Positions 1 through 64,000 of a stretch of 64,000 nucleotides of DNA are shown here, piece after piece. The notes beneath the pieces are model-generated. The model searched no databases and was not told the DNA's origin. It worked only from the letters and a program-made list of their open reading frames with translations. The DNA is from Chitinophaga pinensis (GTDB lineage Bacteria > Bacteroidota > Bacteroidia > Chitinophagales > Chitinophagaceae): contig NZ_VOHS01000012.1 of assembly GCF_007896845.1 (NCBI RefSeq), positions 62,001 to 126,000 on the forward strand. The letters run 5' to 3'. The position numbers and the translations under genes were made by a program. The first letter of the stretch is position 1. Every line of letters begins with the position of its first letter.

Positions 1-331
1 CAGAGTGCGGATCTTCCGGTGTATCACTATGTTTATGGTGAACACGGTGGTTAGCTCCCCACCATAATACACCTTTCTGTAAACTACTCTGTGCTCCTCC
101 TGCCAGAATGAACTGGAAGAAACGCGAAGTTTTGTACGTCCGATGCGAGAAATATCGATGATAGCCGCCTGTTACAAAGAACATGCGTGCTACGTACAAA
201 GCGGCACATAAAATCCAGTCAAATGTTGTGACATGCGTCCAAATAGCCAGTATCGGCACCAGGTGTAACCCCAGAAAATCGAATTGACGCAACCAGTTAG
301 GTCCTTTCCTCAGTTGTTTTTCAGAATTCAT
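1..331 (-). CDS. acyl-CoA desaturase, fatty acid desaturase family (3' end cut by window edge)
   Basis: The reverse strand is open from an ATG at 331 to the left edge, giving the first 110 residues. Two membrane stretches surround the sequence GGYHRYFSHR, which is the first histidine box of the stearoyl-CoA type delta-9 desaturases. It is followed about 45 residues later by the second box, NHRVHHKHSD. These histidines bind the di-iron centre that inserts a double bond into an acyl chain at the inner membrane. The third box lies outside the window. The start is supported by a TAttTTTG box ending four bases upstream. The family call is firm; the exact acyl substrate is not visible. Confidence 0.9.
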   Translation of the reverse strand, partial: MNSEKQLRKGPNWLRQFDFLGLHLVPILAIWTHVTTFDWILCAALYVARMFFVTGGYHRYFSHRTYKTSRFFQFILAGGAQSSLQKGVLWWGANHRVHHKHSDTPEDPHS

Positions 332-335
332 AGTA

Positions 336-366
336 CAAAAATATCCCTATTCCGGACAATAAACAA
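336..366 (-). promoter_or_regulatory. promoter of the desaturase gene (leaderless-like)
   Basis: On the reverse strand TTG (364-366) is followed after 20 bases by TATTTTTG (336-343), matching the Bacteroidota TTG/TAnnTTTG promoter. The box ends four bases before the ATG at 331, so the transcript should have almost no leader. Confidence 0.6.
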
Positions 367-391
367 TGATCATGATCAGTCAATCATAATT

Positions 392-2029
392 TTACCAGCT
401 GCTACCTGCTCCACCACCTCCTGAACTACCTCCGCCCCAGCTGCTGCTGGACGAGGAAGAAGAAGAAGAGCTTGATGAGCCTGAGCTGCCTGAACTGCCA
501 GAAGATGGCTTTGGGATGACATAATATTCCTGTTTTGTATGATTGCAATGTTTGCAATCATAATATTGAATGCCTTCACCCTCCCGGCTGCTGGTAGCAC
601 GGCGTAACACCTTCTTTTTGCCGGGTACCATGGTGATCGCTTTACAGGACGGACATTCATCTGCATTGACATCCAGATCCTGATAACCGAGCACTTTTCT
701 GCTGTTGCACTGCTTACAGTTCCATACGTCATACATGACAGAACCTACCTTATCTTCTGCCAGCTGACTGGTGTTAAGGAATTGTTGTTTTTCTTTCTTT
801 TTTAGTATTGTCATTGGCTGATGACAATTTTCACAATCATATGGCTCATAGCGAAGGGCTTCCAGTCGCTTTTTATGCCATTTGGAGTAGATCAGAAAAG
901 GAAGTGGAAAGAAAAAGCCTGCCAGTGAGGTGATTTTATTCGCCTGATTCCAGGCATCATATTGCTGGCGTCTGTCTGCGGCTTTTAAGAGAAACGCCGC
1001 CTTCGTGTGAACGACAATTGTGCGATAGATCAGGTAGGCGAGGAGATTACCGTACATGATCAATGGTAATATCCACCAGCGATACACCATACCAAAGAAA
1101 TTGATCAGCACCAGCGTTAATATAAATGGTGCTGCATATATCCAGATCATATGGAAAATGTTGGTCTTAAACAGCGAAGTGGTGTTCTTCCTGCGCTTTG
1201 CATTACCCGTCTGGATAACAAATATGGTTGCGAATATTGCATAGAAGACATAAAGCACCAGTGTCCCGACACCCATATCATCTCCGCGTTCTTTCGCCTC
1301 GTATGTTTCCTGTGGATAGTCAGGATATGTTTCTCCTTCATTGATAACTGGCTCGCTATTATCAGGTACAGCACCAAATTGCTGCGCAAAGCCTGCACTA
1401 TCCGCAGCTACAAAACTATCCACCTTTGCCATGATCTCCTGTGCGGCAATAGCAGTATCTGATAAACCCTCATCTGCGGAGGAGTCATTATCAGAAGCGC
1501 TACCTTGTGCGACATTCCTATCGTTCAGCACATTGATGACAGCGGTCATCCCTTTCAACATCCCTCCATCAAGATCTTTTTGCTTAAAAGAAGGTAACAT
1601 TTCCGACTGCTGTATACGATAACACACCACGTCCGGAAGATCTCCTTCCAGTCCGTAGCCTGTTTCGAATTCAATCCGATGCTGATCATTCACCAGTAAA
1701 ACGATAAGACCATTGTTTTTATCTTTTTGTCCCGGTTTCCAAAGCCTGAATATTTCATGTGCGACATCTTTCGGCACCCTTTCACCAATACTTTCTAATA
1801 GTACAATGCCTATCTGCGCACGTCCGGATTTATCCATCTGCCGCATCTGTTCATTTAATGCCTGTTCAGTAGCATCGCTGATCAGGTGATCCGGGTTACT
1901 GACGTAACCATTATGCTGCATAGGGTCCGGTATCTTATCTACCGCAAAATCTGCATTCTTTTTTTCACGACAGGCGCCGGCTATCAACAGGATCAACAAA
2001 CACAGGCGCCATCTTTTTACATGAGCCAT
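392..2029 (-). CDS. TPM-domain lipoprotein with membrane helices, zinc-ribbon cysteines and Ser/Gly-rich tail
   Basis: I start at ATG 2029 because it begins a lipoprotein signal ending in the lipobox IAGAC; the frame is open 20 codons further upstream without a signal. The 545-residue protein has a TPM fold (about residues 22-175, YgcG/Psb32 type) in the periplasm. Hydrophobic segments follow around 250-370. Behind them lie CxxC pairs typical of zinc ribbons (CENC, CKQC, CPSC, CKHC). The last 35 residues are almost only Ser and Gly, ending GGGGAGSSW, a tail common in TPM membrane proteins. The role of these proteins is poorly known; envelope maintenance is the usual guess. It is transcribed divergently from the Mla-type operon. 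Confidence 0.85.
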   Translation of the reverse strand: MAHVKRWRLCLLILLIAGACREKKNADFAVDKIPDPMQHNGYVSNPDHLISDATEQALNEQMRQMDKSGRAQIGIVLLESIGERVPKDVAHEIFRLWKPGQKDKNNGLIVLLVNDQHRIEFETGYGLEGDLPDVVCYRIQQSEMLPSFKQKDLDGGMLKGMTAVINVLNDRNVAQGSASDNDSSADEGLSDTAIAAQEIMAKVDSFVAADSAGFAQQFGAVPDNSEPVINEGETYPDYPQETYEAKERGDDMGVGTLVLYVFYAIFATIFVIQTGNAKRRKNTTSLFKTNIFHMIWIYAAPFILTLVLINFFGMVYRWWILPLIMYGNLLAYLIYRTIVVHTKAAFLLKAADRRQQYDAWNQANKITSLAGFFFPLPFLIYSKWHKKRLEALRYEPYDCENCHQPMTILKKKEKQQFLNTSQLAEDKVGSVMYDVWNCKQCNSRKVLGYQDLDVNADECPSCKAITMVPGKKKVLRRATSSREGEGIQYYDCKHCNHTKQEYYVIPKPSSGSSGSSGSSSSSSSSSSSSSWGGGSSGGGGAGSSW

Positions 2030-2049
2030 ATTAATGTATATATTCTCTC

Positions 2050-2057
2050 CAAAAATA
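2050..2057 (-). promoter_or_regulatory. promoter -7 box of the TPM lipoprotein gene
   Basis: TATTTTTG on the reverse strand matches TAnnTTTG and lies 20 bases upstream of the ATG at 2029, which supports the short start. No clear TTG element is seen at the usual distance. Confidence 0.45.
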
Positions 2058-2220
2058 ATAAACAGATTTGTAAATACGATGTCACTCACATTTTGTGTAA
2101 AATATTACCCAGTCCAGTAGTTTTTTATTGCTGTTTCCGCCTGAAAATCATGCATTACGACGATGGCATGAAATTGCATCTGTTTATATAGCGAACCTCG
2201 CTTCCACTGTACATGACCCA

Positions 2221-3006
2221 ATGCTTATAACTATGGCTAGTGCGCTTACATCTTCCATTAACAGATATATGGAAACAGTCGGTGATCAGGTATTATTTAC
2301 CGGTCGCTTTGCAAGGAATATTTTCCGGGGAGGATTTGAATGGGGAGAATTTATCCGCCAGTGTTTTATTGTTGGTTACCTGTCCGTTGGACTGGTTGGT
2401 ATTACAGGCTTTATTATCGGGCTTGTAATGACCTTGCAGACGCAGCCGACTTTAAAAGATTTTGGTGCAGAAAGTTATGTGCCCGGCATGGTATCTATTT
2501 CTATTATCCGTGAAATAGGGCCTGTCATCATTGCCTTGATTTGTGCGGGTAAAATAGCATCAAGTATCGGGGCAGAGCTGGGCAGTATGAAAGTAACGGA
2601 GCAGATCGACGCCATGGAGGTCTCTGCTGCCAATCCGGTACAATATCTTGTAGTAACGCGTATTCTGGCCTGTACGATCATGGTGCCTTTACTAACGATT
2701 ATGGCTGATGGGCTGGCAATGTTAGGAGGATGGGTAGGTGTTAATATACAGGATCACGTCAGTGCGACCCTCTTTTTTAAAAAGTCCTTCAAGGCATTAG
2801 AGTTCAGTGATGTTGTCCCTTCTGTGATCAAAACATTTTTCTTCGGATATGCGATCGGTTTTGTCGGATGTTATAAGGGGTATCATTCCGCCCGTGGTAC
2901 TGAAAGCGTGGGAAAGGCAGCTAACTCCGCTGTGGTAAGCGCCTCTCTCTGGATCATCCTCATAGATGCAATAGCTGTACAGATCACTAACCTGATTTAT
3001 TATTAA
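2221..3006 (+). CDS. mlaE: MlaE/YrbE-family ABC transporter permease
   Basis: This 261-residue membrane protein matches the MlaE (YrbE) permease family of lipid transporters. Diagnostic segments are IIGLVMTLQTQPTL, the conserved SISIIREIGPVI stretch and GAELGSMKVTEQIDAMEV, the loop that contacts the ATPase. Several hydrophobic helices fill the rest. The start at 2221 gives MLITMASAL; ATG 2233 is equally possible, and the frame is also open to 2128 without a credible start. It opens a three-gene operon with the ATPase and the MCE protein. Known members move phospholipids between inner and outer membranes; the direction cannot be told here. MlaB- and MlaC-like genes are absent, as is usual in this phylum. 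Confidence 0.92.
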   Translation: MLITMASALTSSINRYMETVGDQVLFTGRFARNIFRGGFEWGEFIRQCFIVGYLSVGLVGITGFIIGLVMTLQTQPTLKDFGAESYVPGMVSISIIREIGPVIIALICAGKIASSIGAELGSMKVTEQIDAMEVSAANPVQYLVVTRILACTIMVPLLTIMADGLAMLGGWVGVNIQDHVSATLFFKKSFKALEFSDVVPSVIKTFFFGYAIGFVGCYKGYHSARGTESVGKAANSAVVSASLWIILIDAIAVQITNLIYY

Positions 3007-3024
3007 CCTCAAGCAGACACACGT

Positions 3025-3801
3025 ATGGATGACACATTAGTACAGGACAAAAAAACGCCGGCAGCCACCGATGATGAAGTGGTGATCCGTATTGAACATC
3101 TGAAAAAATCTTTCGGAGATAATGAGGTGTTGAAAGATATCAACCTTGAATTGCACAAAGGCGAAAACATTGTGGTGCTTGGTCGCTCGGGGCAGGGTAA
3201 ATCAGTGACAATACAATGTATTGCCGGTTTACTGGAGCCTGATGAGGGGCTCTTAGAGGTACTGGGAAAAGAGGTGAAGGCACTCTCTCCTGATGAACTC
3301 AGAGAACTGCGCATGAAAATTGGTTTCCTGTTTCAGAGTGGTGCGCTTTATGATTCGATGACTGTACGCGAAAATCTCGCTTTCCCGCTTACCCGTGTAC
3401 TGAAAATGAAGGATGAAGCTGAAATAGAAAAACGGGTGAAGGAAGTGCTTGAAAGCGTCGGACTGGAAGATGCCATTGATAAACTCCCCTCCGATTTGTC
3501 AGGCGGTATGCGTAAAAGGGTAGGACTGGCCCGTACACTTATATTACGGCCGGAAATTATGCTTTATGACGAGCCTACTACCGGACTGGATCCTATCACT
3601 TCCAGAGAGATCAGTGAACTGATCATCAAGCTGCAGGAGAAATATGAAACGTCGTCTATTATTATTACCCACGATATGAATTGTGCCCGTATTGTAGCAG
3701 ACCGTATCGTTGTCATGAATGACGGTGAGTATATCGCAACAGGCACTTACGATGAACTGGCGAATTCGCCTGATGATCTCATTAATAACTTTTTTAAATA
3801 G
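3025..3801 (+). CDS. mlaF: MlaF-type ABC transporter ATP-binding protein
   Basis: The 258-residue protein has a complete nucleotide-binding domain: Walker A GRSGQGKS near residue 53, a Q-loop FQSGALYDSMTV, signature LSGGMRKR, and Walker B IMLYDEPTTGLDP followed by the switch histidine THD. The FQSGALYDSMTV segment and the form GGMRKR are characteristic of the MlaF/Ttg2A group. It would drive the permease 18 bases upstream and the MCE protein just downstream, acting on the cytoplasmic face of the inner membrane. The short N-terminal extension before residue 20 is variable in the family. Confidence 0.93.
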   Translation: MDDTLVQDKKTPAATDDEVVIRIEHLKKSFGDNEVLKDINLELHKGENIVVLGRSGQGKSVTIQCIAGLLEPDEGLLEVLGKEVKALSPDELRELRMKIGFLFQSGALYDSMTVRENLAFPLTRVLKMKDEAEIEKRVKEVLESVGLEDAIDKLPSDLSGGMRKRVGLARTLILRPEIMLYDEPTTGLDPITSREISELIIKLQEKYETSSIIITHDMNCARIVADRIVVMNDGEYIATGTYDELANSPDDLINNFFK

Positions 3802-3807
3802 TAAAGT

Positions 3808-4608
3808 ATGCAGCAGAAAGCAAAACAAAAGATGAAGGTCGGCATCTTTGCTACGGTCGCCTTTGCATTATTGCTCATAGGTATTTTCCTTATCGGAAGA
3901 AATAAGAATATGTTTGGTAACACATTTCTGCTTTATGGTACCTTTAAAAATGTCGGCGGATTACAAGCCGGTAATAATGTCCGCTTCGTAGGTATTGATG
4001 TAGGCACGGTGGAAAGTATCGAAATATTATCTGATACTACAGCCCGTGTGGCATTGCGTATCAAGGAGAAGGTGCAGCCATTTATCAAAAAAGGCGCAGT
4101 GGCCGGTATCAGTTCTGACGGATTGATGGGAGATAAACTGATTACGATCAGTTCCGGCCGGGACAATGCAGAACCTGTAAAAGATGGGGATTCTGTACAT
4201 GCAGTAGATCCCCTGGACTATGATCAGGTGATCAACAGGGTTTCCGGGGTGGCGGCCAATGCGGAGGTCATTACGGAGCAACTGGCCGATATTGCTACCA
4301 GAATCAACCATGGCGAGGGTAGTATAGGACGATTACTGTATAGTGATAGTCTGGCTACCAGTCTGGAAGGTACTGTGACAGAAGCCAAGAGAACGGTGAG
4401 GTCCATACGTAAAGGATCGGATGGATTTAGTGAAAATATGGAAGCTTTAAAACATAATTTCCTGTTACGGGGTTATTATAAGAAGAAAGAGAAGGCTGCA
4501 AAAAAAGAAGCAGAGAAAAAAGAGAAGGAAGCAGAGAAAAAGGACAAGGATCGTAAGAAAAGTAGCAGCAAGGATTCTGCGAGCCTTAAAATGCCTAAAG
4601 AAGGATAA
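3808..4608 (+). CDS. mlaD: MlaD-type MCE domain lipid transport protein
   Basis: A single membrane helix near residues 12-30 is followed by an MCE domain (about 38-115) containing the typical LLYGTFKNVGGLQAGNNVRFVG opening and GISSDGLMGDKLITIS. A longer periplasmic region follows, ending after about residue 228 in a highly charged Lys/Glu tail. In the Mla system this subunit forms a hexameric ring in the periplasm that binds phospholipid and sits on the permease. At 266 residues it is longer than the Escherichia coli protein because of the tail. It starts six bases after the ATPase stop and is the last gene before a strong terminator. Confidence 0.92.
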   Translation: MQQKAKQKMKVGIFATVAFALLLIGIFLIGRNKNMFGNTFLLYGTFKNVGGLQAGNNVRFVGIDVGTVESIEILSDTTARVALRIKEKVQPFIKKGAVAGISSDGLMGDKLITISSGRDNAEPVKDGDSVHAVDPLDYDQVINRVSGVAANAEVITEQLADIATRINHGEGSIGRLLYSDSLATSLEGTVTEAKRTVRSIRKGSDGFSENMEALKHNFLLRGYYKKKEKAAKKEAEKKEKEAEKKDKDRKKSSSKDSASLKMPKEG

Positions 4609-4630
4609 AACGATTGGTTTTTGCATATAT

Positions 4631-4664
4631 GGCCGCGCGGTATATACCGTGCGGCCTTTTTTTT
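4631..4664 (+). terminator. intrinsic terminator of the mlaE-F-D operon
   Basis: A 12 bp stem (GGCCGCGCGGTA with TACCGTGCGGCC, one G-T pair) with almost no loop is followed by eight T residues. It lies 22 bases after the mlaD stop. Confidence 0.9.
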
Positions 4665-4700
4665 ACTATTTTAGTCCCTGACACGAAAGATAGTGCACTT

Positions 4701-5717
4701 ATGAAAATACTGACCTGTACCACGCCTGGTAAGTTTGAATATGGCGAAGCGGACATGCCCGTGCTGAAAGCCGGCCATGCCATTATAAAGATTAAAAGGA
4801 TTGGCATCTGTGGTACCGACCTGCATGCCTTTGAAGGAACACAGCCTTATTTCTCTTATCCCCGGATATTGGGACATGAACTGGCTGGCGAACTGGTATC
4901 TTTTGACGATGCACCCGGATTTACGGTAGGAGAGCCGGTGACTTTTATTCCTTATTTCAATTGTGGTACCTGTATCGCCTGTCGCAACGGGAAGCCCAAC
5001 TGTTGTACGAATATTAAAGTCTGCGGTGTACATGTGGACGGAGGTATGGTAGAATACCTGCAGGTACCGGCTGCCTCCCTTGTGCATGGCGAAGGATTGA
5101 GTATGGACGCACTGGCATTGGTCGAACCACTGGCAATTGGTGCGCATGGCGTACGCAGGGCAGGGGTAACACCGGGAGAGTTTGTACTGGTAATAGGCGC
5201 AGGACCTATCGGATTGGGTATCATGGAATTTGCACGTATTGCAGGTGCGCAGGTGATAGCGATGGATATCAATGATGGCAGACTGACCTTCTGTAAGGAG
5301 AAATTACAGGTATCTTATACGATTAATGCAAAGCAGGAAGATGTGATGGCACGTCTGCAGGCAATCACCAATAATGATATGCCGACTGTTGTGATTGACG
5401 CCACCGGTAGTCAGCAGGCGATCAATAATGGATTTAACTATATGTCGCATGGTGCACGGTATGTGCTGGTCGGCTTGCAGAAAGGGGAACTGGTTGTGAG
5501 TCATCCGGAATTTCACAAAAGAGAAGGTACGCTGATGAGCAGTCGTAATGCTACCCGTGAAGATTTCGAACATGTGATCAGGAGTATGAAAAGCGGGCAG
5601 GTAGATCCGACGACCTATATTACGCACAGAGTGGGTTTTGATGCCGTAAAAGACGAGTTTGAGGGTTGGTTGAATCCTTCTAACGGCGTCATAAAGGCTA
5701 TTGTCAGCTTAGATTGA
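4701..5717 (+). CDS. zinc-dependent medium-chain alcohol dehydrogenase family protein
   Basis: The 338-residue enzyme is a medium-chain dehydrogenase. Catalytic zinc ligands are in GICGTDLH and GHELAGELV. The structural zinc loop is CGTCIACRNGKPNCC. A Rossmann motif, VIGAGPIGLG, starts near residue 165. It should oxidise a secondary alcohol or polyol with NAD(P). The pattern resembles sugar-acid and polyol dehydrogenases such as L-gulonate or galactonate 5-dehydrogenases, but the substrate cannot be fixed. The start at 4701 follows the mla terminator; the frame is open upstream to 4614, but that part runs through the terminator. It appears to be monocistronic. Confidence 0.88.
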   Translation: MKILTCTTPGKFEYGEADMPVLKAGHAIIKIKRIGICGTDLHAFEGTQPYFSYPRILGHELAGELVSFDDAPGFTVGEPVTFIPYFNCGTCIACRNGKPNCCTNIKVCGVHVDGGMVEYLQVPAASLVHGEGLSMDALALVEPLAIGAHGVRRAGVTPGEFVLVIGAGPIGLGIMEFARIAGAQVIAMDINDGRLTFCKEKLQVSYTINAKQEDVMARLQAITNNDMPTVVIDATGSQQAINNGFNYMSHGARYVLVGLQKGELVVSHPEFHKREGTLMSSRNATREDFEHVIRSMKSGQVDPTTYITHRVGFDAVKDEFEGWLNPSNGVIKAIVSLD

Positions 5718-5780
5718 ATGTGTGTATAAGTGACGCTTATAAATAACAGAAAATGTTTGGAGATATGTAGTATATTGTAT

Positions 5781-5819
5781 GCTCCCGTACGGTTGGATTG
5801 TCAACAGCGATACGGGAGC
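5781..5819. terminator. hairpin between the dehydrogenase and the 181-residue unknown gene
   Basis: A perfect 9 bp stem (GCTCCCGTA with TACGGGAGC) encloses a 21-base loop. No T-run follows on either strand, so it may act in RNA stability rather than as a classical terminator. The remainder of 5718-5909 shows nothing else I recognise. Confidence 0.45.
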
Positions 5820-5909
5820 AGTTAACTGCCGGATGTAATTGTTTGGGGATATCGTAAAGAGCACTTTTTCAATAACTTGTATTATATTGTCTGGCAAATA
5901 TTACATTGA

Positions 5910-6455
5910 ATGGAAGAATTAACCGCCGGCAAAGGGTCGAGAGTTCAGCACGCACGTTATGGCCCCGGAGTGATCATTGATGTGAAATACGCACAGTACG
6001 TAGTTACCTTCATGGATCAGGGGATAATAGAAGTGGACAAAACAGATCCGCTGTTTGAGATTTTACACACAGAAAACCGGAGTATTGAAGTGGAAACGGT
6101 ATCAGCCGTTGAAACATCATTATTAAAGATTCTGCGCCTCTGGAGCGATGTTTCTGAAGTCGTTCCGCTGGGAGACAGATGGGAGGGCGGCACAATGGTA
6201 TTGCAGCCAAAGGATCCTTCATTGAAGGCCAAGGAGATACCTATTGAAGTCTTTTTCCATAAAATAGTGATGGTCCGCGACCGGCTTCGTGTGCTGGAAC
6301 AGCAGATTAACAGTCACAAACAGTTGAGCGATGAAGACAAAATAAATATGCAACAGTATATCACCCGGATATACGGTTCACTGACAACCTTTAATGTACT
6401 TTTTAAGCAAAAAGAGCAGTGGTTTGCCGGAGAAAAAGGGGCAAAAGAAGACTAG
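5910..6455 (+). CDS. conserved hypothetical protein, 181 aa
   Basis: I do not recognise a named family. Residues 1-45 (GKGSRVQHARYGPGVIIDV, then YVVTFMDQGIIEVD) look like the small beta-barrel with the pattern GxxVxHxxFGxGxV that occurs at the C-termini of UvrD-type helicases and in Tudor-like domains. The rest is soluble and mixed alpha/beta, with a likely helical segment at 125-170. There is no signal peptide or membrane segment, so it should be cytoplasmic. It stands alone between a dehydrogenase and an 87-residue unknown. Codon use looks normal for the window. Confidence 0.75.
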   Translation: MEELTAGKGSRVQHARYGPGVIIDVKYAQYVVTFMDQGIIEVDKTDPLFEILHTENRSIEVETVSAVETSLLKILRLWSDVSEVVPLGDRWEGGTMVLQPKDPSLKAKEIPIEVFFHKIVMVRDRLRVLEQQINSHKQLSDEDKINMQQYITRIYGSLTTFNVLFKQKEQWFAGEKGAKED

Positions 6456-6542
6456 CAGAAATGAAATCTTTTTGCAACTACATGGCTTTAATTTTGTTAT
6501 ATTTAGATAACATACAACTGTTCTTCCTAAACAAAATGCCGT

Positions 6543-6806
6543 ATGAAAGATTTTACATTAGATTTTGATCTGAAAGGAGACAACTACATCGTAGTTGTAC
6601 AGCCTCACGAATCAATGGGCATTGAGCACTACAAAGCTGTACTGGACGAAGATCATTCAATTGACTATCTGGTGCAGATCAATGGTTACCTCCAGCCAAA
6701 TGCAGACTATGCCGCAGATCCACAATTAGTAAATGCAATTGCCACACGTATACTTCAGGTTGTACATGTGGAAGACAGGGGACATGGTTTTACATCCTAC
6801 CCTTGA
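6543..6806 (+). CDS. conserved hypothetical small protein, 87 aa
   Basis: An 87-residue acidic soluble protein with no signal peptide and no recognised motif. Alternating hydrophobic residues (NYIVVVQP, SIDYLVQING) suggest a small beta-rich fold. The ATG at 6543 is preceded by TTATATTTAG, a near match to the -7 promoter box. It ends 50 bases before the sulfatase start. Function unknown. Confidence 0.65.
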   Translation: MKDFTLDFDLKGDNYIVVVQPHESMGIEHYKAVLDEDHSIDYLVQINGYLQPNADYAADPQLVNAIATRILQVVHVEDRGHGFTSYP

Positions 6807-6856
6807 TCCATGAATGGATAGCAGGATACTAAATCTTATTGAGTATCTTAGCTCCC

Positions 6857-8401
6857 ATGTTGAAAATTACGAATATCAGATCTGTAGTTGTCGCACTTAT
6901 TGTACTCTTTGCACCAATTCTGTTGCGTGCACAGTCGAAACGACCAAATATCATCTTCATTCTTTCAGATGATCATACCTACCAGGCCATCAGTGCTTAT
7001 GGTAACAGGTATGTGCAAACGCCAAATATCGACCGGATAGCACGCGAAGGGGTCTTATTCCATCATGCCATGGTCACCAACTCCATATGTGGGCCAAGCA
7101 GAGCTACGTTATTGACAGGAAAGTACAGCCATAAGAATGGGTATCCACTGAATGAAAAACGATTTGACAATACGCAGCAGACTTTCCCCGGTATTTTGCA
7201 GCAAAATGGTTATCAGACTGCATGGATAGGTAAAATGCACCTTGGTACATTGCCAAAGGGATTCAATTACTTCAGCATTTTACCTGGTCAGGGTAAATAC
7301 TACAATCCGGACTTTATTTCCACACCGAATGATACGGTGAGGATGGAGGGTTATGTCACTAATATTATTACGGACTTGTCTGTATCCTGGTTGAACGGCC
7401 GGGATACAAGCCGTCCGTTTATGCTGGTTGTCGGAGAGAAAGCGACGCATCGCGAATGGCTGCCTGACCTGCCCGATCTGGGCGCGTATGACAGCATCCA
7501 CTTCCCGCTGCCCGCTACTTTCGCTGATGACTATAAAGGCCGTCATGCCGCCCATGATCAGGATATGACCATCTCCAACACGATGCGGCTGAAAGAAGAC
7601 CTGAAAGTGCATGTAAACTACCAGCAAAATAAGAATAGTGAATACGGCAGGTTCAGTCCCGCACAACAGGCTCAATTCTCACAGTATTACGAGCAGCAAA
7701 TTAGCCGCGAATTTGATTCCCTGCACCTGAGTGGCGAAGCGCTGACAGAGTGGAAATATCAGCGTTATATGCGCGATTATCTGTCTACCGCCCGTTCGCT
7801 GGACAGAAACATCGGCCGCATCCTGCAATATCTTGATAGTACCGGACTGGCAGACAATACCGTCGTGATCTATTGTTCTGATCAGGGCTTCTATCTGGGA
7901 GAGCATGGCTGGTTTGACAAACGTTTCATTTATGAGCAATCTTTACATACACCTTTCGTGATGCGTTATCCCGGTGTTATCAAACCCGGTACCAGCAGCA
8001 ATGGTTTTATGCTGAACATAGATTGGGCACCTACTTTACTGGATATCGCGCATGTAAAAGCACCTGCAGATATGCAGGGCACTTCTTTTATGCCACTGGT
8101 GAATGGTAAAGGAGATACGGCCCGTTGGAGAAAAGATATGTATTATCACTACTATGAGTTTCCGGAGCCACATCATGTGTCTCCTCACTTCGGTATACGC
8201 ACGGAAAAATATAAGCTGGTGCGTTTCTATGGCCCTGCTGATTTCTGGGAATTGTATGATATGAAAAATGATCCGCAGGAGCTGCATAATATTTACAATG
8301 ATCCGGCACAGGCGAAGAATATTGTGAACCTGAAGAAGCGTTTGAATGTACTGATAAGACAGTATGATGATAAAGATGCGGAGAAACTGATGAAGAATTA
8401 A
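6857..8401 (+). CDS. secreted S1-family sulfatase (formylglycine, Cys type)
   Basis: The 514-residue protein begins with a signal peptide ending near LLRAQ. Metal ligands appear in ILSDDHTY. The formylglycine motif is CGPSRATLLTG, the canonical CxPSRxxLLTG, so the cysteine must be converted by a maturase encoded elsewhere. The late metal-site motif is CSDQGFYLGEHGWFDKR. It should hydrolyse sulfate esters on sugars in the periplasm. The SDQGFYLGEHGWFDKR form resembles N-acetylglucosamine-6-sulfatase-like subfamilies, but the substrate is not certain. No SusCD pair or other glycan enzymes accompany it, so it is not part of a visible polysaccharide utilisation locus. I prefer ATG 6857 over an upstream TTG at 6839 because the signal peptide starts there. 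Confidence 0.92.
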   Translation: MLKITNIRSVVVALIVLFAPILLRAQSKRPNIIFILSDDHTYQAISAYGNRYVQTPNIDRIAREGVLFHHAMVTNSICGPSRATLLTGKYSHKNGYPLNEKRFDNTQQTFPGILQQNGYQTAWIGKMHLGTLPKGFNYFSILPGQGKYYNPDFISTPNDTVRMEGYVTNIITDLSVSWLNGRDTSRPFMLVVGEKATHREWLPDLPDLGAYDSIHFPLPATFADDYKGRHAAHDQDMTISNTMRLKEDLKVHVNYQQNKNSEYGRFSPAQQAQFSQYYEQQISREFDSLHLSGEALTEWKYQRYMRDYLSTARSLDRNIGRILQYLDSTGLADNTVVIYCSDQGFYLGEHGWFDKRFIYEQSLHTPFVMRYPGVIKPGTSSNGFMLNIDWAPTLLDIAHVKAPADMQGTSFMPLVNGKGDTARWRKDMYYHYYEFPEPHHVSPHFGIRTEKYKLVRFYGPADFWELYDMKNDPQELHNIYNDPAQAKNIVNLKKRLNVLIRQYDDKDAEKLMKN

Positions 8402-8424
8402 GAGATATAAGAAATTGTGTTATA

Positions 8425-8473
8425 ACAATGAAAAAGTCCCCAAAGTGTTCAGCTTTGGGGGCTTTTTCATTGT
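8425..8473. terminator. long bidirectional terminator hairpin after the sulfatase gene
   Basis: A 21 bp stem with a single G-T mismatch surrounds a seven-base loop. The core is AAAAAGTCCCCAAAG against CTTTGGGGGCTTTTT, so runs of A and T flank it on both sides. It can terminate the sulfatase transcript and, read on the other strand, the sensor kinase transcript. Confidence 0.85.
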
Positions 8474-8597
8474 TGTACTGTACTTATATTATACTCTTCT
8501 TGCTTTAATGCTGTAATGGAAACGGAAGATTAAGCTGGGGTGACTATTGTGTAAGGTAAAGATCGGGTAAGGATAGGTAGAGACATAAATTTGCTGC

Positions 8598-8745
8598 GGG
8601 TTGAGGTGGGACGCCGGGCTGACGCCCTTTTGCGAGGGGTGCTATTGGGCTGGTGAGGGTCGTGTTGGGTGGTGGTGGGGGGATTGAGCGCTGTCAAGCG
8701 GGGCAGGCTCTCAAGGGCTAAGGCCCTTTGTCTCCACCTCAACCC
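8598..8745 (+). repeat. dispersed palindromic element, copy A
   Basis: The left arm has GGGTTGAGGTGG then GGGC-TGAC-GCCC. The right arm has AAGGGC-TAAG-GCCCTT then CCACCTCAACCC, the complement of the left end. The shared core lies at 8640-8651 (TGCTATTGGGCT, reverse orientation). The same architecture recurs at 14423, 16071, 36791 and 47015. It sits in the convergent gap between the sulfatase and the sensor kinase. Confidence 0.85.
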
Positions 8746-8793
8746 CTCCGCTGATTATGTCGGGCGGTTGGGTAAGTGTGTTTAAAGCTTAAT

Positions 8794-8870
8794 GGGCTGT
8801 GTAATTGGGCTATTTAATTGAGGTGTGTAATTGAGCTGTGTAATTGAGCTGTGTAATTGAGTTTGTAATT
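8794..8870 (+). repeat. 13 bp tandem repeat array
   Basis: Five consecutive 13-base units of the form GAGCTGTGTAATT, the first two diverged, plus a 12-base unit. The array starts 49 bases beyond the TAAG arm of palindromic element copy A. Confidence 0.8.
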
Positions 8871-8890
8871 GCTGGTGTTAATTTTAATTC

Positions 8891-10225
8891 TTACAATAAC
8901 GTGAACGGTAGGTCTATGCTAAATATTGTTCCTTTATTTTCCTGTGAATTGACATATATTTTGCCACCATGTTCCTGTACCAGTTGTTTGCAGATATGCA
9001 GTCCGAGGCCATTGGAGGGTTCTTCGTTTAACCCTTTGCGGCTGGCACTGGTGAACTGATCAAAGAGATGAGGGATCAATGCTTCCGGAATACCGATGCC
9101 TGTATCAGAAACGGATATACGCACGCCTCCTCTGTGCTGTCGCATGCCTATTGTAATGGCTCCTTCTACAGGTGTGAATTTGGCGGCATTGTGCAGCAGA
9201 TTATCAACGACCCGCTGCATTTTACCGGTATGTATCCGTGCTTTCAATTCTTCTGAGGGTAGTTCGAGTGATATGGCTCTGTTAAAGCCGGATTGCTGTA
9301 ACCAGTTGTCACGCACATCCTGCAGCCAGTCATTCAGCGAGATAAAATCTGTCTGTAATTGACCACTTTCTCTTTGTTTGGCGGCAAGCAATAATTCTTC
9401 AATGATCTGGTCAGCAGTTTCACAGGCATCTTTTATCCAGAAGAGATATTTATTCTCCTGTTCCGGCGTATAGGGATATTCTTCCATGAGATGTGTCACA
9501 GAACGGATCCCTGCAATAGGATTGCGAAGATCGTGTGCTACGATGGCTAAGATTTCATTTTTCAGTTTATTGGCCCGCTGGATTTCTTCGTTTTTATCCT
9601 CAATAGTTTTCAATTTGATAAAATAATTCGCATGATATGAATATATGAGGCGCGAAATAACCATAAAGCAGGCGATGATTAGCCAGAAAGCGACGTAATT
9701 GAGTGCACGCGTTTCTTCGGAAACCTGAAACAGATCGAAGAATAACACAAATGTAACAATGGACAGTCCGGCGACCAGCAACAGATTGCGGATTGTGAAG
9801 ATAAGCAACACCCCCACAGTGAGTAATCCAAGCAACAGCATCGTCATCGTGTTTTTCGGATTGTGTTGTGCGACGAAGGTCAGGGACATGCAACTGCCTG
9901 TAAATAAAAGCGTATAGAGGATACTGACAAAGTGGTATCGATTTTGCTGCTTTGGATGAGGCTTTTTCTTAATGATATAAAGGAGACAGGCAAATAAAGC
10001 GGAAGTGCCGATCATGCAATTATTAATAAAAACGTATTCCGTATAACGTTGCGGCAGCAGCATCTTCTGGTATGGGATGATCCAGGATGCCACTCTGATA
10101 CAGATAGCCGCAAAGGCTACGATCAGTGCTATATATGCAGTTACTTTAATATTCTGCTGTCTCGTATGTTGGTTAAACTCCTCCCTGTATTTTTTTTCTA
10201 TGGGGGAGAATAGGTATAGTTTCAT
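8891..10225 (-). CDS. membrane-bound sensor histidine kinase
   Basis: The 444-residue protein has about six hydrophobic helices in its first 210 residues. A short coiled linker then leads to a HisKA domain with phospho-acceptor AHDLRNP. The HATPase domain carries the N box (DNLLHNAAKF), G1 (DTGIGIP) and G2 (SNGLGLHI). There is no periplasmic sensor loop of any size, so the signal is probably sensed within or near the membrane. No response regulator gene is adjacent, making it an orphan kinase. ATG 10225 is chosen over a TTG 11 codons upstream. It is divergent from the 85-residue gene. Confidence 0.88.
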   Translation of the reverse strand: MKLYLFSPIEKKYREEFNQHTRQQNIKVTAYIALIVAFAAICIRVASWIIPYQKMLLPQRYTEYVFINNCMIGTSALFACLLYIIKKKPHPKQQNRYHFVSILYTLLFTGSCMSLTFVAQHNPKNTMTMLLLGLLTVGVLLIFTIRNLLLVAGLSIVTFVLFFDLFQVSEETRALNYVAFWLIIACFMVISRLIYSYHANYFIKLKTIEDKNEEIQRANKLKNEILAIVAHDLRNPIAGIRSVTHLMEEYPYTPEQENKYLFWIKDACETADQIIEELLLAAKQRESGQLQTDFISLNDWLQDVRDNWLQQSGFNRAISLELPSEELKARIHTGKMQRVVDNLLHNAAKFTPVEGAITIGMRQHRGGVRISVSDTGIGIPEALIPHLFDQFTSASRKGLNEEPSNGLGLHICKQLVQEHGGKIYVNSQENKGTIFSIDLPFTLL

Positions 10226-10392
10226 CAGCGTTACATAGTAGGATACGTGTTCGCCCAAAGATACCTGATTAGATCCAGAAATTCATTGTTGAGTCTACCG
10301 TCCTTATCCCATGAAAGTCCGTGAAATGATCTTTAGAGTTAATATTTTTTATTGAAATGCCTTTTAGAGGGTAAAACCTAAGCCGTCAAATC

Positions 10393-10650
10393 ATGCAAGA
10401 GTTCACAACTTTGGAGAATCCGACGGAAGTAGTCCGTCATCTCACCAACGCGCTGGGAAAAAGTAAAGTACGACAGATCCGTTTTGGCTACCGGTTGGAT
10501 AATGAAGAACCTGCCATTAAGTTTAAGATCTGGTTACGATTCCCTTACAATCTTTTTGCCCGGAAAAAAGTGGAGGAAAAACTGGAAGAGGAGATGTCTC
10601 ATATTCGTATATCGACTGATTCTTCGAAATTATTGTTCCAGGTGGAATGA
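10393..10650 (+). CDS. conserved hypothetical small protein, 85 aa
   Basis: An 85-residue soluble, charged protein with no signal peptide and no family I recognise. The centre (KIWLRFPYNLFARKKVEEKLEEEM) suggests a strand followed by an amphipathic helix. It ends 45 bases before the acyl-CoA dehydrogenase gene on the same strand and could be co-transcribed with it. Confidence 0.6.
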   Translation: MQEFTTLENPTEVVRHLTNALGKSKVRQIRFGYRLDNEEPAIKFKIWLRFPYNLFARKKVEEKLEEEMSHIRISTDSSKLLFQVE

Positions 10651-10695
10651 ACATTTAACAGTTTTGGCTAAATTAAGGGACTAATACTTGATCCC

Positions 10696-12060
10696 ATGGC
10701 AGTTAAATTGTCCACCATCAGGCAGGCCTTCCATTTATTGAAGAACATTGACTTCGAACAACTGGGGCGTTTATCCGAGAAGATAGATCTGCCGAAAGTA
10801 ATGGCCACTGTAGGTAAAATGAATGACCAGCAACTTTCTGGTCTGATGCGTATGCTGCAAAGCAGCGGCGGAGAAAGAAAAAAGGAGTTACCACCCGTAA
10901 ATGGTGATTTTTATGATCTGAGCGGCATGCTGAGCCCGGAGGACAGGGCATTGCAGCTGAAGGTCCGCGAATTTATGGAGTCGGAGGTTCAGCCCATTGT
11001 AAATGAGCATTGGGTGAAATCAGATTTTCCGTTTCAGTTACTGCCAAAGCTGGCAGCATTGGATATCTGTGGTTCCACTTACGAGGGTTATGGCGGTATT
11101 CAGTCCTCTTTTTTGATGGAGGGGATTATTACCATGGAAATTGCCCGCGTGGATTGTTCCATGGCGACTTTCTTTGGTGTGCAGAGCGGTCTGGCGATGG
11201 GTTCTATCTATCTGCTGGGATCGGAAGAACAGAAGAAGGAGTGGTTACCCGGTATGCAGCGGCTGGAGAAGATTGGTGCGTTTGGTCTGACGGAGCCGGA
11301 GGTAGGTTCTGGTGCAGCCGGCGGACTGACCACTACGGCCAAACGGGATGGGGACACCTGGATCCTGAACGGACAGAAGAAGTGGATTGGTAATGCCACT
11401 TTTGCGGACGTACTGGTGATCTGGGCAAGAGATGTGGATGACAATGAAGTAAAAGGTTTCCTGCTGAAAAAGGATACGCCCGGTTTCAGTGTAGAGAAGA
11501 TGCACGATAAAATGGCATTGCGTATCGTACAGAACGGCCTGATCACTTTGAAGGATTGTGTAGTGGAGGAGAAGGATCGTCTGCAGCATGCAAATTCATT
11601 TAAAGATACGGCGAAGGTGTTACGTATGACCCGTGCAGGCGTTGCGTGGCTGGCAGTAGGATGTGCAAGGGGAGCGTATGAGAATGCGCTGGCTTATACA
11701 CAGAAGAGAAAGCAGTTTGGTCGTCCGATAGGCTCATTCCAGCTGATCCAGAATCATCTGGTGGAGATGTTATCCAACCTGACGGCGATGCAGACGATGG
11801 TCTACCGTTTATCTGAATTACAGGATGAGGGCAGATTGGAGGATGAACATGCATCTATTGCAAAAGTATTCTGTTCATTACGTACCCGTGATATTGTGAG
11901 TCGTGCACGGGAGGTAATGGGAGGTAACGGTATACTGCTGGAATATAATGTGGCGCGTTTTGTAGCTGATGCAGAGGCGATCTATTCTTATGAGGGAACA
12001 AAAGAGATCAACTCTTTGATAGTGGGAAGGGCGATCACTGGTTTCAGTGCGTTTGTATAA
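10696..12060 (+). CDS. acyl-CoA dehydrogenase, glutaryl-CoA dehydrogenase-like
   Basis: The 454-residue flavoenzyme has the three acyl-CoA dehydrogenase domains starting near residue 75. FAD and substrate motifs include GAFGLTEPEVGSGA, KKWIGNATFADV and AYTQKRKQFGRPIGSFQLIQ. The C-terminus YEGTKEINSLIVGRAITG carries the catalytic glutamate in the glutaryl-CoA dehydrogenase/ACX4 position. It should form the 2,3-double bond of an acyl-CoA. The first 70 residues (FHLLKNIDFEQLGRLSEK, then NDQQLSGLMRMLQ) are an extra helical extension absent from typical family members of about 390 residues. The chain length of the substrate is not visible. Confidence 0.88.
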   Translation: MAVKLSTIRQAFHLLKNIDFEQLGRLSEKIDLPKVMATVGKMNDQQLSGLMRMLQSSGGERKKELPPVNGDFYDLSGMLSPEDRALQLKVREFMESEVQPIVNEHWVKSDFPFQLLPKLAALDICGSTYEGYGGIQSSFLMEGIITMEIARVDCSMATFFGVQSGLAMGSIYLLGSEEQKKEWLPGMQRLEKIGAFGLTEPEVGSGAAGGLTTTAKRDGDTWILNGQKKWIGNATFADVLVIWARDVDDNEVKGFLLKKDTPGFSVEKMHDKMALRIVQNGLITLKDCVVEEKDRLQHANSFKDTAKVLRMTRAGVAWLAVGCARGAYENALAYTQKRKQFGRPIGSFQLIQNHLVEMLSNLTAMQTMVYRLSELQDEGRLEDEHASIAKVFCSLRTRDIVSRAREVMGGNGILLEYNVARFVADAEAIYSYEGTKEINSLIVGRAITGFSAFV

Positions 12061-12089
12061 TATTGCACTATGACTATAGTGCTGACAAT

Positions 12090-12127
12090 AAAAGCGGGGC
12101 TGCTCAATATTGAGCGGCCCCGCTTTT
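12090..12127. terminator. bidirectional terminator between acyl-CoA dehydrogenase and yceI operon
   Basis: AAAGCGGGGC pairs with GCCCCGCTTT around an inner TGCTCAATATTGAGCG segment that folds further. It has A-runs before and T-runs after, so it fits both convergent transcripts. Confidence 0.88.
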
Positions 12128-12151
12128 TATAATTTCAGTGTAAATGGATTG

Positions 12152-12553
12152 TTAGATTGATTTGCCGAACAGTGGCTTTAAAGCGAACCATCCGAGTGCC
12201 GGGAAGAAGTGCATGGGCACTGCGAGTCCGGGGAATAATTCAGGCATATCCTGTTCCAGTGGCAGTTTAGCGCCGATAGGACCGAGTATGCTTGCGAAGG
12301 TAAGGATCACGAACAGGAGGTTGAACACCATCTCAGTTTTACCTTTCAGCACGAGGCTCAGTAAGAAATAGCCGATTGCTGCTACGAATGCACCTGCCAG
12401 TGTATATTTGAAGATATTGGCAGTGCTGGCGATGTTTACGAATCCTTCTCCTACAGTTTCAATATACACCTTCTGATAAACGATACCAGCCACACCTGAA
12501 AGTCCACCTACCAGTACTGCAAGCAGTGCAAGTAGCGATAATTTTTTAAGCAT
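12152..12553 (-). CDS. small integral membrane protein, unknown function
   Basis: A 133-residue protein with four predicted membrane helices (about 7-25, 45-65, 75-92 and 105-125). No charged catalytic motif and no named family is recognised. It follows the second yceI gene after 16 bases and should be the last gene of that operon, which suggests a shared response. The DoxX-like size and spacing are only a loose resemblance. Confidence 0.75.
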   Translation of the reverse strand: MLKKLSLLALLAVLVGGLSGVAGIVYQKVYIETVGEGFVNIASTANIFKYTLAGAFVAAIGYFLLSLVLKGKTEMVFNLLFVILTFASILGPIGAKLPLEQDMPELFPGLAVPMHFFPALGWFALKPLFGKSI

Positions 12554-12569
12554 ATATCTGATTTAAGGA

Positions 12570-13106
12570 TTAGGCCTTCACTACAGGAACGGCTACAGTT
12601 ACGCTGATCATATCAGCTACGTCACCACCTGGTTTACCGATATGGAAATCGTTACGGTTTACTTTGAAAGTACCGTCGAAGGTAGCGCCGTTACCTGTGC
12701 GTTTGAAAGTGAAAGGAATAGTGAATTCCTTCTTAACACCACGGATTTCGAGGTCGCCGGTTACCTGATAGCCAGCACCTGCTTTTACGATCTTTTTGGA
12801 AGTGTATTTGATTTCAGGGTATTTTGCTGCATCAAACCACTCGTCGCTTTTAGCGTGTTTGTTCATCAGTGCATTACCGGTGTTGATAGAAGCAACATCA
12901 ACAGATACACTAAAGTTAGAAGCAGCCAGATTGGCTTCATCGAAAGCGATTGAACCTTTAAAGGTTTTGAAGATACCGCTTGCTTCGTTTGTAGAGAAGG
13001 CAATATTATACTTGCCACTGATGTTCCATGCCTGTGCCAGTGCGGCGAAGGCAAACACTGCTGCTGTGAGCAGCAGTGTTGATGAAAATATTACTAATCT
13101 TTTCAT
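12570..13106 (-). CDS. YceI family periplasmic protein (second copy)
   Basis: A 178-residue protein with a signal peptide ending near FALAQA and a YceI lipocalin-like beta-barrel. Typical segments are FKGSIAFDEANLAASNFSVSVDVASINTGN, HAKSDEWFDAAKYPEIKYTS and the end DMISVTVAVPV. YceI barrels bind isoprenoid-like lipids in the periplasm; the ligand here is unknown. It lies 14 bases after the first yceI gene, and the two proteins are clearly paralogues with substantial divergence. Confidence 0.9.
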   Translation of the reverse strand: MKRLVIFSSTLLLTAAVFAFAALAQAWNISGKYNIAFSTNEASGIFKTFKGSIAFDEANLAASNFSVSVDVASINTGNALMNKHAKSDEWFDAAKYPEIKYTSKKIVKAGAGYQVTGDLEIRGVKKEFTIPFTFKRTGNGATFDGTFKVNRNDFHIGKPGGDVADMISVTVAVPVVKA

Positions 13107-13120
13107 TGCCGTAAGTTAAA

Positions 13121-13693
13121 TTATTCTTTTACGAATTCACCACTTGCTCTCAGCTTAACATCTTCACCCAGCATGGTTGCAGGAGCTTCTGTAGCGAAAC
13201 CGAAGTCTTTACGTTTGAAAGTACCGGTGATAGTGAAACCAGCAACGAGTTTCTTGCTCTGTGGATTCTCCTGAGTACCGTTGTATACTGCGTTCAGCAT
13301 TACCTGTTTAGTTACACCGTGGAAGGTCAGATCACCCACCAGTCTGTACTGATTACCACTGGTTTTCTTGAAGGAAGTGCTCTTGAAAGTGATGGTAGGA
13401 TATTTTTCAGCATCAAAGAAATCTGCACTTTTCAGGTGTTTATCACGCATTTCGTTTTCTGTGTTCAGGCTTGCTACATCGATGCTGATGTTGAAAGCTG
13501 CGTCAGAGAAATCGGCTTTGGAAGCGGTGATATCAGCAGTGTAAGATTTGAAGTTACCTTCACTTTCAGACAGTGTCATGTGAGAGATAGTGTAACCCAG
13601 TCTTGCGTGTGCTTTATCTACAGACCATTTAGATTGTGCAAATGTTGTTGCGGAAAGTGCCAGTAAAGAGGCGATGATTGTGATTTTTTTCAT
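13121..13693 (-). CDS. YceI family periplasmic protein (first copy)
   Basis: A 190-residue protein with signal peptide (cleavage near ATTFAQS) and a complete YceI barrel: WSVDKAHARLGYTISHM at the start, FNISIDVASLNTENEMRDKHLKSADFFDAEKYP in the middle, and GVTKQVMLNAVY near the end. It is the first gene of a yceI-yceI-membrane protein operon and is divergent from an HxlR regulator. A perfect 9-2-9 palindrome lies upstream. Confidence 0.92.
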   Translation of the reverse strand: MKKITIIASLLALSATTFAQSKWSVDKAHARLGYTISHMTLSESEGNFKSYTADITASKADFSDAAFNISIDVASLNTENEMRDKHLKSADFFDAEKYPTITFKSTSFKKTSGNQYRLVGDLTFHGVTKQVMLNAVYNGTQENPQSKKLVAGFTITGTFKRKDFGFATEAPATMLGEDVKLRASGEFVKE

Positions 13694-13738
13694 GTTTGCG
13701 CTTGTTTAGAAAATTAAAATTAGGTCTTTTTTATGAGA

Positions 13739-13758
13739 ATATATGTTTCAACATATAT
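13739..13758. promoter_or_regulatory. candidate HxlR operator, perfect palindrome
   Basis: ATATATGTT-TC-AACATATAT is a perfect 9-2-9 inverted repeat 46-65 bases upstream of the first yceI ATG, in the gap shared with the HxlR gene. A TAATTTTA box (13715-13722, reverse strand) lies between it and the start codon. Dimeric winged-helix regulators of this family bind such sites. The assignment to this regulator is inferred from position. Confidence 0.6.
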
Positions 13759-13918
13759 CGTTGCAGAAATCTTAAACTAGGTTAAGGTATTACACTATTT
13801 TCGATTTCTCATTTCTTTAAATATTTATGATAATTTTACTCTTATAAGAGAGCTACTTTCTTTTGGAAAGCTGGACAAAGGTAGGAGGCGGACACATGTT
13901 AAACAATAACGTTTCGTC

Positions 13919-14347
13919 ATGGCAACTTACTTACCTTTTAGTAACGATCGTGAAAATCAATTTGTTATGGTGAAAAATAGTGATGGAAAAATATGGATAG
14001 GGGATTGTCCGATACGGCAGGTGCTGGATCGTTTTGGCGATAAGTGGTCGATTCTGGTGATAGAGCTGTTGTCGCATGAGGGGAAGTCGCGGTTTAGTGA
14101 GATTGCGCAGATGATAGGGGATATTTCGCAGAAGATGTTGACGGTGACGTTGCGGTCGTTGGAGTCTGATGGGTTGATTACGAGGCAGTTTTTTCCGGAG
14201 ATACCGCCGAGGGTAGAGTATGCGTTGTCGGAGTTGGGGAGGAGTTTAGTGCCGCATATACAGCAGCTGACGAGTTGGGGGCAGGAGAATATGGAGGCGA
14301 TAAAGGAGAATAGGAGGAGGTTTGAGGAGAAGCAACGAGGTGATTAA
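13919..14347 (+). CDS. HxlR family winged-helix transcriptional regulator
   Basis: The 142-residue protein has the HxlR signature CPIRQVLDRFGDKWSILVIELL, followed by FSEIAQMIGDISQKMLTVTLRSLESDGLI for the recognition helix and wing, and a helical tail for dimerisation. It is divergent from the yceI operon and is its likely repressor or sensor. The first 16 residues are unusual for the family; ATG 13967 (MVKNSDGK) is a possible alternative start. The second half of the gene is very rich in GGG, AGG and TTG codons, unlike its neighbours. Confidence 0.88.
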   Translation: MATYLPFSNDRENQFVMVKNSDGKIWIGDCPIRQVLDRFGDKWSILVIELLSHEGKSRFSEIAQMIGDISQKMLTVTLRSLESDGLITRQFFPEIPPRVEYALSELGRSLVPHIQQLTSWGQENMEAIKENRRRFEEKQRGD

Positions 14348-14422
14348 GGCTTGATGACTTTTCAGACTGGTCCTCCTTATATGTATTGTCTCTGTTGAGT
14401 GGGTTGGGCATTTATGGGCCTG

Positions 14423-14581
14423 GCCGGTTTCAGATGGGATTACGGGCTGACGCCCTCTACGCGTGCTGCTATGAGGCGTGGTAGGGGGATTGGGCAGGGG
14501 AAGGGGATTAAACATTGGTGCAGGGTCCCGGCGATGCGTAAAGGGCTAAGGCCCTTCATCTCCATCTGTAAACCTTCCGGC
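14423..14581 (+). repeat. dispersed palindromic element, copy B
   Basis: It reads GGGC-TGAC-GCCC near the left end and AAGGGC-TAAG-GCCCTT near the right, with outer arms GGTTTCAGATGG and CCATCTGTAAACC. The reverse core is at 14467-14478. Its reverse complement is highly similar over its whole length to copy C at 16071. It lies in the tandem gap between the HxlR gene and the dioxygenase gene. Confidence 0.87.
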
Positions 14582-14628
14582 AGGAGTATATAATGGTGGC
14601 AGATTTTTCATTTTGTCTCTGAGATTTT

Positions 14629-14660
14629 TTTGTTCAATAATAAAATACCGTTTATCTTTA
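14629..14660 (+). promoter_or_regulatory. promoter of the phytanoyl-CoA dioxygenase-like gene
   Basis: TTTG (14629-14632) is followed after 20 bases by TATCTTTA (14653-14660), one base from TAnnTTTG. The expected transcript would have a leader of about 210 bases; I see no structure I can name in it. Confidence 0.55.
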
Positions 14661-14880
14661 CCCTACAAAACTAGTAGACTAATAATGCATCCCCAGTCAG
14701 GCACATATCACTTAATGACTTCCTGCTTACCCATAAGCAAAAGGTGCCCTTATTGTTGTTGCTGAATTATCTATATCCCATCGTTATTCTATGGATGGGA
14801 GGTGAGGCTCACTTTCTATTTGCATTCAGATTTTAATTTAAAGCTTACTACAGCTGAACACTTATTAAACCTACGCATCT

Positions 14881-15690
14881 ATGTCTGTCGCTTATTCAAC
14901 ATTTACACTCGGTAACGTGCTTACCGAAGAGCAACAATCATTTTTTGAAGAAAACGGTTATATCCATTTCTCTAATTTTCTGACACCGGAGCAGGTGCAG
15001 GAAATTGTCACTGCATCAGAAGAGGTACAAGAAAAATGGATTTCAGGAAATGTAGAGAAAGTCAATGGGGTACCGGTGAAATATGGGAAAGACCTCGATG
15101 GTCAGCCAATTGTACAACGATTTGCTTTTATCAATCAACATACACGTGTTCTCTCAGATCTACTGAAGGATAACCGCTTACAAACGCTCTTACAATTAAT
15201 TGGCCCCGGCGCCCGTATAGGAGAGAACGAAAAGGATGGCATGGTATTGAATCACTATGTAAATGGTCCGGAAAGTACTTTCACTAAAATGGGATGGCAT
15301 ACGGACGGCTTACGTGACATCTTTCTGCATGGAAAATTGAATCCGATGTTGAATGTCGGTATCCATCTGAGTAATCTGCGTCCGGAAAACGGCGGACTTC
15401 GTATCATTCCGGGTACCCACAAACAGAACATCTTCAATATGCTGTTCAGAAAGAGATACTTTGTAGGTCACAAGCCCGATAAAAACGAATTGGCCATTAC
15501 CCCCAATGCCGGTGATCTCACCGTACATGACGGTCGTCTCTGGCATCGTGTGGCCCAGTCAAATGTAATAGGAGAGGCCAGCCGCAGACGGGTTATTTAT
15601 GTGCCTATCATCGCCGGAAAATATGAACCGAAACATGAGAATAGTCCGACCCTCCTGTATCAGCGTCTGGCAGGCGTTATTCTGAAGTAA
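14881..15690 (+). CDS. phytanoyl-CoA dioxygenase (PhyH) family protein
   Basis: A 269-residue cytoplasmic protein of the Fe(II)/2-oxoglutarate PhyH family. The N-terminus FFEENGYIHFSNFLTPEQVQEI is typical. The iron ligands are HTD in GWHTD and the distal histidine in DGRLWHRVAQSN. The intervening ENGGLRIIPGTHK matches the family core. It should hydroxylate a small organic substrate, unknown here. It stands alone, flanked by inverted copies B and C of the palindromic element. Confidence 0.88.
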   Translation: MSVAYSTFTLGNVLTEEQQSFFEENGYIHFSNFLTPEQVQEIVTASEEVQEKWISGNVEKVNGVPVKYGKDLDGQPIVQRFAFINQHTRVLSDLLKDNRLQTLLQLIGPGARIGENEKDGMVLNHYVNGPESTFTKMGWHTDGLRDIFLHGKLNPMLNVGIHLSNLRPENGGLRIIPGTHKQNIFNMLFRKRYFVGHKPDKNELAITPNAGDLTVHDGRLWHRVAQSNVIGEASRRRVIYVPIIAGKYEPKHENSPTLLYQRLAGVILK

Positions 15691-15905
15691 TGGATTTTAT
15701 CTGTGCCAATGGAAAACCACAGAAATAGTGTGGTATATGAGGTATCTGCGATATACGCGGTATATGATATAGTTATGAATAAGCGTAAGGAGATAAGGAA
15801 TAAACATATAGAGGCAAGTAGATATCAGTCAGTAGTAAAAGCCAAAGGCTACAGAAACAAGGTATCATGCTCATACAAATACATTTGCTTTCTTTCATTT
15901 TATAG

Positions 15906-15938
15906 AGACGAATCTGCATAAGATTCGTCTTATTTTTT
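15906..15938 (+). terminator. intrinsic terminator downstream of the dioxygenase gene
   Basis: AGACGAATC pairs with GATTCGTCT around a seven-base loop, followed by TATTTTTT. It lies 215 bases after the stop codon; the intervening stretch shows no convincing gene. Confidence 0.75.
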
Positions 15939-15970
15939 GCAATCCGCTCACCTTACCTAATCCTCTTACC

Positions 15971-16016
15971 ACATCACTCTATCACATCACTCTATCACAT
16001 CCCTCCATCACATCCC
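15971..16016 (+). repeat. 13 bp tandem repeat array
   Basis: Three and a half units of ACATCACTCTATC, the third being ACATCCCTCCATC. The array ends 55 bases before the TAAG-side arm of palindromic element copy C, mirroring the arrangement at copy A. Confidence 0.8.
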
Positions 16017-16070
16017 TTGTTTCAAACAACCCCATACCATCATAACCCCAAACCACAACTTCCATGCGAA

Positions 16071-16238
16071 GCCGTCAGGTTTGCAGATGGAGATGAAAGG
16101 GCCTTAGCCCTTCACGCATCGCCCGGCCCATGCACCAATGTTTAATCATCCCCCGTTGCCCAATCCCCCTACCACGCCTCATCGCAAGAACGCGTGGAGG
16201 GCGTCAGCCCGTCATCCCATCCGCAAATCTGACGCCGC
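16071..16238 (-). repeat. dispersed palindromic element, copy C
   Basis: In this orientation it starts with AGGTTTGCAGATGG, then GGGC-CTTA-GCCC, and ends with GGGC-GTCA-GCCC and CCATCCGCAAATCT. The core is CGCCTCATCGCA at 16175-16186. It is the inverted near-copy of element B, 1.5 kb away. It lies in the convergent gap 15691-16526, which besides this element, the 13 bp array and a terminator shows nothing I recognise. Confidence 0.87.
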
Positions 16239-16526
16239 CATAAAGCATCAACCCCGGTAAGCAATAAACTATAAATATCCGTGTAAGGAATTAACAGAGC
16301 AATTCTCCAAGGATTACAATAGGCTACCCCCCTGAATAAACATCATATAAAACTATAACAAAACTAAGATTGGGAGCAGGACGCAACCCCACCATGCAGC
16401 ATTCATATATTAACCACGCACTATAGCAATAAGATAACATCGGCAGCATAACGTAAGGCAATACCGGCTGACAGCCGCCCGTCATCGGAGACAATAAACA
16501 ATAAAGCATTGATTGAATCAATTCAC

Positions 16527-17306
16527 TCAGGAACCTGACTTCGTCTTGTAAAGGTTCGCAGCCACTGCCTCTACGATCGCCTTCGGCACTATCCGCGTCA
16601 TAAACGCCGTCACCACATTCATCGCACCCGGAATAATCTCCGCTTTCTTCCGGAACATCCCTTTGATTGCAATCTCCGCCACATCATCTGCCAGCATACC
16701 ATATTTATCCGCCGTCTCCTTAATAGCCTGCATCCCCGCCCGATCAATAAAATTCGTCTTCACCGGCCCCGGACACAAACACGTCACCGACACATTACTC
16801 TTTTTCAGCTCCTGTCGCAATCCCCGTGAGAATAACAACATGAAGGACTTGGTCGCTGCATACAAAGTCAGCGTAGTTACTGCCTGATAAGCAGCGGTAC
16901 TGGAAACATTTAATATATAAGCCTGCGATTGCTGACGCAGGATCGGCAGCAGGTAATGACAAAGTGCTACAGGAGTCCCCGCATTCACCTGTATCATTTG
17001 CTGGTGCTCGGATAAGGTGCGGTCAGCAAAGTTGCCCCATACGGCGTAGCCGGCATTATTGATCAGGATAGACACCGCATACCTACCCGCCCATTCAGCT
17101 ACGCGGGCAGCAGCGTCAGGGGAGGAGAGGTCAATTGCCAGCCATGCGACTTCCACCTGCCATTTATTACGCAGTTCATCAGCGGCAGCAGTTAATTCCT
17201 GCTCCGAACGGGCAATCAGCAATAAATTATATTTTCTGGAAGCAAGGGTGTGTGCCATAGACAGACCAATACCTTTACTGGCCCCTGTAATGAGTGCGTA
17301 TGTCAT
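16527..17306 (-). CDS. short-chain dehydrogenase/reductase (SDR) family oxidoreductase
   Basis: A 259-residue classical SDR with the nucleotide motif TGASKGIG at residues 7-14, NNAG near 90, and the catalytic Ser-Tyr-Lys in NVSSTAAY and YAATKSF. The C-terminus after residue 200 resembles the DltE/YqjQ-like group that often ends in a hydrophobic helix (MNVVTAFMTRIVPKAIVEAV). Cofactor and substrate cannot be told. It is transcribed alone; a TAGTTTAG box lies at 17333-17340 upstream. Confidence 0.88.
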   Translation of the reverse strand: MTYALITGASKGIGLSMAHTLASRKYNLLLIARSEQELTAAADELRNKWQVEVAWLAIDLSSPDAAARVAEWAGRYAVSILINNAGYAVWGNFADRTLSEHQQMIQVNAGTPVALCHYLLPILRQQSQAYILNVSSTAAYQAVTTLTLYAATKSFMLLFSRGLRQELKKSNVSVTCLCPGPVKTNFIDRAGMQAIKETADKYGMLADDVAEIAIKGMFRKKAEIIPGAMNVVTAFMTRIVPKAIVEAVAANLYKTKSGS

Positions 17307-17374
17307 CCCGATAGTAACTTTTAATATGAATGCTAAACTATGGTATATAAACCGAAAGAAGTAGAAAAGGAAAA

Positions 17375-17394
17375 GGGCGGTAAGAATACCGCCC
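17375..17394. terminator. hairpin between the SDR gene and the YeeE/YedE operon
   Basis: GGGCGGTA-AGAA-TACCGCCC is a perfect 8 bp stem. On the reverse strand it is followed by a T-rich run, so it could stop transcripts arriving from the YeeE/YedE operon 0.7 kb upstream. A second inverted pair, GGTTAACG/CGTTAACC, lies at 17491-17521. Otherwise 17395-17800 shows no gene. Confidence 0.65.
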
Positions 17395-17801
17395 TAAATT
17401 TTTTAACCATATCCTATGAAAAACCTATACCAAAGATAGTCGAGCATGGTCAGCATCCAACTTCATTTTGGTAAAGGCTATATTTTATCTGGTTAACGCA
17501 TGGTTTAGCCTCCCGTTAACCAAAAATTAACAACTTTGTAATCGTTTGATCTCTTCTTTCGCTTGCCTGTATTGAAAAGTGTCATTTTTAAACTTGTTAA
17601 AACAAGTAATTTCTATTGGAAAGTGCCCTATAAAAGAGGTAGAGAAGTGGTTGACCGGGGCAATTGATCCCGGCAGTACGTATTGAGCATTCAATCAGTG
17701 AATTATGCTGAAATGCGATGCGTAGTACATGTACTTTGCGCGCGTCAGCTAAAGAAGAGATGGTCAATTCGGGCAACTGATCAGAACCATACAGCTCCGA
17801 G

Positions 17802-18114
17802 GCCAGACAGCTGACAGCGTGAAGAACGGGTGAGGGTGTCTGTTGCCTGTCCTCAAGAATCTATCATCCAAAGTAGGAAAAGACATATACAGCATCAGGT
17901 AACTGACCAACGCCAGACAGCTGACAGCGTGAAGAACGGGTGAGGGTGTCTGTTGCCTGTCCCAAGGATCTATCATCCGAAGTAGGAAAAGACATATACA
18001 GCTTCAGGTGACTGACCAACGCCAGACAGCTGAAGCGTAAGGAACGGGTATGAACGTCTGTTGCCCGTCGCCGGGGAGCTATCTATTTGTAGCAGGAAGG
18101 GACATATACAGCGC
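17802..18114. repeat. tandem repeat, three units of about 110 bp
   Basis: Units begin with GCCAGACAGCTG at 17802, 17912 and 18021 and end with GACATATACAGC. Units one and two are nearly identical; the third is shorter and more diverged. The tail of a possible older unit precedes 17802. The block sits immediately downstream of the second YeeE/YedE gene. Reading frames through it are short and repeat-driven, so I treat it as non-coding. Confidence 0.85.
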
Positions 18115-18123
18115 TACGGTTTG

Positions 18124-18615
18124 CTAATGCGGCAACCGATCCCGTAACTTGCCGTACACCCAGGTGCCCAGAATCGCGCTGAAAAGTGTGACGATCACCA
18201 CCGAAAACCCGGCTCCGATCTGTGCAAACAAAGGGCCCGGACAAGCGCCTGTCAGCGCCCAGCCGAATCCAAAGAGCAATCCGCCAAAGATCTGGCCTTT
18301 ATTAAAGGACTTGGGCTGAAAAGTGATAGGTTCGCCATACAGCGTTTTAGCGCCGGTTTTTTTTATGATCAGTACGGAAATGATCCCTGTCACGACAGCA
18401 GACCCAATGACACCATACATATGAAAAGATTGCAAGCGGAACATTTCCTGTATGCGGTACCACGACATGACTTCTGATTTAATCAGAATGATGCCGAAAA
18501 ATATACCTGCTGCCATAAACTGGAGCTGAGACCACCATGGTGTCTTTTTTGTAGTAGTAGTGGTGGCAGGCATGCTCACTACTTCAAAGTCAGTATCTAT
18601 ATTTTGTAAAGACAT
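18124..18615 (-). CDS. YeeE/YedE family protein, short DUF6691-like half
   Basis: A 163-residue membrane protein with four helices. It carries the hallmark FGFGWALTGACPGPLFAQIG, in which the cysteine of GACPG is conserved in YeeE/YedE proteins that conduct thiosulfate or related sulfur species through the inner membrane. It lies 11 bases after the other half. Two-gene split versions of this transporter are common in Bacteroidota and Proteobacteria. The first 20 residues are a soluble cytoplasmic stretch with a run of threonines. Confidence 0.87.
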   Translation of the reverse strand: MSLQNIDTDFEVVSMPATTTTTKKTPWWSQLQFMAAGIFFGIILIKSEVMSWYRIQEMFRLQSFHMYGVIGSAVVTGIISVLIIKKTGAKTLYGEPITFQPKSFNKGQIFGGLLFGFGWALTGACPGPLFAQIGAGFSVVIVTLFSAILGTWVYGKLRDRLPH

Positions 18616-18626
18616 GATTTACAGAT

Positions 18627-19187
18627 TTACAGTTGCAGAATAAATGGAAGAATCAGATTGGCCATAATAAAACCACCCGCCATAAAGCAACAGGTGGCTA
18701 CCAGTGATGGCCATTGCAGGTTGGACAGGCCCATGATGGCGTGACCAGAAGTACAGCCACCGGCATAGCGGGTGCCAAAACCTACCAGAAATCCACCGGC
18801 GACCATCAGGATTAAGCCCCTTATAGTCAGCAAGGCCGGCCAGTTGAAGAGATCCGCAGGGAGTAAGGAACCTGTATAGGAGAGGCCGTAGCCCTGTAGT
18901 TCCGTTTCCAGTTGCGGTGCGATTGTAGCAGGTGCGGGTCCTGCGAGGAAGGTGACGGCGATAAAACCACCGATCAGGATGCCGCCGGCAAAGAAGAGGT
19001 TCCACGATTCCTTTTTCCAGTCATAAGAGAAAAAGGGGATTTTAGCTGGCAGACAGGCCGCACAGATATGCCGCAGATTGGCTGAAATGCCAAAGTGGCG
19101 ATTGCCAAGCAATAGCAGGAGGGGGACAGTCAGCCCTATCAGCGGACCAGCGACATACCATGGCCATGGCGTAGATAAGATATGCAT
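18627..19187 (-). CDS. YeeE/YedE family sulfur transporter, first half
   Basis: A 186-residue membrane protein with about five helices. The segment [19 protein letters not shown] holds the conserved GGCTSGH cysteine motif of the family. A second cysteine pair (CAACLPAK) lies near residue 45. ATG 19187 is chosen; the frame is open 22 codons further but that part covers the promoter region. With its partner it probably imports a sulfur compound, and the divergent MarR gene likely regulates it. Confidence 0.88.
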
Positions 19188-19250
19188 AGACAGTTTAAAT
19201 TGCAGATGGTATAAAAGGAAGGTGTCTGTAATAAGGAATATGGTGGTATA

Positions 19251-19258
19251 CAAATATA
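19251..19258 (-). promoter_or_regulatory. promoter -7 box of the YeeE/YedE operon
   Basis: TATATTTG on the reverse strand matches TAnnTTTG and lies 63 bases upstream of ATG 19187. This supports the shorter start of the first transporter gene. Confidence 0.5.
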
Positions 19259-19317
19259 GTGATCACTGCTTATTTAAAATATCCACAGACTGTTAAAAGA
19301 ATACATTAAAGCAAATA

Positions 19318-19327
19318 TGTTGCAACA
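19318..19327. promoter_or_regulatory. candidate MarR operator
   Basis: TGTTGCAACA is a perfect 10-base palindrome inside a looser AAATATG...CATATTT pair (19313-19336). It overlaps the upstream part of the MarR promoter in the gap shared with the YeeE/YedE operon, so one bound dimer could control both directions. Confidence 0.5.
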
Positions 19328-19338
19328 CCCATATTTAT

Positions 19339-19346
19339 TATCTTTG
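19339..19346 (+). promoter_or_regulatory. promoter -7 box of the MarR gene (leaderless-like)
   Basis: TATCTTTG matches TAnnTTTG exactly and ends four bases before the ATG at 19351, leaving room for almost no leader. Confidence 0.6.
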
Positions 19347-19350
19347 GGCT

Positions 19351-19803
19351 ATGAAGATTGAACAAGCGATTAATCAGCGGAAGTTCAAGGACGACTACCA
19401 CAAGATCGTAGTGAACCTGTTATACACAGGTAACTGGCTACGCGACGCCCTTGGAGCCAACCTGAAAGAACACGGATTGTTACCGCAGCACTACAATGCC
19501 CTGCGCATCATCAAGGGACGCCATCCGGAGCCTGTGTCAGCCGGCGATATCAAAGACGTTATGCTCGATAAAGCCAGCGACGTGACCCGTTTGCTGGACA
19601 AACTTGAAAAGCTGGAGTATGTACAGCGCCGCCTTTGTCCGCATAACAGACGAAAAATGGACATCAACATTACGCCACAAGGGCTGAAACTCTTATCTGA
19701 CGTAGATGTACTGATGGATACCTTTTATGATGACCTGGCAGACAGGATTACAGCGGCTGAAGCTGCTGCACTCAGCGATCTGCTCGATAAAGTACGGGGA
19801 TAA
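19351..19803 (+). CDS. MarR family transcriptional regulator
   Basis: A 150-residue winged-helix protein. The helix-turn-helix falls at about residues 55-85 (PVSAGDIKDVMLDKASDVTRLLDKLEKLEYVQR), followed by the wing RRLCPHNRRKMDINITPQG, with helices at both ends for dimerisation. One cysteine sits in the wing at the position RRLCPHNRR, which could give redox or sulfur-species sensing, but that is inference. It is divergent from the YeeE/YedE pair, its likely target. Confidence 0.88.
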   Translation: MKIEQAINQRKFKDDYHKIVVNLLYTGNWLRDALGANLKEHGLLPQHYNALRIIKGRHPEPVSAGDIKDVMLDKASDVTRLLDKLEKLEYVQRRLCPHNRRKMDINITPQGLKLLSDVDVLMDTFYDDLADRITAAEAAALSDLLDKVRG

Positions 19804-19814
19804 GGATAAAACGA

Positions 19815-19822
19815 TATCTTTG
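19815..19822 (+). promoter_or_regulatory. promoter -7 box of the 124-residue gene (leaderless-like)
   Basis: TATCTTTG matches TAnnTTTG exactly and ends five bases before the ATG at 19828. It is the main support for treating that short reading frame as a real gene. Confidence 0.5.
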
Positions 19823-19827
19823 TCCGT

Positions 19828-20202
19828 ATGCGGAATCTTTTTTATCTGTGTCTTTCCATTATACTGTTTTGCTGCGGACTTAGCGTCAGCGCAGCAATGA
19901 CAGAATGCCGTAAAGATGGTATAACAGCAGCTTCCGTCCAACCATATCTGAAAGTACTGTCATGTGACCACCAGTTGAACCATCACGGGGAATCCAGACT
20001 CCCCGATACGGTGTGCACAACCTCTCATCAGTCTTTTATCGTATCTGTTAAAACAGATACCCGCGAAGGTACGGGATCTGGCAGGGAGCTTTTTCTTGCA
20101 CGGATCACATTATTTTCCTGCAAAATACAGGCTGCGCGTTTATTGCCGGACCTGCACAATATCATTCGCTCGCTAATTTTCCCCCAGCATATTTTCTGGT
20201 GA
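19828..20202 (+). CDS. small secreted protein of unknown function, 124 aa
   Basis: The reading frame begins with a convincing signal peptide (MRNLFYLCLSIILFCCGLSVSAA). The mature part has cysteines in TECRKDG and LSCDHQ and several histidines, but no recognised domain. It lies 24 bases after the MarR stop and 104 bases before the antiporter start. A TAnnTTTG box five bases upstream of the ATG supports expression. I cannot assign a role; the second half looks less protein-like than the first. Confidence 0.5.
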   Translation: MRNLFYLCLSIILFCCGLSVSAAMTECRKDGITAASVQPYLKVLSCDHQLNHHGESRLPDTVCTTSHQSFIVSVKTDTREGTGSGRELFLARITLFSCKIQAARLLPDLHNIIRSLIFPQHIFW

Positions 20203-20306
20203 AGTAATTGACATTACACTGTTTTATTGCTGTCCCTACCGCTTTAACATCGGCGGGGACTTTGGCGTTATTCAATTGTCTCAACTCACTAAACCGGATT
20301 TTACGA

Positions 20307-22550
20307 ATGATACATTTACCACCTTTGATTGCCGACCTGGCTTTGATCTTAATTGCAGCTGCTATCACAACACTGATCTTCAAAAAACTGAAGCAGCCGC
20401 TGGTGCTTGGATATATTGTGGCCGGACTCCTGGTGGGACAACACGTATCCCTCGTTCCGACGGTCTCAGATGAGGCGAATATCAAGATCTGGTCGGAAAT
20501 CGGCGTCATCTTCCTACTGTTTAGTCTCGGACTCGAATTCAGTTTTAAGAAACTGATCAAAGTCGGTGGCTCTTCCTCTATTACCGCGATCGTAGAAGTC
20601 GTGTTCATGCTCTTGTTGGGATATCTTGTCGGTCAGCTGATGGGATGGTCTTCTATGGATAGCATCTTCCTCGGAGGAATATTGTCTATATCATCCACAA
20701 CTATCATTATACGGGCATTTGAAGAACTGGGGATTAAAGGACAACAGTTTGCCGGCCTCGTCTTCGGTATTCTCGTCGTGGAAGACCTGGTAGCTATCGT
20801 GCTGCTGGTGTTATTGTCCACGCTGGCTGTCAGTCAGCAGTTTGCCGGCGGAGAAATGCTCTCCTCTGTTATTAAGCTGGTCTTTTTCCTCATCGCCTGG
20901 TTTATAACAGGTATCTTTTTCATTCCTACGCTGTTGCGTAAAACAAAGAAGCTGATGAATGAAGAAACCCTGTTAGTGACTGCTATTGGTCTTTGTCTGC
21001 TGATGGTCGTACTGGCTACACAGGCTGGTTTCTCTCCGGCGCTGGGTGCTTTTATCATGGGATCTATTCTCGCAGAAACGACGCAGGCAGAAAAGATAGA
21101 GCATCTCATTAAACCGGTAAAAGAGCTCTTTGGCGCTATTTTCTTTGTCTCAGTCGGTATGTTGATCGATCCGGCAATGCTGGTTAAATATGCCCTTCCT
21201 GTGGCGATTATCACACTGGTTACACTGGCGGGTAAAACCCTCAGTACCTGTATAGGGGCATTACTTTCAGGGCAGCCTCTGAAAACGTCTGTACAGGCAG
21301 GTATGAGCCTTGCACAGATAGGGGAGTTCTCTTTCATCATTGCCCAGCTGGGATTGTCTTTAAAAGTAACAAGTGACTTCCTCTATCCGGTAGCCGTAGC
21401 CGTATCGGCTGTGACGACGTTTACTACGCCTTATATGATACGCCTGTCTGCTCCGTTTTACGAGAAACTGGCAGGCGTATTGCCGCATCGCTGGAAGACT
21501 TCCCTGAACCGTTATAGTGCGGCGACACAAACCATTGCTGTCGTAAGCGACTGGAAACAGCTGTTACGTTCTTATGTGGTCAACATGACGATCTACGCAG
21601 TGGTGATTCTGGCGATCACACTTCTTTCTTATTATTATCTGTTACCACTGATCAATATTAAGTTCAATGGTTATAACTGGGGGCGTATAGCCAGTGCATT
21701 GATCACACTGATATTACTGATGCCGTTCCTTTGGGCACTGGCACTACGGAATATCAGCAGTCAGGCTTCTTCTAATATATGGGAACAGAAAAAATACCGC
21801 GGACCCTTATTGCTGGTACGTTTCTCCAGAATGATACTGGCCGTGTTCCTGATCGGTTTCTTTATTGACCGTTTCTTTTCTTATTCTATTGCAGTATTGG
21901 TGACCGCAGGTATCATTGCATTGATCTTCCTGTTAAGACATAAGATACAAACGTTCTACACTACTATCGAAGAGCGCTTCTTTTCCAATTTCAATGCACG
22001 TGAAGCTAAAGTGGGCAATATTAATAAGTATGTGCTCGCTCCATGGCATGCACATCTTGCTGTGGCAGAGATACGGCCATTATCGCCGGTGGCAGGGAAG
22101 ACTTTGCTCGAATTAGCTTTGCGTGAAAACTTCGGGATAAACATTGCGTTAATCAACAGAAGTGGACAGAAGATCTATGCACCGGATAAATATGAAAGAC
22201 TGTTTCCTGGGGATATTATCACGGGAATTGGTACCGATGAACAACTGGAAAAGTTCAACAGTTTTCTCGAACCATTATCAGCAGATGCAGACGCACAGCC
22301 GCAGGATACGGATCCGATCGCTTTGCGACAATTCCTGATAGGTAAACAGTCACGTCTTTCCAACAAGACTATACGTGAACTCGGTATACGTGAACGCACC
22401 CGCGGAATCGTGCTGGGCGTGGAAAGACAAGGAAGAAGGATTTTAAATCCGGAGTCCGGTATGCATTTACTGGAAGGTGATATTGTCTGGATTGCAGGCA
22501 GCGGGAAAAAATTAAATGCATTTATAAAAGAGCAACAGGGTGCTAATTAA
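20307..22550 (+). CDS. KefB/CPA2-type cation:proton antiporter with two RCK-C (TrkA-C) domains
   Basis: The 747-residue protein has a twelve-helix Na+/H+ exchanger domain in residues 1-400, with typical CPA2 segments GYIVAGLLVGQHV, FLLFSLGLEFSFKK and GILVVEDLVAIVLL. A second block of helices lies at about 430-590. Two TrkA-C-like domains follow (about 605-665 and 690-745; VAEIRPLSPVAGKTLLEL and RTRGIVLGVERQGRRILNP). No TrkA-N nucleotide domain is present, unlike enterobacterial KefB. It probably exchanges K+ or Na+ for protons at the inner membrane. ATG 20307 starts at the conserved N-terminus; the frame is open 33 codons upstream without similarity. Confidence 0.9.
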   Translation: MIHLPPLIADLALILIAAAITTLIFKKLKQPLVLGYIVAGLLVGQHVSLVPTVSDEANIKIWSEIGVIFLLFSLGLEFSFKKLIKVGGSSSITAIVEVVFMLLLGYLVGQLMGWSSMDSIFLGGILSISSTTIIIRAFEELGIKGQQFAGLVFGILVVEDLVAIVLLVLLSTLAVSQQFAGGEMLSSVIKLVFFLIAWFITGIFFIPTLLRKTKKLMNEETLLVTAIGLCLLMVVLATQAGFSPALGAFIMGSILAETTQAEKIEHLIKPVKELFGAIFFVSVGMLIDPAMLVKYALPVAIITLVTLAGKTLSTCIGALLSGQPLKTSVQAGMSLAQIGEFSFIIAQLGLSLKVTSDFLYPVAVAVSAVTTFTTPYMIRLSAPFYEKLAGVLPHRWKTSLNRYSAATQTIAVVSDWKQLLRSYVVNMTIYAVVILAITLLSYYYLLPLINIKFNGYNWGRIASALITLILLMPFLWALALRNISSQASSNIWEQKKYRGPLLLVRFSRMILAVFLIGFFIDRFFSYSIAVLVTAGIIALIFLLRHKIQTFYTTIEERFFSNFNAREAKVGNINKYVLAPWHAHLAVAEIRPLSPVAGKTLLELALRENFGINIALINRSGQKIYAPDKYERLFPGDIITGIGTDEQLEKFNSFLEPLSADADAQPQDTDPIALRQFLIGKQSRLSNKTIRELGIRERTRGIVLGVERQGRRILNPESGMHLLEGDIVWIAGSGKKLNAFIKEQQGAN

Positions 22551-22580
22551 CAGACACTGATGCCGCAACATGTCTGCAGC

Positions 22581-22605
22581 AGGACAAGCCTCAAAGGCTT
22601 GTCCT
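22581..22605 (+). terminator. terminator hairpin after the antiporter gene
   Basis: AGGACAAGCC and GGCTTGTCCT form a perfect 10 bp stem with a TCAAA loop, followed by a T-rich stretch, 30 bases after the stop codon. Confidence 0.75.
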
Positions 22606-22748
22606 GTCTTGTTTTCAGCCATTGCAGATTTGCATTGTTTACGTTTAGCAGTGATAGTAATATTTGTTTTTGCATTCCATTTTTATTGTAAATTCAATTT
22701 ATCTGTCAGCGAGCTCTTTTTTTACCCTCAAATAAAAACCACTTAAGT

Positions 22749-23522
22749 ATGAAAAAGAAAACCCAGTCAATCTATGTGCGTCAAATTCATTTTCTTTTCT
22801 TCGCATTGTCAATGTTTCTCTTTGCCTGTAGCAAAGACAAGATCGCAACAGAAGCTAAGCCAGCTGAAGACAAATTGGTAAGTTATCTGGAAAGGTTAGG
22901 TTTCAAAAAAGAGAACATCGAGCTGAAAGGTGATACCTACATCATCGATGGCGATGTACTCATTACAAAATCTGAACTGGCCAAACGTGCAGCTAACGAA
23001 GACAAAACAGATGGTATCGCAGGTACTGAACACTGGAGAGGTACTTACATTATCAGTAATGCCTACAACTCCAATGTGAGACTGTACATTGATCCGGCAG
23101 TGCCTACTGCATGGAGAACCGCTATTCAGGGTGCTGTAAACAACTGGAATGCGATTAACGGTACCAGACTGGGAATGTCTATCGTGACTTCACAAGCTAA
23201 CTCTGACACAAGAGTTTTCATGGGCTTTGAATCTGCCAACTGGATCGCACGTGCTTACCTGCCAGGCTCTAACAGCCGTCCGGGTGTAAGCGTTGAGATC
23301 AACAGTAACTACAACAGTCTGCCTGCCACCCAGAAACTGTTCGCTATCACGCACGAGCTGGGTCACACCATCGGCTTCTATCACACTAACCAGAATCAGG
23401 GTATCTTCATTTCTGGTACGCCTAGTGTTGATGCCAATTCTGTAATGAACTCTTTTGTGTTGAACTGGAACGGCTTCACCGCAGGTGATGTTCTGGCAAC
23501 ACAGATCCTGTATCCACAGTAA
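22749..23522 (+). CDS. M57 (HEIGH-type) zinc metallopeptidase lipoprotein
   Basis: A 257-residue protein with a lipoprotein signal ending in FLFAC. The zinc motif is HELGHTIGFYH near residue 201, the extended HExxHxxGxxH of metzincin-like enzymes in the form seen in peptidase family M57. Preceding text such as RGTYIISNAYNSNVRLYIDP and AVNNWNAINGTRLGMSIV matches that family. It should be an extracytoplasmic, membrane-anchored protease. A propeptide-like region lies at about 25-90. It is a single gene with its own terminator. Confidence 0.88.
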   Translation: MKKKTQSIYVRQIHFLFFALSMFLFACSKDKIATEAKPAEDKLVSYLERLGFKKENIELKGDTYIIDGDVLITKSELAKRAANEDKTDGIAGTEHWRGTYIISNAYNSNVRLYIDPAVPTAWRTAIQGAVNNWNAINGTRLGMSIVTSQANSDTRVFMGFESANWIARAYLPGSNSRPGVSVEINSNYNSLPATQKLFAITHELGHTIGFYHTNQNQGIFISGTPSVDANSVMNSFVLNWNGFTAGDVLATQILYPQ

Positions 23523-23555
23523 TCAATACAGTGCATACAAAGGGATTTAAAATGA

Positions 23556-23593
23556 GAACACCCGGCAGGCTTTCGCCCGTCGGGTGTTCTTTT
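23556..23593. terminator. terminator between the M57 protease and the convergent unknown gene
   Basis: GAACACCCG and CGGGTGTTC form the stem, with an inner GCAGGC-TTTC-GCCCGT part, followed by TTTTATT on the forward strand. Confidence 0.85.
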
Positions 23594-23608
23594 ATTGCGC
23601 GTTGACCT

Positions 23609-24421
23609 CTACCAGCTCCATTCCAGTTCTGTCACCACTGTTTCGCCTCTCTCTGCATATGATGTTGTAATCTGCTTCGGATAGGCTTCTTCATTGTAAG
23701 CATATTTATATTGGTTCACAATACTGTTATTACCCATAACAGGCGTGATGGTCTCTGTAATAATATTATTCGCAGAAAGATTTACTGCTGCAATGTCCAC
23801 CAGATAAGGCAGTACAGGAATACTGTGCTGCGCATTCGGATGATCATCATAAGTATAAGTGGTCGTAGATGCCTTTGTAAAGGGCAATTTCTTATTCACA
23901 CGTCCCATATTCTCCACAGTGACGATATTCCCTTTTACATCCCAGGTGTAGAACTGACAACTATTATTCTCAAAGGCGAGTCCGTCCTGTGTGTCATTGA
24001 AGAAATAACGGGCGGTGATTTGTCCGCTGCCATTATACACAAGCGAATCATAACTATGCACCAGTCCATCCAGATAATAAATGATCCTTCTGATATTCCC
24101 CTTCTCTGAATAGTCATATGAAGCGAAGAGGGTAGGTGCATGTGATGATTCATCATCAGTCACAAAGGTTTTTACAAGCCGTCCGTTTTTATATACCGGA
24201 ATACGGGTCGTTGTATAACTCCCTTCCTCCGTTTTATAAGTGGTAAGCAGTTCGGCTACCGTCTTATCCTCATTATAGGAAATAACGGTTCTGTCGGTAG
24301 CAGTTGTGATACCGCGCAGGCGCATCCTGCCTTTATCCGCTGGAGAACGAAATGCGCTGACAGTAATACCTGCCAGCAATAAGGCCGCTACAATACGAGC
24401 CCCGGTAAAGTTAATTGGCAT
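23609..24421 (-). CDS. secreted hypothetical protein with YD/RHS-like beta repeats
   Basis: A 270-residue protein with a signal peptide (MPINFTGARIVAALLLAGITVSAF). The mature chain consists of strand-turn patterns such as YKNGRLVKTFVTDD, YDYSEKGNIRRIIYYLDG and YNGSGQITARYFFND. These resemble the Bacteroidota DUF4595-like secreted beta repeats and, more distantly, YD repeats. No catalytic residue is apparent. It is transcribed towards the M57 protease gene and away from the CheR gene. Function unknown. Confidence 0.75.
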   Translation of the reverse strand: MPINFTGARIVAALLLAGITVSAFRSPADKGRMRLRGITTATDRTVISYNEDKTVAELLTTYKTEEGSYTTTRIPVYKNGRLVKTFVTDDESSHAPTLFASYDYSEKGNIRRIIYYLDGLVHSYDSLVYNGSGQITARYFFNDTQDGLAFENNSCQFYTWDVKGNIVTVENMGRVNKKLPFTKASTTTYTYDDHPNAQHSIPVLPYLVDIAAVNLSANNIITETITPVMGNNSIVNQYKYAYNEEAYPKQITTSYAERGETVVTELEWSW

Positions 24422-24670
24422 AAGTTGGCATTGACCAGATACGGAATAGTTACTCTAAAGATTCACAGTGACAACAAGATAGACTAAAGATAGTAAAATT
24501 TCATTATATATACGTATGGTAAAGAAAGTTGGATCTGGTATTTCGGTTAACAGGTCGTTAATGGCTATACGCCTTACTTTATACTGCAATATGAGGCTAT
24601 AACAATATACGATTATTGAAATGCCAGAAAACTTTGCGAACTTACAGCGGCAAAACAGAACGACTACGCA

Positions 24671-25504
24671 ATGATGGATAGCCTACGCCATTTGAAGGAT
24701 GAAGATGTTTTAGTACTGTTAAATGACTTGCTGGAGCAGTATGGATATGACTTTACAGATTATTCATTCGCCTCAGTAAAACGCAGGTTGCAGCGTGTGT
24801 ATAGTGCAGACAGATTCCCCAGTTTTGCCGAGTTCCGCTACAGGGTGAAATCAGACCCCGAATATCTCATCTATCTCATGGAACAGATCACGGTCAATGT
24901 AACAGAAATGTTCAGGGACCCTCATTTCTTCGAGATCCTCCGTAAACAGGTCCTGCCGGTACTGGCTACCTATCCCCTGATCAGGATATGGCACGCAGGT
25001 TGTTCCACAGGGGAGGAGGTGTATTCAATGGCGATCCTGCTTGATGAACTGAACCTGCTGCATAAGTCTGTTATTTATGCGACAGATATCAACGAGAGCG
25101 TATTGGAGAAAGCCCGTAAAGGAATCTTTCCCCTGCAACATATGCAGCAATATTCGCAGAACTATCTCGCATCCGGCGGGCAACAGGAATTTTCCGGCTA
25201 TTATGCGGCTAATTATGAATATGCAAAGTTCACTGACAGATTACGTGAGAAGATCATCTTTGCAGCGCATAACCTCGTGACAGACCACTCCTTCAACGAG
25301 TTTCAGCTGATCATCTGCCGGAATGTACTGATCTATTTTAATAAGGAACTACAGGATAAAGTATTACATCTCTTCAGCGATAGCCTCGAACAACTGGGTT
25401 TCATGGCATTAGGCGCTAAAGAAACGCTCCGCTTTACAACGGTAGCCCCATTATTTAAACCTTTTGCAAACAAAGAAAAGATCTGGAGAAAAATTTCGAC
25501 ATGA
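24671..25504 (+). CDS. CheR-family protein-glutamate O-methyltransferase
   Basis: The 277-residue protein has a helical N-terminal CheR domain (about 10-70) and a SAM-binding methyltransferase domain with IWHAGCSTGEEVYSMAILL and FQLIICRNVLIYF. In chemotaxis CheR methylates receptor glutamates. Here no receptor, CheA or CheW gene is nearby, and it carries no TPR or other targeting domain. The stop overlaps the cheB start by four bases (ATGA), so the two are translationally coupled. Either of two adjacent ATGs (24671 or 24674) may be used. Confidence 0.9.
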   Translation: MMDSLRHLKDEDVLVLLNDLLEQYGYDFTDYSFASVKRRLQRVYSADRFPSFAEFRYRVKSDPEYLIYLMEQITVNVTEMFRDPHFFEILRKQVLPVLATYPLIRIWHAGCSTGEEVYSMAILLDELNLLHKSVIYATDINESVLEKARKGIFPLQHMQQYSQNYLASGGQQEFSGYYAANYEYAKFTDRLREKIIFAAHNLVTDHSFNEFQLIICRNVLIYFNKELQDKVLHLFSDSLEQLGFMALGAKETLRFTTVAPLFKPFANKEKIWRKIST

Positions 25505-26067
25505 CGGCTCTTCCCAAACTACTGGTGATCGGCGGCTCCGCAGGCAGTCTGGACGTACTGTTGCAGCTTTTGCCGGAACTGGAACCTCAATGGCCGCTGG
25601 CAATGATTATCGTATTACATCGTAAGAATGATAATGATACACTGTTGACAGAATTATTGTCAGCGAAGACGGTATTGCCTGTAAAAGATGCGGAGGAGAA
25701 AGATGTACTCACGCCGGGATGTATCTACATAGCGCCTTCAGATTATCACCTGCTCATAGAACCCGATGGATCACTCACGCTGGATGCCTCTGAAAAGGTG
25801 CATTACAGTCGTCCGAGTATTGACGTCACCTTTATGTCTGCAGCAGAAGTATTTGGGAAGCGCTTATATTGTATTCTGCTCTCCGGTGCCAATATGGACG
25901 GTTCGGATGGATTACAGGCAGTGCATGACCTGGGTGGTTTTACCGCCGTACAGGACCCGGCTAACGCAGAAGTGGCTTTTATGCCCCGTCATGCGATGAA
26001 CTCCGTCCCGGTGGATAAGGTATTAAATATCCGTGAACTGGTGGCCTTTGTAAAGGACCTCCGTTAA
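25501..26067 (+). CDS. CheB-type protein-glutamate methylesterase lacking a receiver domain
   Basis: At 188 residues it contains only the CheB methylesterase domain. The catalytic serine is in IGGSAGS, the histidine in IVLHRK, and the aspartate in LSGANMDGSDGL, so the triad is intact. Canonical CheB has an N-terminal receiver domain of about 120 residues that controls activity; that is missing. A receiver domain does occur in the convergent kinase whose stop lies three bases away, which may supply the control in trans. Confidence 0.9.
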   Translation: MTALPKLLVIGGSAGSLDVLLQLLPELEPQWPLAMIIVLHRKNDNDTLLTELLSAKTVLPVKDAEEKDVLTPGCIYIAPSDYHLLIEPDGSLTLDASEKVHYSRPSIDVTFMSAAEVFGKRLYCILLSGANMDGSDGLQAVHDLGGFTAVQDPANAEVAFMPRHAMNSVPVDKVLNIRELVAFVKDLR

Positions 26068-26070
26068 GAT

Positions 26071-27651
26071 TTAACTGACCATCTGCCGTTGCTCCAATGG
26101 CAACACGATGATAAATGTAGCCCCCTCATTTTCCTTGCTGCTGGCCCCGATGATCCCCTGATGTCTTTCCACTACTTTTTTTGCAATGGCCAGTCCGATA
26201 CCTGTTCCTTCATATACCTCATGACTATGCAGTCGCTGGAACAGTGTAAAGATCTTTGGCAGATACAGCTCATTAAAGCCGATACCATTATCGCTGATAG
26301 TGATCCGGCAGTAAGCGCCTTCTTCAGCGGGAATACTGTCAAATTCTTTCTCCTCCACACGTTCGGCATGAATCCGGATACAGGGCGCTACTCCCTCACG
26401 ACTGAACTTTAACGCATTACTGATAATATTCTGTAAGGCTTGTCGGATCTGTCCCGGCACGGCTTCCAATACCGGGAACTGGTTAGCCGTGATATCCGCA
26501 CAGGCATCCCGTACAGACAGTTCAAGGTCAGCCAGTATTTCTTTGATGATAATGTTGATGTCCACCGGTTCAAAAGAGACATCTGCAGAAAGTCTGGAAT
26601 AACGCAGCAGGTCGTTGATCAGTCTTGTCATACGTTCTGAAGAACTGACAATACGTTCCATATACTGCATGGCGTCCGGATTGGTACCAATATGACGATC
26701 GCGGAGTATTGTGCCGAACAACTGTATTTTACGCAGCGGTTCTTTCAGGTCGTGAGAGGCGACGGAGGCAAACTGCTGTAACTCATGGTTACTGGCTTCC
26801 AGTGCCTGATTCATCTCCTGCAATTCGTGCGTACGTTCGATGACCCTTTGTTCCAGTATTTCGTTGGCCTGTTTCTGATGGGCGATATCTGTAAACGTAC
26901 CTACCCATTTCACAATGTGACCATCTTCTTCGAGGGGAATGGCTCTTAGCAGATGACAACGGAAATGGTTATGTAACCGGTGATGGAGATAGACTTCCTT
27001 TTCCAATGGAAGCCCTGCTTTGATGGCATGTTCCCACACGGAGATGGGCGCATGTTCATGATCGTATGTGACAGGGAATTGTCCGAGGGAAGGGGAATAG
27101 TGGAACCAGAAGCGGTTTGCATATTCCACCGCGCCATCTGCCCGGGCGGTAAAGGCCACCTGTGGTAATGACTCGAGAATAGAGTGCTGTTCCTGTACTT
27201 TAGCATTCAGGGCTGCCTGTGCACGTTTACGCACTTCTACTTCCTGTTGAAGCGAAGCATGCATCTCCTGTAACTGCCTGTTTTGTTCGTATAAACGGAT
27301 AAAGGTTTTCACCTTCATCAACAGGATATCCGGATCGACGGGTTTGGTAATGTAGTCCAATCCGCCGGAGGCGTAACCTTTGGCAATAAATTTCTTGTCT
27401 TTATTGACTGCTGACAGGAAAAGGATGGGTACATCCTTTGCTTTGCTGTAGCCGGAAATAGTTTCTGCAACTTCAAAGCCGTCCATACTGGGCATCTGTA
27501 CATCCAGTATGATGAGCGCGTAGTTATTCCTAAGTATCTTCTTTAATGCTTCTTCACCGGAAGACGCCGTATCTACTTCAAAATCATGCAATTCCAGGAC
27601 CTTTCTCAGGGATAAGATGTTTTCCGGCTTATCATCTACAATTAATATCAT
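26071..27651 (-). CDS. hybrid protein: receiver domain - PAS - histidine kinase
   Basis: The 526-residue cytoplasmic protein starts with a receiver domain (MILIVDDKPENILSL; phospho-acceptor aspartate in IILDVQMPSMDG; lysine in ITKPVD). A coiled coil (about 120-160), a PAS domain (about 160-275) and a second coiled coil follow. The HisKA phospho-site is ASHDLKEPLRKI, and the HATPase has NIISNALKFS, DNGIGF and GTGIGLAIAKK. There is no membrane helix. N-terminal receiver plus C-terminal kinase is the inverse of the usual hybrid order. It is convergent with the cheR-cheB pair, suggesting one functional module. Confidence 0.9.
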   Translation of the reverse strand: MILIVDDKPENILSLRKVLELHDFEVDTASSGEEALKKILRNNYALIILDVQMPSMDGFEVAETISGYSKAKDVPILFLSAVNKDKKFIAKGYASGGLDYITKPVDPDILLMKVKTFIRLYEQNRQLQEMHASLQQEVEVRKRAQAALNAKVQEQHSILESLPQVAFTARADGAVEYANRFWFHYSPSLGQFPVTYDHEHAPISVWEHAIKAGLPLEKEVYLHHRLHNHFRCHLLRAIPLEEDGHIVKWVGTFTDIAHQKQANEILEQRVIERTHELQEMNQALEASNHELQQFASVASHDLKEPLRKIQLFGTILRDRHIGTNPDAMQYMERIVSSSERMTRLINDLLRYSRLSADVSFEPVDINIIIKEILADLELSVRDACADITANQFPVLEAVPGQIRQALQNIISNALKFSREGVAPCIRIHAERVEEKEFDSIPAEEGAYCRITISDNGIGFNELYLPKIFTLFQRLHSHEVYEGTGIGLAIAKKVVERHQGIIGASSKENEGATFIIVLPLEQRQMVS

Positions 27652-27720
27652 TCTTATTTAATATAATTGGCCATAGGGATACCTCAAAAATCGTTCCGCC
27701 CCGGTACTGTCTTCGTAAAA

Positions 27721-27779
27721 TGCGGAAGCGCGAAAGTACGAATATCTACTTTGGATATTCATACTTTCGCGCTTCCGCA
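27721..27779. terminator. very long hairpin between the efflux operon and the hybrid kinase gene
   Basis: Two 26-base arms (27721-27746 and 27754-27779) pair with one G-T mismatch around a seven-base loop. The outer part is GC-rich (TGCGGAAGCGCGAAAGTA). On the reverse strand TTTTAC follows, so it can end the efflux operon transcript 31 bases after its last stop. It is much longer than a normal terminator. Confidence 0.75.
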
Positions 27780-27810
27780 TACAGGTATTTATTGTATAAA
27801 ACCCTGGTTC

Positions 27811-28920
27811 TTATTGTTTTCCTCCGCCCAGCGCTCTATACAGGGTAATAGTGCCAAGCAGCAATTCTTTTTTATTACCGGCTAGTGCCAGTTCTGCTTC
27901 CAGCACACTTTTCTGGGCAGTGATCACCTCGAGGTAATTGGCATAACCTGTGGCGTAAAGGACATTGGCTGTGGAGACACCGTTCTTCAGCATCTCCACT
28001 TCTGCTTCTTTCAGCGTATAGGCTTCCTGACCGTTCCGGATCTTTCCCAGCGCTGATATCACTTCCTGATAACCATTGATGACCCGCTGTCTGTAGTCAT
28101 AAAAGGCAGACATACCGGCGGCTGTGGTGATATTATATTGCGAACGCAATTGCTGTTTATTCAGCAATGGTGCTGACAGACCTCCCAGTACCCCATAAGC
28201 CACAGAAGCAGGGGTGTTGAACAGCGTGCCCGCATTAAAGGAATTGAGCCCCAGATAAGGCGTGATATTCAGTGATGGCAGGAAAGACGCTTTAGCTGCG
28301 TGAATGTCTGCTTTGGCTGCCTCAAGTTCCAGTGCTGCCTGTTGGATGTCTGGTCTGAGTGCCAGCATACCGGCGGGAACACCTGTTTGTGCAAAGGGAG
28401 GCAGGGGCATTGCCAGCAGGGCAGTATCACGTTTGATGTTTTGCGGGAAACGACCCAGTAAAGCATTGAGCTGATTTTCCAGTTCCAGTGTCTGCTGACG
28501 GAGTCCAAGTGACAAACTGCGGGTATTGAGCAACTGTGCATTAAACTGTTGTACTGCCAGCAAGGTAGCGCGACCCGCTTCCTGTTGTATCTGTACGGTT
28601 GCCAGTGCTGTTTCCTGTAAACCGATATTCCGTTCTATTACCTGTTGCTCATAATCCAGTACCATCAGCTGATAATACATACCGGCCACCTGCGAGATCA
28701 GCTGGGTACTGATCAGCTGACGTCCCTGTTCGCTGGACATGAACCGCAGCATAGCTGCTTTTTTACGGCTGCGTATTTTTCCCCAGAGGTCTATTTCCCA
28801 TGAGCTGCGCAAGCCAACAAAGTAATCAGGAGTAGGTCCGGGTATTCTTTGTTTATCATCAATATTAGGGGAAAGGTTTGTGTCGTAGTTACCCACTCCG
28901 TTCAATGTATAATCTCCCAA
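27811..28920 (-). CDS. TolC/NodT-family outer-membrane efflux lipoprotein, C-terminal part (split by frameshift)
   Basis: The frame encodes 369 residues of the outer-membrane factor of an RND pump: GDYTLNGVGNYDTN, the helical hairpins, the repeat-like second half with LALRPDIQQAALELEAAKADIHAAKASFLPS, and the usual C-terminal helix. The lipoprotein signal and first helix are missing from this frame. They are found in frame at the end of the upstream pump ORF (residues about 1040-1155), which stops at 28902 after a 19-base overlap. A single missing base near 28915-28922 would rejoin them. The apparent TTG start at 28920 is therefore unlikely to be a true start. Confidence 0.8.
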   Translation of the reverse strand: MGDYTLNGVGNYDTNLSPNIDDKQRIPGPTPDYFVGLRSSWEIDLWGKIRSRKKAAMLRFMSSEQGRQLISTQLISQVAGMYYQLMVLDYEQQVIERNIGLQETALATVQIQQEAGRATLLAVQQFNAQLLNTRSLSLGLRQQTLELENQLNALLGRFPQNIKRDTALLAMPLPPFAQTGVPAGMLALRPDIQQAALELEAAKADIHAAKASFLPSLNITPYLGLNSFNAGTLFNTPASVAYGVLGGLSAPLLNKQQLRSQYNITTAAGMSAFYDYRQRVINGYQEVISALGKIRNGQEAYTLKEAEVEMLKNGVSTANVLYATGYANYLEVITAQKSVLEAELALAGNKKELLLGTITLYRALGGGKQ

Positions 28921-31900
28921 CGGTCCACGCCGGCGCTGATCACGGCATTCACTTCCGGAGCCCAGGCACGGCGGGCTGCCATCAGCTGGGCACGGGCAGT
29001 TTCCATCCGCTGTGTGGCTATCAGCATGTCCGTATTGTTGCGCAGTGCTGTATCGAGCAACTGCTGCAGCAAAGGATCGGTAAAGAACTGTTTATAGGAT
29101 AAGGTGGCAATACTGCTGCTGTCGGGAGTCGCCACATTGTTGCTGTCATCCGCCGGTTTATTGAACGCCTGCGGTGTCTGAGGTGCGTCAGGGAAATTGA
29201 CTTTGGAGGGTGTATAACAACCCGTCAGTATGCCCGCTATCAATAACACTGTTAATGCGCCTACAGCATGTTTAGGCGTTTGTTTTCCTGCTTTCTTTTT
29301 ACTGCCGATAGAGGCAAATAAAACATATAGTCCGGGGATGATCAGTACGCCGAATACAGTTCCGATCAACATACCACCAGCTGCGGCTGTACCAATAGAC
29401 CGGTTCCCCATCGCGCCTGCGCCACTGGCCACACACAATGGTATCAGACCTGCAATAAATGCAAAAGAGGTCATCAGGATCGGACGGAGACGGGATACGG
29501 CTCCTTCTTTGGCAGCTTCCAGCACGGAGAGGCCCTGTTTGGTACGTAGTATCGCGAACTCCACAATCAGGATAGCGTTCTTACCCAACAGACCTATCAG
29601 CATGACCAGCGCAACCTGTGCATAGATATTATTTTCCAGTCCGGCCATTTTCAGGGTAATAAAGGCCCCGAATATACCTGCCGGCAGTGAAAGAATTACC
29701 GGCAAAGGCAGCAGGAAACTTTCATATTGTGCTGCCAGCAACAGGTATACGAATAACAGACACAATGCAAAGACATAGACAGCCTGATTACCGGACAGGA
29801 TCTGTTCCCTTGTCATACCACTCCATTCAAAGGCAAAGCCACGCGGGAGTGATTTTGCGGCTACTTCTTCTATCGCTTTGATTGCATCACCACTACTGAA
29901 GCCCGGTGCGGCATCCCCATTGATCATCGCTGCTGTGTACATATTGTAACGGGTCAGCTGTTCAGGTCCATACACTCTTTCCATGCGGATAAAGTTTGAG
30001 AAAGGGACCATTTCTCCGGCGTCATTCTTTACATACAGGTGCATGACATCTTCCGGTTTTGTGCGATAACGTGGAGAGGCCTGCACCATTACTTTGTACA
30101 TCTGTCCGAAACGGATAAAGTTGGATGCATAGAAACTACCCAGCAGGGTTTGCAGGGTGGACATCGCATTTTCTATGCTGACACCTTTCTTTGCTGCCAT
30201 TGCCTGATCTACATGGATCATATATTGCGGGAAATCGGGGTCAAAGCTGGTAAATGCACTACCGATCTCCTTACGTTTCTTCAGTTCGGCGATGAAGTTA
30301 TTGGTGACGTCAGCAGTTTGTCGCAGGTCACCACTACCACTACGATCCAGCACACGCAGTTCGAAACCGCTTGAGTTACCAAAGCCGGGTACTGTAGGAG
30401 GAGGGAAGAACTCGATGCTGGCGTCGCCGATATTCCGTGTCTCTTTTTCCAGCGCGGCAATGATCTCTTTCACTGAGCGTTTACGCTCTTCCCATGGTTT
30501 CAGGTTGATCATACCCATACCGTAAGAGGCGCCTGCCACATCATTCACCAGACTGAATCCAGCCAGTGTAGATACAGATTCTCCTTCCGGCAGCCGTGCA
30601 GCGATCTGTTGTACCTGATCAAGTACGGCTTCTGTACGGGCAACGGTAGCACCAGCAGGAGTTGTTACGTTAACGTAAATCATCCCCTGATCTTCCGATG
30701 GAATGAAACCGCCGGGCAGAATAGCGCTGGCTCCCCATGTAGCTACGAAGAAGACGATCATCAGCACAAACGTGATCATCTTTCTGCCCGCTATATAACC
30801 AACCAGTTTTGAGTAACTACGTTCTGTTTTATTATATCCGAAGTTGAATTTATCAAAGAAACGTTGCAGCAGACTTTTCTTCTTACCCGTATCATGGTTG
30901 TGCCGGAGCATAATGGCGCACAGTGCAGGCGTCAGTGTAACCGCATTGATACCTGATATCACGATTGCGATAGCGAGTGTAAGCGAGAATTGCCGGTAGA
31001 ATACACCTACCGGACCAGAAAGGAATGCTACTGGTACGAATACAGCAGACATTACCAGTGTGATGGCAACCAGTGCACCGCTGATCTCTCTCATAGCTGC
31101 CAGTGTTGCTTCTAATGGCGGCAGATGGGTTTCCTGCATTTTTACGTGCACGGCTTCCACCACCACAATGGCATTATCGACGACAATACCAATGGCCAGT
31201 ACGAGCGCAAACAGTGTCAGCAGATTAATAGAGAAGCCCAGCATCTGCATAAAACACAGGGTACCGATCAGTGCTACCGGTACGGCGAGTGCGGGGATCA
31301 ACGTAGAGCGGAAGTCCTGCAGGAAGAGATATACAACGATAAACACCAGAATAAATGCCTCTATGAGTGTTCTCAATACTTCATGGATAGAAGCGTCGAG
31401 GAAGCGGGATACATCATAGTTGAAGTTATAGCTCATACCCGGTGGGAAGGAGCTTGTCTGTAGTTCTGCCATGCGCGTTTTCACATTGGCAATTACTTCC
31501 TGTGCATTGGAACCCGGACGTTGTTTCAGCATGATAGAAGCGGAGGGCTTACCATCTGTTTTAGATACCATGCCGTAGCTGAGTGCACCAAACGTAACGT
31601 CTGCCACATCTTTCAGCTTTAACACAGAACCATCCGGATTGGCTCTGAGGATAATATTTTCGTATTGTGCGGGGTCAAAGAATTTACCGGTATAGCGGAG
31701 TACGTATTGTAATACCTGTGGATCATTATCTGCGCTTTCACCTGTTTTACCCGGAGCGGCTTCGATATTCTGTTTACGGATACCTCCGATCACTTCATCT
31801 GCAGAGACATTATAAGCCAGCATACGGTCAGGTTTGAGCCATACGCGCATAGCGTATTCCTTTGCACCCATGATCTCCGCGAAACCAACACCATCAATCC

Positions 31901-32402
31901 TTTTCAGTTCCTGTAATACGTTGATGTCTGCAAAGTTGTAGATGAATTGTTCATTGAGCGTGCTGTCTTCACTCATCACGTTAAGGTACAGCAGCATACT
32001 GTTCACCTCTTTTTCTGTGGTCACACCTGCTTTGATTACTTCTTCCGGTAATTCATCGATGATAGTGGCTACACGGTTTTGTACGTTTACCGCGGCCTGA
32101 TCGGGATCGGTACCAACGTTGAAGAAGACCTGTATGAGTGTGATACCGTTGTTACTGGAAACGGAAGACATATATGTCATACCCGGTACGCCGTTGATCG
32201 CGCGTTCCAGTGGTGTGGCTACGGCTTTGGCACACACTTCGGCATTCGCACCGGTATATTTGGCGGTCACCGTTACAGAAGGAGGAACGATGTCAGGGAA
32301 TTGAGTAACGGGTAATGTAAATAATGCCAGCAATCCAAGTAGTACAATGATCAATGAGATCACGAGCGACAATACCGGCCGTTTGATAAAAGTATCGAAC
32401 AT
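28902..32402 (-). CDS. HAE1-type RND multidrug efflux permease, fused in frame to the N-terminus of its outer-membrane factor
   Basis: Residues 1-1034 are a complete AcrB-like pump with twelve helices, two large periplasmic loops and motifs such as TQFPDIVPPSVTV, LAIGIVVDNAIVVVE (proton-relay aspartate) and GKNAILIVEFA. The frame continues without a stop into KKKAGKQTPKHAVG, a hydrophobic helix, the lipobox LTGC (Cys 1062) and about 95 residues of a NodT/TolC-type outer-membrane factor, then ends with WEIIH at a frameshift. No ATG exists between the parts. Pumps of this family are normally about 1,040 residues. Either a natural pump-channel fusion, as known for CusA-type proteins, has been broken by a frameshift, or stops have been lost by mutation or error. 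Confidence 0.88.
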   Translation of the reverse strand: MFDTFIKRPVLSLVISLIIVLLGLLALFTLPVTQFPDIVPPSVTVTAKYTGANAEVCAKAVATPLERAINGVPGMTYMSSVSSNNGITLIQVFFNVGTDPDQAAVNVQNRVATIIDELPEEVIKAGVTTEKEVNSMLLYLNVMSEDSTLNEQFIYNFADINVLQELKRIDGVGFAEIMGAKEYAMRVWLKPDRMLAYNVSADEVIGGIRKQNIEAAPGKTGESADNDPQVLQYVLRYTGKFFDPAQYENIILRANPDGSVLKLKDVADVTFGALSYGMVSKTDGKPSASIMLKQRPGSNAQEVIANVKTRMAELQTSSFPPGMSYNFNYDVSRFLDASIHEVLRTLIEAFILVFIVVYLFLQDFRSTLIPALAVPVALIGTLCFMQMLGFSINLLTLFALVLAIGIVVDNAIVVVEAVHVKMQETHLPPLEATLAAMREISGALVAITLVMSAVFVPVAFLSGPVGVFYRQFSLTLAIAIVISGINAVTLTPALCAIMLRHNHDTGKKKSLLQRFFDKFNFGYNKTERSYSKLVGYIAGRKMITFVLMIVFFVATWGASAILPGGFIPSEDQGMIYVNVTTPAGATVARTEAVLDQVQQIAARLPEGESVSTLAGFSLVNDVAGASYGMGMINLKPWEERKRSVKEIIAALEKETRNIGDASIEFFPPPTVPGFGNSSGFELRVLDRSGSGDLRQTADVTNNFIAELKKRKEIGSAFTSFDPDFPQYMIHVDQAMAAKKGVSIENAMSTLQTLLGSFYASNFIRFGQMYKVMVQASPRYRTKPEDVMHLYVKNDAGEMVPFSNFIRMERVYGPEQLTRYNMYTAAMINGDAAPGFSSGDAIKAIEEVAAKSLPRGFAFEWSGMTREQILSGNQAVYVFALCLLFVYLLLAAQYESFLLPLPVILSLPAGIFGAFITLKMAGLENNIYAQVALVMLIGLLGKNAILIVEFAILRTKQGLSVLEAAKEGAVSRLRPILMTSFAFIAGLIPLCVASGAGAMGNRSIGTAAAGGMLIGTVFGVLIIPGLYVLFASIGSKKKAGKQTPKHAVGALTVLLIAGILTGCYTPSKVNFPDAPQTPQAFNKPADDSNNVATPDSSSIATLSYKQFFTDPLLQQLLDTALRNNTDMLIATQRMETARAQLMAARRAWAPEVNAVISAGVDRWEIIH

Positions 32403-32548
32403 AAAACTGTGTAATAAAAAATGAAAAATATGTCCGGACTGAAAAGTCCGGTATCCGCAAAGCGGCTGTCAGCAGAAAATACGCCGGCCTGTCATATACC
32501 GGTACTTGTGGTGTATCGGTTATATGTTGCCTCGTATAGCAGCTGTTT

Positions 32549-33664
32549 TTACAGTGCTTTAATGCTGTCGAGTGTAATAGCAGCAGGATTGATCTTCATG
32601 CCGTCGCGCAGGTTGCGTACACCTTCGTAGACAACCCTGTCACCTGCATTGAGGCCGGATTGTACGATGTAGCAGTTGGCGAGTCTTGCACCGGGTATGA
32701 AGTTTTTCATTTTTACCTGATTGGATTTGTCCAGGATGAATACATAGTTTTTGTCCTGCATTTCAAACACGGCTTTTTGTGGCAGGAGCATTGCGTCAGC
32801 CATTTCATTGCTCAGCTGTACTTTGCCGCTGGCGCCGTGTTTCAATAAGGATTGCGGGTTAGGGAAGCGGGCCCTGAAGGCGATGGAGCCGGTTGTTTCT
32901 TCAAATTCGCTTTCGATAGTTTCGACTTTACCGGTGTATGGATAGTCTGTACCATCGGCCAGTACCAGATTGACTATTGCCTGTTCTTTTCCTTTGTTTG
33001 CACGGCTATGCTGCAGGTATTCGGTTTCGGACACATTGAAATAAGCATATACTTCTTTGATGTCGGAAACGGAGGTCAGCAGCTCACCTTCTCCGATCAG
33101 ACTACCTGTTTTCGAAGGTATTCTGTCAATATATCCGTCGAAAGGAGCGCGGATGATCGTATAGGACAATCTTGTGGCGGCATTGGATTCAGAAGAGCGG
33201 GCTTCATCTATGCGGGCGTTGACAGCAGCCAGTCTCGCTTTGGCTACTTCCAGTTCACTTTTGGCGATGACTTTTTTCTCCACCAGCAGCTGGACACGTT
33301 CTACTTCAAGCTGGGCGCCTTTTGCTTCCGCGATGGCGCTGCTGAGTGCCGCTTTGGCTTTTGCCAGTTCGGAGCGATATTCTTCATCGTTGAGGGAGAA
33401 GAGCAACTGTCCTTGTTGGACATGTTGCCCTTCGTCCACATAAATCTTGTTCAGAAACCCGTTGACGCGGGCACGTATTTCCACATTACGTACGGCCTGG
33501 ATATCGGCCACGTAATTTTTGTGAAGAACGGTATCACAGAGTGACAGTTGTAGGACCGGGTAGGTATTTAATGCTGATTCATTGTTCACGTTCTCACCTT
33601 TGGTGATACAACCACCAAGGGCGGCGCTTATAGCTAAAATATATATGTTCCTGTACGTTTGCAT
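32549..33664 (-). CDS. RND efflux periplasmic adaptor (membrane fusion) lipoprotein
   Basis: A 371-residue AcrA/MexA-type adaptor. The signal ends in a lipobox (ISAALGGC). The lipoyl-like hairpin halves are VRNVEIRARVNGFLNKIYVDEGQHVQQGQLLF and AATRLSYTIIRAPFDGYIDRIP, separated by a helical coiled coil of about 60 residues. The beta-barrel and membrane-proximal domains follow. It is the first gene of the pump operon; the pump begins 146 bases later. It should bridge the inner-membrane pump and the outer-membrane channel. Confidence 0.92.
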   Translation of the reverse strand: MQTYRNIYILAISAALGGCITKGENVNNESALNTYPVLQLSLCDTVLHKNYVADIQAVRNVEIRARVNGFLNKIYVDEGQHVQQGQLLFSLNDEEYRSELAKAKAALSSAIAEAKGAQLEVERVQLLVEKKVIAKSELEVAKARLAAVNARIDEARSSESNAATRLSYTIIRAPFDGYIDRIPSKTGSLIGEGELLTSVSDIKEVYAYFNVSETEYLQHSRANKGKEQAIVNLVLADGTDYPYTGKVETIESEFEETTGSIAFRARFPNPQSLLKHGASGKVQLSNEMADAMLLPQKAVFEMQDKNYVFILDKSNQVKMKNFIPGARLANCYIVQSGLNAGDRVVYEGVRNLRDGMKINPAAITLDSIKAL

Positions 33665-33683
33665 GATAGGAGTGAATAGTTTT

Positions 33684-33707
33684 ACGGGACCACTGCAGGT
33701 GGTCCGT
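33684..33707. promoter_or_regulatory. palindrome upstream of the efflux operon
   Basis: ACGGGACCAC and GTGGTCCGT pair around TGCAG with one bulged G, 20-43 bases upstream of the adaptor ATG. It may be an operator or an RNA hairpin in the leader. No regulator gene is adjacent. The rest of 33665-33824 shows nothing recognisable. Confidence 0.4.
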
Positions 33708-33824
33708 CATGTTGAAATACACACAGCATCAGCCGACAAGCAAAAGGATGATTGTCAGCTGTTGGCAGCTGCATGTTATTTGTAAAAAACGGGTGACGGA
33801 GAGAAATGGGTAAAACTATTCAGA

Positions 33825-34250
33825 TCAGAAGGGGGTATACCTGGACAGAAAACTATAATAAGCTGGGAGGAACGCACGTTGTTGCTGATAGACACCAGTC
33901 TTATTCTGTTGTACAGGTATATAAAACTCCAGGTTATGCTCCATTTGGGTGAAGCGGGTCGTGTAACTTGAAGTCTGAGATGGACTATTAAGATAATATC
34001 TTTTCTTGCGTGGTACCTTGGTGACGTGCAGGAAAACGGGCACATCATCTGGTTCTTCAATACCGAGGTCTTCACTGTCAATGCAGCGGATCTCTATCTT
34101 TTCATGGTCAAACAGGCGCTCAAAGCAGAGACTTTTCTGCTTAAAGGGCGATTTTGCGTGTACGACTGCTGAGTGGCCTGTCATAAGGCCACAGAACAGC
34201 AGGAAGTACAGTAAAAACCTGCGCATAATATGCCTGTTCGTGTTGATCAT
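33825..34250 (-). CDS. secreted hypothetical protein, about 141 aa
   Basis: The N-terminus MINTNRHIMRRFLLYFLLFCGLMTGHSAVVHA is a signal peptide, so the protein is exported. The mature part of about 105 residues is rich in charged and aromatic residues (KQKSLCFERLFDHEKIEIRCIDSEDLG, then FYIPVQQNKTGVYQQQ) and has two cysteines that could form a disulfide. I recognise no family. ATG 34250 is chosen because a TATATTTG box ends 28 bases upstream; ATG 34226 is also possible. It precedes the efflux operon on the same strand but is 160 bases away. Confidence 0.6.
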   Translation of the reverse strand: MINTNRHIMRRFLLYFLLFCGLMTGHSAVVHAKSPFKQKSLCFERLFDHEKIEIRCIDSEDLGIEEPDDVPVFLHVTKVPRKKRYYLNSPSQTSSYTTRFTQMEHNLEFYIPVQQNKTGVYQQQRAFLPAYYSFLSRYTPF

Positions 34251-34278
34251 GAATAATAATTCGCTCTCAGTTGGTTTC

Positions 34279-34286
34279 ACAAATAT
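34279..34286 (-). promoter_or_regulatory. promoter -7 box of the secreted 141-residue protein gene
   Basis: TATATTTG on the reverse strand matches TAnnTTTG; it places transcription start just upstream of ATG 34250 and excludes any start at 34280. Confidence 0.5.
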
Positions 34287-34339
34287 AAAAATGAAGCGGG
34301 CTTAATCCAAATACGGATTTGACGAACGGTAAAAAATTA

Positions 34340-34657
34340 TTATTTGTTAATCGTTTCGGATGCTTCCTTTGTGGCTCTCCAGCGTTTAAAAAGTTTGTTA
34401 AAAATTACCTGTAAGAGTAGTGCCGCCGGCATAAAAACGAGCCAATGACTAAAAATAAAGGAGAATTCTATCATACCACATCTGCCGGTAAATGCTTCCT
34501 CAATTGGTCTGGGATGCAGCTTTTCTTCCACAAAAAAATAGATCTGTGGATAGAATAGCAACAATGCGATGGTGAACAGGTAAGTAAATAATGCCGATGT
34601 GTAAGGCCGGAGAAAAGCAGATAATAAGGGCACCAATAAGTAGGGTAGGAGTGACAT
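34340..34657 (-). CDS. small membrane protein of unknown function, about 105 aa
   Basis: Three hydrophobic helices (about 1-20, 25-42 and 70-90 of the 105-residue form) with a charged loop EEKLHPRPIEEAFTGRCGMIEF between the second and third, and a basic C-terminus. No family is recognised. ATG 34657 is chosen because the TAAATTTG promoter box (34674-34681, reverse strand) would place the upstream GTG at 34672 before the transcript start. Confidence 0.6.
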   Translation of the reverse strand: MSLLPYLLVPLLSAFLRPYTSALFTYLFTIALLLFYPQIYFFVEEKLHPRPIEEAFTGRCGMIEFSFIFSHWLVFMPAALLLQVIFNKLFKRWRATKEASETINK

Positions 34658-34673
34658 AGTGGCAAGATACACA

Positions 34674-34681
34674 CAAATTTA
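34674..34681 (-). promoter_or_regulatory. promoter -7 box of the 105-residue membrane protein gene
   Basis: TAAATTTG on the reverse strand matches TAnnTTTG, 16 bases upstream of ATG 34657. Confidence 0.45.
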
Positions 34682-34785
34682 TAGTTGTGCTCTCTTGTTC
34701 AGGCATGTTCCTTGTTTTCGTTTATAACATACACATTATGAGACACATTAGAATTATAGACAGATTAAAAAATAAAAACGATTGT

Positions 34786-35493
34786 ATGAAACCCATTATT
34801 TACTTTCTGCTGATCTGCGGTATCGCTTGTAACTCCCCGATGAAAAGTAAACAGGAGATGTCAGATTCAGCCAGTTCTCAGGAAGATGCCACACAGGCGG
34901 CGTCCAGCAACTCCAGTGATAATGCCAGCGGTGGAACGGCCAATGCAGGCAGTGCTCCTGCTCCGGGAGAGGAAAGCTCTAACGTGACAAAAGGAGGCAA
35001 TAACGCCGTATCAAACACACTCCGATATAAGCATTTTAAGTATGCGATCGTTTCTAAAGGAGATGGCAGCGGTCGTTCTATCACGATTGCTGACACAGAT
35101 ACAAGGATCGATTCACTCAAAGCTGACAGTACCACCATTCATGATGTAAAGGGCATCCTGCAGCAGACGGCTATTGACGACCTTGACAATGATAAGAACC
35201 CGGAAATCTATTTGTTTACCTATTCAGACGGAACAGAACATACAGGTAGTGTGTACGGTATTACTTATATTAATAACAAAGGTGTTCGTATTTTCTCCGG
35301 TGATGTGGATGATCCTGAACTGAAAGGCTATCGTGGAAGGGATTCATTCTATGTACAGCAAAAGCACATCGTTCGTACTTATCCGGTCTACGGAGAATCT
35401 GACCCTGACGGAAAACCTTCAGGTGGTAAACGCACGATAAAATATAAGCTGACAAAACAAGGTAACAGTTACATGCTCAAAGAAGCAAAATAA
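34786..35493 (+). CDS. PliI-like lipoprotein (candidate lysozyme inhibitor)
   Basis: The 235-residue protein starts with a lipoprotein signal ending in LICGIAC, followed by a low-complexity Ser/Ala/Asn linker to about residue 75. The folded part (about 80-232) has DLDNDKNPEIYLFTYSDG, then DPELKGYRGRDSFYV, a YPVY segment and a final PSGGKRTIKYKL. This order, DLDxDxxPE...GYxGxDxF...FPxY...GGxRxIxYKL, is what I know of periplasmic inhibitors of invertebrate-type lysozyme (PliI). It would protect peptidoglycan from host lysozyme. The resemblance is by motif only. The start is set by the signal; the frame is open to 34687. Confidence 0.6.
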   Translation: MKPIIYFLLICGIACNSPMKSKQEMSDSASSQEDATQAASSNSSDNASGGTANAGSAPAPGEESSNVTKGGNNAVSNTLRYKHFKYAIVSKGDGSGRSITIADTDTRIDSLKADSTTIHDVKGILQQTAIDDLDNDKNPEIYLFTYSDGTEHTGSVYGITYINNKGVRIFSGDVDDPELKGYRGRDSFYVQQKHIVRTYPVYGESDPDGKPSGGKRTIKYKLTKQGNSYMLKEAK

Positions 35494-35498
35494 GTTCT

Positions 35499-35506
35499 TA
35501 TTTTTG
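35499..35506 (+). promoter_or_regulatory. promoter -7 box upstream of the 174-residue gene
   Basis: TATTTTTG matches TAnnTTTG. It lies 146 bases before ATG 35652, so the transcript would have a leader of about 140 bases. Confidence 0.4.
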
Positions 35507-35651
35507 CAACAACAATTAACCCAGGGACCATTAAATGACCTGACGGCTGATATCAGATACTGTTACCCCCATCCGCTGTCAGGAGTCAGGCATAACAACA
35601 ACAACCATTGAATAGTCATAGTCAATCACATTAATCAATATCTGAAAAACC

Positions 35652-36176
35652 ATGGATTGCGATACAGAAAACTTAATTTGGGGCCTCACCGGATTCGCAG
35701 CCGGCGCATTGCTGGTACGCATCTTCACCATTTATTTCGGCCGTTTCTTTAAAATCCGCGGAAAAGTCAGACTGCAGGAAAAGCGACTGATCCTGTACGG
35801 ATATGACACCCGCTACTCAATCGTCCGTACCGGCTATACGATTGCCAGAGCAGAAATTAACCTCAAATTTCACAACACTTCTGCTACAACAAGAGCAGTC
35901 ACTGACATTGCTATTTCCGGCAGATTCAGTCTGACGAAATTTATGATCAAGTTCGAAGGTAATCCGCTTCAACCGGGCTTTAATGTAGAGGGGAAGAAGA
36001 CAATTGAACGTCGTTACTCTGGTCTGGTCATCCCCGGCACAAAGGTCAATCTGCTCAAACAGGAGGACTTTAATGTCATTGTCTACTACAAAGTCGGTGA
36101 TCGCACATATCAGGAAACATTTACCTCAGAAGAGCTGGAAGTAAAGGACCTTCAGATGGGAACTGTGTTGAACTGA
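35652..36176 (+). CDS. conserved hypothetical membrane-anchored protein, 174 aa
   Basis: One hydrophobic helix near the N-terminus (about 9-32, LIWGLTGFAAGALLVRIFTIYF) is followed by a beta-rich soluble domain with patterns such as YTIARAEINLKFHNTSATTRAVTDI and FNVIVYYKVGDRTYQETF, reminiscent of an immunoglobulin-like or C2-like sandwich. No family is recognised. The next gene downstream is convergent and 1 kb away, across the repeat-rich gap. Confidence 0.7.
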   Translation: MDCDTENLIWGLTGFAAGALLVRIFTIYFGRFFKIRGKVRLQEKRLILYGYDTRYSIVRTGYTIARAEINLKFHNTSATTRAVTDIAISGRFSLTKFMIKFEGNPLQPGFNVEGKKTIERRYSGLVIPGTKVNLLKQEDFNVIVYYKVGDRTYQETFTSEELEVKDLQMGTVLN

Positions 36177-36249
36177 GAGAGGAGTGTAATGATATAGGAG
36201 GGAATAGTGGATTGAAAGGAGGAATGGAGAAAAGGTAAGGAATGAATAG

Positions 36250-36700
36250 CAGATGACTAAAGGATTAGTAGATGAATAATGTGTGAATGGGCTGGACGAG
36301 AAAACACAGAAGCTTGATAGTAGAATGGAGAATGAATAGCAATGCATAAAGAATGATGAGAGAATAGAAGCGATAGAGAAGAAATAACAGTAAAAAAAAT
36401 AGATAGTAAATAATAGATGAATAGCGTGTGAACGGGCTGGAACAGAAGAAACAAAGTCTGGTAGTAGAATGGAGAATGAATAGCAATGCATAAAGAATGA
36501 TGAGAGAATAGAAGCGATAGAGAAGAAATAACAGTAAAAAAAAGATAGTAAATAATAGATGAATAGCGTGTGAACGGAGCAGGAATAGAAGAAACAAAGG
36601 GTTGGCTGTGGAACGGAGAAATTGGAGCGTGAATAGCAAGACGTAAAGAATAATAAGAGAATAGAATCGATCGGTAATAGGTCACAGACGAATAAAGAAT
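36250..36700 (+). repeat. purine-rich minisatellite, units of about 144-153 bp
   Basis: The segment TAGCAATGCATAAAGAATGA starts at 36337 and recurs at 36481 (exact for about 60 bases), with a diverged third unit at 36634. The forward strand is strongly purine-biased: only 13 of the 60 bases at 36481-36540 are pyrimidines. Short motifs such as GAATAG recur inside the units. All three forward frames are full of TAG stops. The reverse strand is open but encodes only Ser/Phe/Tyr-rich repeats, so I treat it as non-coding. Confidence 0.85.
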
Positions 36701-36790
36701 AAATAAAAAGAGATAACAAACAATACTTATCGTACGCAGCACATTGATAAAGTACTCATAAAAAACCATCGTACGGCATATTCAGCGGCA

Positions 36791-36936
36791 GGTTTCAGGA
36801 GGAGATCCCGGGCCTTAGCTCTTGAAGTATGCCGACACGTTGTCCCAGAGTTTAATCCCACTCCCCGCTCAACACGACCCACCACGCCCCATAGCAATAA
36901 CTTCAAGAGCGTCAGCCGGGGATCCCTCCTGAAACC
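36791..36936 (-). repeat. dispersed palindromic element, copy D
   Basis: The arms 36791-36828 and 36900-36936 pair at 32 of 37 positions, with one bulged A. The unpaired centre is CTTA in one arm and GTCA (TGAC on the other strand) in the other. The flanking tetramers have degenerated, so they pair between arms better than within an arm. The core CGCCCCATAGCA is at 36885-36896. It lies in the convergent gap 36177-37203. Confidence 0.85.
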
Positions 36937-36942
36937 GCACGC

Positions 36943-37047
36943 AGCAGCCCCGCAATTTTAAATACCTGCTTTAATAACAACAACCTCAAATAAACTATCA
37001 ACAGCAGCCCCGCAATTTTAAATACCTGCTTTAATAACAACAGCCTC
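36943..37047 (+). repeat. 60 bp direct repeat, two units
   Basis: The stretch beginning GCAGCCCCGCAATTTTAAAT and continuing through CCTGCTTTAATAACAACA occurs twice with a spacing of exactly 60 bases, at about 36944 and 37004. It abuts the right end of palindromic element copy D. Confidence 0.85.
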
Positions 37048-37154
37048 CCTCCAAATACCTGTTAATAGCGCGCTTACGCAGCGTCCACTCACAGCAACTC
37101 CATATAACTTTTAATAACCCTCCCATGCTTAACAGCCCCCCGTGTAAATAAAAA

Positions 37155-37180
37155 AGCCGGACGGCAACCACCATCCGGCT
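37155..37180 (-). terminator. terminator of the SH3-protein gene
   Basis: AGCCGGACGG pairs with CCATCCGGCT around CAACCA. On the reverse strand it is followed by TTTTTTAT, 24 bases after the stop of the SH3-domain gene. Confidence 0.85.
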
Positions 37181-37203
37181 AATAAAATAAATTCCATGAC
37201 TCA

Positions 37204-37626
37204 TCACTCCACCGGCCGTAAATACTGCGCATGCGCATATCCTTCTTCGCCGTCTTTCGTTCTGATCAACCACCATTGATCACTATGCTTACTCACCAGT
37301 GAGACAATTTCTTTATGCCCCGCCTTCCCGATAATCGGCTGATCCGTCCCCGGACCTTTCCGCACATTCAGATTGGACGATTGCGTCACCACTTCCAGCT
37401 TAGCGCCTTCAACAGCGGTTGCCACTTTAATATCCATCACAACATCACCCGTAAGAAAATTCGGGTCAATCTTCCCATAAATATTCCAGAGATTATCCTT
37501 TACCGCACCACTCGGTGCTTCACCACTAATATGCAGCACACCATCTGTCTCATTCACCTGAAGATTGTCTGTGCCGGATGATCTGGCAGTATCAATCAGT
37601 TCTTTGTATTTGTCCTGTAATGACAT
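37204..37626 (-). CDS. SH3 domain-containing protein with N-terminal BON-like region
   Basis: A 140-residue protein. Residues 77-138 (LEVVTQSSNLNVRKGPGTDQPIIGKAGHKEIVSLVSKHSDQWWLIRTKDGEEGYAHAQYL) are a bacterial SH3 domain, usually a peptidoglycan or wall ligand-binding module. Residues 1-70 (NETDGVLHISGEAPSGAVKDNLWNIYGKIDP) resemble a BON or osmotic-shock-type module. No signal peptide is visible, which is odd for such a domain. It lies 20 bases downstream of a BON lipoprotein gene and probably shares its transcript. Confidence 0.82.
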   Translation of the reverse strand: MSLQDKYKELIDTARSSGTDNLQVNETDGVLHISGEAPSGAVKDNLWNIYGKIDPNFLTGDVVMDIKVATAVEGAKLEVVTQSSNLNVRKGPGTDQPIIGKAGHKEIVSLVSKHSDQWWLIRTKDGEEGYAHAQYLRPVE

Positions 37627-37646
37627 AAAACAATGAATTTAGAAGG

Positions 37647-38153
37647 TTATTTTACTTTCAGACCAGCAGCATCTACTTTCTTCGGATGCAGACCATCAAG
37701 CGCCTGTTTCAGTGTTTTCCATTTAGCGGCAGAGAGTTCACCGGTAACGCTCACGACACCGGCGTCTACTTTTACATCTACACCCGGGAAGTCTTTGGTG
37801 ATATCAGCTACCCCTGTACGAAGAGCTTCTTCAGCAGCATTCATAGGTACAGCGGTGGTATCCACAACAGGAGCTGGTGGAGCAGGAGGAGTGACCATGA
37901 TGTTATTGGTAATACTCTTTACACCGTCTACAGCAGCAACTTTGGTTTCTGCAGCAGTTCTTGCTGCGTCGTCAGGTACATTTCCCGCCAGGGTTACAAC
38001 ACCTTCTTTTACGTCAGCCGTTACTTCCGGCATGCCGCTGAGTTGTTCAGTTACTTTTGCCTGTATCTGTGTATCAGATGGTTTGCCTTTACAAGCTACC
38101 ATGAAAGCCAGTGCCAGACAGAGGAACGCGATGCTCAATTGTTTGTTTCTCAT
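37647..38153 (-). CDS. BON-domain lipoprotein
   Basis: A 168-residue lipoprotein: signal with lipobox LAFMVAC, then two BON domains (about 28-85 and 105-165; KEGVVTLAGNVPDDAARTAAETKVAAVDGVKSI and VDAGVVSVTGEL) joined by a Pro-rich linker (PPAPPAPVV). BON domains are thought to bind phospholipid membranes in the envelope and often respond to osmotic stress. The surrounding genes form a small same-strand group of envelope proteins. Confidence 0.88.
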   Translation of the reverse strand: MRNKQLSIAFLCLALAFMVACKGKPSDTQIQAKVTEQLSGMPEVTADVKEGVVTLAGNVPDDAARTAAETKVAAVDGVKSITNNIMVTPPAPPAPVVDTTAVPMNAAEEALRTGVADITKDFPGVDVKVDAGVVSVTGELSAAKWKTLKQALDGLHPKKVDAAGLKVK

Positions 38154-38198
38154 AAGAATTATAGATTGGATGGTTAAAAATTTTTCGGGGAGAGTGTT

Positions 38199-38723
38199 TT
38201 ATCTGAACATTTTGGTCAGATCGCTCAGGTCAACATCGCCGTCGCCGTCTTTATCAAAACCGAATTTGCCACCGATGTTGTTGATGGTGTTCTGGATGTT
38301 ACCGCCGCCGAGGTTGCCCAGACCGCCAGCCAGATTACCACCACCCAGTGAAGACAGGATATCCTGAATATTGAAACCGTTACCCGCGCCACCACTTTGC
38401 TGACCACCTTTCATGGCATTTAATACCGTTGGGATCAGTACAGCAGCGATGCTGGCAGCAGTAGAACCATTAATACCGAATTTCTCCATGATGTTGCCGG
38501 CGAAGTTCTGCTGGATATTCTGTGTTACCGGATGATCAGCTGATTCCAGTGCCTCATTTACCTGTTGTGTTTCACCGTTGGCTTGTAGTTGGCTGAAGGT
38601 AGAGAGGATCGTGCTCTGCGCTTCTGCGATTACGCCATCATTGTGCTCGTTAGGCACTTCCGGATTGTTGATGACAGATTGCAGACCGCTTTGCTGGATC
38701 AGTTGTGTTAATTGTTCTAACAT
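38199..38723 (-). CDS. DUF937-like protein with a C-terminal EF-hand-type calcium loop
   Basis: A 174-residue protein without a signal peptide. The first 110 residues are helical (LTQLIQQSGLQSVINN, then IMEKFGINGSTAASIAAVLIPTVLNAMK), matching the DUF937-type pattern. A Gly/Asn-rich stretch follows. The C-terminus DKDGDGDVDLSDLTKMF has the acidic spacing of an EF-hand or dockerin calcium loop. The function is unknown. It is the first gene of the group with the BON and SH3 genes; a TAccTTTG promoter lies upstream. Confidence 0.78.
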   Translation of the reverse strand: MLEQLTQLIQQSGLQSVINNPEVPNEHNDGVIAEAQSTILSTFSQLQANGETQQVNEALESADHPVTQNIQQNFAGNIMEKFGINGSTAASIAAVLIPTVLNAMKGGQQSGGAGNGFNIQDILSSLGGGNLAGGLGNLGGGNIQNTINNIGGKFGFDKDGDGDVDLSDLTKMFR

Positions 38724-38752
38724 AAAAGAGTTTTATAAGGTAAATAAGATGA

Positions 38753-38760
38753 CAAAGGTA
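38753..38760 (-). promoter_or_regulatory. promoter -7 box of the DUF937-BON-SH3 gene group
   Basis: TACCTTTG on the reverse strand matches TAnnTTTG, 29 bases upstream of ATG 38723. The remaining gap to 39018 contains nothing I can name. Confidence 0.55.
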
Positions 38761-39018
38761 TGGAACCTTATAACAATCTTATCTATAGGTTGGTTCATAA
38801 CAAATATGTTACCAGAAAAATGATAATTAATTAACTGGTGTGCACACAGACAATTGTTAGGTGGGGAAGTGAACATCTGTACTTCATTATAGTTGCTGTG
38901 GTCAGCTGATATAGCTTGTGTGAGCAATGAGCACTGAGGTGATATAGAAAGACGTTACAACAGGAAAGACTTCCTCACCCTGTTGCGGTTGGGCATCGCA
39001 TGTTTGTGTCCAAATAAA

Positions 39019-39054
39019 AAACGGGTCATATCAGATAAATGATACGACCCGTTT
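39019..39054 (-). terminator. terminator of the suf operon
   Basis: AAACGGGTC pairs with GACCCGTTT around a smaller inner TATC/GATA stem, followed on the reverse strand by TTTTTTATTT. It lies 20 bases after the last suf gene. Confidence 0.9.
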
Positions 39055-39073
39055 ATACTGAGGTTTGGTTGTT

Positions 39074-39391
39074 CTACATGAAGCCCAATTCTAATCTGGC
39101 TTCTTCACTCATCATATCTTTGTTCCATGGTGGATCAAAAGTGAGTGTTACATCTACATCGGATACGCCTTCTACATCTCTTACTTTTTCGTCGACTTCA
39201 CGAATGATATCGCCCGCTACGGGACAACCCGGAGCAGTCAGTGTCATAGTGATGCCAATGCGGTTATTCTCGCCTATTCTTATTTCATAGACAAGACCCA
39301 GCTCTAATATATTCACCGGAATTTCCGGATCATATACTGTGCGCAGTACCTCTTCAATCCTATCGCGTAAGGTCATTGTATTTTCGCTCAT
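39074..39391 (-). CDS. DUF59/MIP18-family iron-sulfur assembly protein (SufT-like)
   Basis: A 105-residue protein of the DUF59 family. It shows VYDPEIPVNILELGLVYEI at the start and TLTAPGCPVAGDIIREVDEKV with the conserved cysteine in the middle. Such proteins help deliver or mature Fe-S clusters. The start overlaps the sufE stop by four bases. It is the last gene of the suf operon. Confidence 0.9.
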   Translation of the reverse strand: MSENTMTLRDRIEEVLRTVYDPEIPVNILELGLVYEIRIGENNRIGITMTLTAPGCPVAGDIIREVDEKVRDVEGVSDVDVTLTFDPPWNKDMMSEEARLELGFM

Positions 39392-39834
39392 AGTTCTGTG
39401 CCGTTTTTTTGTGATTGAGATTTTGCCTCGTAGGCAACTGCATATAACTTAATCTGTTTGAGCATACTCAGTAACCCGTTGGAACGGGTAGGGGAGAGAT
39501 GATTACTCAAACCGATAGCGTCTATAAAGTATATTTCAGATTCCGCGATCTCTTTAGGCGTATGACCGGAGAATACGGTTACCATGAGACTCACCAGTCC
39601 TTTGGTAATTACGGCATCACTGTCTGCTGTAAACACCAGTTTACCGTCCTGCATTTCCGTGTGCAGCCATACCTGCGACTGACAACCTTTAATCAGGTGA
39701 TCAGGCGTTTTATATTTATCGTCTATCAGCGGAAGTTCCTTGCCCAGTTGAATAATGTGCTCGTATTTATCCATCCAGTTCTCCATAAAGGAGAAGTCTG
39801 ATATAAGTTCGTCCTGTTGTTCTTTGATAGTCAT
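39388..39834 (-). CDS. sufE: cysteine desulfuration protein SufE
   Basis: A 148-residue SufE. The active-site cysteine lies in HLIKGCQSQVWLHTEM, which receives persulfide sulfur from SufS and passes it to SufB. The N-terminal helix region FSFMENWMDKYEHIIQLGKELP is typical. It begins seven bases after the sufS stop and overlaps the DUF59 gene by four bases. Confidence 0.95.
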   Translation of the reverse strand: MTIKEQQDELISDFSFMENWMDKYEHIIQLGKELPLIDDKYKTPDHLIKGCQSQVWLHTEMQDGKLVFTADSDAVITKGLVSLMVTVFSGHTPKEIAESEIYFIDAIGLSNHLSPTRSNGLLSMLKQIKLYAVAYEAKSQSQKNGTEL

Positions 39835-39841
39835 AATCCTG

Positions 39842-41089
39842 TTATCTTAACATAGAGACAGCCTTTTTTATGCCTGCCACTAATCTGTCTATATCTTCGA
39901 AGGTAGTATACACTGCGAATGATGCGCGCACGGTGCCCGGAATACAGAAGAAATCCATTACAGGTTCTGCGCAATGGTGACCTGTACGGATGGCGATACC
40001 TTGTTTATCCAGCAGTTCGCCGAGATCGTATGGGTGAATATCATACACGAGGAAGGAAACGGCGCCGGAACGGTGTCTCGGATTACCGATAAAGCGGATG
40101 CCTTCAATCTGTTGGAGCTGCTGTACGGCATATTCCACCAGTTGTTCTTCCCATGCCTGTATATTTTCTACACCGATCTGCTGTACATATTGCACGGCTG
40201 TACCCAGTGCGATGGCTCCGCTGATATCCGGCGTACCTGCTTCAAATTTGTAGGGCAGTACGTTGTAGATAGTTTTAGCGAAGGTCACGGTTTTGATCAT
40301 ATCGCCACCACCCTGATAAGGCGGCAGGCGATCCAGCCATTCTTCCTTGCCATAGAGCACACCGGTACCGGTAGGACCGTAGATCTTATGACCGGAGAAT
40401 ACGAGGAAGTCTACATCCAGCTCCTGCACATCTACCGGCATATGCTGTACTGCCTGTGCTGCATCCAGCAGAACAGGAATGTTACGGGCATGTGCCTGGG
40501 CAATAATGTCGCGTACGGGATTAACGGTGCCGAGGGAGTTGGATACGTATGTAACAGCGATGATCTTTACTTTGTCGGTCAGCAATGCGCTGAATTCGTC
40601 CATGAGCAGTTCGCCTTTTTCATCCATAGGGATGATTTTCAGTTCTGCACCACGGTCTTCACACATCATCTGCCACGGAACGATATTGGAGTGATGTTCC
40701 ATAGCGGATGCCAGTACCACGTCGCCGGGTTTGATCTCACCACGACCAAAAGAATAGGCGATCAGGTTGATACCATCGGTAGTGCCTTTGGTAAAAATGA
40801 CTTCTTCCGGTTTGCGGGCATTGATAAAGGAGGCGATGATTTTACGTGAGTTTTCGTAAGCATTGGTTGCTTCCTGACTCAGGTGGTGTACGCCACGGTG
40901 CACGTTACTGTTGATGCGGGTATAGTATTCTATCAGCGTATCCAGTACAACCTGCGGTTTCTGGGTAGTGGCCGCATTATCAAGATATACAAGCGGTTGG
41001 CCGTATACTTTTTCCTGTAACAGCGGGAAGTCCTTTCTGATCTTTTCTACGTCTAGTGCCGGAACAGTGATGTCTGGTACGTGTTGCAT
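39842..41089 (-). CDS. sufS: cysteine desulfurase SufS
   Basis: A 415-residue PLP enzyme of the type II (SufS/CsdA) class. The PLP lysine is in FSGHKIYGPTGTGVLYG. The catalytic cysteine is in RTGHHCAEPVMDFF, in the shorter loop of this class. The N-terminus IRKDFPLLQEKVYGQPLVYLDNAATTQKP is canonical. It removes sulfur from cysteine and hands it to SufE. It is separated from sufD by 95 bases that hold a perfect hairpin. Confidence 0.96.
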   Translation of the reverse strand: MQHVPDITVPALDVEKIRKDFPLLQEKVYGQPLVYLDNAATTQKPQVVLDTLIEYYTRINSNVHRGVHHLSQEATNAYENSRKIIASFINARKPEEVIFTKGTTDGINLIAYSFGRGEIKPGDVVLASAMEHHSNIVPWQMMCEDRGAELKIIPMDEKGELLMDEFSALLTDKVKIIAVTYVSNSLGTVNPVRDIIAQAHARNIPVLLDAAQAVQHMPVDVQELDVDFLVFSGHKIYGPTGTGVLYGKEEWLDRLPPYQGGGDMIKTVTFAKTIYNVLPYKFEAGTPDISGAIALGTAVQYVQQIGVENIQAWEEQLVEYAVQQLQQIEGIRFIGNPRHRSGAVSFLVYDIHPYDLGELLDKQGIAIRTGHHCAEPVMDFFCIPGTVRASFAVYTTFEDIDRLVAGIKKAVSMLR

Positions 41090-41126
41090 AATACTCTATA
41101 ATTTATCGTTCTTCTCTGAAGCATCA

Positions 41127-41157
41127 GAGGTCATCCGGGATGAACCTGGATGACCTC
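41127..41157. other. hairpin between sufD and sufS
   Basis: GAGGTCATCC and GGATGACCTC form a perfect 10 bp stem with an 11-base loop in the only sizeable internal gap of the operon downstream of sufB. No T-run follows on the reverse strand, so it may protect or process the mRNA rather than end it. Confidence 0.6.
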
Positions 41158-41184
41158 GTGCAAAGATCGGAATTTCTGATCGAA

Positions 41185-42504
41185 TTAGTTATTGATAGCG
41201 CCGGCTACATACTGGCGGATCTTTTCTGCGAGGAAATCCTGTAATGCCGGTATGTGTACCTGATCGGTAATGTCAAATGCGAAAGCATTCACCAGCAGTG
41301 ACTTGGCGGCTTCTTCACCAATACCACGGGAACGCAGGTAGAAGAGAGATTCTTCACTGAAGCGTCCTACGGTAAAACCGTGGCTGCACTTCACGTCATC
41401 TGCATATATTTCCAGCTGTGGCTGAGAGTTGATGTTGGCCTTTTCGCTCATCAGCAGGTTATTGTTCTGCTGGAAAGCGTTTGTTTTCTGCGCATCCTGA
41501 TGTACGTGGATCTTACCGGTGAATACACCGTTAGCGTCGTCCAGCAGTACACCTTTATACAGCTCATTACTGTTACAGTTTGGCACGAGGTGATCCACGA
41601 AGGTGTGGTTATCTACGTGCTGGGTACCTGTAGCCAGATAGAGACCGTGCAGATTGGTTTCCGTATTGCTACCTGTCAGCGCTACGCTCAGGTTGTTACG
41701 GGTCAGTTCTGCGGAAGGCAGGGTGAAGTTAAAATGATGATAGCGGCTATCAGCTTTCTGGGTAGCAGAAGTATGATAGATGTGGCGGCTGTTTTTAATG
41801 GTGCTCTGGATATTGTAGTGCCAGAGTTCAGCATTTTCTTCCAGTACCACTTCTGTTACTGCGTTCACGAAGGCGATGGCGGAGTCATTGAGACCTACAG
41901 CGCTTTCGATGATTTCCAGTGTTGCGCTTTTATGCAGCACTACCAGATGGCGTGGCTGTATAAATGCGTTAGCGGAAGCTGTATATACGTGAATGATCTG
42001 TATTGGTTTGTCAAGCGTTGCATTGACACCAGCTTCGATAAAGAGACCGTCTGCAAACAGTGCCGCGTTCAGTGCTGCGAATGGCTGCGACTGCAGATGC
42101 GGGTGTTTGTCAAACCATGCCTGCAGCTGTGCGTTACCGGCTGCATCGCTCAGTTTGGAAACGGTGATCTTACCACCAGCCGGCAGTTCGGAAAGATCCG
42201 TCTGCAGGCGTCCGTTCACCAGTACAACGCGGTAGCTGTCCAGTTGAGGGATGCTGGCTGCTTTCAGTTGCTCAGGTGTAACAGTTGCCTGTTCTTCCTG
42301 TGCGAGAGTGAAAGCATCTTTCAGAAAGCGCTGTACGTTGGTATAGCGCCACTCTTCTGTTTTAATGGTAGGCAGACCCAGTTCCTTGAAGCGGCTGAAA
42401 GCCAGCTTACGTGCAGGCATGATTGCGTTATCCGCATCCACTTTCTGCTCAGGTCCGGGTACCCCATTGGATATAAATTCGTAGAATGATTTATCGCTCG
42501 TCAT
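41185..42504 (-). CDS. sufD: Fe-S cluster assembly protein SufD
   Basis: A 439-residue member of the SufB/SufD beta-helix family. The N-terminal helices (FKELGLPTIKTEEWRYTNV) are followed by the beta-helix core and the conserved DDVKCSHGFTVGRFSEESLFYLRSRGIGEEAAKSLLVNAF segment. It forms the SufBCD scaffold with SufB and SufC. It starts 13 bases after the sufC stop. Confidence 0.95.
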   Translation of the reverse strand: MTSDKSFYEFISNGVPGPEQKVDADNAIMPARKLAFSRFKELGLPTIKTEEWRYTNVQRFLKDAFTLAQEEQATVTPEQLKAASIPQLDSYRVVLVNGRLQTDLSELPAGGKITVSKLSDAAGNAQLQAWFDKHPHLQSQPFAALNAALFADGLFIEAGVNATLDKPIQIIHVYTASANAFIQPRHLVVLHKSATLEIIESAVGLNDSAIAFVNAVTEVVLEENAELWHYNIQSTIKNSRHIYHTSATQKADSRYHHFNFTLPSAELTRNNLSVALTGSNTETNLHGLYLATGTQHVDNHTFVDHLVPNCNSNELYKGVLLDDANGVFTGKIHVHQDAQKTNAFQQNNNLLMSEKANINSQPQLEIYADDVKCSHGFTVGRFSEESLFYLRSRGIGEEAAKSLLVNAFAFDITDQVHIPALQDFLAEKIRQYVAGAINN

Positions 42505-42517
42505 GGTTCTTTTTGCG

Positions 42518-43282
42518 TTATACAGATTCTTTCTGGTGTACCTCTTCTTTCAGCCAGTCGTAGCCTTTCTCTTCCAGTTCCAGCGCCAGTTCTTTGGTGC
42601 CGGTCTTTACGATCTGACCGTTGTACAATACGTGTACGAAGTCAGGCACGATGTATTCCAGCAAACGCTGGTAGTGGGTAATAACCATAAAAGCCTTATC
42701 TGCATTGCGCAGTTTATTAACACCTGCTGCAACGATACGCAGTGCGTCAATATCCAGGCCGGAATCAGTTTCATCCAGTATAGCTAATTTCGGATCGAGC
42801 ATAGCCAGCTGGAACACTTCATTCCTTTTTTTCTCACCGCCGGAGAAACCTTCATTCAGAGAGCGGTTCATCAGGTTGGCGTTAAAATCTACCAGTTGCT
42901 GTTTTTCTTTGGTCAGCTTCAGGAATTCTTTGGATTCCAGCGGAGGCAGATTGTGGTAAGTCCTGATCTCATTTAAGGCAGTCTTGAGGAAGTGCAGGTT
43001 AGATACGCCTGGGATCTCAACCGGGTACTGGAATGCCAGGAACAGGCCTTCGCGTGCACGGTCTTCCGGAGACAGATCCAGCAGGTTTTTACCTTCGAAG
43101 ATCACTTCACCTTCTGTCACAGTATAATTTTCACGACCCGCTAACACAGAAGACAATGAGCTCTTTCCTGAGCCGTTAGGGCCCATGATGGCGTGCATTT
43201 CACCTTTCCTGATTTCCAGGTTGATGCCTTTCAGGATCTTTTTACCGTCTACTTCTGCGTGCAGATTTTTAATCGTCAGCAT
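42518..43282 (-). CDS. sufC: Fe-S cluster assembly ATPase SufC
   Basis: A 254-residue ABC-type ATPase with Walker A GPNGSGKSS, signature FSGGEKKR and Walker B LAILDETDSGLDID. The FSGGEKKRNE and DETDSGLD forms are specific to SufC. It energises cluster assembly on SufB-SufD in the cytoplasm. Confidence 0.97.
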   Translation of the reverse strand: MLTIKNLHAEVDGKKILKGINLEIRKGEMHAIMGPNGSGKSSLSSVLAGRENYTVTEGEVIFEGKNLLDLSPEDRAREGLFLAFQYPVEIPGVSNLHFLKTALNEIRTYHNLPPLESKEFLKLTKEKQQLVDFNANLMNRSLNEGFSGGEKKRNEVFQLAMLDPKLAILDETDSGLDIDALRIVAAGVNKLRNADKAFMVITHYQRLLEYIVPDFVHVLYNGQIVKTGTKELALELEEKGYDWLKEEVHQKESV

Positions 43283-43325
43283 GATTGTATGTTTCTCTGT
43301 TGTTTTTGCTTTGAAAATGTTTTTA

Positions 43326-44771
43326 TTATCCTACGCTACCTTCCAGTGTGATAGAGAGCAGTTTGCGTGCTTCCACGGCAAATTCCATCGGAAGCTGGTT
43401 CAGCACTTCCTGTGCGTAACCATTTACGATCAGTGCAACTGCTTTTTCTGTTTCTATACCACGTTGATTAAGATAGAAGATCTGATCTTCCCCGATCTTG
43501 GAAGTAGTTGCTTCGTGTTCAACGGTGGCAGTACTGTTCCTTGATTCGATGTAAGGGAAGGTGTGTGCACCACAACGATCACCGATCAGCAGGGAGTCAC
43601 ACTGTGTAAAGTTACGTGCATTGGCAGCACGTGGTCCAACCTGTACCAGTCCGCGGTAAGTATTATCGCTGAGGCCAGCGGAAATACCTTTGGAAATGAT
43701 ACGGCTGCGGGTATTGCGGCCAAGGTGGTAGATCTTGGTACCGGTATCAGCGATCTGCTTGTTACGGGTTACTGCTACTGAATAGAATTCACCTTCAGCA
43801 TCATCGCCCTGCAGGATCACACTCGGATATTTCCAGGTGATAGCAGAACCGGTTTCTACCTGTGTCCATGAGATCTTGCTGCTTTTACCCTTACAGATAC
43901 CACGTTTGGTTACGAAGTTGTAGATACCGCCATTACCGTCTTTATCACCGGGATACCAGTTTTGTACAGTAGAGTATTTGATCTCTGCGTGGTCCATCGC
44001 AACGAGTTCCACTACTGCAGCATGCAGCTGGTTCTCATCACGTCTTGGCGCCGTACAACCTTCCAGATAGCTTACGTAGGAATTATCGTCAGCAATGATC
44101 AGGGTACGTTCGAACTGACCTGTGTTTTCCGCGTTGATACGGAAATAGGTGCTCAGTTCCATCGGACAGCGTACGCCTTTTGGAATGTATACAAAAGAAC
44201 CGTCGGAGAATACTGCTGCATTCAGGGCGGCAAAGATATTATCAGAGTGAGGTACTACAGTACCGAGGTATTTTTTAACCAGATCAGGATGGTTTCTTAC
44301 CGCTTCCCCGAAGGAGCAGAAGATAATGCCCAGTTCCTGTAATTTGGCTTTGAAAGTAGTGGCAACGGAAACGCTGTCAAATACAACGTCTACAGCAACG
44401 CCGGCCAGTGCTTTCTGTTCATTGATAGGAATACCCAGTTTTTCGAAGGTAGCCAGCAGTTCAGGATCTACTTCGTCCAGGCTGCCCAGCTGTTTCTTCT
44501 TCTTGGGAGCAGCATAGTAGGAGAGTTTCTGAAGGTCCAGTTCCGGCATTTCAAAATGCTGCCATTTAGGGAACTGCATCTTTTTAAATGCCTGAAAACC
44601 CTTCAGACGCCATTCCAGCATCCATTCCGGCTCTTCTTTTTTGGCAGAAATAAAACGGATGGTGTCTTCATTCAGACCCACCGGCGCCATTTCCATTTCA
44701 ATGTCGGTAGTGAAGCCAAACTCATATTCCCGGTTGGCTATGTCATCAATTATTTCGTTGCTGTTTCTCAT
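43326..44771 (-). CDS. sufB: Fe-S cluster assembly protein SufB
   Basis: A 481-residue SufB, the scaffold where the cluster is built. Characteristic segments are [52 protein letters not shown] and the C-terminal [19 protein letters not shown], with the conserved cysteine of the CDSLLIGD loop. It follows sufA after 49 bases and precedes sufC by 43 bases. Confidence 0.97.
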
Positions 44772-44820
44772 TTTCCGAGTTAATTAAGTAATGCAGAAGC
44801 TTGCTGGTGATAATTGGGAA

Positions 44821-45150
44821 TTATACCGCAAAGCTTTCCCCACAGCTACAGGTACGGGTAGCATTAGGGTTGTTGAAATAAAGCCCCTTGCCGTTGAGAC
44901 CATCGGAATAATCCAACTCAGTGCCGTACAGGTACAGGAGGCTTTTCATCTGCACCACAATTTTAACACCTTTATCTTCAAAGGTCTGATCACCATCCTC
45001 ATGCTCCGAATTTTCAAACTTCAACACATATTCCAGTCCTGAGCAACCGCCACCTTTTACGCCAACGCGTACGAAAGTACCGGGAGCATGGTTCTCCTTG
45101 ACCATAAGGTCTTTTATATATTCGCCTGCTTTTTCTGATACTGTTATCAT
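44821..45150 (-). CDS. sufA: A-type iron-sulfur carrier (SufA/IscA/HesB family)
   Basis: A 109-residue A-type carrier with the three conserved cysteines: one in GVKGGGCSGLEYVL and two in the C-terminal TCSCGESFAV. It accepts a newly built cluster from SufBCD and delivers it to target proteins. It is the first gene of the operon. The 98 bases upstream, to the reductase stop, hold no promoter box I can identify with confidence. Confidence 0.93.
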   Translation of the reverse strand: MITVSEKAGEYIKDLMVKENHAPGTFVRVGVKGGGCSGLEYVLKFENSEHEDGDQTFEDKGVKIVVQMKSLLYLYGTELDYSDGLNGKGLYFNNPNATRTCSCGESFAV

Positions 45151-45248
45151 ATTGCTTCCTTTTATACAGATTTCACCATATTATGATAATGCGTGGTGAG
45201 ATTATTTACCTGACGTTTGTTTTATCGGGAAATTGTAAATACTTCCGC

Positions 45249-45830
45249 TCAGAGATTATCATTCACATTTACCAGAGGGATTCTTTCCCCGATTCTGGCA
45301 TCTCCTAATAAAGAGATCATTCTGTCGAACTTATTCTTATATGACGTGGTAAATGTTTTAGTCTCCTGGTCATAAAGATGTTCTTTCATAATGGGTACTG
45401 AAAACGGAAGCACCCATGCCCTGAGGGCTTTCGCTACCGAATCCATTGCATTAATACCCTGCATGGCCTGAGAACCGTCTCCCCAGCACACCAAAGCTAC
45501 AACCTTTCCCGTTAAATAAGGATTACTGAGCTTGCTGGTCATTTCCAGCCAGTCCAGGGCATTCTTCATGACACCCGTCATACTGCCATGATAAAGCGGA
45601 GTGAGCCATACATGGACATCCGCCTTGCAGAAGGCATCACACATTTTTTTAACGGATCCGGGCATTTCTCCCTTGGGATATGCAAAGAACGGAATATGGC
45701 CGTCAACAGGGCTGAACACTTCCGTAGAAAATCCTTTTTGGCGGAACTGTTCTTCGAAGTAGCCCGTCAACTGATTGGCAGTTGTATAGGGGCTGCTGTC
45801 CATTGTGCCGTTGAAGATCAAGACGTTCAT
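45249..45830 (-). CDS. NAD(P)H-dependent FMN reductase-like (flavodoxin-fold) oxidoreductase
   Basis: A 193-residue flavodoxin-like protein. The FMN phosphate loop is at NGTMDSSPYTTAN, and the second flavin motif is TPLYHGSMTGVMKNALDWLE, typical of the NADPH-dependent FMN reductase/azoreductase group. It should pass electrons from NAD(P)H via FMN. It precedes sufA on the same strand by 98 bases and is divergent from the SufR-like regulator. A role in supplying electrons or handling oxidative stress for Fe-S assembly is inferred from position only. Confidence 0.85.
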   Translation of the reverse strand: MNVLIFNGTMDSSPYTTANQLTGYFEEQFRQKGFSTEVFSPVDGHIPFFAYPKGEMPGSVKKMCDAFCKADVHVWLTPLYHGSMTGVMKNALDWLEMTSKLSNPYLTGKVVALVCWGDGSQAMQGINAMDSVAKALRAWVLPFSVPIMKEHLYDQETKTFTTSYKNKFDRMISLLGDARIGERIPLVNVNDNL

Positions 45831-45852
45831 TTAAAATTCTCCTGTTTTAAGC

Positions 45853-45868
45853 TGTTGTTCTGGCAACA
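45853..45868. promoter_or_regulatory. candidate operator of the SufR-like regulator
   Basis: TGTTG-TTCTGG-CAACA is a 5-6-5 inverted repeat in the divergent gap, within the predicted leader of the reductase gene. Cyanobacterial SufR binds CAAC-N6-GTTG; the half-sites here are in the opposite order, so this is suggestive only. Confidence 0.4.
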
Positions 45869-45885
45869 AATTTTTTTAACTCCTA

Positions 45886-45913
45886 CAAAATTACGACATT
45901 TGAGAATAAAACA
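45886..45913 (-). promoter_or_regulatory. promoter of the reductase gene
   Basis: On the reverse strand TTG (about 45912) is followed after 18 bases by TAATTTTG (45886-45893). The leader to ATG 45830 would be about 50 bases and contains the candidate operator. Confidence 0.55.
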
Positions 45914-45922
45914 AGTAATAAC

Positions 45923-46585
45923 TTGGAAAATTATAGACCCATCACAAAAGCAACTGCCGACAAGTTTCTGCAGTTACTCAAAACGAAGGGGCCTCAATCG
46001 GCCGCTATGTTAGCTGCCGCCTTAGGTATAACAGGAGAGGGCGCCCGCCTGCAGCTGCTGAAGCTTGCAGAAGAAGGGCTTGTGGTGTCGGCTACCAGCT
46101 CAAGAGGAGTAGGCCGGCCTGTTCAGATCTGGGATCTCACACCACTTGGCCATGCCCATTTTCCGGATACACACGTAGAGCTGACACTGCAATTAATAGA
46201 AACCATCCGCCGCGAACTGGGGGAGGCCGCACTTGAAAAAGTAGTGGCCGCCCGCGAATTCCAGCAACAGGAGAAATATATGAACGCCCTGACAGGCATC
46301 AGCAGTCTGGCAGAAAGACTGGCTCAATTCGCCACTATCCGTTCCTCCGAAGGCTATCTTGCCGAATGGAGAGAGGAAGAGGACGGTTTCATATTCATTG
46401 AAAATCATTGCCCTATCTGCTGTGCTGCCACTCAATGCGCAAACATCTGCGAATCTGAGCTGAAAACCTTCCGCAGCCTCATGGGCGACGACGTAGAAGT
46501 CAACCGCATCGATCATATCATTGCCGGTAACCGCCGCTGTGTATATAAGATCACCAAAACAAAAGAACTCGTTGCCAGCCGTTAA
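45923..46585 (+). CDS. SufR-like winged-helix regulator with C-terminal cysteine cluster
   Basis: The 220-residue protein has an N-terminal helix-turn-helix (about 8-75, LLKTKGPQSAAMLAAALGITGEGARLQLLKLAEEGLV, then the wing GVGRPVQIWDLTPLG). After a helical middle comes ENHCPICCAATQCANICESEL and a final NRRCVYKIT. The pattern of histidine and cysteines followed by CESEL matches the Fe-S binding region of SufR. It probably senses cluster status and controls the divergent reductase and suf genes. The start is a TTG at 45923: no in-frame ATG exists between the upstream stop and 46007, and the latter would destroy the DNA-binding domain. Confidence 0.82.
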   Translation: MENYRPITKATADKFLQLLKTKGPQSAAMLAAALGITGEGARLQLLKLAEEGLVVSATSSRGVGRPVQIWDLTPLGHAHFPDTHVELTLQLIETIRRELGEAALEKVVAAREFQQQEKYMNALTGISSLAERLAQFATIRSSEGYLAEWREEEDGFIFIENHCPICCAATQCANICESELKTFRSLMGDDVEVNRIDHIIAGNRRCVYKITKTKELVASR

Positions 46586-46611
46586 AAAACGACTGCTTAT
46601 AAATAACTACA

Positions 46612-46642
46612 AAAGGGGATGTCCACAGGATGTCCCCTTTCT
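46612..46642 (+). terminator. terminator of the SufR-like gene
   Basis: AAAGGGGA pairs with TCCCCTTT around an inner TCC-ACA-GGA stem, followed by CTTTTTT, 27 bases after the stop codon. Confidence 0.8.
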
Positions 46643-47014
46643 TTTTTCTGCCCGCAACCGCCCCATATATGCTCACCCGACACGTATATTATTATACATT
46701 GATCCGGATGATTGCTTATATTGATGTTATTTTCACCTTAGGTAATGATGCGGACGAAAACAGGAGGATAATCAGCGGTAATTACCTACAATAGGGGAGA
46801 CACACCAGCTGATAATACGGAGATAAGGTGGACATGAGGTGGACCTGATCGGAATAAAAGAGAGAGAAAATAGTATTATAATAAGTAGATAAGCAGGCAG
46901 AAAAAAGAACTCCTCTTTTTACAAATCATAGGCATTTTAAGATTTTAGCACTGCCATCAGTAAGCATATATGCAAATACACCTCCAATTTTTCAAAAAAG
47001 ACAATTCATGCAGC

Positions 47015-47165
47015 GGGTTTGAGAAGGAGCTGTCGGGCCTTAGCCCTTTGCAGCGCCCCACACGACTGACAGCGCCTCATCGCATGCCCAGCCCAACCCC
47101 GCCCTGACAACGCCCCATAGCAAGTCACTGCAAAGGGCATCAGCCCGACAGCCCTTCTCAAACCC
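47015..47165 (-). repeat. dispersed palindromic element, copy E
   Basis: This is the best preserved palindrome. Arms 47015-47053 and 47128-47165 pair at 34 of 38 positions with one bulged A; the only unpaired block is the tetranucleotide inside GGGC-CTTA-GCCC versus GGGC-ATCA-GCCC. The core CGCCCCATAGCA is at 47111-47122. It lies in the convergent gap 46586-47196. The rest of that gap is purine-rich around 46780-46910 and shows no gene. Confidence 0.88.
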
Positions 47166-47196
47166 AGAGCCGTATGTCCCAAAGACTAACTTCCAA

Positions 47197-47616
47197 TCAT
47201 AAAATCAGCACCAACGTACCCGCTATAATCAAAACAGCCCCAATCGCCATCTTCACCGTCAACGCCTCATGCAAAAAAACTAATGACAAAATAATGGTCA
47301 ATGCCACGCTCAACTTATCTACCGGTGCTACCTGAGACACCTTACCCATCTGTAAGGCCTTGAAATAAAAGATCCATGACAGCCCCGTCGCCATACCCGA
47401 CAACACTAAAAATATCAGATTCGTCTTCGACAGCTGCTGCAATCCCTTACCCTCCCCTCTGAAAAGTACAATCCCCCACGCCATCATCAGGATAATGACC
47501 GTTCTGATAGCCGTCGCCAGATCAGAATTTACCCCGGCAACCCCCACTTTCGCAAAAATTGCCGTCAGTGAAGCAAATAAAGCAGATAGCAAAGCATATA
47601 ACCACCACATGCTCAA
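47197..47616 (-). CDS. EamA/DMT-family single-domain transporter
   Basis: A 139-residue membrane protein with five helices forming one EamA unit: LYALLSALFASLTAIFAKVGV at the start, GMATGLSWIFYFKALQMGKVSQVAPVDKLSV in the middle and VFLHEALTVKMAIGAVLIIAGTL at the end. Full-length DMT exporters have two such units; single-unit members probably dimerise. Substrate unknown. The gene overlaps the end of the acetyltransferase gene by four bases. Confidence 0.88.
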   Translation of the reverse strand: MSMWWLYALLSALFASLTAIFAKVGVAGVNSDLATAIRTVIILMMAWGIVLFRGEGKGLQQLSKTNLIFLVLSGMATGLSWIFYFKALQMGKVSQVAPVDKLSVALTIILSLVFLHEALTVKMAIGAVLIIAGTLVLIL

Positions 47617-48104
47617 TAGATTCTTTTACCCAATATATTCAGACTCCTTTCTACACCATCCAGCACCGCAATATCCGGCAGGTGCGCCCATTCCTTAAAT
47701 CCTAACTGTTCAAACAACTTCAGACTGGGAATGTTATGCGCAAAAATGAAACCGAGTAAAGTATGCACCTTGATCGAAGGACACTGTTCCATCGCATATT
47801 GCAGGATCTTTTTACCATATCCCTTACCGCGTGTATTTTCATGAAGATAAATACTGATTTCCGCAGTGCCGTCGTACGCCGGACGACCATAAAAAGACTG
47901 AAAACTCACCCATCCCACCGAAACACCTTCATCTTCCACCATCCACAACGGACGTTTTTCCGGAGAATGAATGTCAAACCAATGCTGCCTGCTTTCCACA
48001 GTAACCGGTTCGGTATCCGCGGTTACCATACGACCCGCAATAGTAGTGTTGTAAATTGCGACAATTTCCGGAAGATCTTCCTGCGTAGCGTTCCTGTAGT
48101 TCAT
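47613..48104 (-). CDS. GNAT N-acetyltransferase, phosphinothricin acetyltransferase-like
   Basis: A 163-residue GNAT enzyme. The acetyl-CoA loop is ENTRGKGYGKKIL, and the N-terminus MNYRNATQEDLPEIVAIYN and FYGRPAYDGTAEISIYL match the group that includes phosphinothricin and methionine sulfoximine acetyltransferases. It may detoxify such amino acid analogues, but family members vary. ATG 48104 is chosen over an upstream start at 48131, which would lie on the promoter box. Confidence 0.85.
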   Translation of the reverse strand: MNYRNATQEDLPEIVAIYNTTIAGRMVTADTEPVTVESRQHWFDIHSPEKRPLWMVEDEGVSVGWVSFQSFYGRPAYDGTAEISIYLHENTRGKGYGKKILQYAMEQCPSIKVHTLLGFIFAHNIPSLKLFEQLGFKEWAHLPDIAVLDGVERSLNILGKRIY

Positions 48105-48128
48105 TATACTGATGTAATTAGATAGACG

Positions 48129-48136
48129 CAAACGTA
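48129..48136 (-). promoter_or_regulatory. promoter -7 box of the GNAT-EamA gene pair
   Basis: TACGTTTG on the reverse strand matches TAnnTTTG and lies 24 bases upstream of ATG 48104. Confidence 0.5.
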
Positions 48137-48217
48137 ATAAAAAGCTGTATCATTCAGCATGAAATCTTCGCCACTTATATCCTTATTTAAAGAGGGTTAA
48201 AAGAAGATGCTTTTCTG

Positions 48218-48296
48218 ATAGTCTGACTATACTCATCCTTCGTTAATGCTACGTTATAAACGGAGGATTAACGAAGGATGAGTATAGTCAGACTAT
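48218..48296. terminator. perfect 30 bp inverted repeat downstream of the AI-2E/GNAT operon
   Basis: The arms 48218-48247 and 48267-48296 are perfectly complementary over 30 bases and enclose a 19-base loop that itself contains CGTT/AACG. It lies 55 bases after the stop of the acetyltransferase gene on the reverse strand. The arms are not GC-rich and there is no T-run, so a plain intrinsic terminator is doubtful. Confidence 0.7.
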
Positions 48297-48351
48297 TATC
48301 AGACATATAAAAACAGGGAAATAGCAGGGGAACTAACTGGTGATTGATCCT

Positions 48352-48909
48352 CTAAAATAACATATCATAACGGTAATCCTTCTGCAGTAAACTTGTAATA
48401 AACGCATTCACAAATTTTCCTTTCTGGAAGAAGGCTTCCCGTACAAGTCCTTCCTGTTCAAAACCAAGGCGCTGCAGCAAACGGAAAGAATTAATATTGG
48501 CAGGATCAACATAGGCTTCAATGCGGTTCATCTGCAATTCTTCAAATCCATATTGCAGCAAACGGTGAATACTATTTGTCATGATACCTTTTCCCCAGTA
48601 AGCGGGCAGGAGGTCATACCCCAGCTCCATTTTATAATGCGTACGATTGATATGATGAAAGCCACAGGTGCCGATCAGCTCATTCCGGCCATTAATAGTG
48701 ATCGCCCAGCGCATACCCTCTCCACTGGCCAGCTTTTCTCTAAAAAAAGAGATCAGCTGTACAGCTTCCGATACGTTGACAAACTTTTCGATGTCCATAA
48801 AGCGCACTACCTTTTCGTGAGAAAAAAGGCTGAAGAGTGCTGCAATGTCTCTCTCGTCTATTGTCCGCAGACTGATATCGCCGGTTGTAAGCGTGGGTAT
48901 TTCCATCAT
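48352..48909 (-). CDS. GNAT N-acetyltransferase, RimJ/RimL type
   Basis: A 185-residue GNAT protein with the RimJ/RimL pattern: LTTGDISLRTIDERDIAALFSLF, the motif NELIGTCGFHHINRTHYKMELGYDLLPAYWGKGI and NRIEAYVDPANINSFRLLQRLGFEQEGLVREAF. Members acetylate protein N-termini or small amines. It starts six bases after the AI-2E transporter gene and should be co-transcribed with it. Confidence 0.88.
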   Translation of the reverse strand: MMEIPTLTTGDISLRTIDERDIAALFSLFSHEKVVRFMDIEKFVNVSEAVQLISFFREKLASGEGMRWAITINGRNELIGTCGFHHINRTHYKMELGYDLLPAYWGKGIMTNSIHRLLQYGFEELQMNRIEAYVDPANINSFRLLQRLGFEQEGLVREAFFQKGKFVNAFITSLLQKDYRYDMLF

Positions 48910-48915
48910 GACTGT

Positions 48916-50019
48916 TTATTCACTGACTGGATCCGGTCCCTTTTCAACTACGACCGGTGCTTTCTTTTTCTTTAAGGTGACGTCCCCCAATAACAGAGCC
49001 CAGGGCTGCATATATTCTATATGTTCAAATACGATCTTGAGAATAGCGATAAATGGAATAGCGAGAAACATGCCGGGGATGCCCCAGATCAGATTACCGG
49101 ATACAACACCGAGGATGGTCACCAATGCATTGATCTTCACTTTAGAACCCATAATACGCGGTAAGAGGATATTACTATCGAGGAAATGAACCAGCAGCAA
49201 ACCTGCACCCACCTGTATGGAGGCGGCCAGAGAACTATTGGTCAGCGTGAGCAGCATACAGATAATAGTGGCCACATAGATGCCCAGATAGGGGATGAGG
49301 TTGAACAGGGCGGCCATGATACCCAGCAGGGTGGCGTATTTAACACCGAATATCCATAACATCGCGCAGTTCACAACAGCGACTACCAACATTTCTATCA
49401 TCAGACCAGATACATAACCCTTAATAATATAACGCGTCTGCATTACGACGTCCAGCAGTTTGTCGCGATGCTTTTCCCTGAACAGGCGTATCAGAAAAGT
49501 GAAGATCAGGGAGCGGTATAACAGGAGGAAGAAACTATATAATAAGACGAAGATGACGAAGATCAGCAGAGAAGATAAGGATAAAAGGGTACTGCTTATA
49601 AAACCGGTGGCGCTGCCCAGTGTACCCATAGCCATTTGTTCCAGATAATCCATCTGGCGGGCCGTGTCAATATGGAACTTTACGTTTATCCATTGCTGTA
49701 AAGAGTTGAGCGAATTCAACAGTTGTTGCTGTAATTGTGGGAAATCCGCCACAAATGATCCCATTTGCGCTGCCAGCAGCAAAAGAATACCTACCAGTAG
49801 TATCACAAACAGGAATATCACCGTAAATGCCGCCATTCCCCGTGAAAAGCGCCACTTTTCCAGCTGATTAGCCATTGGCAGCAGCATAATGGACACCAGC
49901 ATGGCGAATGCAAGCGGAATGATCAGCTCATGCCCTAAGCGGGCAACATAGATGATCAGTATAATGCATAACAGGGTGTAGGCCAGCCGGGCATTAAATG
50001 GCAGCTTTACTTGATTCAT
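48916..50019 (-). CDS. AI-2E family transporter
   Basis: A 367-residue membrane protein of the AI-2E/PerM exporter family. It has paired helices at each end, a central soluble region (about 70-150) and the conserved GVKYATLLGIMAALFNLIPYLGIY segment. The C-terminal part holds LVTILGVVSGNLIWGIPGMFLAIPFIAILKIV. The family includes proteins for autoinducer-2 export and Na+/H+ exchange; the cargo cannot be told. It ends in a Lys-rich tail. Confidence 0.92.
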   Translation of the reverse strand: MNQVKLPFNARLAYTLLCIILIIYVARLGHELIIPLAFAMLVSIMLLPMANQLEKWRFSRGMAAFTVIFLFVILLVGILLLLAAQMGSFVADFPQLQQQLLNSLNSLQQWINVKFHIDTARQMDYLEQMAMGTLGSATGFISSTLLSLSSLLIFVIFVLLYSFFLLLYRSLIFTFLIRLFREKHRDKLLDVVMQTRYIIKGYVSGLMIEMLVVAVVNCAMLWIFGVKYATLLGIMAALFNLIPYLGIYVATIICMLLTLTNSSLAASIQVGAGLLLVHFLDSNILLPRIMGSKVKINALVTILGVVSGNLIWGIPGMFLAIPFIAILKIVFEHIEYMQPWALLLGDVTLKKKKAPVVVEKGPDPVSE

Positions 50020-50038
50020 GGGACAGTCGTATTTCCCT

Positions 50039-50046
50039 CAAATATA
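50039..50046 (-). promoter_or_regulatory. promoter -7 box of the AI-2E/GNAT operon
   Basis: TATATTTG on the reverse strand matches TAnnTTTG, 19 bases upstream of ATG 50019. Confidence 0.5.
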
Positions 50047-50077
50047 TATTTTTAAAGAGGGAAACCGAAACTGCACA

Positions 50078-51004
50078 TCAGATGAGTTGTTTGAAATGGG
50101 GGATATAAATGATGCAGGAATTAGGCGCAAGCATCGATATAAAGAAATGAGTACCACTCATTTTGAAGACGCCTTCTTTGATGTATCGGTCTATAAACTC
50201 GTACATGGGAATACCTGCAGTGGCAAAATCTGTTGGTACCGGCAGAGTAATGTAATGTCCGCCCGGTATATGTTTGGTCATTAATTTTTCTCCGAGGATG
50301 GTCTGTTCCAACGCGGGTGTGATATCCTTATTGGGTATCAGAATGCCTGCGTACATGCTCATGCGCTCATAATCAGTCACCGGAACGGAGTCCAGCGTAC
50401 TGGTGATCACCTTTGCATTGACGAGGTTATGATTACCAATAATATTCCGCATCCGCTGTTCTTCACGGTTCATTTTCATGATCATCTGTGCGACAGGATC
50501 CTGTCCGCGGGACAGCAAAGTATAAAACAGGGTACTATCCGGAAGATGATCTGTCTCCGTTCTTTCAAAACTGAACAATGGGGTGAACAGTTCTCCCTGT
50601 TTATCAAAAGCTTGTACGATCAGATTCACCATGTCAAGCGTCCGCTTTTCATTGGGCAATGTTTCGATCTTCCGGAAGTTGCGCGGACTCTTGTTGAAGT
50701 ATTGCGTAAAAGCTTTGGTATAGGCGGCAACGGTAGCATAACCTGTTCTGTCGCCTATCTCACTGATATTGTATCCGCTGTGTCGCAACAAACCTGCGGA
50801 TACTTCCAGCCGGTGCCGCTTCACATATTGCCAGTAGGGTTCTCCGATGACAGTCGTAAAACTGTGATAAAAATAAGAGTAGGAGATTCCTAAGTATTCG
50901 GATACGTCTTTCATCTCGAACGATTCGGACAAACGATCGTCCGCATAACTAAGTGCTTTGAGGGCCATCAGCTCCATTTCACGAGCCGGAGGGTTGTGGT
51001 TCAT
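50078..51004 (-). CDS. AraC family regulator with C-terminal GyrI-like effector domain
   Basis: A 308-residue protein. The AraC helix-turn-helix pair is at the N-terminus (about 10-110; SEYLGISYSYFYHSFTTVIGEPYWQYVKRHRLEVSAGLL and GYNISEIGDRTGYATVAAYTKAFTQYFNKSPRNFR). The C-terminal part (about 150-305) fits a GyrI-like ligand-binding domain, the arrangement seen in the Rob type of regulator. Such proteins activate efflux or resistance genes upon binding small drugs. ATG 51004 is used; the preceding TTG adds only two residues. No target gene is obvious next to it. Confidence 0.87.
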   Translation of the reverse strand: MNHNPPAREMELMALKALSYADDRLSESFEMKDVSEYLGISYSYFYHSFTTVIGEPYWQYVKRHRLEVSAGLLRHSGYNISEIGDRTGYATVAAYTKAFTQYFNKSPRNFRKIETLPNEKRTLDMVNLIVQAFDKQGELFTPLFSFERTETDHLPDSTLFYTLLSRGQDPVAQMIMKMNREEQRMRNIIGNHNLVNAKVITSTLDSVPVTDYERMSMYAGILIPNKDITPALEQTILGEKLMTKHIPGGHYITLPVPTDFATAGIPMYEFIDRYIKEGVFKMSGTHFFISMLAPNSCIIYIPHFKQLI

Positions 51005-51192
51005 AGACAATATTAATTTGAGGTGTTAAATGGTTCCAGTAGGTTTTTCTAAGGTCCACGCTGTTGTTTACTTAAACAATATTTTACATATTAGATAAAT
51101 CATTAAGCGATAGTATCCTAATTTAAGCTTTTGGGAGAATATGACGAAAAAAAACGTGTTAACGACAAATGTTATTGAGTACTTTTTGCGTA

Positions 51193-51216
51193 GAGAAATA
51201 GAAAATTATTACTTTC
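51193..51216 (+). promoter_or_regulatory. candidate promoter upstream of the DUF6089-like gene
   Basis: A TTGCG element (about 51187) is followed by TTACTTTCG at 51208-51216, a loose match to TAnnTTTG. The leader to ATG 51388 would be about 165 bases. The rest of the gap 51005-51387 is AT-rich without other features. Confidence 0.35.
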
Positions 51217-51387
51217 GCGGCCTTCAAAACGGAAATATTTAACAATTTTTATTGATTTCCCGCGTTTGAATAGAACTTAGTACAATTATTGCAATTGTTC
51301 CGCCTGTTTACCCCTTATGCCTGCTGAAGTACCTCCGGAACGAGTCCGGACGGATAAAATCATGATCTTTAATCAATCCCTTTATTG

Positions 51388-52299
51388 ATGCCAAAACTAA
51401 GTTTATTGAAGAATCGCTTATCTCGTGCTGCATGGAAAAGAGTTGTTGTTATTTTATTGATCTGTGCCCCTTTTAGCGGTTTCTCGCAATACTGGCAGGC
51501 AGGTGGTTTCATTGGTACGAGTAACTATAGCGGCGACCTTGTACAAACAAGAGTTGATCTCAAATACACCCGTTTTGCACTCGGTGTATTCTTAAAAAGA
51601 GATATCAATCGTTATCTGACAATCCGTGGAGGTCTTTCCTACGGAAGGATTGCGGGCGCTGATAGTACCAACAGAGACACTTTCCTCTTGAAGCGTAATC
51701 TGAGTTTCCGTTCTCCGATATGGGAAGGACAACTGGGCTTTGAATTTAATTTCCTCGATCTGGATGAGAAGAAGATCACGCCTTATGTATTTGCCAGCGT
51801 GGCTGTTTTTAGTTTTTATCCGACTACTAAAGACTCACTTGGTAATACCATTAATCTTCGTCCGCTTGGTACTGAAGGACAAGGTCTTGCAGCTTATCCG
51901 ACCCGTAAGGAATATAATCTCCGCCAGATTTCTATCCCCTTTGGTGCGGGTGTGAAAATACTGCTGACGGAGAACTGGATTGCTGGTTTCGAATTTGGTT
52001 TACGTAAGACCTTCACCGATTATCTGGATGATGTGAGTCTTACTTATGTGGATAGAAATACATTGGTCAGAACGCGCGGACAAAAGGCTGCAGACTATGC
52101 TTACCGTGGTGATGAAGTACCTGTGGGAAGTCATGTAACACCGGGCACTTATCCGGAAGATGGTACGATACGCGGTTCTGATAAATATAAAGACTGGTAT
52201 ATGTTTACCGGACTAACACTCAGTTATCGCTTTGGTGGTGGCAGCAATGCCCGTAATAACTGGAGGAGACAGAAAGTATCACAGTGTCCGAGATTCTGA
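51388..52299 (+). CDS. DUF6089-like outer-membrane beta-barrel protein
   Basis: A 303-residue protein with a signal peptide ending near APFSGFSQ, followed by YWQAGGFIGTSNYSGDL. It shows alternating amphipathic strands (RFALGVFLKRDINRYLTIRGGLSYGRIAG; ISIPFGAGVKILLTENWIAGFEFGLRKTFTDYLDDVS) that end in a strand with terminal aromatic. This is the pattern of the Bacteroidota DUF6089 outer-membrane proteins, which often occur near assembly or gliding genes. Function unknown. It is monocistronic. Confidence 0.85.
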   Translation: MPKLSLLKNRLSRAAWKRVVVILLICAPFSGFSQYWQAGGFIGTSNYSGDLVQTRVDLKYTRFALGVFLKRDINRYLTIRGGLSYGRIAGADSTNRDTFLLKRNLSFRSPIWEGQLGFEFNFLDLDEKKITPYVFASVAVFSFYPTTKDSLGNTINLRPLGTEGQGLAAYPTRKEYNLRQISIPFGAGVKILLTENWIAGFEFGLRKTFTDYLDDVSLTYVDRNTLVRTRGQKAADYAYRGDEVPVGSHVTPGTYPEDGTIRGSDKYKDWYMFTGLTLSYRFGGGSNARNNWRRQKVSQCPRF

Positions 52300-52331
52300 T
52301 TGTAAAAGATTATTCTTTCATAATATTCAGC

Positions 52332-52363
52332 GGCCGCTTCTTCATCAGGAAGCGGTCTTTTTT
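52332..52363 (+). terminator. terminator after the DUF6089-like gene
   Basis: GGCCGCTTC pairs with GAAGCGGTC (one G-T pair) around TTCATCAG, followed by seven T residues. The stretch from here to 52609 is AT-rich leader without other recognisable elements. Confidence 0.85.
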
Positions 52364-52609
52364 TAAACAGGTATAAAAAAAATGAGCACGCTGAGAGGTA
52401 GAAATAGTTTTTGGCATGCTTCTTGAATTTTATCTACCAGACGGAACAAAAACAAACGTCGCCAACGAATACACATACTAGATATTAAAAAAAACCGTTT
52501 AATCACAAACACGAAACACCATCATCTTTATTTAAATTATTTAATCTAAGCGGACAACTATTCCAATCTAATTAATTTAATTTCCATCAACTACAAAATC
52601 GAACAACGT

Positions 52610-52930
52610 ATGAAACAGATAGTATTAGTATTACTGCTGATAGGGGGAGGTATACTCGGTGCACAGGCTCAGGGAAGAAGAGGACATGGTCATCATGATG
52701 AATGTCGTCCGAAGAACTACAGAGTACACCATGGTCGTTGGGATGATTGCAACAGGGATTACAGAGGCGCTTATTATAGCTGCCGTCCGGCTCCGGCTCA
52801 GGTAGTGTATGTACAACCAGCTCCTGTAGTTTATGTACCTGCTCCACCGCCACCTCCACGTCCGAGAGTAGTATACCAGCGCTCTCCGAAAGTAGTGATC
52901 GCTACAGGTCCGATTGTAGTAGGGCTGTAA
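52610..52930 (+). CDS. small secreted His/Arg- and Pro-rich protein, 106 aa
   Basis: The signal peptide (MKQIVLVLLLIGGGILGAQAQ) is followed by a basic, histidine-rich segment (GRRGHGHHDECRPKNYRVHHGRW) and a Pro/Val repeat (PAPAQVVYVQPAPVVYVPAPPPPP). Three cysteines lie within 35 residues. Such short proline-valine tails are common in unannotated exported proteins of this phylum. Function unknown; metal binding by the histidine segment is possible but only inferred. Confidence 0.7.
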   Translation: MKQIVLVLLLIGGGILGAQAQGRRGHGHHDECRPKNYRVHHGRWDDCNRDYRGAYYSCRPAPAQVVYVQPAPVVYVPAPPPPPRPRVVYQRSPKVVIATGPIVVGL

Positions 52931-53013
52931 AATAATTGTTCCGAAAAGGCGGCAGTTTCCGGAAGGAAAGCACCTTACCCGGTTTTCAGCCGTCAGAACA
53001 GTGGAATTAAGGA

Positions 53014-53060
53014 TGACGAATTACGATTGTGTGTATCTTTGCACCTATTGTAATTCGTCA
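53014..53060. promoter_or_regulatory. promoter with flanking inverted repeat upstream of the ubiD-like gene
   Basis: TATCTTTG (53034-53041) matches TAnnTTTG exactly. It sits inside the loop of a perfect 11 bp inverted repeat, TGACGAATTAC (53014-53024) and GTAATTCGTCA (53050-53060). A protein bound to both arms could control this promoter. The leader is about 40 bases. Confidence 0.5.
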
Positions 53061-53084
53061 TTCGCATTTATAGCATTTAGAAAT

Positions 53085-55004
53085 ATGGCATATAAGCACC
53101 TGAAACACTTTATAGACACATTAGAAAAGGCAGGAGAGCTGATAAGGATCAAGACTTATGTAGACCCTAAGCTGGAGATCGCAGAAATTACCGACAGGGT
53201 AAGTAAATCGCCCAACGGAGGTAAAGCACTGCTGTTCGAAAATACCGGTTATGATTTCCCTGTACTGATCAATTCCATGGGTAGCTACAAGCGCATGTGT
53301 ATGGCGCTGGGTGTACAGGAATTGGATGATGTGGCGAATGAGATCGAATCTCTGGTGAAATTATTATCAAAACCTAAAGAAGGTATACTCGACAAATTGG
53401 CCATGTTGCCTAAACTAGGTCAGTTTGCTTCCTGGATGCCGAAAGTTGTAAGCGGCCGTGGCGCTTGTCAGGAAGTGATTATGAGTGAACCGGATCTCAG
53501 CAAGATACCGGTTATGACGTGCTGGCCGAAGGATGGTGGTCCTTTCATCACCTTACCCGTTATTCATACAAAAGATCCGAACAATGGTACCCGTAATGTG
53601 GGCATGTACCGCATGCAGGTATTCGATAAAACCATGACAGGGATGCACTGGCACAAACACAAGGTGTCTGCGAAGCATTTCATGGAATATAAAAAGCTGA
53701 AGAAACGTATGCCGGTGGCGGTCATTCTTGGTGGCGATCCCGCGTATACTTATTCCGCTACTGCACCGCTTCCTGAAAATGTGGATGAATACATGCTGGC
53801 AGGTTTCCTGCGTAAGCAGAAAGTAGAACTGGTGAAATGTATCACGCAGCCTGAAATTGAAGTGCCTGCGGATGCTGATTTTGTGATCGAAGGATATGTA
53901 GACCCGGAAGAAGACCTGATATGGGAAGGCCCATTTGGTGACCATACCGGTTATTATTCACTGGCGGACTGGTATCCCCGTTTTCACGTAACGGCTATCA
54001 CACACAGAAAAGACGCTATTTATCCGTCTACTATCGTAGGTATTCCTCCGCAGGAAGATGCATGGATAGGAAAGGCTACGGAAAGAGTTTTCCTTGCGCC
54101 TATCAAAATGACAATGGTTCCCGAAATGATAGATATGGAAATGCCGGTAGAAGGTGTGTTTCATAATCTGGTGATTGCACAGATCAAAAAGGATTATCCG
54201 GGACAGGCGCAGAAAGTGATGAATGCTATGTGGGGCGCCGGACAAATGATGTTCAACAAAATACTGGTAGTTGCAGATGAGCATACCAGTATTCAGAACT
54301 ATAAAGAACTCGCGCAGTATGTATTTAAACATCTGAATCCGGCAACAGATATTTATCTGAGTCAGGGTCCGATGGACGTACTGGATCACTCCTGTTCTAA
54401 AATGGGCTTTGGCGGTAAGATGTGTATCGACGGTACCCGTAAGTATGACGAAGAGATTGAATCAGAACTGATCTCTACTAATCAGATCTTTAACCGTGAT
54501 GGCGTCATGAAGCGTTTCCCTGAGATCAAAGACATCAATGACTCCCTGTTGAAAGAGGGAATTCCATGTATTCTGATATCTGTAGAAAAGGCGCGTCCGC
54601 TGCATATCAAAGAATTGAATGAGCAGCTGTACAATCTGCCGGATCTCAGCAATATCAAAATGGTATTGTTTGTAGAACATACCGTTGATGTACAGGATCT
54701 TGCGTCTGCACTCTGGCGTTTCTGTAACAATCTGGATCCCCGTCGTGACAGTTTCATCGTACGTCCTGCAGTACCAGGTCATCCGGGTAAAGTGGGGGCC
54801 GGTATTGGTATGGATGGTACTCTGAAAACCCGTGCGCTTGACAACTTTGAACGTGACTGGCCAAACATCATCGTTGCAGATGATGCTACCATCAAAGCAA
54901 TTGATGAAAAATGGTCATCACTGAACCTCGGACCTTTCATTCCTTCTCCTTCTCACAAATATAAACCTCAGATGTATGGAGAAGAAGCAGTTGTTCCGCA
55001 ATAG
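53085..55004 (+). CDS. UbiD family decarboxylase
   Basis: A 639-residue member of the UbiD family of prenylated-FMN dependent decarboxylases. It has the conserved RNVGMYRMQVFD (prFMN and metal-binding asparagine), DADFVIEGYVDP and WEGPFGDHTGYYS segments, and a long C-terminal domain. Related proteins act in ubiquinone or menaquinone synthesis or on aromatic acids. Length and style match the form annotated in Bacteroidota as menaquinone biosynthesis decarboxylase, but no ubiX or men gene is in the window. ATG 53085 begins the conserved N-terminus; the upstream open frame crosses the promoter. Confidence 0.88.
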   Translation: MAYKHLKHFIDTLEKAGELIRIKTYVDPKLEIAEITDRVSKSPNGGKALLFENTGYDFPVLINSMGSYKRMCMALGVQELDDVANEIESLVKLLSKPKEGILDKLAMLPKLGQFASWMPKVVSGRGACQEVIMSEPDLSKIPVMTCWPKDGGPFITLPVIHTKDPNNGTRNVGMYRMQVFDKTMTGMHWHKHKVSAKHFMEYKKLKKRMPVAVILGGDPAYTYSATAPLPENVDEYMLAGFLRKQKVELVKCITQPEIEVPADADFVIEGYVDPEEDLIWEGPFGDHTGYYSLADWYPRFHVTAITHRKDAIYPSTIVGIPPQEDAWIGKATERVFLAPIKMTMVPEMIDMEMPVEGVFHNLVIAQIKKDYPGQAQKVMNAMWGAGQMMFNKILVVADEHTSIQNYKELAQYVFKHLNPATDIYLSQGPMDVLDHSCSKMGFGGKMCIDGTRKYDEEIESELISTNQIFNRDGVMKRFPEIKDINDSLLKEGIPCILISVEKARPLHIKELNEQLYNLPDLSNIKMVLFVEHTVDVQDLASALWRFCNNLDPRRDSFIVRPAVPGHPGKVGAGIGMDGTLKTRALDNFERDWPNIIVADDATIKAIDEKWSSLNLGPFIPSPSHKYKPQMYGEEAVVPQ

Positions 55005-55464
55005 TTTACTTATCATATTTCTCCTGTGCGCGGCCTTTACGGCAGGCGCACAGGTACGTCTTTCCGACTTCCGGTATATAGATAATATGGAAGGGTATTG
55101 GACGATGAAGACCAAACTCGGTATTTATGCTGAGAAATGGAAGAGGGTGGATGAGCATACCTGGAAGGGGAGAACCATGCGGCTTATAAAGGGGGACAGT
55201 ACGAAAGTGGATGATATGCGTCTTTTCCTTGAGGGAGATGGCATCTACTTTACAATCGCTGCGGTAAGAGATAGTACAGGCGAGCCGGTTCGTTTTAAAT
55301 TACGTATATTGAAGTCCGTTGGGTTTGTTGCGGAGAATCTGCAAAGCCCTTATCCGCAGAAGATCATCTATCGCTGGAAAGATACAAAGCACATGGATGC
55401 GCATTTTGAAGGCAAAGACGGTCGGGTTAGCCGTGAATTCATCATGCAGTATACAAAGCAATAA
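54976..55464 (+). CDS. secreted hypothetical protein, 162 aa
   Basis: The signal peptide (MEKKQLFRNSLLIIFLLCAAFTAGAQ) is followed by a lipocalin-like beta pattern: YIDNMEGYWTMKTKLGIYAEKWKRVDEHTWKGRTMRL resembles the DUF6265-type opening with MxGxW. It ends MQYTKQ. The start lies 29 bases inside the end of the ubiD gene in another frame, so translation is probably coupled. Function unknown. Confidence 0.75.
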   Translation: MEKKQLFRNSLLIIFLLCAAFTAGAQVRLSDFRYIDNMEGYWTMKTKLGIYAEKWKRVDEHTWKGRTMRLIKGDSTKVDDMRLFLEGDGIYFTIAAVRDSTGEPVRFKLRILKSVGFVAENLQSPYPQKIIYRWKDTKHMDAHFEGKDGRVSREFIMQYTKQ

Positions 55465-55525
55465 CGCAAGTCTCATTATTGAATTCCTTATTGCGTAAAT
55501 CAAATTCCCAAATGCATAAATAAGT

Positions 55526-55552
55526 AACGCAAAGCTGGTATAGCTTTGCGTT
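55526..55552 (+). terminator. terminator hairpin after the 162-residue secreted protein gene
   Basis: AACGCAAAGCT and AGCTTTGCGTT form a perfect 11 bp stem with a five-base loop, followed by ATTGTTTT. Confidence 0.7.
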
Positions 55553-55622
55553 ATTGTTTTACATACTAAGGACAGTCTGCAATTGTACTTCGATTTGAGT
55601 TGGTCGTACAATTACTTAATAC

Positions 55623-55654
55623 GCCGCTCCTGATCACAGGAAGCGGCTTTTTTT
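55623..55654 (+). terminator. second terminator before the convergent prfC gene
   Basis: GCCGCTCCTG pairs with CAGGAAGCGGC (one mismatch) around ATCA, followed by seven T residues. Its T-run overlaps the last bases of prfC on the other strand. Confidence 0.8.
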
Positions 55655-57245
55655 ATTCTACCTGTTTGTGTATTTCTGAAGTGAAATGGAACTGAATATC
55701 AGGATTGTTTGCACGTTCTGTATTCAGGTACCACTCGGACTGCGCGAGATATACCAGCAGACCATCCTTATCTTCCACGATGTTGGATTGTTTAAAGCGG
55801 ATAAAATCTTCTACTTTCTGCTTGTCACCGGTGATCCAGCACGCTTTGAAGAAAGGTAGTGTATTGAACTGACAAGACGCACCATACTCCTGCAGCAAAC
55901 GGTATTGGATTACTTCGAATTGCAGGTCACCCACACAACCGATGATCTTACGGTTACCATTATGCTGGGTGAACAACTGTGCTACACCCTCGTCAGTCAG
56001 CTGACGTAAACCTTTTTCCAGCTGTTTGGTTTTCATCGGATCCTTATTTACGACCTCCTTAAACAGTTCAGGAGAGAAGCTTGGGATACCGGTGAAATAG
56101 AATTTTTCACCTTCTGTCAGGGTATCACCGATTTTAAAGTTACCGGTGTCAAACAGACCAACCACATCACCCGGATAAGCATCATCTACGATGTTTTTTT
56201 CACGGGCGAGGAAGCTATATGGGTTGCTGAAGCGCATGTCTTTTTCAAGACGTACGTGTTTATAGAATTTATTACGCTCGAAACGACCGGAACATACGCG
56301 GAGGAAGGCGATACGGTCACGGTGGCGCGGGTCGAGGTTGGCGTGAATTTTAAAGATAAAACCACTGAATTTCTCTTCTTCGACCTTTACTTCACGGGTG
56401 CTGGCTTCACGGTCACGCGGTACAGGTGCGATTTCCACGAAGGTATCGAGGAGGTCTTTTACACCGAAGTTGTTCACGGCGCTACCGAAGAACACAGGCG
56501 CCATTTTACCCTGCAGGTAATCGGTATTGTCGAAGGTATCGTATACACCTTCGATCAGTTCCACGTCATTTCTCAGCTGGGTGGCATCCTGTGCATTGAA
56601 ATGTTCGTCTATGTAGCTGCTGCTCAGGTCACTAAGAGGGACAATGTCATCGTCAGTGGCTTTTTTATTGGGCGCAAAAGATACAAAGCTCTTATTATAA
56701 AGGTTATATACGCCTTTGAAGTCTGTACCCATATTGATAGGCCAGCTCAGCGGGCGTACACGGATGCTCAGTTTTTCTTCCAGTTCGTCCAGCAGGTCGA
56801 ATGGGTTTTTACCATCACGGTCCAGTTTGTTCACAAAAATGATCACCGGGGTATCACGCATACGGCACACTTCCATGAGTCTTTCGGTCTGCTCTTCCAC
56901 CCCTTTAACGCAGTCGATCACGAGTACGACACTGTCTACCGCTGTCAGGGTACGGTAAGTATCTTCCGCGAAGTCCTTGTGACCGGGGGTATCCAGCAGG
57001 TTGACCAGCATATCCCTGTACTCAAAGGTCATTACGGAAGTCGCCACGGAGATACCACGCTGGCGTTCTATCTCCATAAAGTCAGAGGTCGTATGTTTCT
57101 TGATCTTGTTCGACTTAACAGCACCTGCCGTCTGGATAGCGCCCCCGAACAGGAGGAACTTTTCCGTCAGGGTTGTCTTACCGGCATCCGGGTGGGCGAT
57201 AATGGCGAATGTCTTTCTTTTATTGATCTCGTTTGCGTACTTCAT
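55653..57245 (-). CDS. prfC: peptide chain release factor 3
   Basis: A 530-residue translational GTPase. The G1 loop is [10 protein letters not shown], followed by [14 protein letters not shown] (G2), [16 protein letters not shown] (G3) and NKLDRDGK (G4); domains II and III follow, with [17 protein letters not shown] near the end typical of RF3. It removes RF1 and RF2 from the ribosome after termination. ATG 57245 is chosen because it begins the conserved [21 protein letters not shown] region and lies 25 bases after a TAccTTTG promoter; the frame is open a further 64 codons without conservation. Confidence 0.96.
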
Positions 57246-57269
57246 ATAGTTTGTGACCGAAAATGTGTG

Positions 57270-57277
57270 CAAAGGTA
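57270..57277 (-). promoter_or_regulatory. promoter -7 box of prfC
   Basis: TACCTTTG on the reverse strand matches TAnnTTTG exactly, 24 bases upstream of ATG 57245. Confidence 0.6.
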
Positions 57278-57315
57278 CGTAATTGTCACGTTTAATCATT
57301 AATTTACATGTATCT

Positions 57316-58569
57316 ATGATTGCCACGATCAAAATTTTATGGAACAGCCTGAAAATGGCGGTTCTGGAGCTGCGGGTAAATAAACTCCGCACTTTCTTAT
57401 CCCTGTTGGGTATCACCATTGGTATATTCTGTATCATCGCTGTACTTACCGCTACAAACAGTCTGGAAAGAAATGTCCGCAGTGAGGTCGAAACCCTCGG
57501 CAGTGATGTTGTATATGTACAAAAATGGCCATGGGATGGTGGTCCTGATTTTCCGTGGTGGAAATATGTGAACCGGCCTTTGCCGAAGTTTCAGGAACTG
57601 GTACCTATTAAAGAAAAAGTGCAGAGTGCGGGTCTGTCGGCTTTTGCTTTTTCTTCCAGTGCCAAAAGGGTAGAGTACAAGGATGGCTACATGGAGGGAA
57701 CGGAGCTGTTTGCTGTCAGTGGTGATTATGAGAAGATTCAGGCTTTAAAATTCCTTTCGGGCCGCTTTTTCGCCGGTAAGGAAAATGAAAATGGGGCCAA
57801 TGTGGCTATTCTGGGTGCTAATATCTGGGAGGGGCTCTTTGGTACTTCTGATAAGGCGATGGGTAAGACGATTGCTGTAGCTGGTCGTCCGGTGAGAGTG
57901 ATCGGTACTTTGAAGAAGAAGGGGGCCAGTCTGGTAGATGGCATCAACTATGACAACTGTGTGATTGTACCATATGTATTTGGCCGTACCATCGTGGATG
58001 AACGCCGCTTTGCGGATCCATTTATTCTGGTAAAGGCGGCTCCCGGAGCCACCTTATTACAGCTGAAGGATGAGCTGAGAGGGGTAATGCGCAGCATCCG
58101 CCGTTTGCGTCCGAAAGAAGAGGATGATTTCTCTTTGAATGAGATCACTGCTGTTAGTGGAGACCTGAACAAGGTATTTGGTATGGTCAATATGGGCGGC
58201 TGGCTGATTGCGTGTTTCGCGCTGATCGTAGGTGGCTTTGGTATTGCCAATATCATGTTTGTGACGGTAAAGGAACGCACTAACATCATCGGATTGAAAA
58301 AAGCGATAGGCGCCCGTAAGAAGGTGATCCTGATGGAATTTCTGCTGGAATCCATGATCTTATGTATGATGGGTGGTTTGCTGGGCTTATTGCTTGTGTT
58401 TTTAACGACTGTTGCGGTAAACAGTTTACATTTCTTCGAATTTACCCTTACACTCAATAATATCATCCTCGGATTAACTGTTTCCTCTGTTGTAGGTATC
58501 ATTGCAGGCTTCATCCCGGCTTATCTGGCATCCAAACTGGATCCGGTAGTGGCTATCCGTAGCAATTGA
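57316..58569 (+). CDS. MacB/FtsX-type ABC transporter permease
   Basis: A 417-residue permease with one N-terminal helix (about 25-48), a large periplasmic MacB-like domain (about 50-270) and three C-terminal helices. The conserved FtsX segment is [37 protein letters not shown], and the C-terminus is [19 protein letters not shown]. It belongs to the MacB group of lipoprotein or antibiotic exporters. The partner ATPase and adaptor are not adjacent. ATG 57316 is chosen; ATG 57355 is a possible alternative. Confidence 0.9.
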
Positions 58570-58585
58570 TAAGGCTATAATTTCC

Positions 58586-58593
58586 TACCTTTG
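58586..58593 (+). promoter_or_regulatory. promoter -7 box of tsaD (leaderless-like)
   Basis: TACCTTTG matches TAnnTTTG exactly and ends five bases before ATG 58599; TTG at 58566-58568 lies 17 bases upstream. Confidence 0.6.
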
Positions 58594-58598
58594 CGGGC

Positions 58599-59609
58599 AT
58601 GTCTGTAAAAATACTGGCCATAGAGTCATCGTGTGATGAAACAAGTGCTTCCGTACTGGTTGACGGAAAGATCCTGTCTAATTTTATTGCCAATCAAACT
58701 ATTCACGAGCAATACGGTGGCGTCGTGCCTGAACTGGCATCCCGCGCGCATCAGGAAAATATTGTCCCTGTGGTCGATCAGGCGCTGAAAGTGGCCGGGA
58801 TACGCAAGGACGAACTGAACGCCATTGCCTTTACTCAGGCGCCGGGTCTGATCGGTTCCCTGTTGGTGGGTAGTTGTTTTGCGAAATCTATGGCTTTGGC
58901 GCTGGATGTTCCGCTGATAGCCGTGCATCATATGCAGGCGCACGTGCTGGCTAACTTCATTGGTGAAGAAAAGCCTTCTTTCCCATTCCTTTGTCTGACG
59001 GTTTCCGGTGGTCACACCCAGATCGTTCGTTGTGATAGTCCGCTGCAGATGAAGGTGATCGGAGAGACACTGGACGATGCTGCCGGTGAAGCTTTCGATA
59101 AAAGTGCCAAATTGCTCGGTCTTCCTTATCCCGGTGGTCCGCTGATCGATAAATACGCCCGTGAGGGCAATCCGGACAGATTCAAGTTCCCCGAACCGCA
59201 GATTCCGGGTCTGAACTTCAGCTTTAGTGGTCTGAAGACCTCTATTCTTTACTTCCTGCAGGAGCAGCAGCAGAAAGATCCGCAGTTCGCCGAAAATAAC
59301 ATGGCAGACATCTGTGCTTCTATCCAGCATCGTATTGTCAGCATTCTGATGAACAAGCTGGTGAAAGCGTCCAAAGAAACCGGTATCAAAGAAATCGGTA
59401 TCGCCGGCGGTGTAAGTGCTAATTCCGGTTTGCGCAATGCATTACAGCAGTACGGTGAAAAGTATGGCTGGAAGACCTACATCCCGAAATTCGAGTACTG
59501 TACTGACAATGCTGCTATGATTGCCATGACTGCATGGTACAAATATCAGGCAGGTGAGTTTGTAGGACTGGATGCCGTTCCGGGAGCCAGAGCTGGTTTT
59601 GAACATTAG
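58599..59609 (+). CDS. tsaD: tRNA N6-threonylcarbamoyladenosine (t6A37) transferase subunit TsaD
   Basis: A 336-residue Kae1/TsaD protein with ASKHA-fold motifs: IESSCDETSASVL at the start, the metal-binding histidines in HHMQAHVLAN, TVSGGHTQIV, and IAGGVSANSGLRNAL. With TsaB, TsaC and TsaE it transfers the threonylcarbamoyl group to A37 of ANN-decoding tRNAs. It starts 30 bases after the permease gene but has its own promoter. The TrmN6-like gene follows after nine bases. Confidence 0.96.
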   Translation: MSVKILAIESSCDETSASVLVDGKILSNFIANQTIHEQYGGVVPELASRAHQENIVPVVDQALKVAGIRKDELNAIAFTQAPGLIGSLLVGSCFAKSMALALDVPLIAVHHMQAHVLANFIGEEKPSFPFLCLTVSGGHTQIVRCDSPLQMKVIGETLDDAAGEAFDKSAKLLGLPYPGGPLIDKYAREGNPDRFKFPEPQIPGLNFSFSGLKTSILYFLQEQQQKDPQFAENNMADICASIQHRIVSILMNKLVKASKETGIKEIGIAGGVSANSGLRNALQQYGEKYGWKTYIPKFEYCTDNAAMIAMTAWYKYQAGEFVGLDAVPGARAGFEH

Positions 59610-59618
59610 TAAGTACCG

Positions 59619-60350
59619 ATGCCCAATCACTATTTCAGTTTCAAGCAATTTACCGTATATCAGGACGCCTGTGCGATGAAAGTCTGCACAGACGCCTGCG
59701 TGCAGGGCGCCTATACGGCTGCCTGGCTCCGTGAGCAATCGCCTGTCAGCCGTATACTGGATATCGGCACAGGAACAGGTCTGCTTTCTTTGATGCTCGC
59801 CCAGCAATCTGATGCTGTTATCAGCGGTATCGAACTGGATCCGGCTGCCGCGGCTCAAGCCCGCACCAATTTTGAGGCGTCTCCATGGAAAGAGCGTTTA
59901 CAGGTGATAGAGACTGATGCCAAACAACTGCCTGTAGGCGACCTATATGACTTCATCATCACGAATCCTCCATTTTACGAGGGAGACCTGAAAAGTGTTA
60001 ATCAGCTGCGTAATCAGGCGATGCATGCCACTACACTGGACTATAGTGAGCTGTTGCAGGTCATTGATACGCATCTGTCAGCGGAAGGCCATTTCTCCGT
60101 ATTGCTGCCATATGGGCCATTTGCAGACTTTTCTGCATTGGCGGATACAGCAGGATTCTCCCTGCAACAGGTATTGCACGTAAAACAGAGTGAACAACAT
60201 GATTATTTCCGCAGCGTGGGTATTTTCGGCAGGAGAGGGGCTGTTGCACAGCCGTCCTCTGAACAGTTAATGTCGATACGTGAAGCGGACAAGAAAACGT
60301 ATACCGCTGCGTTTATAAAATTGCTAAAGCCTTATTATCTTTTCCTGTAA
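59619..60350 (+). CDS. tRNA1(Val) adenine-37 N6-methyltransferase-like (TrmN6/YfiC)
   Basis: A 243-residue SAM-dependent methyltransferase. The SAM loop is ILDIGTGTGLLSLML and the catalytic motif is IITNPPFYEGD, the N/D-PPF/Y of amino-methylating enzymes. The N-terminus FSFKQFTVYQDACAMKVCTDACVQGAY, with the xxxAMKVxTDA pattern, is specific to the YfiC/TrmN6 group. It lies nine bases after tsaD; both act on position 37 of tRNAs, which supports the assignment. Confidence 0.9.
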   Translation: MPNHYFSFKQFTVYQDACAMKVCTDACVQGAYTAAWLREQSPVSRILDIGTGTGLLSLMLAQQSDAVISGIELDPAAAAQARTNFEASPWKERLQVIETDAKQLPVGDLYDFIITNPPFYEGDLKSVNQLRNQAMHATTLDYSELLQVIDTHLSAEGHFSVLLPYGPFADFSALADTAGFSLQQVLHVKQSEQHDYFRSVGIFGRRGAVAQPSSEQLMSIREADKKTYTAAFIKLLKPYYLFL

Positions 60351-60387
60351 AGAGTAAGTAAAGACATGTGCATAGTGCCTGATCCCC

Positions 60388-61593
60388 TCATTCTCCTTCA
60401 CTTACATAATCGCTTAAATACTCAAACCGTTCTGTCAATCCACCTTTCTCCGCAATGGTCGCATTACGGATGGTCACACTATTCTCCTGTTGTAATTCGT
60501 CAAACACATACTTCATCAACTGATCCCCGAAATACTGCGATGCATCCCGTGGCAGTTCATTAGGAAGATTACTCACGCACATCATATCCAACGTATCCGG
60601 CAAAAAAGGTGCGGTACGCGCCCTTGTCTGTTTGTCTACACCATATACAGGATCGTCAATGCTGGAATCGCCCAGATTGGATGGAATTGAACCATTGGTA
60701 TCATCAGTAATATCTGCAATCACCTTGATACGGAAGTTTTCTTTTGCAAGATCATTCCATGTGAAGAGTGGTGGTATACGTTCATCCCAATAGATACCAT
60801 TCATAAGGATATCGGTAGCAGTTACGAAAGGCAGAAAACGGCAGTCGTACTGTTCAGGATGCAGATGGAAGTCTTCTCTGCTATAGGTTTTATCTGTTTT
60901 CCGCAGATACAGTTCGCCTGCTTTCAACTGCGTATATACCGGATAAGCATAGCTATTGATGAGATATTCTTCAGGTGGAATATATTTAATTCCCAGCAGC
61001 CCCATAACTTCCAGTGTACCCGCAGCGACGCGTCCGGATCCGGTAATGACAATCTTTAAAGGAGGCAGTTTGGCTCCAAAATAATGATTGATCAGTTCTT
61101 TAAAATCATGGCAACGATGTACGGGCACAAGGTTATAGCCCCCTGTTTTCTTACCGTAGGTCAGCAGACCGTTGTGCGCGCCAACGACACCGGCAAAGAA
61201 GCCAAACCCCAATATACGCGCACCGTCTGCATGCACCAGGCATTCATAATCTATCAGCGTGATCTGTTTCTCAAGGATCGTCTGTAGCATGTGCCTGTTA
61301 TGAGGCTGTTTCTTGCGGGTATGCGAAAAGAAAAGATATGTTTTTCCGGGAATCAGTTTATCTGCCGGTACTTCCTTGATACCTAACAGCACCTCACAAT
61401 GGGAGAGGTCTTCGGAAAGCGGAATCCCGGCGGCGGCATATTCATCATCTTTAAAGCATCGCCAGGGAGAAGGCTGTACGCTGATGCGTACCTGTGGATG
61501 ATGTTTGATGATCCACTGGCATTGTTGTGGCGTAAAGGCAACTCTGTTATCGTGTGGCTGTTTCTCTTCCCGTATAAGACCGATGTGTAGCAT
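60388..61593 (-). CDS. saccharopine/alanine dehydrogenase-like NAD(P)-dependent oxidoreductase
   Basis: A 401-residue protein of the alanine dehydrogenase/PNT and fungal-type saccharopine dehydrogenase superfamily. It starts with LHIGLIREEKQPHDNRVAFTPQQC. The binding motif is VITGSGRVAAGTLEVMGLLGI. The C-terminal half has DITDDTNGSIPSNLGDSSIDDPVYGV. Saccharopine dehydrogenases join or split lysine and 2-oxoglutarate; whether this one does is not certain. ATG 61593 starts the conserved region. The frame is open 34 codons further, across the promoter. Confidence 0.82.
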   Translation of the reverse strand: MLHIGLIREEKQPHDNRVAFTPQQCQWIIKHHPQVRISVQPSPWRCFKDDEYAAAGIPLSEDLSHCEVLLGIKEVPADKLIPGKTYLFFSHTRKKQPHNRHMLQTILEKQITLIDYECLVHADGARILGFGFFAGVVGAHNGLLTYGKKTGGYNLVPVHRCHDFKELINHYFGAKLPPLKIVITGSGRVAAGTLEVMGLLGIKYIPPEEYLINSYAYPVYTQLKAGELYLRKTDKTYSREDFHLHPEQYDCRFLPFVTATDILMNGIYWDERIPPLFTWNDLAKENFRIKVIADITDDTNGSIPSNLGDSSIDDPVYGVDKQTRARTAPFLPDTLDMMCVSNLPNELPRDASQYFGDQLMKYVFDELQQENSVTIRNATIAEKGGLTERFEYLSDYVSEGE

Positions 61594-61601
61594 ATCTGGG
61601 T

Positions 61602-61620
61602 TTTGGTGTAACCAAATATA
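61602..61620. promoter_or_regulatory. promoter -7 box overlapping a palindrome, saccharopine dehydrogenase-like gene
   Basis: TATATTTG (61613-61620, reverse strand) matches TAnnTTTG. It overlaps the perfect palindrome TTTGGT-GTA-ACCAAA (61602-61616). A repressor bound there would block the promoter. Confidence 0.5.
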
Positions 61621-61770
61621 ACACATATTCGTATTCATTGGAAGTACCTGCGGATGAAGTGCAGGTGAGGTCGTTATTAACGTATCCGCCACCACTACTG
61701 ACTAATGATGCAACGATAATTTCAATAATTCTCATGAGAATCTCCCTGTTGCCGGTATGACTAAAAAAAG

Positions 61771-61810
61771 ATCCGCCCTGACAGCGTATCAAACCACTGT
61801 CAGGGCGGAT
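61771..61810 (-). terminator. terminator of the alpha/beta hydrolase gene
   Basis: ATCCGCCCTGACAG and CTGTCAGGGCGGAT form a perfect 14 bp stem; on the reverse strand seven T residues follow. It lies 37 bases after the hydrolase stop. Confidence 0.92.
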
Positions 61811-61846
61811 TCCCTCTTTATTAAAACCTCACTTATTTAACCTCAA

Positions 61847-62875
61847 CTATTTTAAATATGCTTTTAATTCATTGCCCGCCTGTAACATTGCAGAACGTGT
61901 AGAAGGATTATCTGCGATAGGATTCAGCAAACCATAATCATGGATCGCACCGTCATATCTTACCAAAGTTACATTTACACCTGCTGCATCCATTTTACGT
62001 GCGTATGCTTCACCTTCATCACGCAATACATCATTCTCTGCAACTTGTACCAGTGCTGGTGGTAAGCCTTTCAGCTGTTCAGCAGTCGCCTGTAAAGGAG
62101 AAGCATAAATTTCTTTTCGCTGATTCGCATCTGTTGTATAATTATCCCAGAACCATTTCATCAGATTTTTTGTCAGGAAGCGCTGTTCTGCATACTGATT
62201 GTAAGAACCTGTTTCGAAGTTAGCATCTGTTACAGGCCACAGCAGCACTTGCAATTTAATTGCCGGACCACCTTTCTCTTTCGCCATCAGTGCAACTACA
62301 GCCGCCATGTTGCCTCCTACGCTATTACCCGCTACAGCCAGACGTTTGCTGTCTACATTGATCTCTTTACCATTGGCGGCTACCCATTTGGTCGCTGCAT
62401 ATGCCTGATTGATCGCTACCGGATAGTGTGCTTCTGGTGAAGGTGTGTAGTCAACAAAAACTGCTGCTGCTCCTGAACTTACTACCAGATCGCGTACCAG
62501 ACGCAGGTGAGTTGGGAAGTCGCCCAGTACCCATCCACCGCCATGGAAGAACATAAACACCGGCAATATACCTTTAGCTGCTTCCGGACGAACAATATGT
62601 AATTTTACAGTCTGACCGTCCTGTGTGATTGTTTTTTCAGTAACACTGATACCTGATATATCAACTTTTACGCTCTTCTGCGCACCTACCAGTACTTCGC
62701 GGGCATCTTTAGGAGACAGTGTTTCCAATGGTGCACCACCGCTGTTGTTTAATGCATGTAAAAACGCTTTCGTGTGTCTGTCAATGTTAGGATCATTGTC
62801 CGGATTTACGTTCTGTGCGAAAGCGCTTGCACTTAATATACTGGCAACTGCGAGAGAGAGTATTTGCTTTTTCAT
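61847..62875 (-). CDS. secreted alpha/beta hydrolase, HSL-type esterase/lipase
   Basis: A 342-residue protein with a signal peptide (MKKQILSLAVASILSASAFAQ). The oxyanion motif is FFHGGGWVLGD, the nucleophile serine is in VAGNSVGGNM, and the acid and base are in VAENDVLRDEG and GAIHDYGLL. This is the hormone-sensitive-lipase family of esterases. Export to the periplasm is unusual for the family, which is mostly cytoplasmic. It is divergent from nothing; an AraC regulator gene lies upstream on the same strand. ATG 62875 is chosen because it begins the signal peptide. Confidence 0.9.
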   Translation of the reverse strand: MKKQILSLAVASILSASAFAQNVNPDNDPNIDRHTKAFLHALNNSGGAPLETLSPKDAREVLVGAQKSVKVDISGISVTEKTITQDGQTVKLHIVRPEAAKGILPVFMFFHGGGWVLGDFPTHLRLVRDLVVSSGAAAVFVDYTPSPEAHYPVAINQAYAATKWVAANGKEINVDSKRLAVAGNSVGGNMAAVVALMAKEKGGPAIKLQVLLWPVTDANFETGSYNQYAEQRFLTKNLMKWFWDNYTTDANQRKEIYASPLQATAEQLKGLPPALVQVAENDVLRDEGEAYARKMDAAGVNVTLVRYDGAIHDYGLLNPIADNPSTRSAMLQAGNELKAYLK

Positions 62876-62913
62876 TTTCTGTGTGTTGATTGTGATCATT
62901 TAATTTGATAACA

Positions 62914-62944
62914 CAAAACTACGGCAGTAAATGAGGGCGATCAA
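62914..62944 (-). promoter_or_regulatory. promoter of the alpha/beta hydrolase gene
   Basis: On the reverse strand TTG (62942-62944) is followed after 20 bases by TAGTTTTG (62914-62921), a full match to the Bacteroidota promoter, 38 bases upstream of ATG 62875. Confidence 0.65.
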
Positions 62945-62961
62945 TGCACGAATGACGACAC

Positions 62962-63810
62962 TTATTGTACTTTTTCTCCTTCAGTGTATTTTTTTCTGAA
63001 AAGAAGGGGAGAACTCTCTGTCTGATTAGTAAATAAGCGTACAAAGTACGCCGGATCCTCATATCCCAGCTTGTAACCGATCTCTTTTACACTCAGATCA
63101 GTATGGATTAACAGGCGTTTAGCTTCAAGGATAATCCGGTCCTTAATAATATCATTAGGGCTTTTCGCACTGTATTTAGATATTTTCTTGCTGAGCGCCT
63201 TCGGGGTAATACTCAGCATATCAGCATAATCGGCTACATTATGGTGTTTAATATAGTGTGCCTCTACCAACTGACTGAACTTCCGCAGGAACTCTACCTC
63301 CTGTGTGGCACTATTGTCCGCCATGTCATTCGTTTTCTTCCACATACGGGTAGAACGGATGATCAGCTGTTTCAGAAAGATCCTGATCATTTCTTCTGTA
63401 CTGCTTTCAGCACTCACAGCCTCCGTCTTTATCTCTTCAAGAATGTGTCTGGTCTGACGGGAGGCCTCTCCATCCAGATATACAACCGGGACATCATATA
63501 CATTATTATATAGTAAACCATCACAGGCTACCTCCGCATCATGTATCTGGATACAATAAAAATCACGATTATAATATAATAAGGTGCCCCTGCCGGCACA
63601 CTTGTACCACTGTCCGTCTTTAATAAAGAAAAGTGCGTCCTTTTCCAGTTTATATTCTTTAAAGTCCACCATCACTTCCGATCCGGCCTCCATAAAGAGT
63701 ACTTTGATAAAAGAATTATACTCTTCATAGAGGATGTCATCTGCCGTTTCAGCATCAAAATCTATATATCCGAATTTCTTGGAGAAGAATTGCTTCAATA
63801 CATTTTCCAT
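62962..63810 (-). CDS. AraC family transcriptional regulator
   Basis: A 282-residue protein with an N-terminal cupin-like sensing region (about 15-110) and a C-terminal AraC helix-turn-helix pair (about 180-275; VADYADMLSITPKALSKKISKYSAKSPNDIIKDRIILEAKRLL and SVKEIGYKLGYEDPAYFVRLFTNQTESSPLLFRKKY). It lies 86 bases upstream of the hydrolase gene on the same strand and may control it. A TAcaTTTG box ends four bases before its ATG. From 63823 to the right edge I see no gene. Confidence 0.9.
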   Translation of the reverse strand: MENVLKQFFSKKFGYIDFDAETADDILYEEYNSFIKVLFMEAGSEVMVDFKEYKLEKDALFFIKDGQWYKCAGRGTLLYYNRDFYCIQIHDAEVACDGLLYNNVYDVPVVYLDGEASRQTRHILEEIKTEAVSAESSTEEMIRIFLKQLIIRSTRMWKKTNDMADNSATQEVEFLRKFSQLVEAHYIKHHNVADYADMLSITPKALSKKISKYSAKSPNDIIKDRIILEAKRLLIHTDLSVKEIGYKLGYEDPAYFVRLFTNQTESSPLLFRKKYTEGEKVQ

Positions 63811-63814
63811 ATAA

Positions 63815-63822
63815 CAAATGTA
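63815..63822 (-). promoter_or_regulatory. promoter -7 box of the AraC gene (leaderless-like)
   Basis: TACATTTG on the reverse strand matches TAnnTTTG and ends four bases before ATG 63810. Confidence 0.5.
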
Positions 63823-64000
63823 TCGCCTTTTTTAAAACAAGCTACCCGTTTAACGCTGTTAGTGCCCGGAAACCGGGGTGTCCCATCCGATATGGCCGTC
63901 CTTCCTGAATTACAGCGAATTAGGTTTTTTTTATAATAATATTTGCAAAATCTATATCTTAGCGGCTTCGTAAACACAATTGCACAGCCCAACCCCTAAT

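What the first reader, a model, noticed from the sequence alone, without database searches (positions are those of the whole stretch)
36791..47165. Arms of the palindromic element covary within each copy
The outer arm is GGGTTGAGGTGG in copy A, GGTTT(A)CAGATGG in B, GGTTTCAGGAGG in D and GGGTTTGAGAAGG in E, yet in each copy the other arm is its complement. The inner end also covaries: TACGC in both arms of B, CACGC in both arms of C, CTTGAAGT in both arms of D, CTTTGCAG in both arms of E. Copy E pairs at 34 of 38 positions and D at 32 of 37. This argues that a folded DNA or RNA form is selected, or that arms are copied from one another.
Basis: seen in the sequence. Interest (0 to 1): 0.75.

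Follow-up and report, generated by a model that had tools for sequence, protein, structure and literature searches.

The report
Folded intergenic repeats in Chitinophaga
This soil bacterium carries dozens of 150-letter non-coding repeats that keep folding into the same hairpin while their letters change, which points to a selected folded form, probably RNA, whose job is not yet known.

Summary
The window has five copies (A-E) of a ~150-nt element whose arms differ between copies yet stay complementary. The own genome has at least 58 copies; two relatives have 74 and 39. In a sequence-only alignment of 191 copies, a phylogeny-aware test puts stem pairs at ranks 1-14 of 11,325 column pairs. Copies sit at orthologous sites in three species, where stems diverge 6%, loops 21% and flanks more. 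Between the covarying helices lies a conserved unpaired 4x4 loop (5' CUUA / 3' NNCA); its core persists in another genus with different stems. A selected folded form is well supported. Arm-to-arm copying is not: it should erase the loop and would not slow the stems. RNA or single-stranded DNA is open: G.U-type intermediates exceed A.C in the best-paired columns, but two cruder counts disagree. It resembles REP elements but fails tested REP criteria (no Y1 transposase in the own genome, unit too long) and has no Rfam match. Best reading: a strand-specific RNA hairpin in 3' regions that limits read-through or protects 3' ends. Main rival: an old mobile unit. Mixed arrays run -...+, never +...-, in all sets examined; this is unexplained.

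The parts
36789..36938 (+). Copy D, whole element as matched by covariance model R1
   Evidence: 129.2 bits
36791..36802 (+). D outer 5' arm, pairs with 36925-36936; unpaired A follows at 36803
   Evidence: fold
36804..36813 (+). D middle 5' helix, pairs with 36915-36924 (36810/36918 mismatched)
   Evidence: fold
36814..36817 (+). D internal loop, 5' side (CTTA)
36818..36828 (+). D inner 5' helix, pairs with 36900-36910
   Evidence: fold
36911..36914 (+). D internal loop, 3' side (GTCA)
47014..47166 (+). Copy E, whole element as matched by R1
   Evidence: 141.4 bits
47015..47027 (+). E outer 5' arm, pairs with 47153-47165; unpaired A follows at 47028
   Evidence: fold
47029..47038 (+). E middle 5' helix, pairs with 47143-47152
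   Evidence: fold
47039..47042 (+). E internal loop, 5' side (CTTA)
47043..47053 (+). E inner 5' helix, pairs with 47128-47138
   Evidence: fold
47139..47142 (+). E internal loop, 3' side (ATCA)
8596..8747 (-). Copy A, same family
14424..14575 (-). Copy B, same family
16076..16231 (+). Copy C, same family

Best explanation
The element is a strand-specific folded molecule, most likely RNA. The A/C-rich strand (here called +) folds into a long hairpin: three helices, a conserved 4x4 internal loop (5' CUUA opposite 3' NNCA), in most copies a bulged A, and a weakly structured terminal loop (71 nt in D, 74 in E). SHOWN: the fold is selected (covariation, slow stems, conserved unpaired bases), and copies are inherited at fixed sites in three species. 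LEANING: the + strand is the folded one (excess of G.U-type intermediates in the best-paired columns). INFERRED: it is transcribed as a 3' extension of neighbouring genes, a protein or RNP recognises the internal loop, and hairpin plus C-rich/G-poor sequence acts as a 3'-end stabiliser or Rho-type read-through limiter, as proposed for REP/BIME elements (recalled).
For: Phylogeny-aware covariation: in 191 copies, ranks 1-14 of 11,325 column pairs are nested stem pairs, 13 of them at E<=0.05; in 166 copies, all 6 significant pairs are stem. Parsimony over 21 pairs: 56.5 double compensatory changes against 0-6 when the partner is slid by 1-3 columns; WC->GT 52 versus WC->AC 23; GT->WC 20.4 versus AC->WC 1.0. 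Isolated mismatches inside helices: 94 GT, 18 AC, 124 other; unique contexts 52, 16 and 70. At 79 ortholog pairs stems differ 6.4% and loops 20.8%; 119 pairs changed on both sides versus 19.1 expected, 82 of them still paired. Loop bases C, T, T, A / C, A present in 159-165 of 166 copies. Same GGCCTT and CAGCC core in 7 of 8 copies of another genus with different stems. 0 of 169 copies overlap a called gene; convergent sites outnumber divergent 38 to 11 of 105. C/G ratio 3.09 in loops and 2.34 falling to 1.54 over 400 nt on the 3' side, versus 1.07 in 20 control flanks of the window. Rho is encoded.
Against: No transcript data. No clear promoter enrichment upstream on the + strand: the full Bacteroidetes-type pattern 0 of 126 (shuffled mean 0.8); one looser pattern 7 versus 4.2. 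T-run after the + strand hairpin in only 8 of 169. E lies 374 nt past a terminator-like site at 46612-46640, and D 217 nt past one at 37180-37155 on the other side, so read-through RNA may be scarce (consensus matches, numbers near the shuffled mean). The GT preference is not seen in two cruder counts: ortholog one-sided transitions, 71 GT-type versus 84 AC-type (my sum of the list), and a whole-arm alignment, 169 GT versus 316 AC. In one search one slid control (-1) gives 43 versus 19, similar to the real 52 versus 23. The C-rich loop is absent in the filiformis clade (C/G 1.07) and weak in G067 (1.34); the convergent bias does not repeat there (filiformis clade 6 convergent, 5 divergent; G043/G061 1 and 4). 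Two loci of G068 share the whole spacer between their - and + copies, which fits a mobile unit better.
Confidence: 0.47

Rival explanations
1. Single-stranded DNA hairpin of a non-autonomous mobile element (REPIN/MITE-like), perhaps moving as a composite [- copy, spacer, + copy] unit: a transposase recognises the folded strand, so each subfamily keeps complementary arms; present copies are mostly old, retained insertions.
For: Multi-copy, intergenic, patchy among species: 17 of 79 genus genomes at E<=0.01 with R1, 18 of 79 with R2, many copies in some and few or none in others. At the E site the nearest downstream ORF of at least 80 aa is within 172 nt in 17 of 18 loci outside the clade. G.T wobble would also be favoured in ssDNA. 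The constant -...+ polarity resembles terminal repeats of a unit, and in G068 two different loci (L120, L121) share their whole spacer, 70.8% over 212 nt; short spacer ends are also alike among L012, L017 and L120.
Against: Copies are orthologous across three species and their stems are still constrained there, which dead insertions would not show. No Y1 transposase in the own genome; Y1 occurs in 4 of 17 element genomes and 15 of 62 others. No element in 10 fetched Y1 loci, but only 2 of these are from element-rich genomes. Most of the 22 spacers tested share nothing beyond their orthologs.
Confidence: 0.3
2. Arms are kept complementary by copying from each other (quasi-palindrome template switching or gene conversion between arms), without selection.
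For: Both-sides-changed pairs are common even at orthologous sites, and these genomes hold other long palindromes.
Against: The 4x4 internal loop persists unpaired between well-paired helices in nearly all of 166 copies, and its core in 7 of 8 copies of a second genus. Stems diverge about a third as fast as loops; copying predicts no slowing. The wobble bias, if real, is strand-specific.
Confidence: 0.08
3. DNA-level cruciform or protein-binding site between convergent genes (for example a gyrase or nucleoid-protein site, as recalled for BIMEs).
For: More convergent than divergent sites in G000/G068/G035; position beyond terminator-like sites at D and E; the mixed wobble counts fit a strand-neutral form.
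Against: Strand asymmetry of composition and of the internal loop; GT excess; the convergent bias is not repeated in other clades.
Confidence: 0.12

Closest known systems
REP elements (GTAG- and CGTC-tagged families; RAYT-associated)
   Same: Multi-copy, intergenic, palindromic; subfamilies with alternative complementary stem bases, G.T pairs in stems, preference for unidirectional and convergent gene pairs (passages of PMC3733652).
   Different: About 150 nt with ~38-bp arms and a ~70-nt loop instead of a 20-40 bp unit (size from its abstract); no GTAG or CGTC tag noticed by eye at the hairpin ends; no Y1 transposase in the own genome; conserved 4x4 internal loop.
BIME / REPIN (inverted REP pairs)
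   Same: Long hairpin made of two inverted arms; clustered copies; suspected mRNA 3'-end and Rho-dependent roles (recalled, no call).
   Different: In several subfamilies (for example TGGC-CTTA-GTTC) an arm cannot form its own hairpin while the long-range helix is kept (sequences); mixed arrays have one polarity.
ERIC / YPAL-type palindromic repeats (recalled)
   Same: Imperfect palindromes of 127-170 bp in intergenic regions, thought to act in RNA.
   Different: No sequence comparison was made; here the arms covary deeply and copies are retained across species.
Rfam families
   Same: Structured-RNA signature.
   Different: No family reaches its gathering score in the window; one sub-threshold hit in four loci lies off the elements.

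Membership tests
RAYT-associated REP | A REP-associated Y1 transposase in the genome | tested here: not met
   PF01797: 0 matches in G000; 19 of 79 genus genomes have one, 4 of 17 with elements and 15 of 62 without; G068 and G035, rich in elements, have none
RAYT-associated REP | Elements flank the transposase gene | tested here: inconclusive
   0 R1 matches in 10 fetched Y1 loci, of 28 Y1 matches listed; only 2 of the 10 (G015, G017) are from element-rich genomes
RAYT-associated REP | Unit of 20-40 bp | tested here: not met
   Full model matches are 132-160 nt; 46-53 nt copies in G035 are loop-deleted forms, three of them at sites where relatives hold full copies
RAYT-associated REP | Terminal GTAG or CGTC tag | tested here: inconclusive
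   None noticed by eye at the ends of the 18 aligned copies; a GGAG lies inside the outer stem; no formal scan
RAYT-associated REP | Many intergenic palindromic copies with complementary stem variants | tested here: met
   58 copies; 0 of 169 in called genes; covariation
MITE | Target-site duplication and insertion polymorphism | not tested
   Flanks were printed without a formal search; three species share sites
Intrinsic terminator | T-run directly after the hairpin | tested here: not met
   8 of 169 on the + strand, 37 of 169 on the - strand, at 8-68 nt
Rho-dependent terminator | C-rich, G-poor region upstream of the stop point | tested here: inconclusive
   Seen in loop and 3' flank of 169 copies; loop enrichment missing in 45 filiformis-clade copies; stop points unknown
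Structured RNA family | Covariation beyond phylogeny, conserved unpaired bases | tested here: met
Structured RNA family | Transcribed and folded in the cell | not testable with these tools
   no RNA data

The most novel reading that the evidence does not exclude
A previously undescribed family of structured RNAs, found in at least two genera of one bacterial family, whose conserved core is a 4x4 internal loop (CUUA opposite NNCA) held between freely covarying helices and read by an unknown partner. It occurs in dozens of site-specific, conserved copies per genome, in arrays of one obligatory polarity (5' ends facing each other), as a transcription-boundary system for long intergenic regions.
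Probability: 0.35. Interest if true: 0.78.

Novelty: new variant of a known kind. Interest (0 to 1): 0.6.

Why it matters
Multi-copy bacterial palindromes are often treated as selfish or decaying DNA. Here copies are conserved at their own sites in three species, with stems changing more slowly than loops and flanks, and the core of an internal loop survives near-complete turnover of the surrounding helix between genera. That makes a folded, recognised form directly testable and offers a natural set of compensatory mutants. The fixed -...+ polarity is a rule without a settled explanation.

Tried and rejected
RAYT/REP membership: no Y1 transposase in the own genome and no association in the genus. 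Rfam: nothing at gathering; one sub-threshold hit (EF3314_EF3315, 33.1 bits against 100) lies off the elements. Own promoters: Bacteroidetes-type patterns (consensus recalled, no call) are not clearly enriched on the + strand; one looser pattern gave 7 versus 4.2 shuffled. Shared cargo between - and + copies: mostly none, but L120 and L121 of G068 share a whole spacer; I had first overlooked this and ran to check. Two small self-folding hairpins per arm (REP-like): the arm's own GGGC/GCCC complement is lost in several subfamilies. Crude wobble counts gave no + strand preference or the reverse; I rely on isolated-mismatch and tree-based counts. One search leaves out 5 poorly paired columns of 26, chosen, where all 26 give 121 GT and 75 AC.

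Rows dropped: one spurious own-genome hit in a gene (C19) before alignment A1 (18 of 19 kept); 10 of 89 ortholog pairs (orientation mismatch or under 120 aligned bases); 2 of 171 listed elements for lack of a fetched locus; 3 loop-deleted G035 copies; near-identical copies before the covariation tests (166 of 208 kept; 25 of 29 distant copies added). A2 and A3 contain antisense readings of some loci and were not used for counts. The gene caller is simple and misses some genes, for example the HxlR gene at 13919-14347 beside copy B, so single contexts may be wrong.

Full report
WHAT IS THERE. Five copies of one element lie in the window: A 8596-8747 (-), B 14424-14575 (-), C 16076-16231 (+), D 36789-36938 (+), E 47014-47166 (+). 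The exact 10-mer GGGCCTTAGC gives 19 own-genome hits, 18 of them elements. A covariance model (R1) finds 58 places in G000 (150 of 532 candidates scored), and 75 and 41 matches in G068 and G035, which are 74 and 39 distinct places once antisense readings are removed.

IS THE COVARIATION REAL. I aligned non-redundant copies by sequence only (MAFFT), built a FastTree tree, and compared an APC-corrected G statistic with alignments in which the same substitutions are re-dealt among columns along the tree, an R-scape-like null. With 166 copies, 6 column pairs reach E<0.05 and all 6 are stem pairs, 92-99% paired, in the outer, middle and inner helices (60 simulations). With 25 further copies (of 29 from six more genomes; 191 in all), ranks 1-14 of 11,325 pairs are stem pairs and 13 have E<=0.05 (100 simulations, so E-values are coarse). 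Joint parsimony on 21 well-paired columns counts 56.5 changes of both sides on one branch, versus 0-6 when the partner column is slid by 1-3. At least 20 arm pairs are found in 55 of 58, 70 of 74 and 32 of 34 copies of G000, G068 and G035; in shuffled copies 2, 3 and 0; in copies with swapped arms 17, 27 and 14. Copy A is an exception, with 15 arm pairs in its minimum-energy fold.

NOT RECENT INSERTIONS, AND CONSTRAINED IN PLACE. Masked flanks show many loci to be orthologous between G000, G068 and G035, with flanking DNA mostly 80-96% identical. For 79 orientation-consistent ortholog pairs (of 89 reciprocal best pairs), stem positions differ at 6.4% and loops at 20.8%. For the 25 single-copy pairs the figures are 5.8% and 16.6%, and in those pairs adjacent flanks are only 58-78% (5' side, first 100 nt) and 49-64% (3' side) identical, gaps counted as differences. 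Pairs changed on both sides number 119 against 19.1 expected under independence; 82 are still standard pairs (both directions and overlapping species pairs are counted, so cells are not independent). At the E site, 9 of 30 fetched orthologous loci hold the element (one, in G035, as a 46-nt loop-deleted copy). In 17 of the 18 loci outside the clade the nearest downstream ORF of at least 80 aa, in any frame, starts within 172 nt; three clade members (G001, G041, G017) lack the element there. So the element arrived or expanded in part of the genus (17 of 79 genomes with R1; 18 of 79 with R2; the single R1 match of G049 lacks the core, and is not found by R2) and was then kept.

ARM COPYING IS UNLIKELY TO BE THE CAUSE. 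In 166 copies the loop bases C24, T25, T26, A27 and C124, A125 are present in 159-165, while the flanking pairs 22:127, 28:121, 29:120 and 30:119 vary and stay paired. A process that copies one arm into the other should erase a mismatched block in the middle of the helix. The bulged A is less constant (at least 70% of 166 copies). In G067, G043 and G061 much of the stem differs from the window's, yet CCTT...CAG is kept in the copies read (one G043 copy has a one-base gap there). In G080, another genus of the family, 8 weak model matches (E 1e-6 to 6e-3) show long paired arms of different sequence; 7 of 8 keep GGCCTT and 7 of 8 keep CAGCC. A shallow family scan with R1 found only genus members (2 of 294); with R2, 4 of 60 genomes in 3 of 59 genera (the single match of G110 is partial, E 0.004).

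WHICH STRAND FOLDS. Mismatches isolated between intact pairs are 94 G.T, 18 A.C and 124 other on the + strand (52, 16 and 70 unique contexts). On the tree, WC->GT is 52 and WC->AC 23; GT->WC is 20.4 and AC->WC 1.0. This favours folding of the + strand, as RNA or single-stranded DNA. Against it: ortholog one-sided changes give 71 GT-type and 84 AC-type (my sum of the list), a whole-arm alignment gives 169 and 316, and one slid control gives 43 and 19. I treat the strand as leaning to +, not settled.

SETTING. None of 169 copies overlaps a called gene. Of 105 intergenic sites in three species (not independent), 38 are convergent, 11 divergent, 48 unidirectional and 8 undetermined (simple gene calls); other clades do not repeat the convergent bias. 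The + strand is C-rich and G-poor: C/G 3.09 in the loop and 2.34 falling to 1.54 over 400 nt on the 3' side, versus 1.07 in 20 control flanks. The 3' flank ratio is 1.7-2.5 in the five other groups examined, but the loop ratio is only 1.07 in the filiformis clade and 1.34 in G067. Rho is encoded. A T-run after the hairpin is rare and there is no clear upstream promoter signal. Terminator-like sites lie between E and one neighbour and between D and one neighbour.

A POLARITY RULE. In the mixed-orientation arrays seen, - copies come first and + copies second, so 5' ends face each other: -+ steps 7, 11 and 4 in G000, G068 and G035, 9 in the filiformis-clade loci, which were partly chosen because they hold clusters, and 6 among places less than 1 kb apart in G043, G061 and G067 (from the list); +- steps 0 in all of these. 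By my grouping of orthologs, the three-species set holds about 11 distinct loci. Of 22 spacers between - and + copies, most share nothing beyond their orthologs, but L120 and L121 of G068 share a whole spacer (70.8% over 212 nt), and short ends are alike among L012, L017 and L120. Some arrays may therefore descend from a composite unit, which would explain the polarity there; I could not test this further.

VERDICT. A folded form is selected; the most likely form is RNA, and the most likely job is at 3' regions (end protection or Rho-type read-through limitation). That last step rests on composition and position only. It works like REP/BIME elements but is not filed as REP: the transposase and unit-size criteria were tested and not met. 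Searches of open-access papers (listings and the starts of abstracts only) and the passages seen of two papers (PMC12306157, PMC3733652) showed no description of it; most subscription papers are not in that library.

Noticed in passing
48218-48296: A second, unrelated palindrome: 38-nt arms, 95% complementary, 3-nt gap; similar sequences recur at other own-genome intergenic loci (L081, L083, L086, L092, L097, L009).
   Followed up: partly
L181, L187, L190, L201 (downstream of the window:45923-46585 homologue): Other genomes of the genus hold long palindromes with 35-54 nt arms of different sequence in the same intergenic gap.
   Followed up: no
36249-36706: Imperfect tandem repeat of about 145 bp next to copy D.
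   Followed up: no
36942-37047: Two direct copies of a 46-nt sequence, 98% identical, starting 60 bp apart, just 3' of copy D.
   Followed up: no
L009 (G000:C1:187500-194500), L077, L078: Between the same two genes (ybeY- and mnmG-like by recall) three species carry arrays of 5-6 elements in the order ---++ or ---+++, with about 290-310 bp units in G000.
   Followed up: partly
L120 and L121 (G068): Two different loci share the whole spacer between their - and + copies (70.8% over 212 nt), in opposite orientation, suggesting a duplicated composite unit.
   Followed up: partly
G035:C1:3600512-3600564 and 8316572-8316624: Copies that lost the loop, leaving a 53-nt match at sites orthologous to full-length copies.
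   Followed up: partly
L009 1968-2096: Sub-threshold Rfam match to EF3314_EF3315 (33.1 bits against a gathering score of 100) beside, not on, the elements.
   Followed up: no
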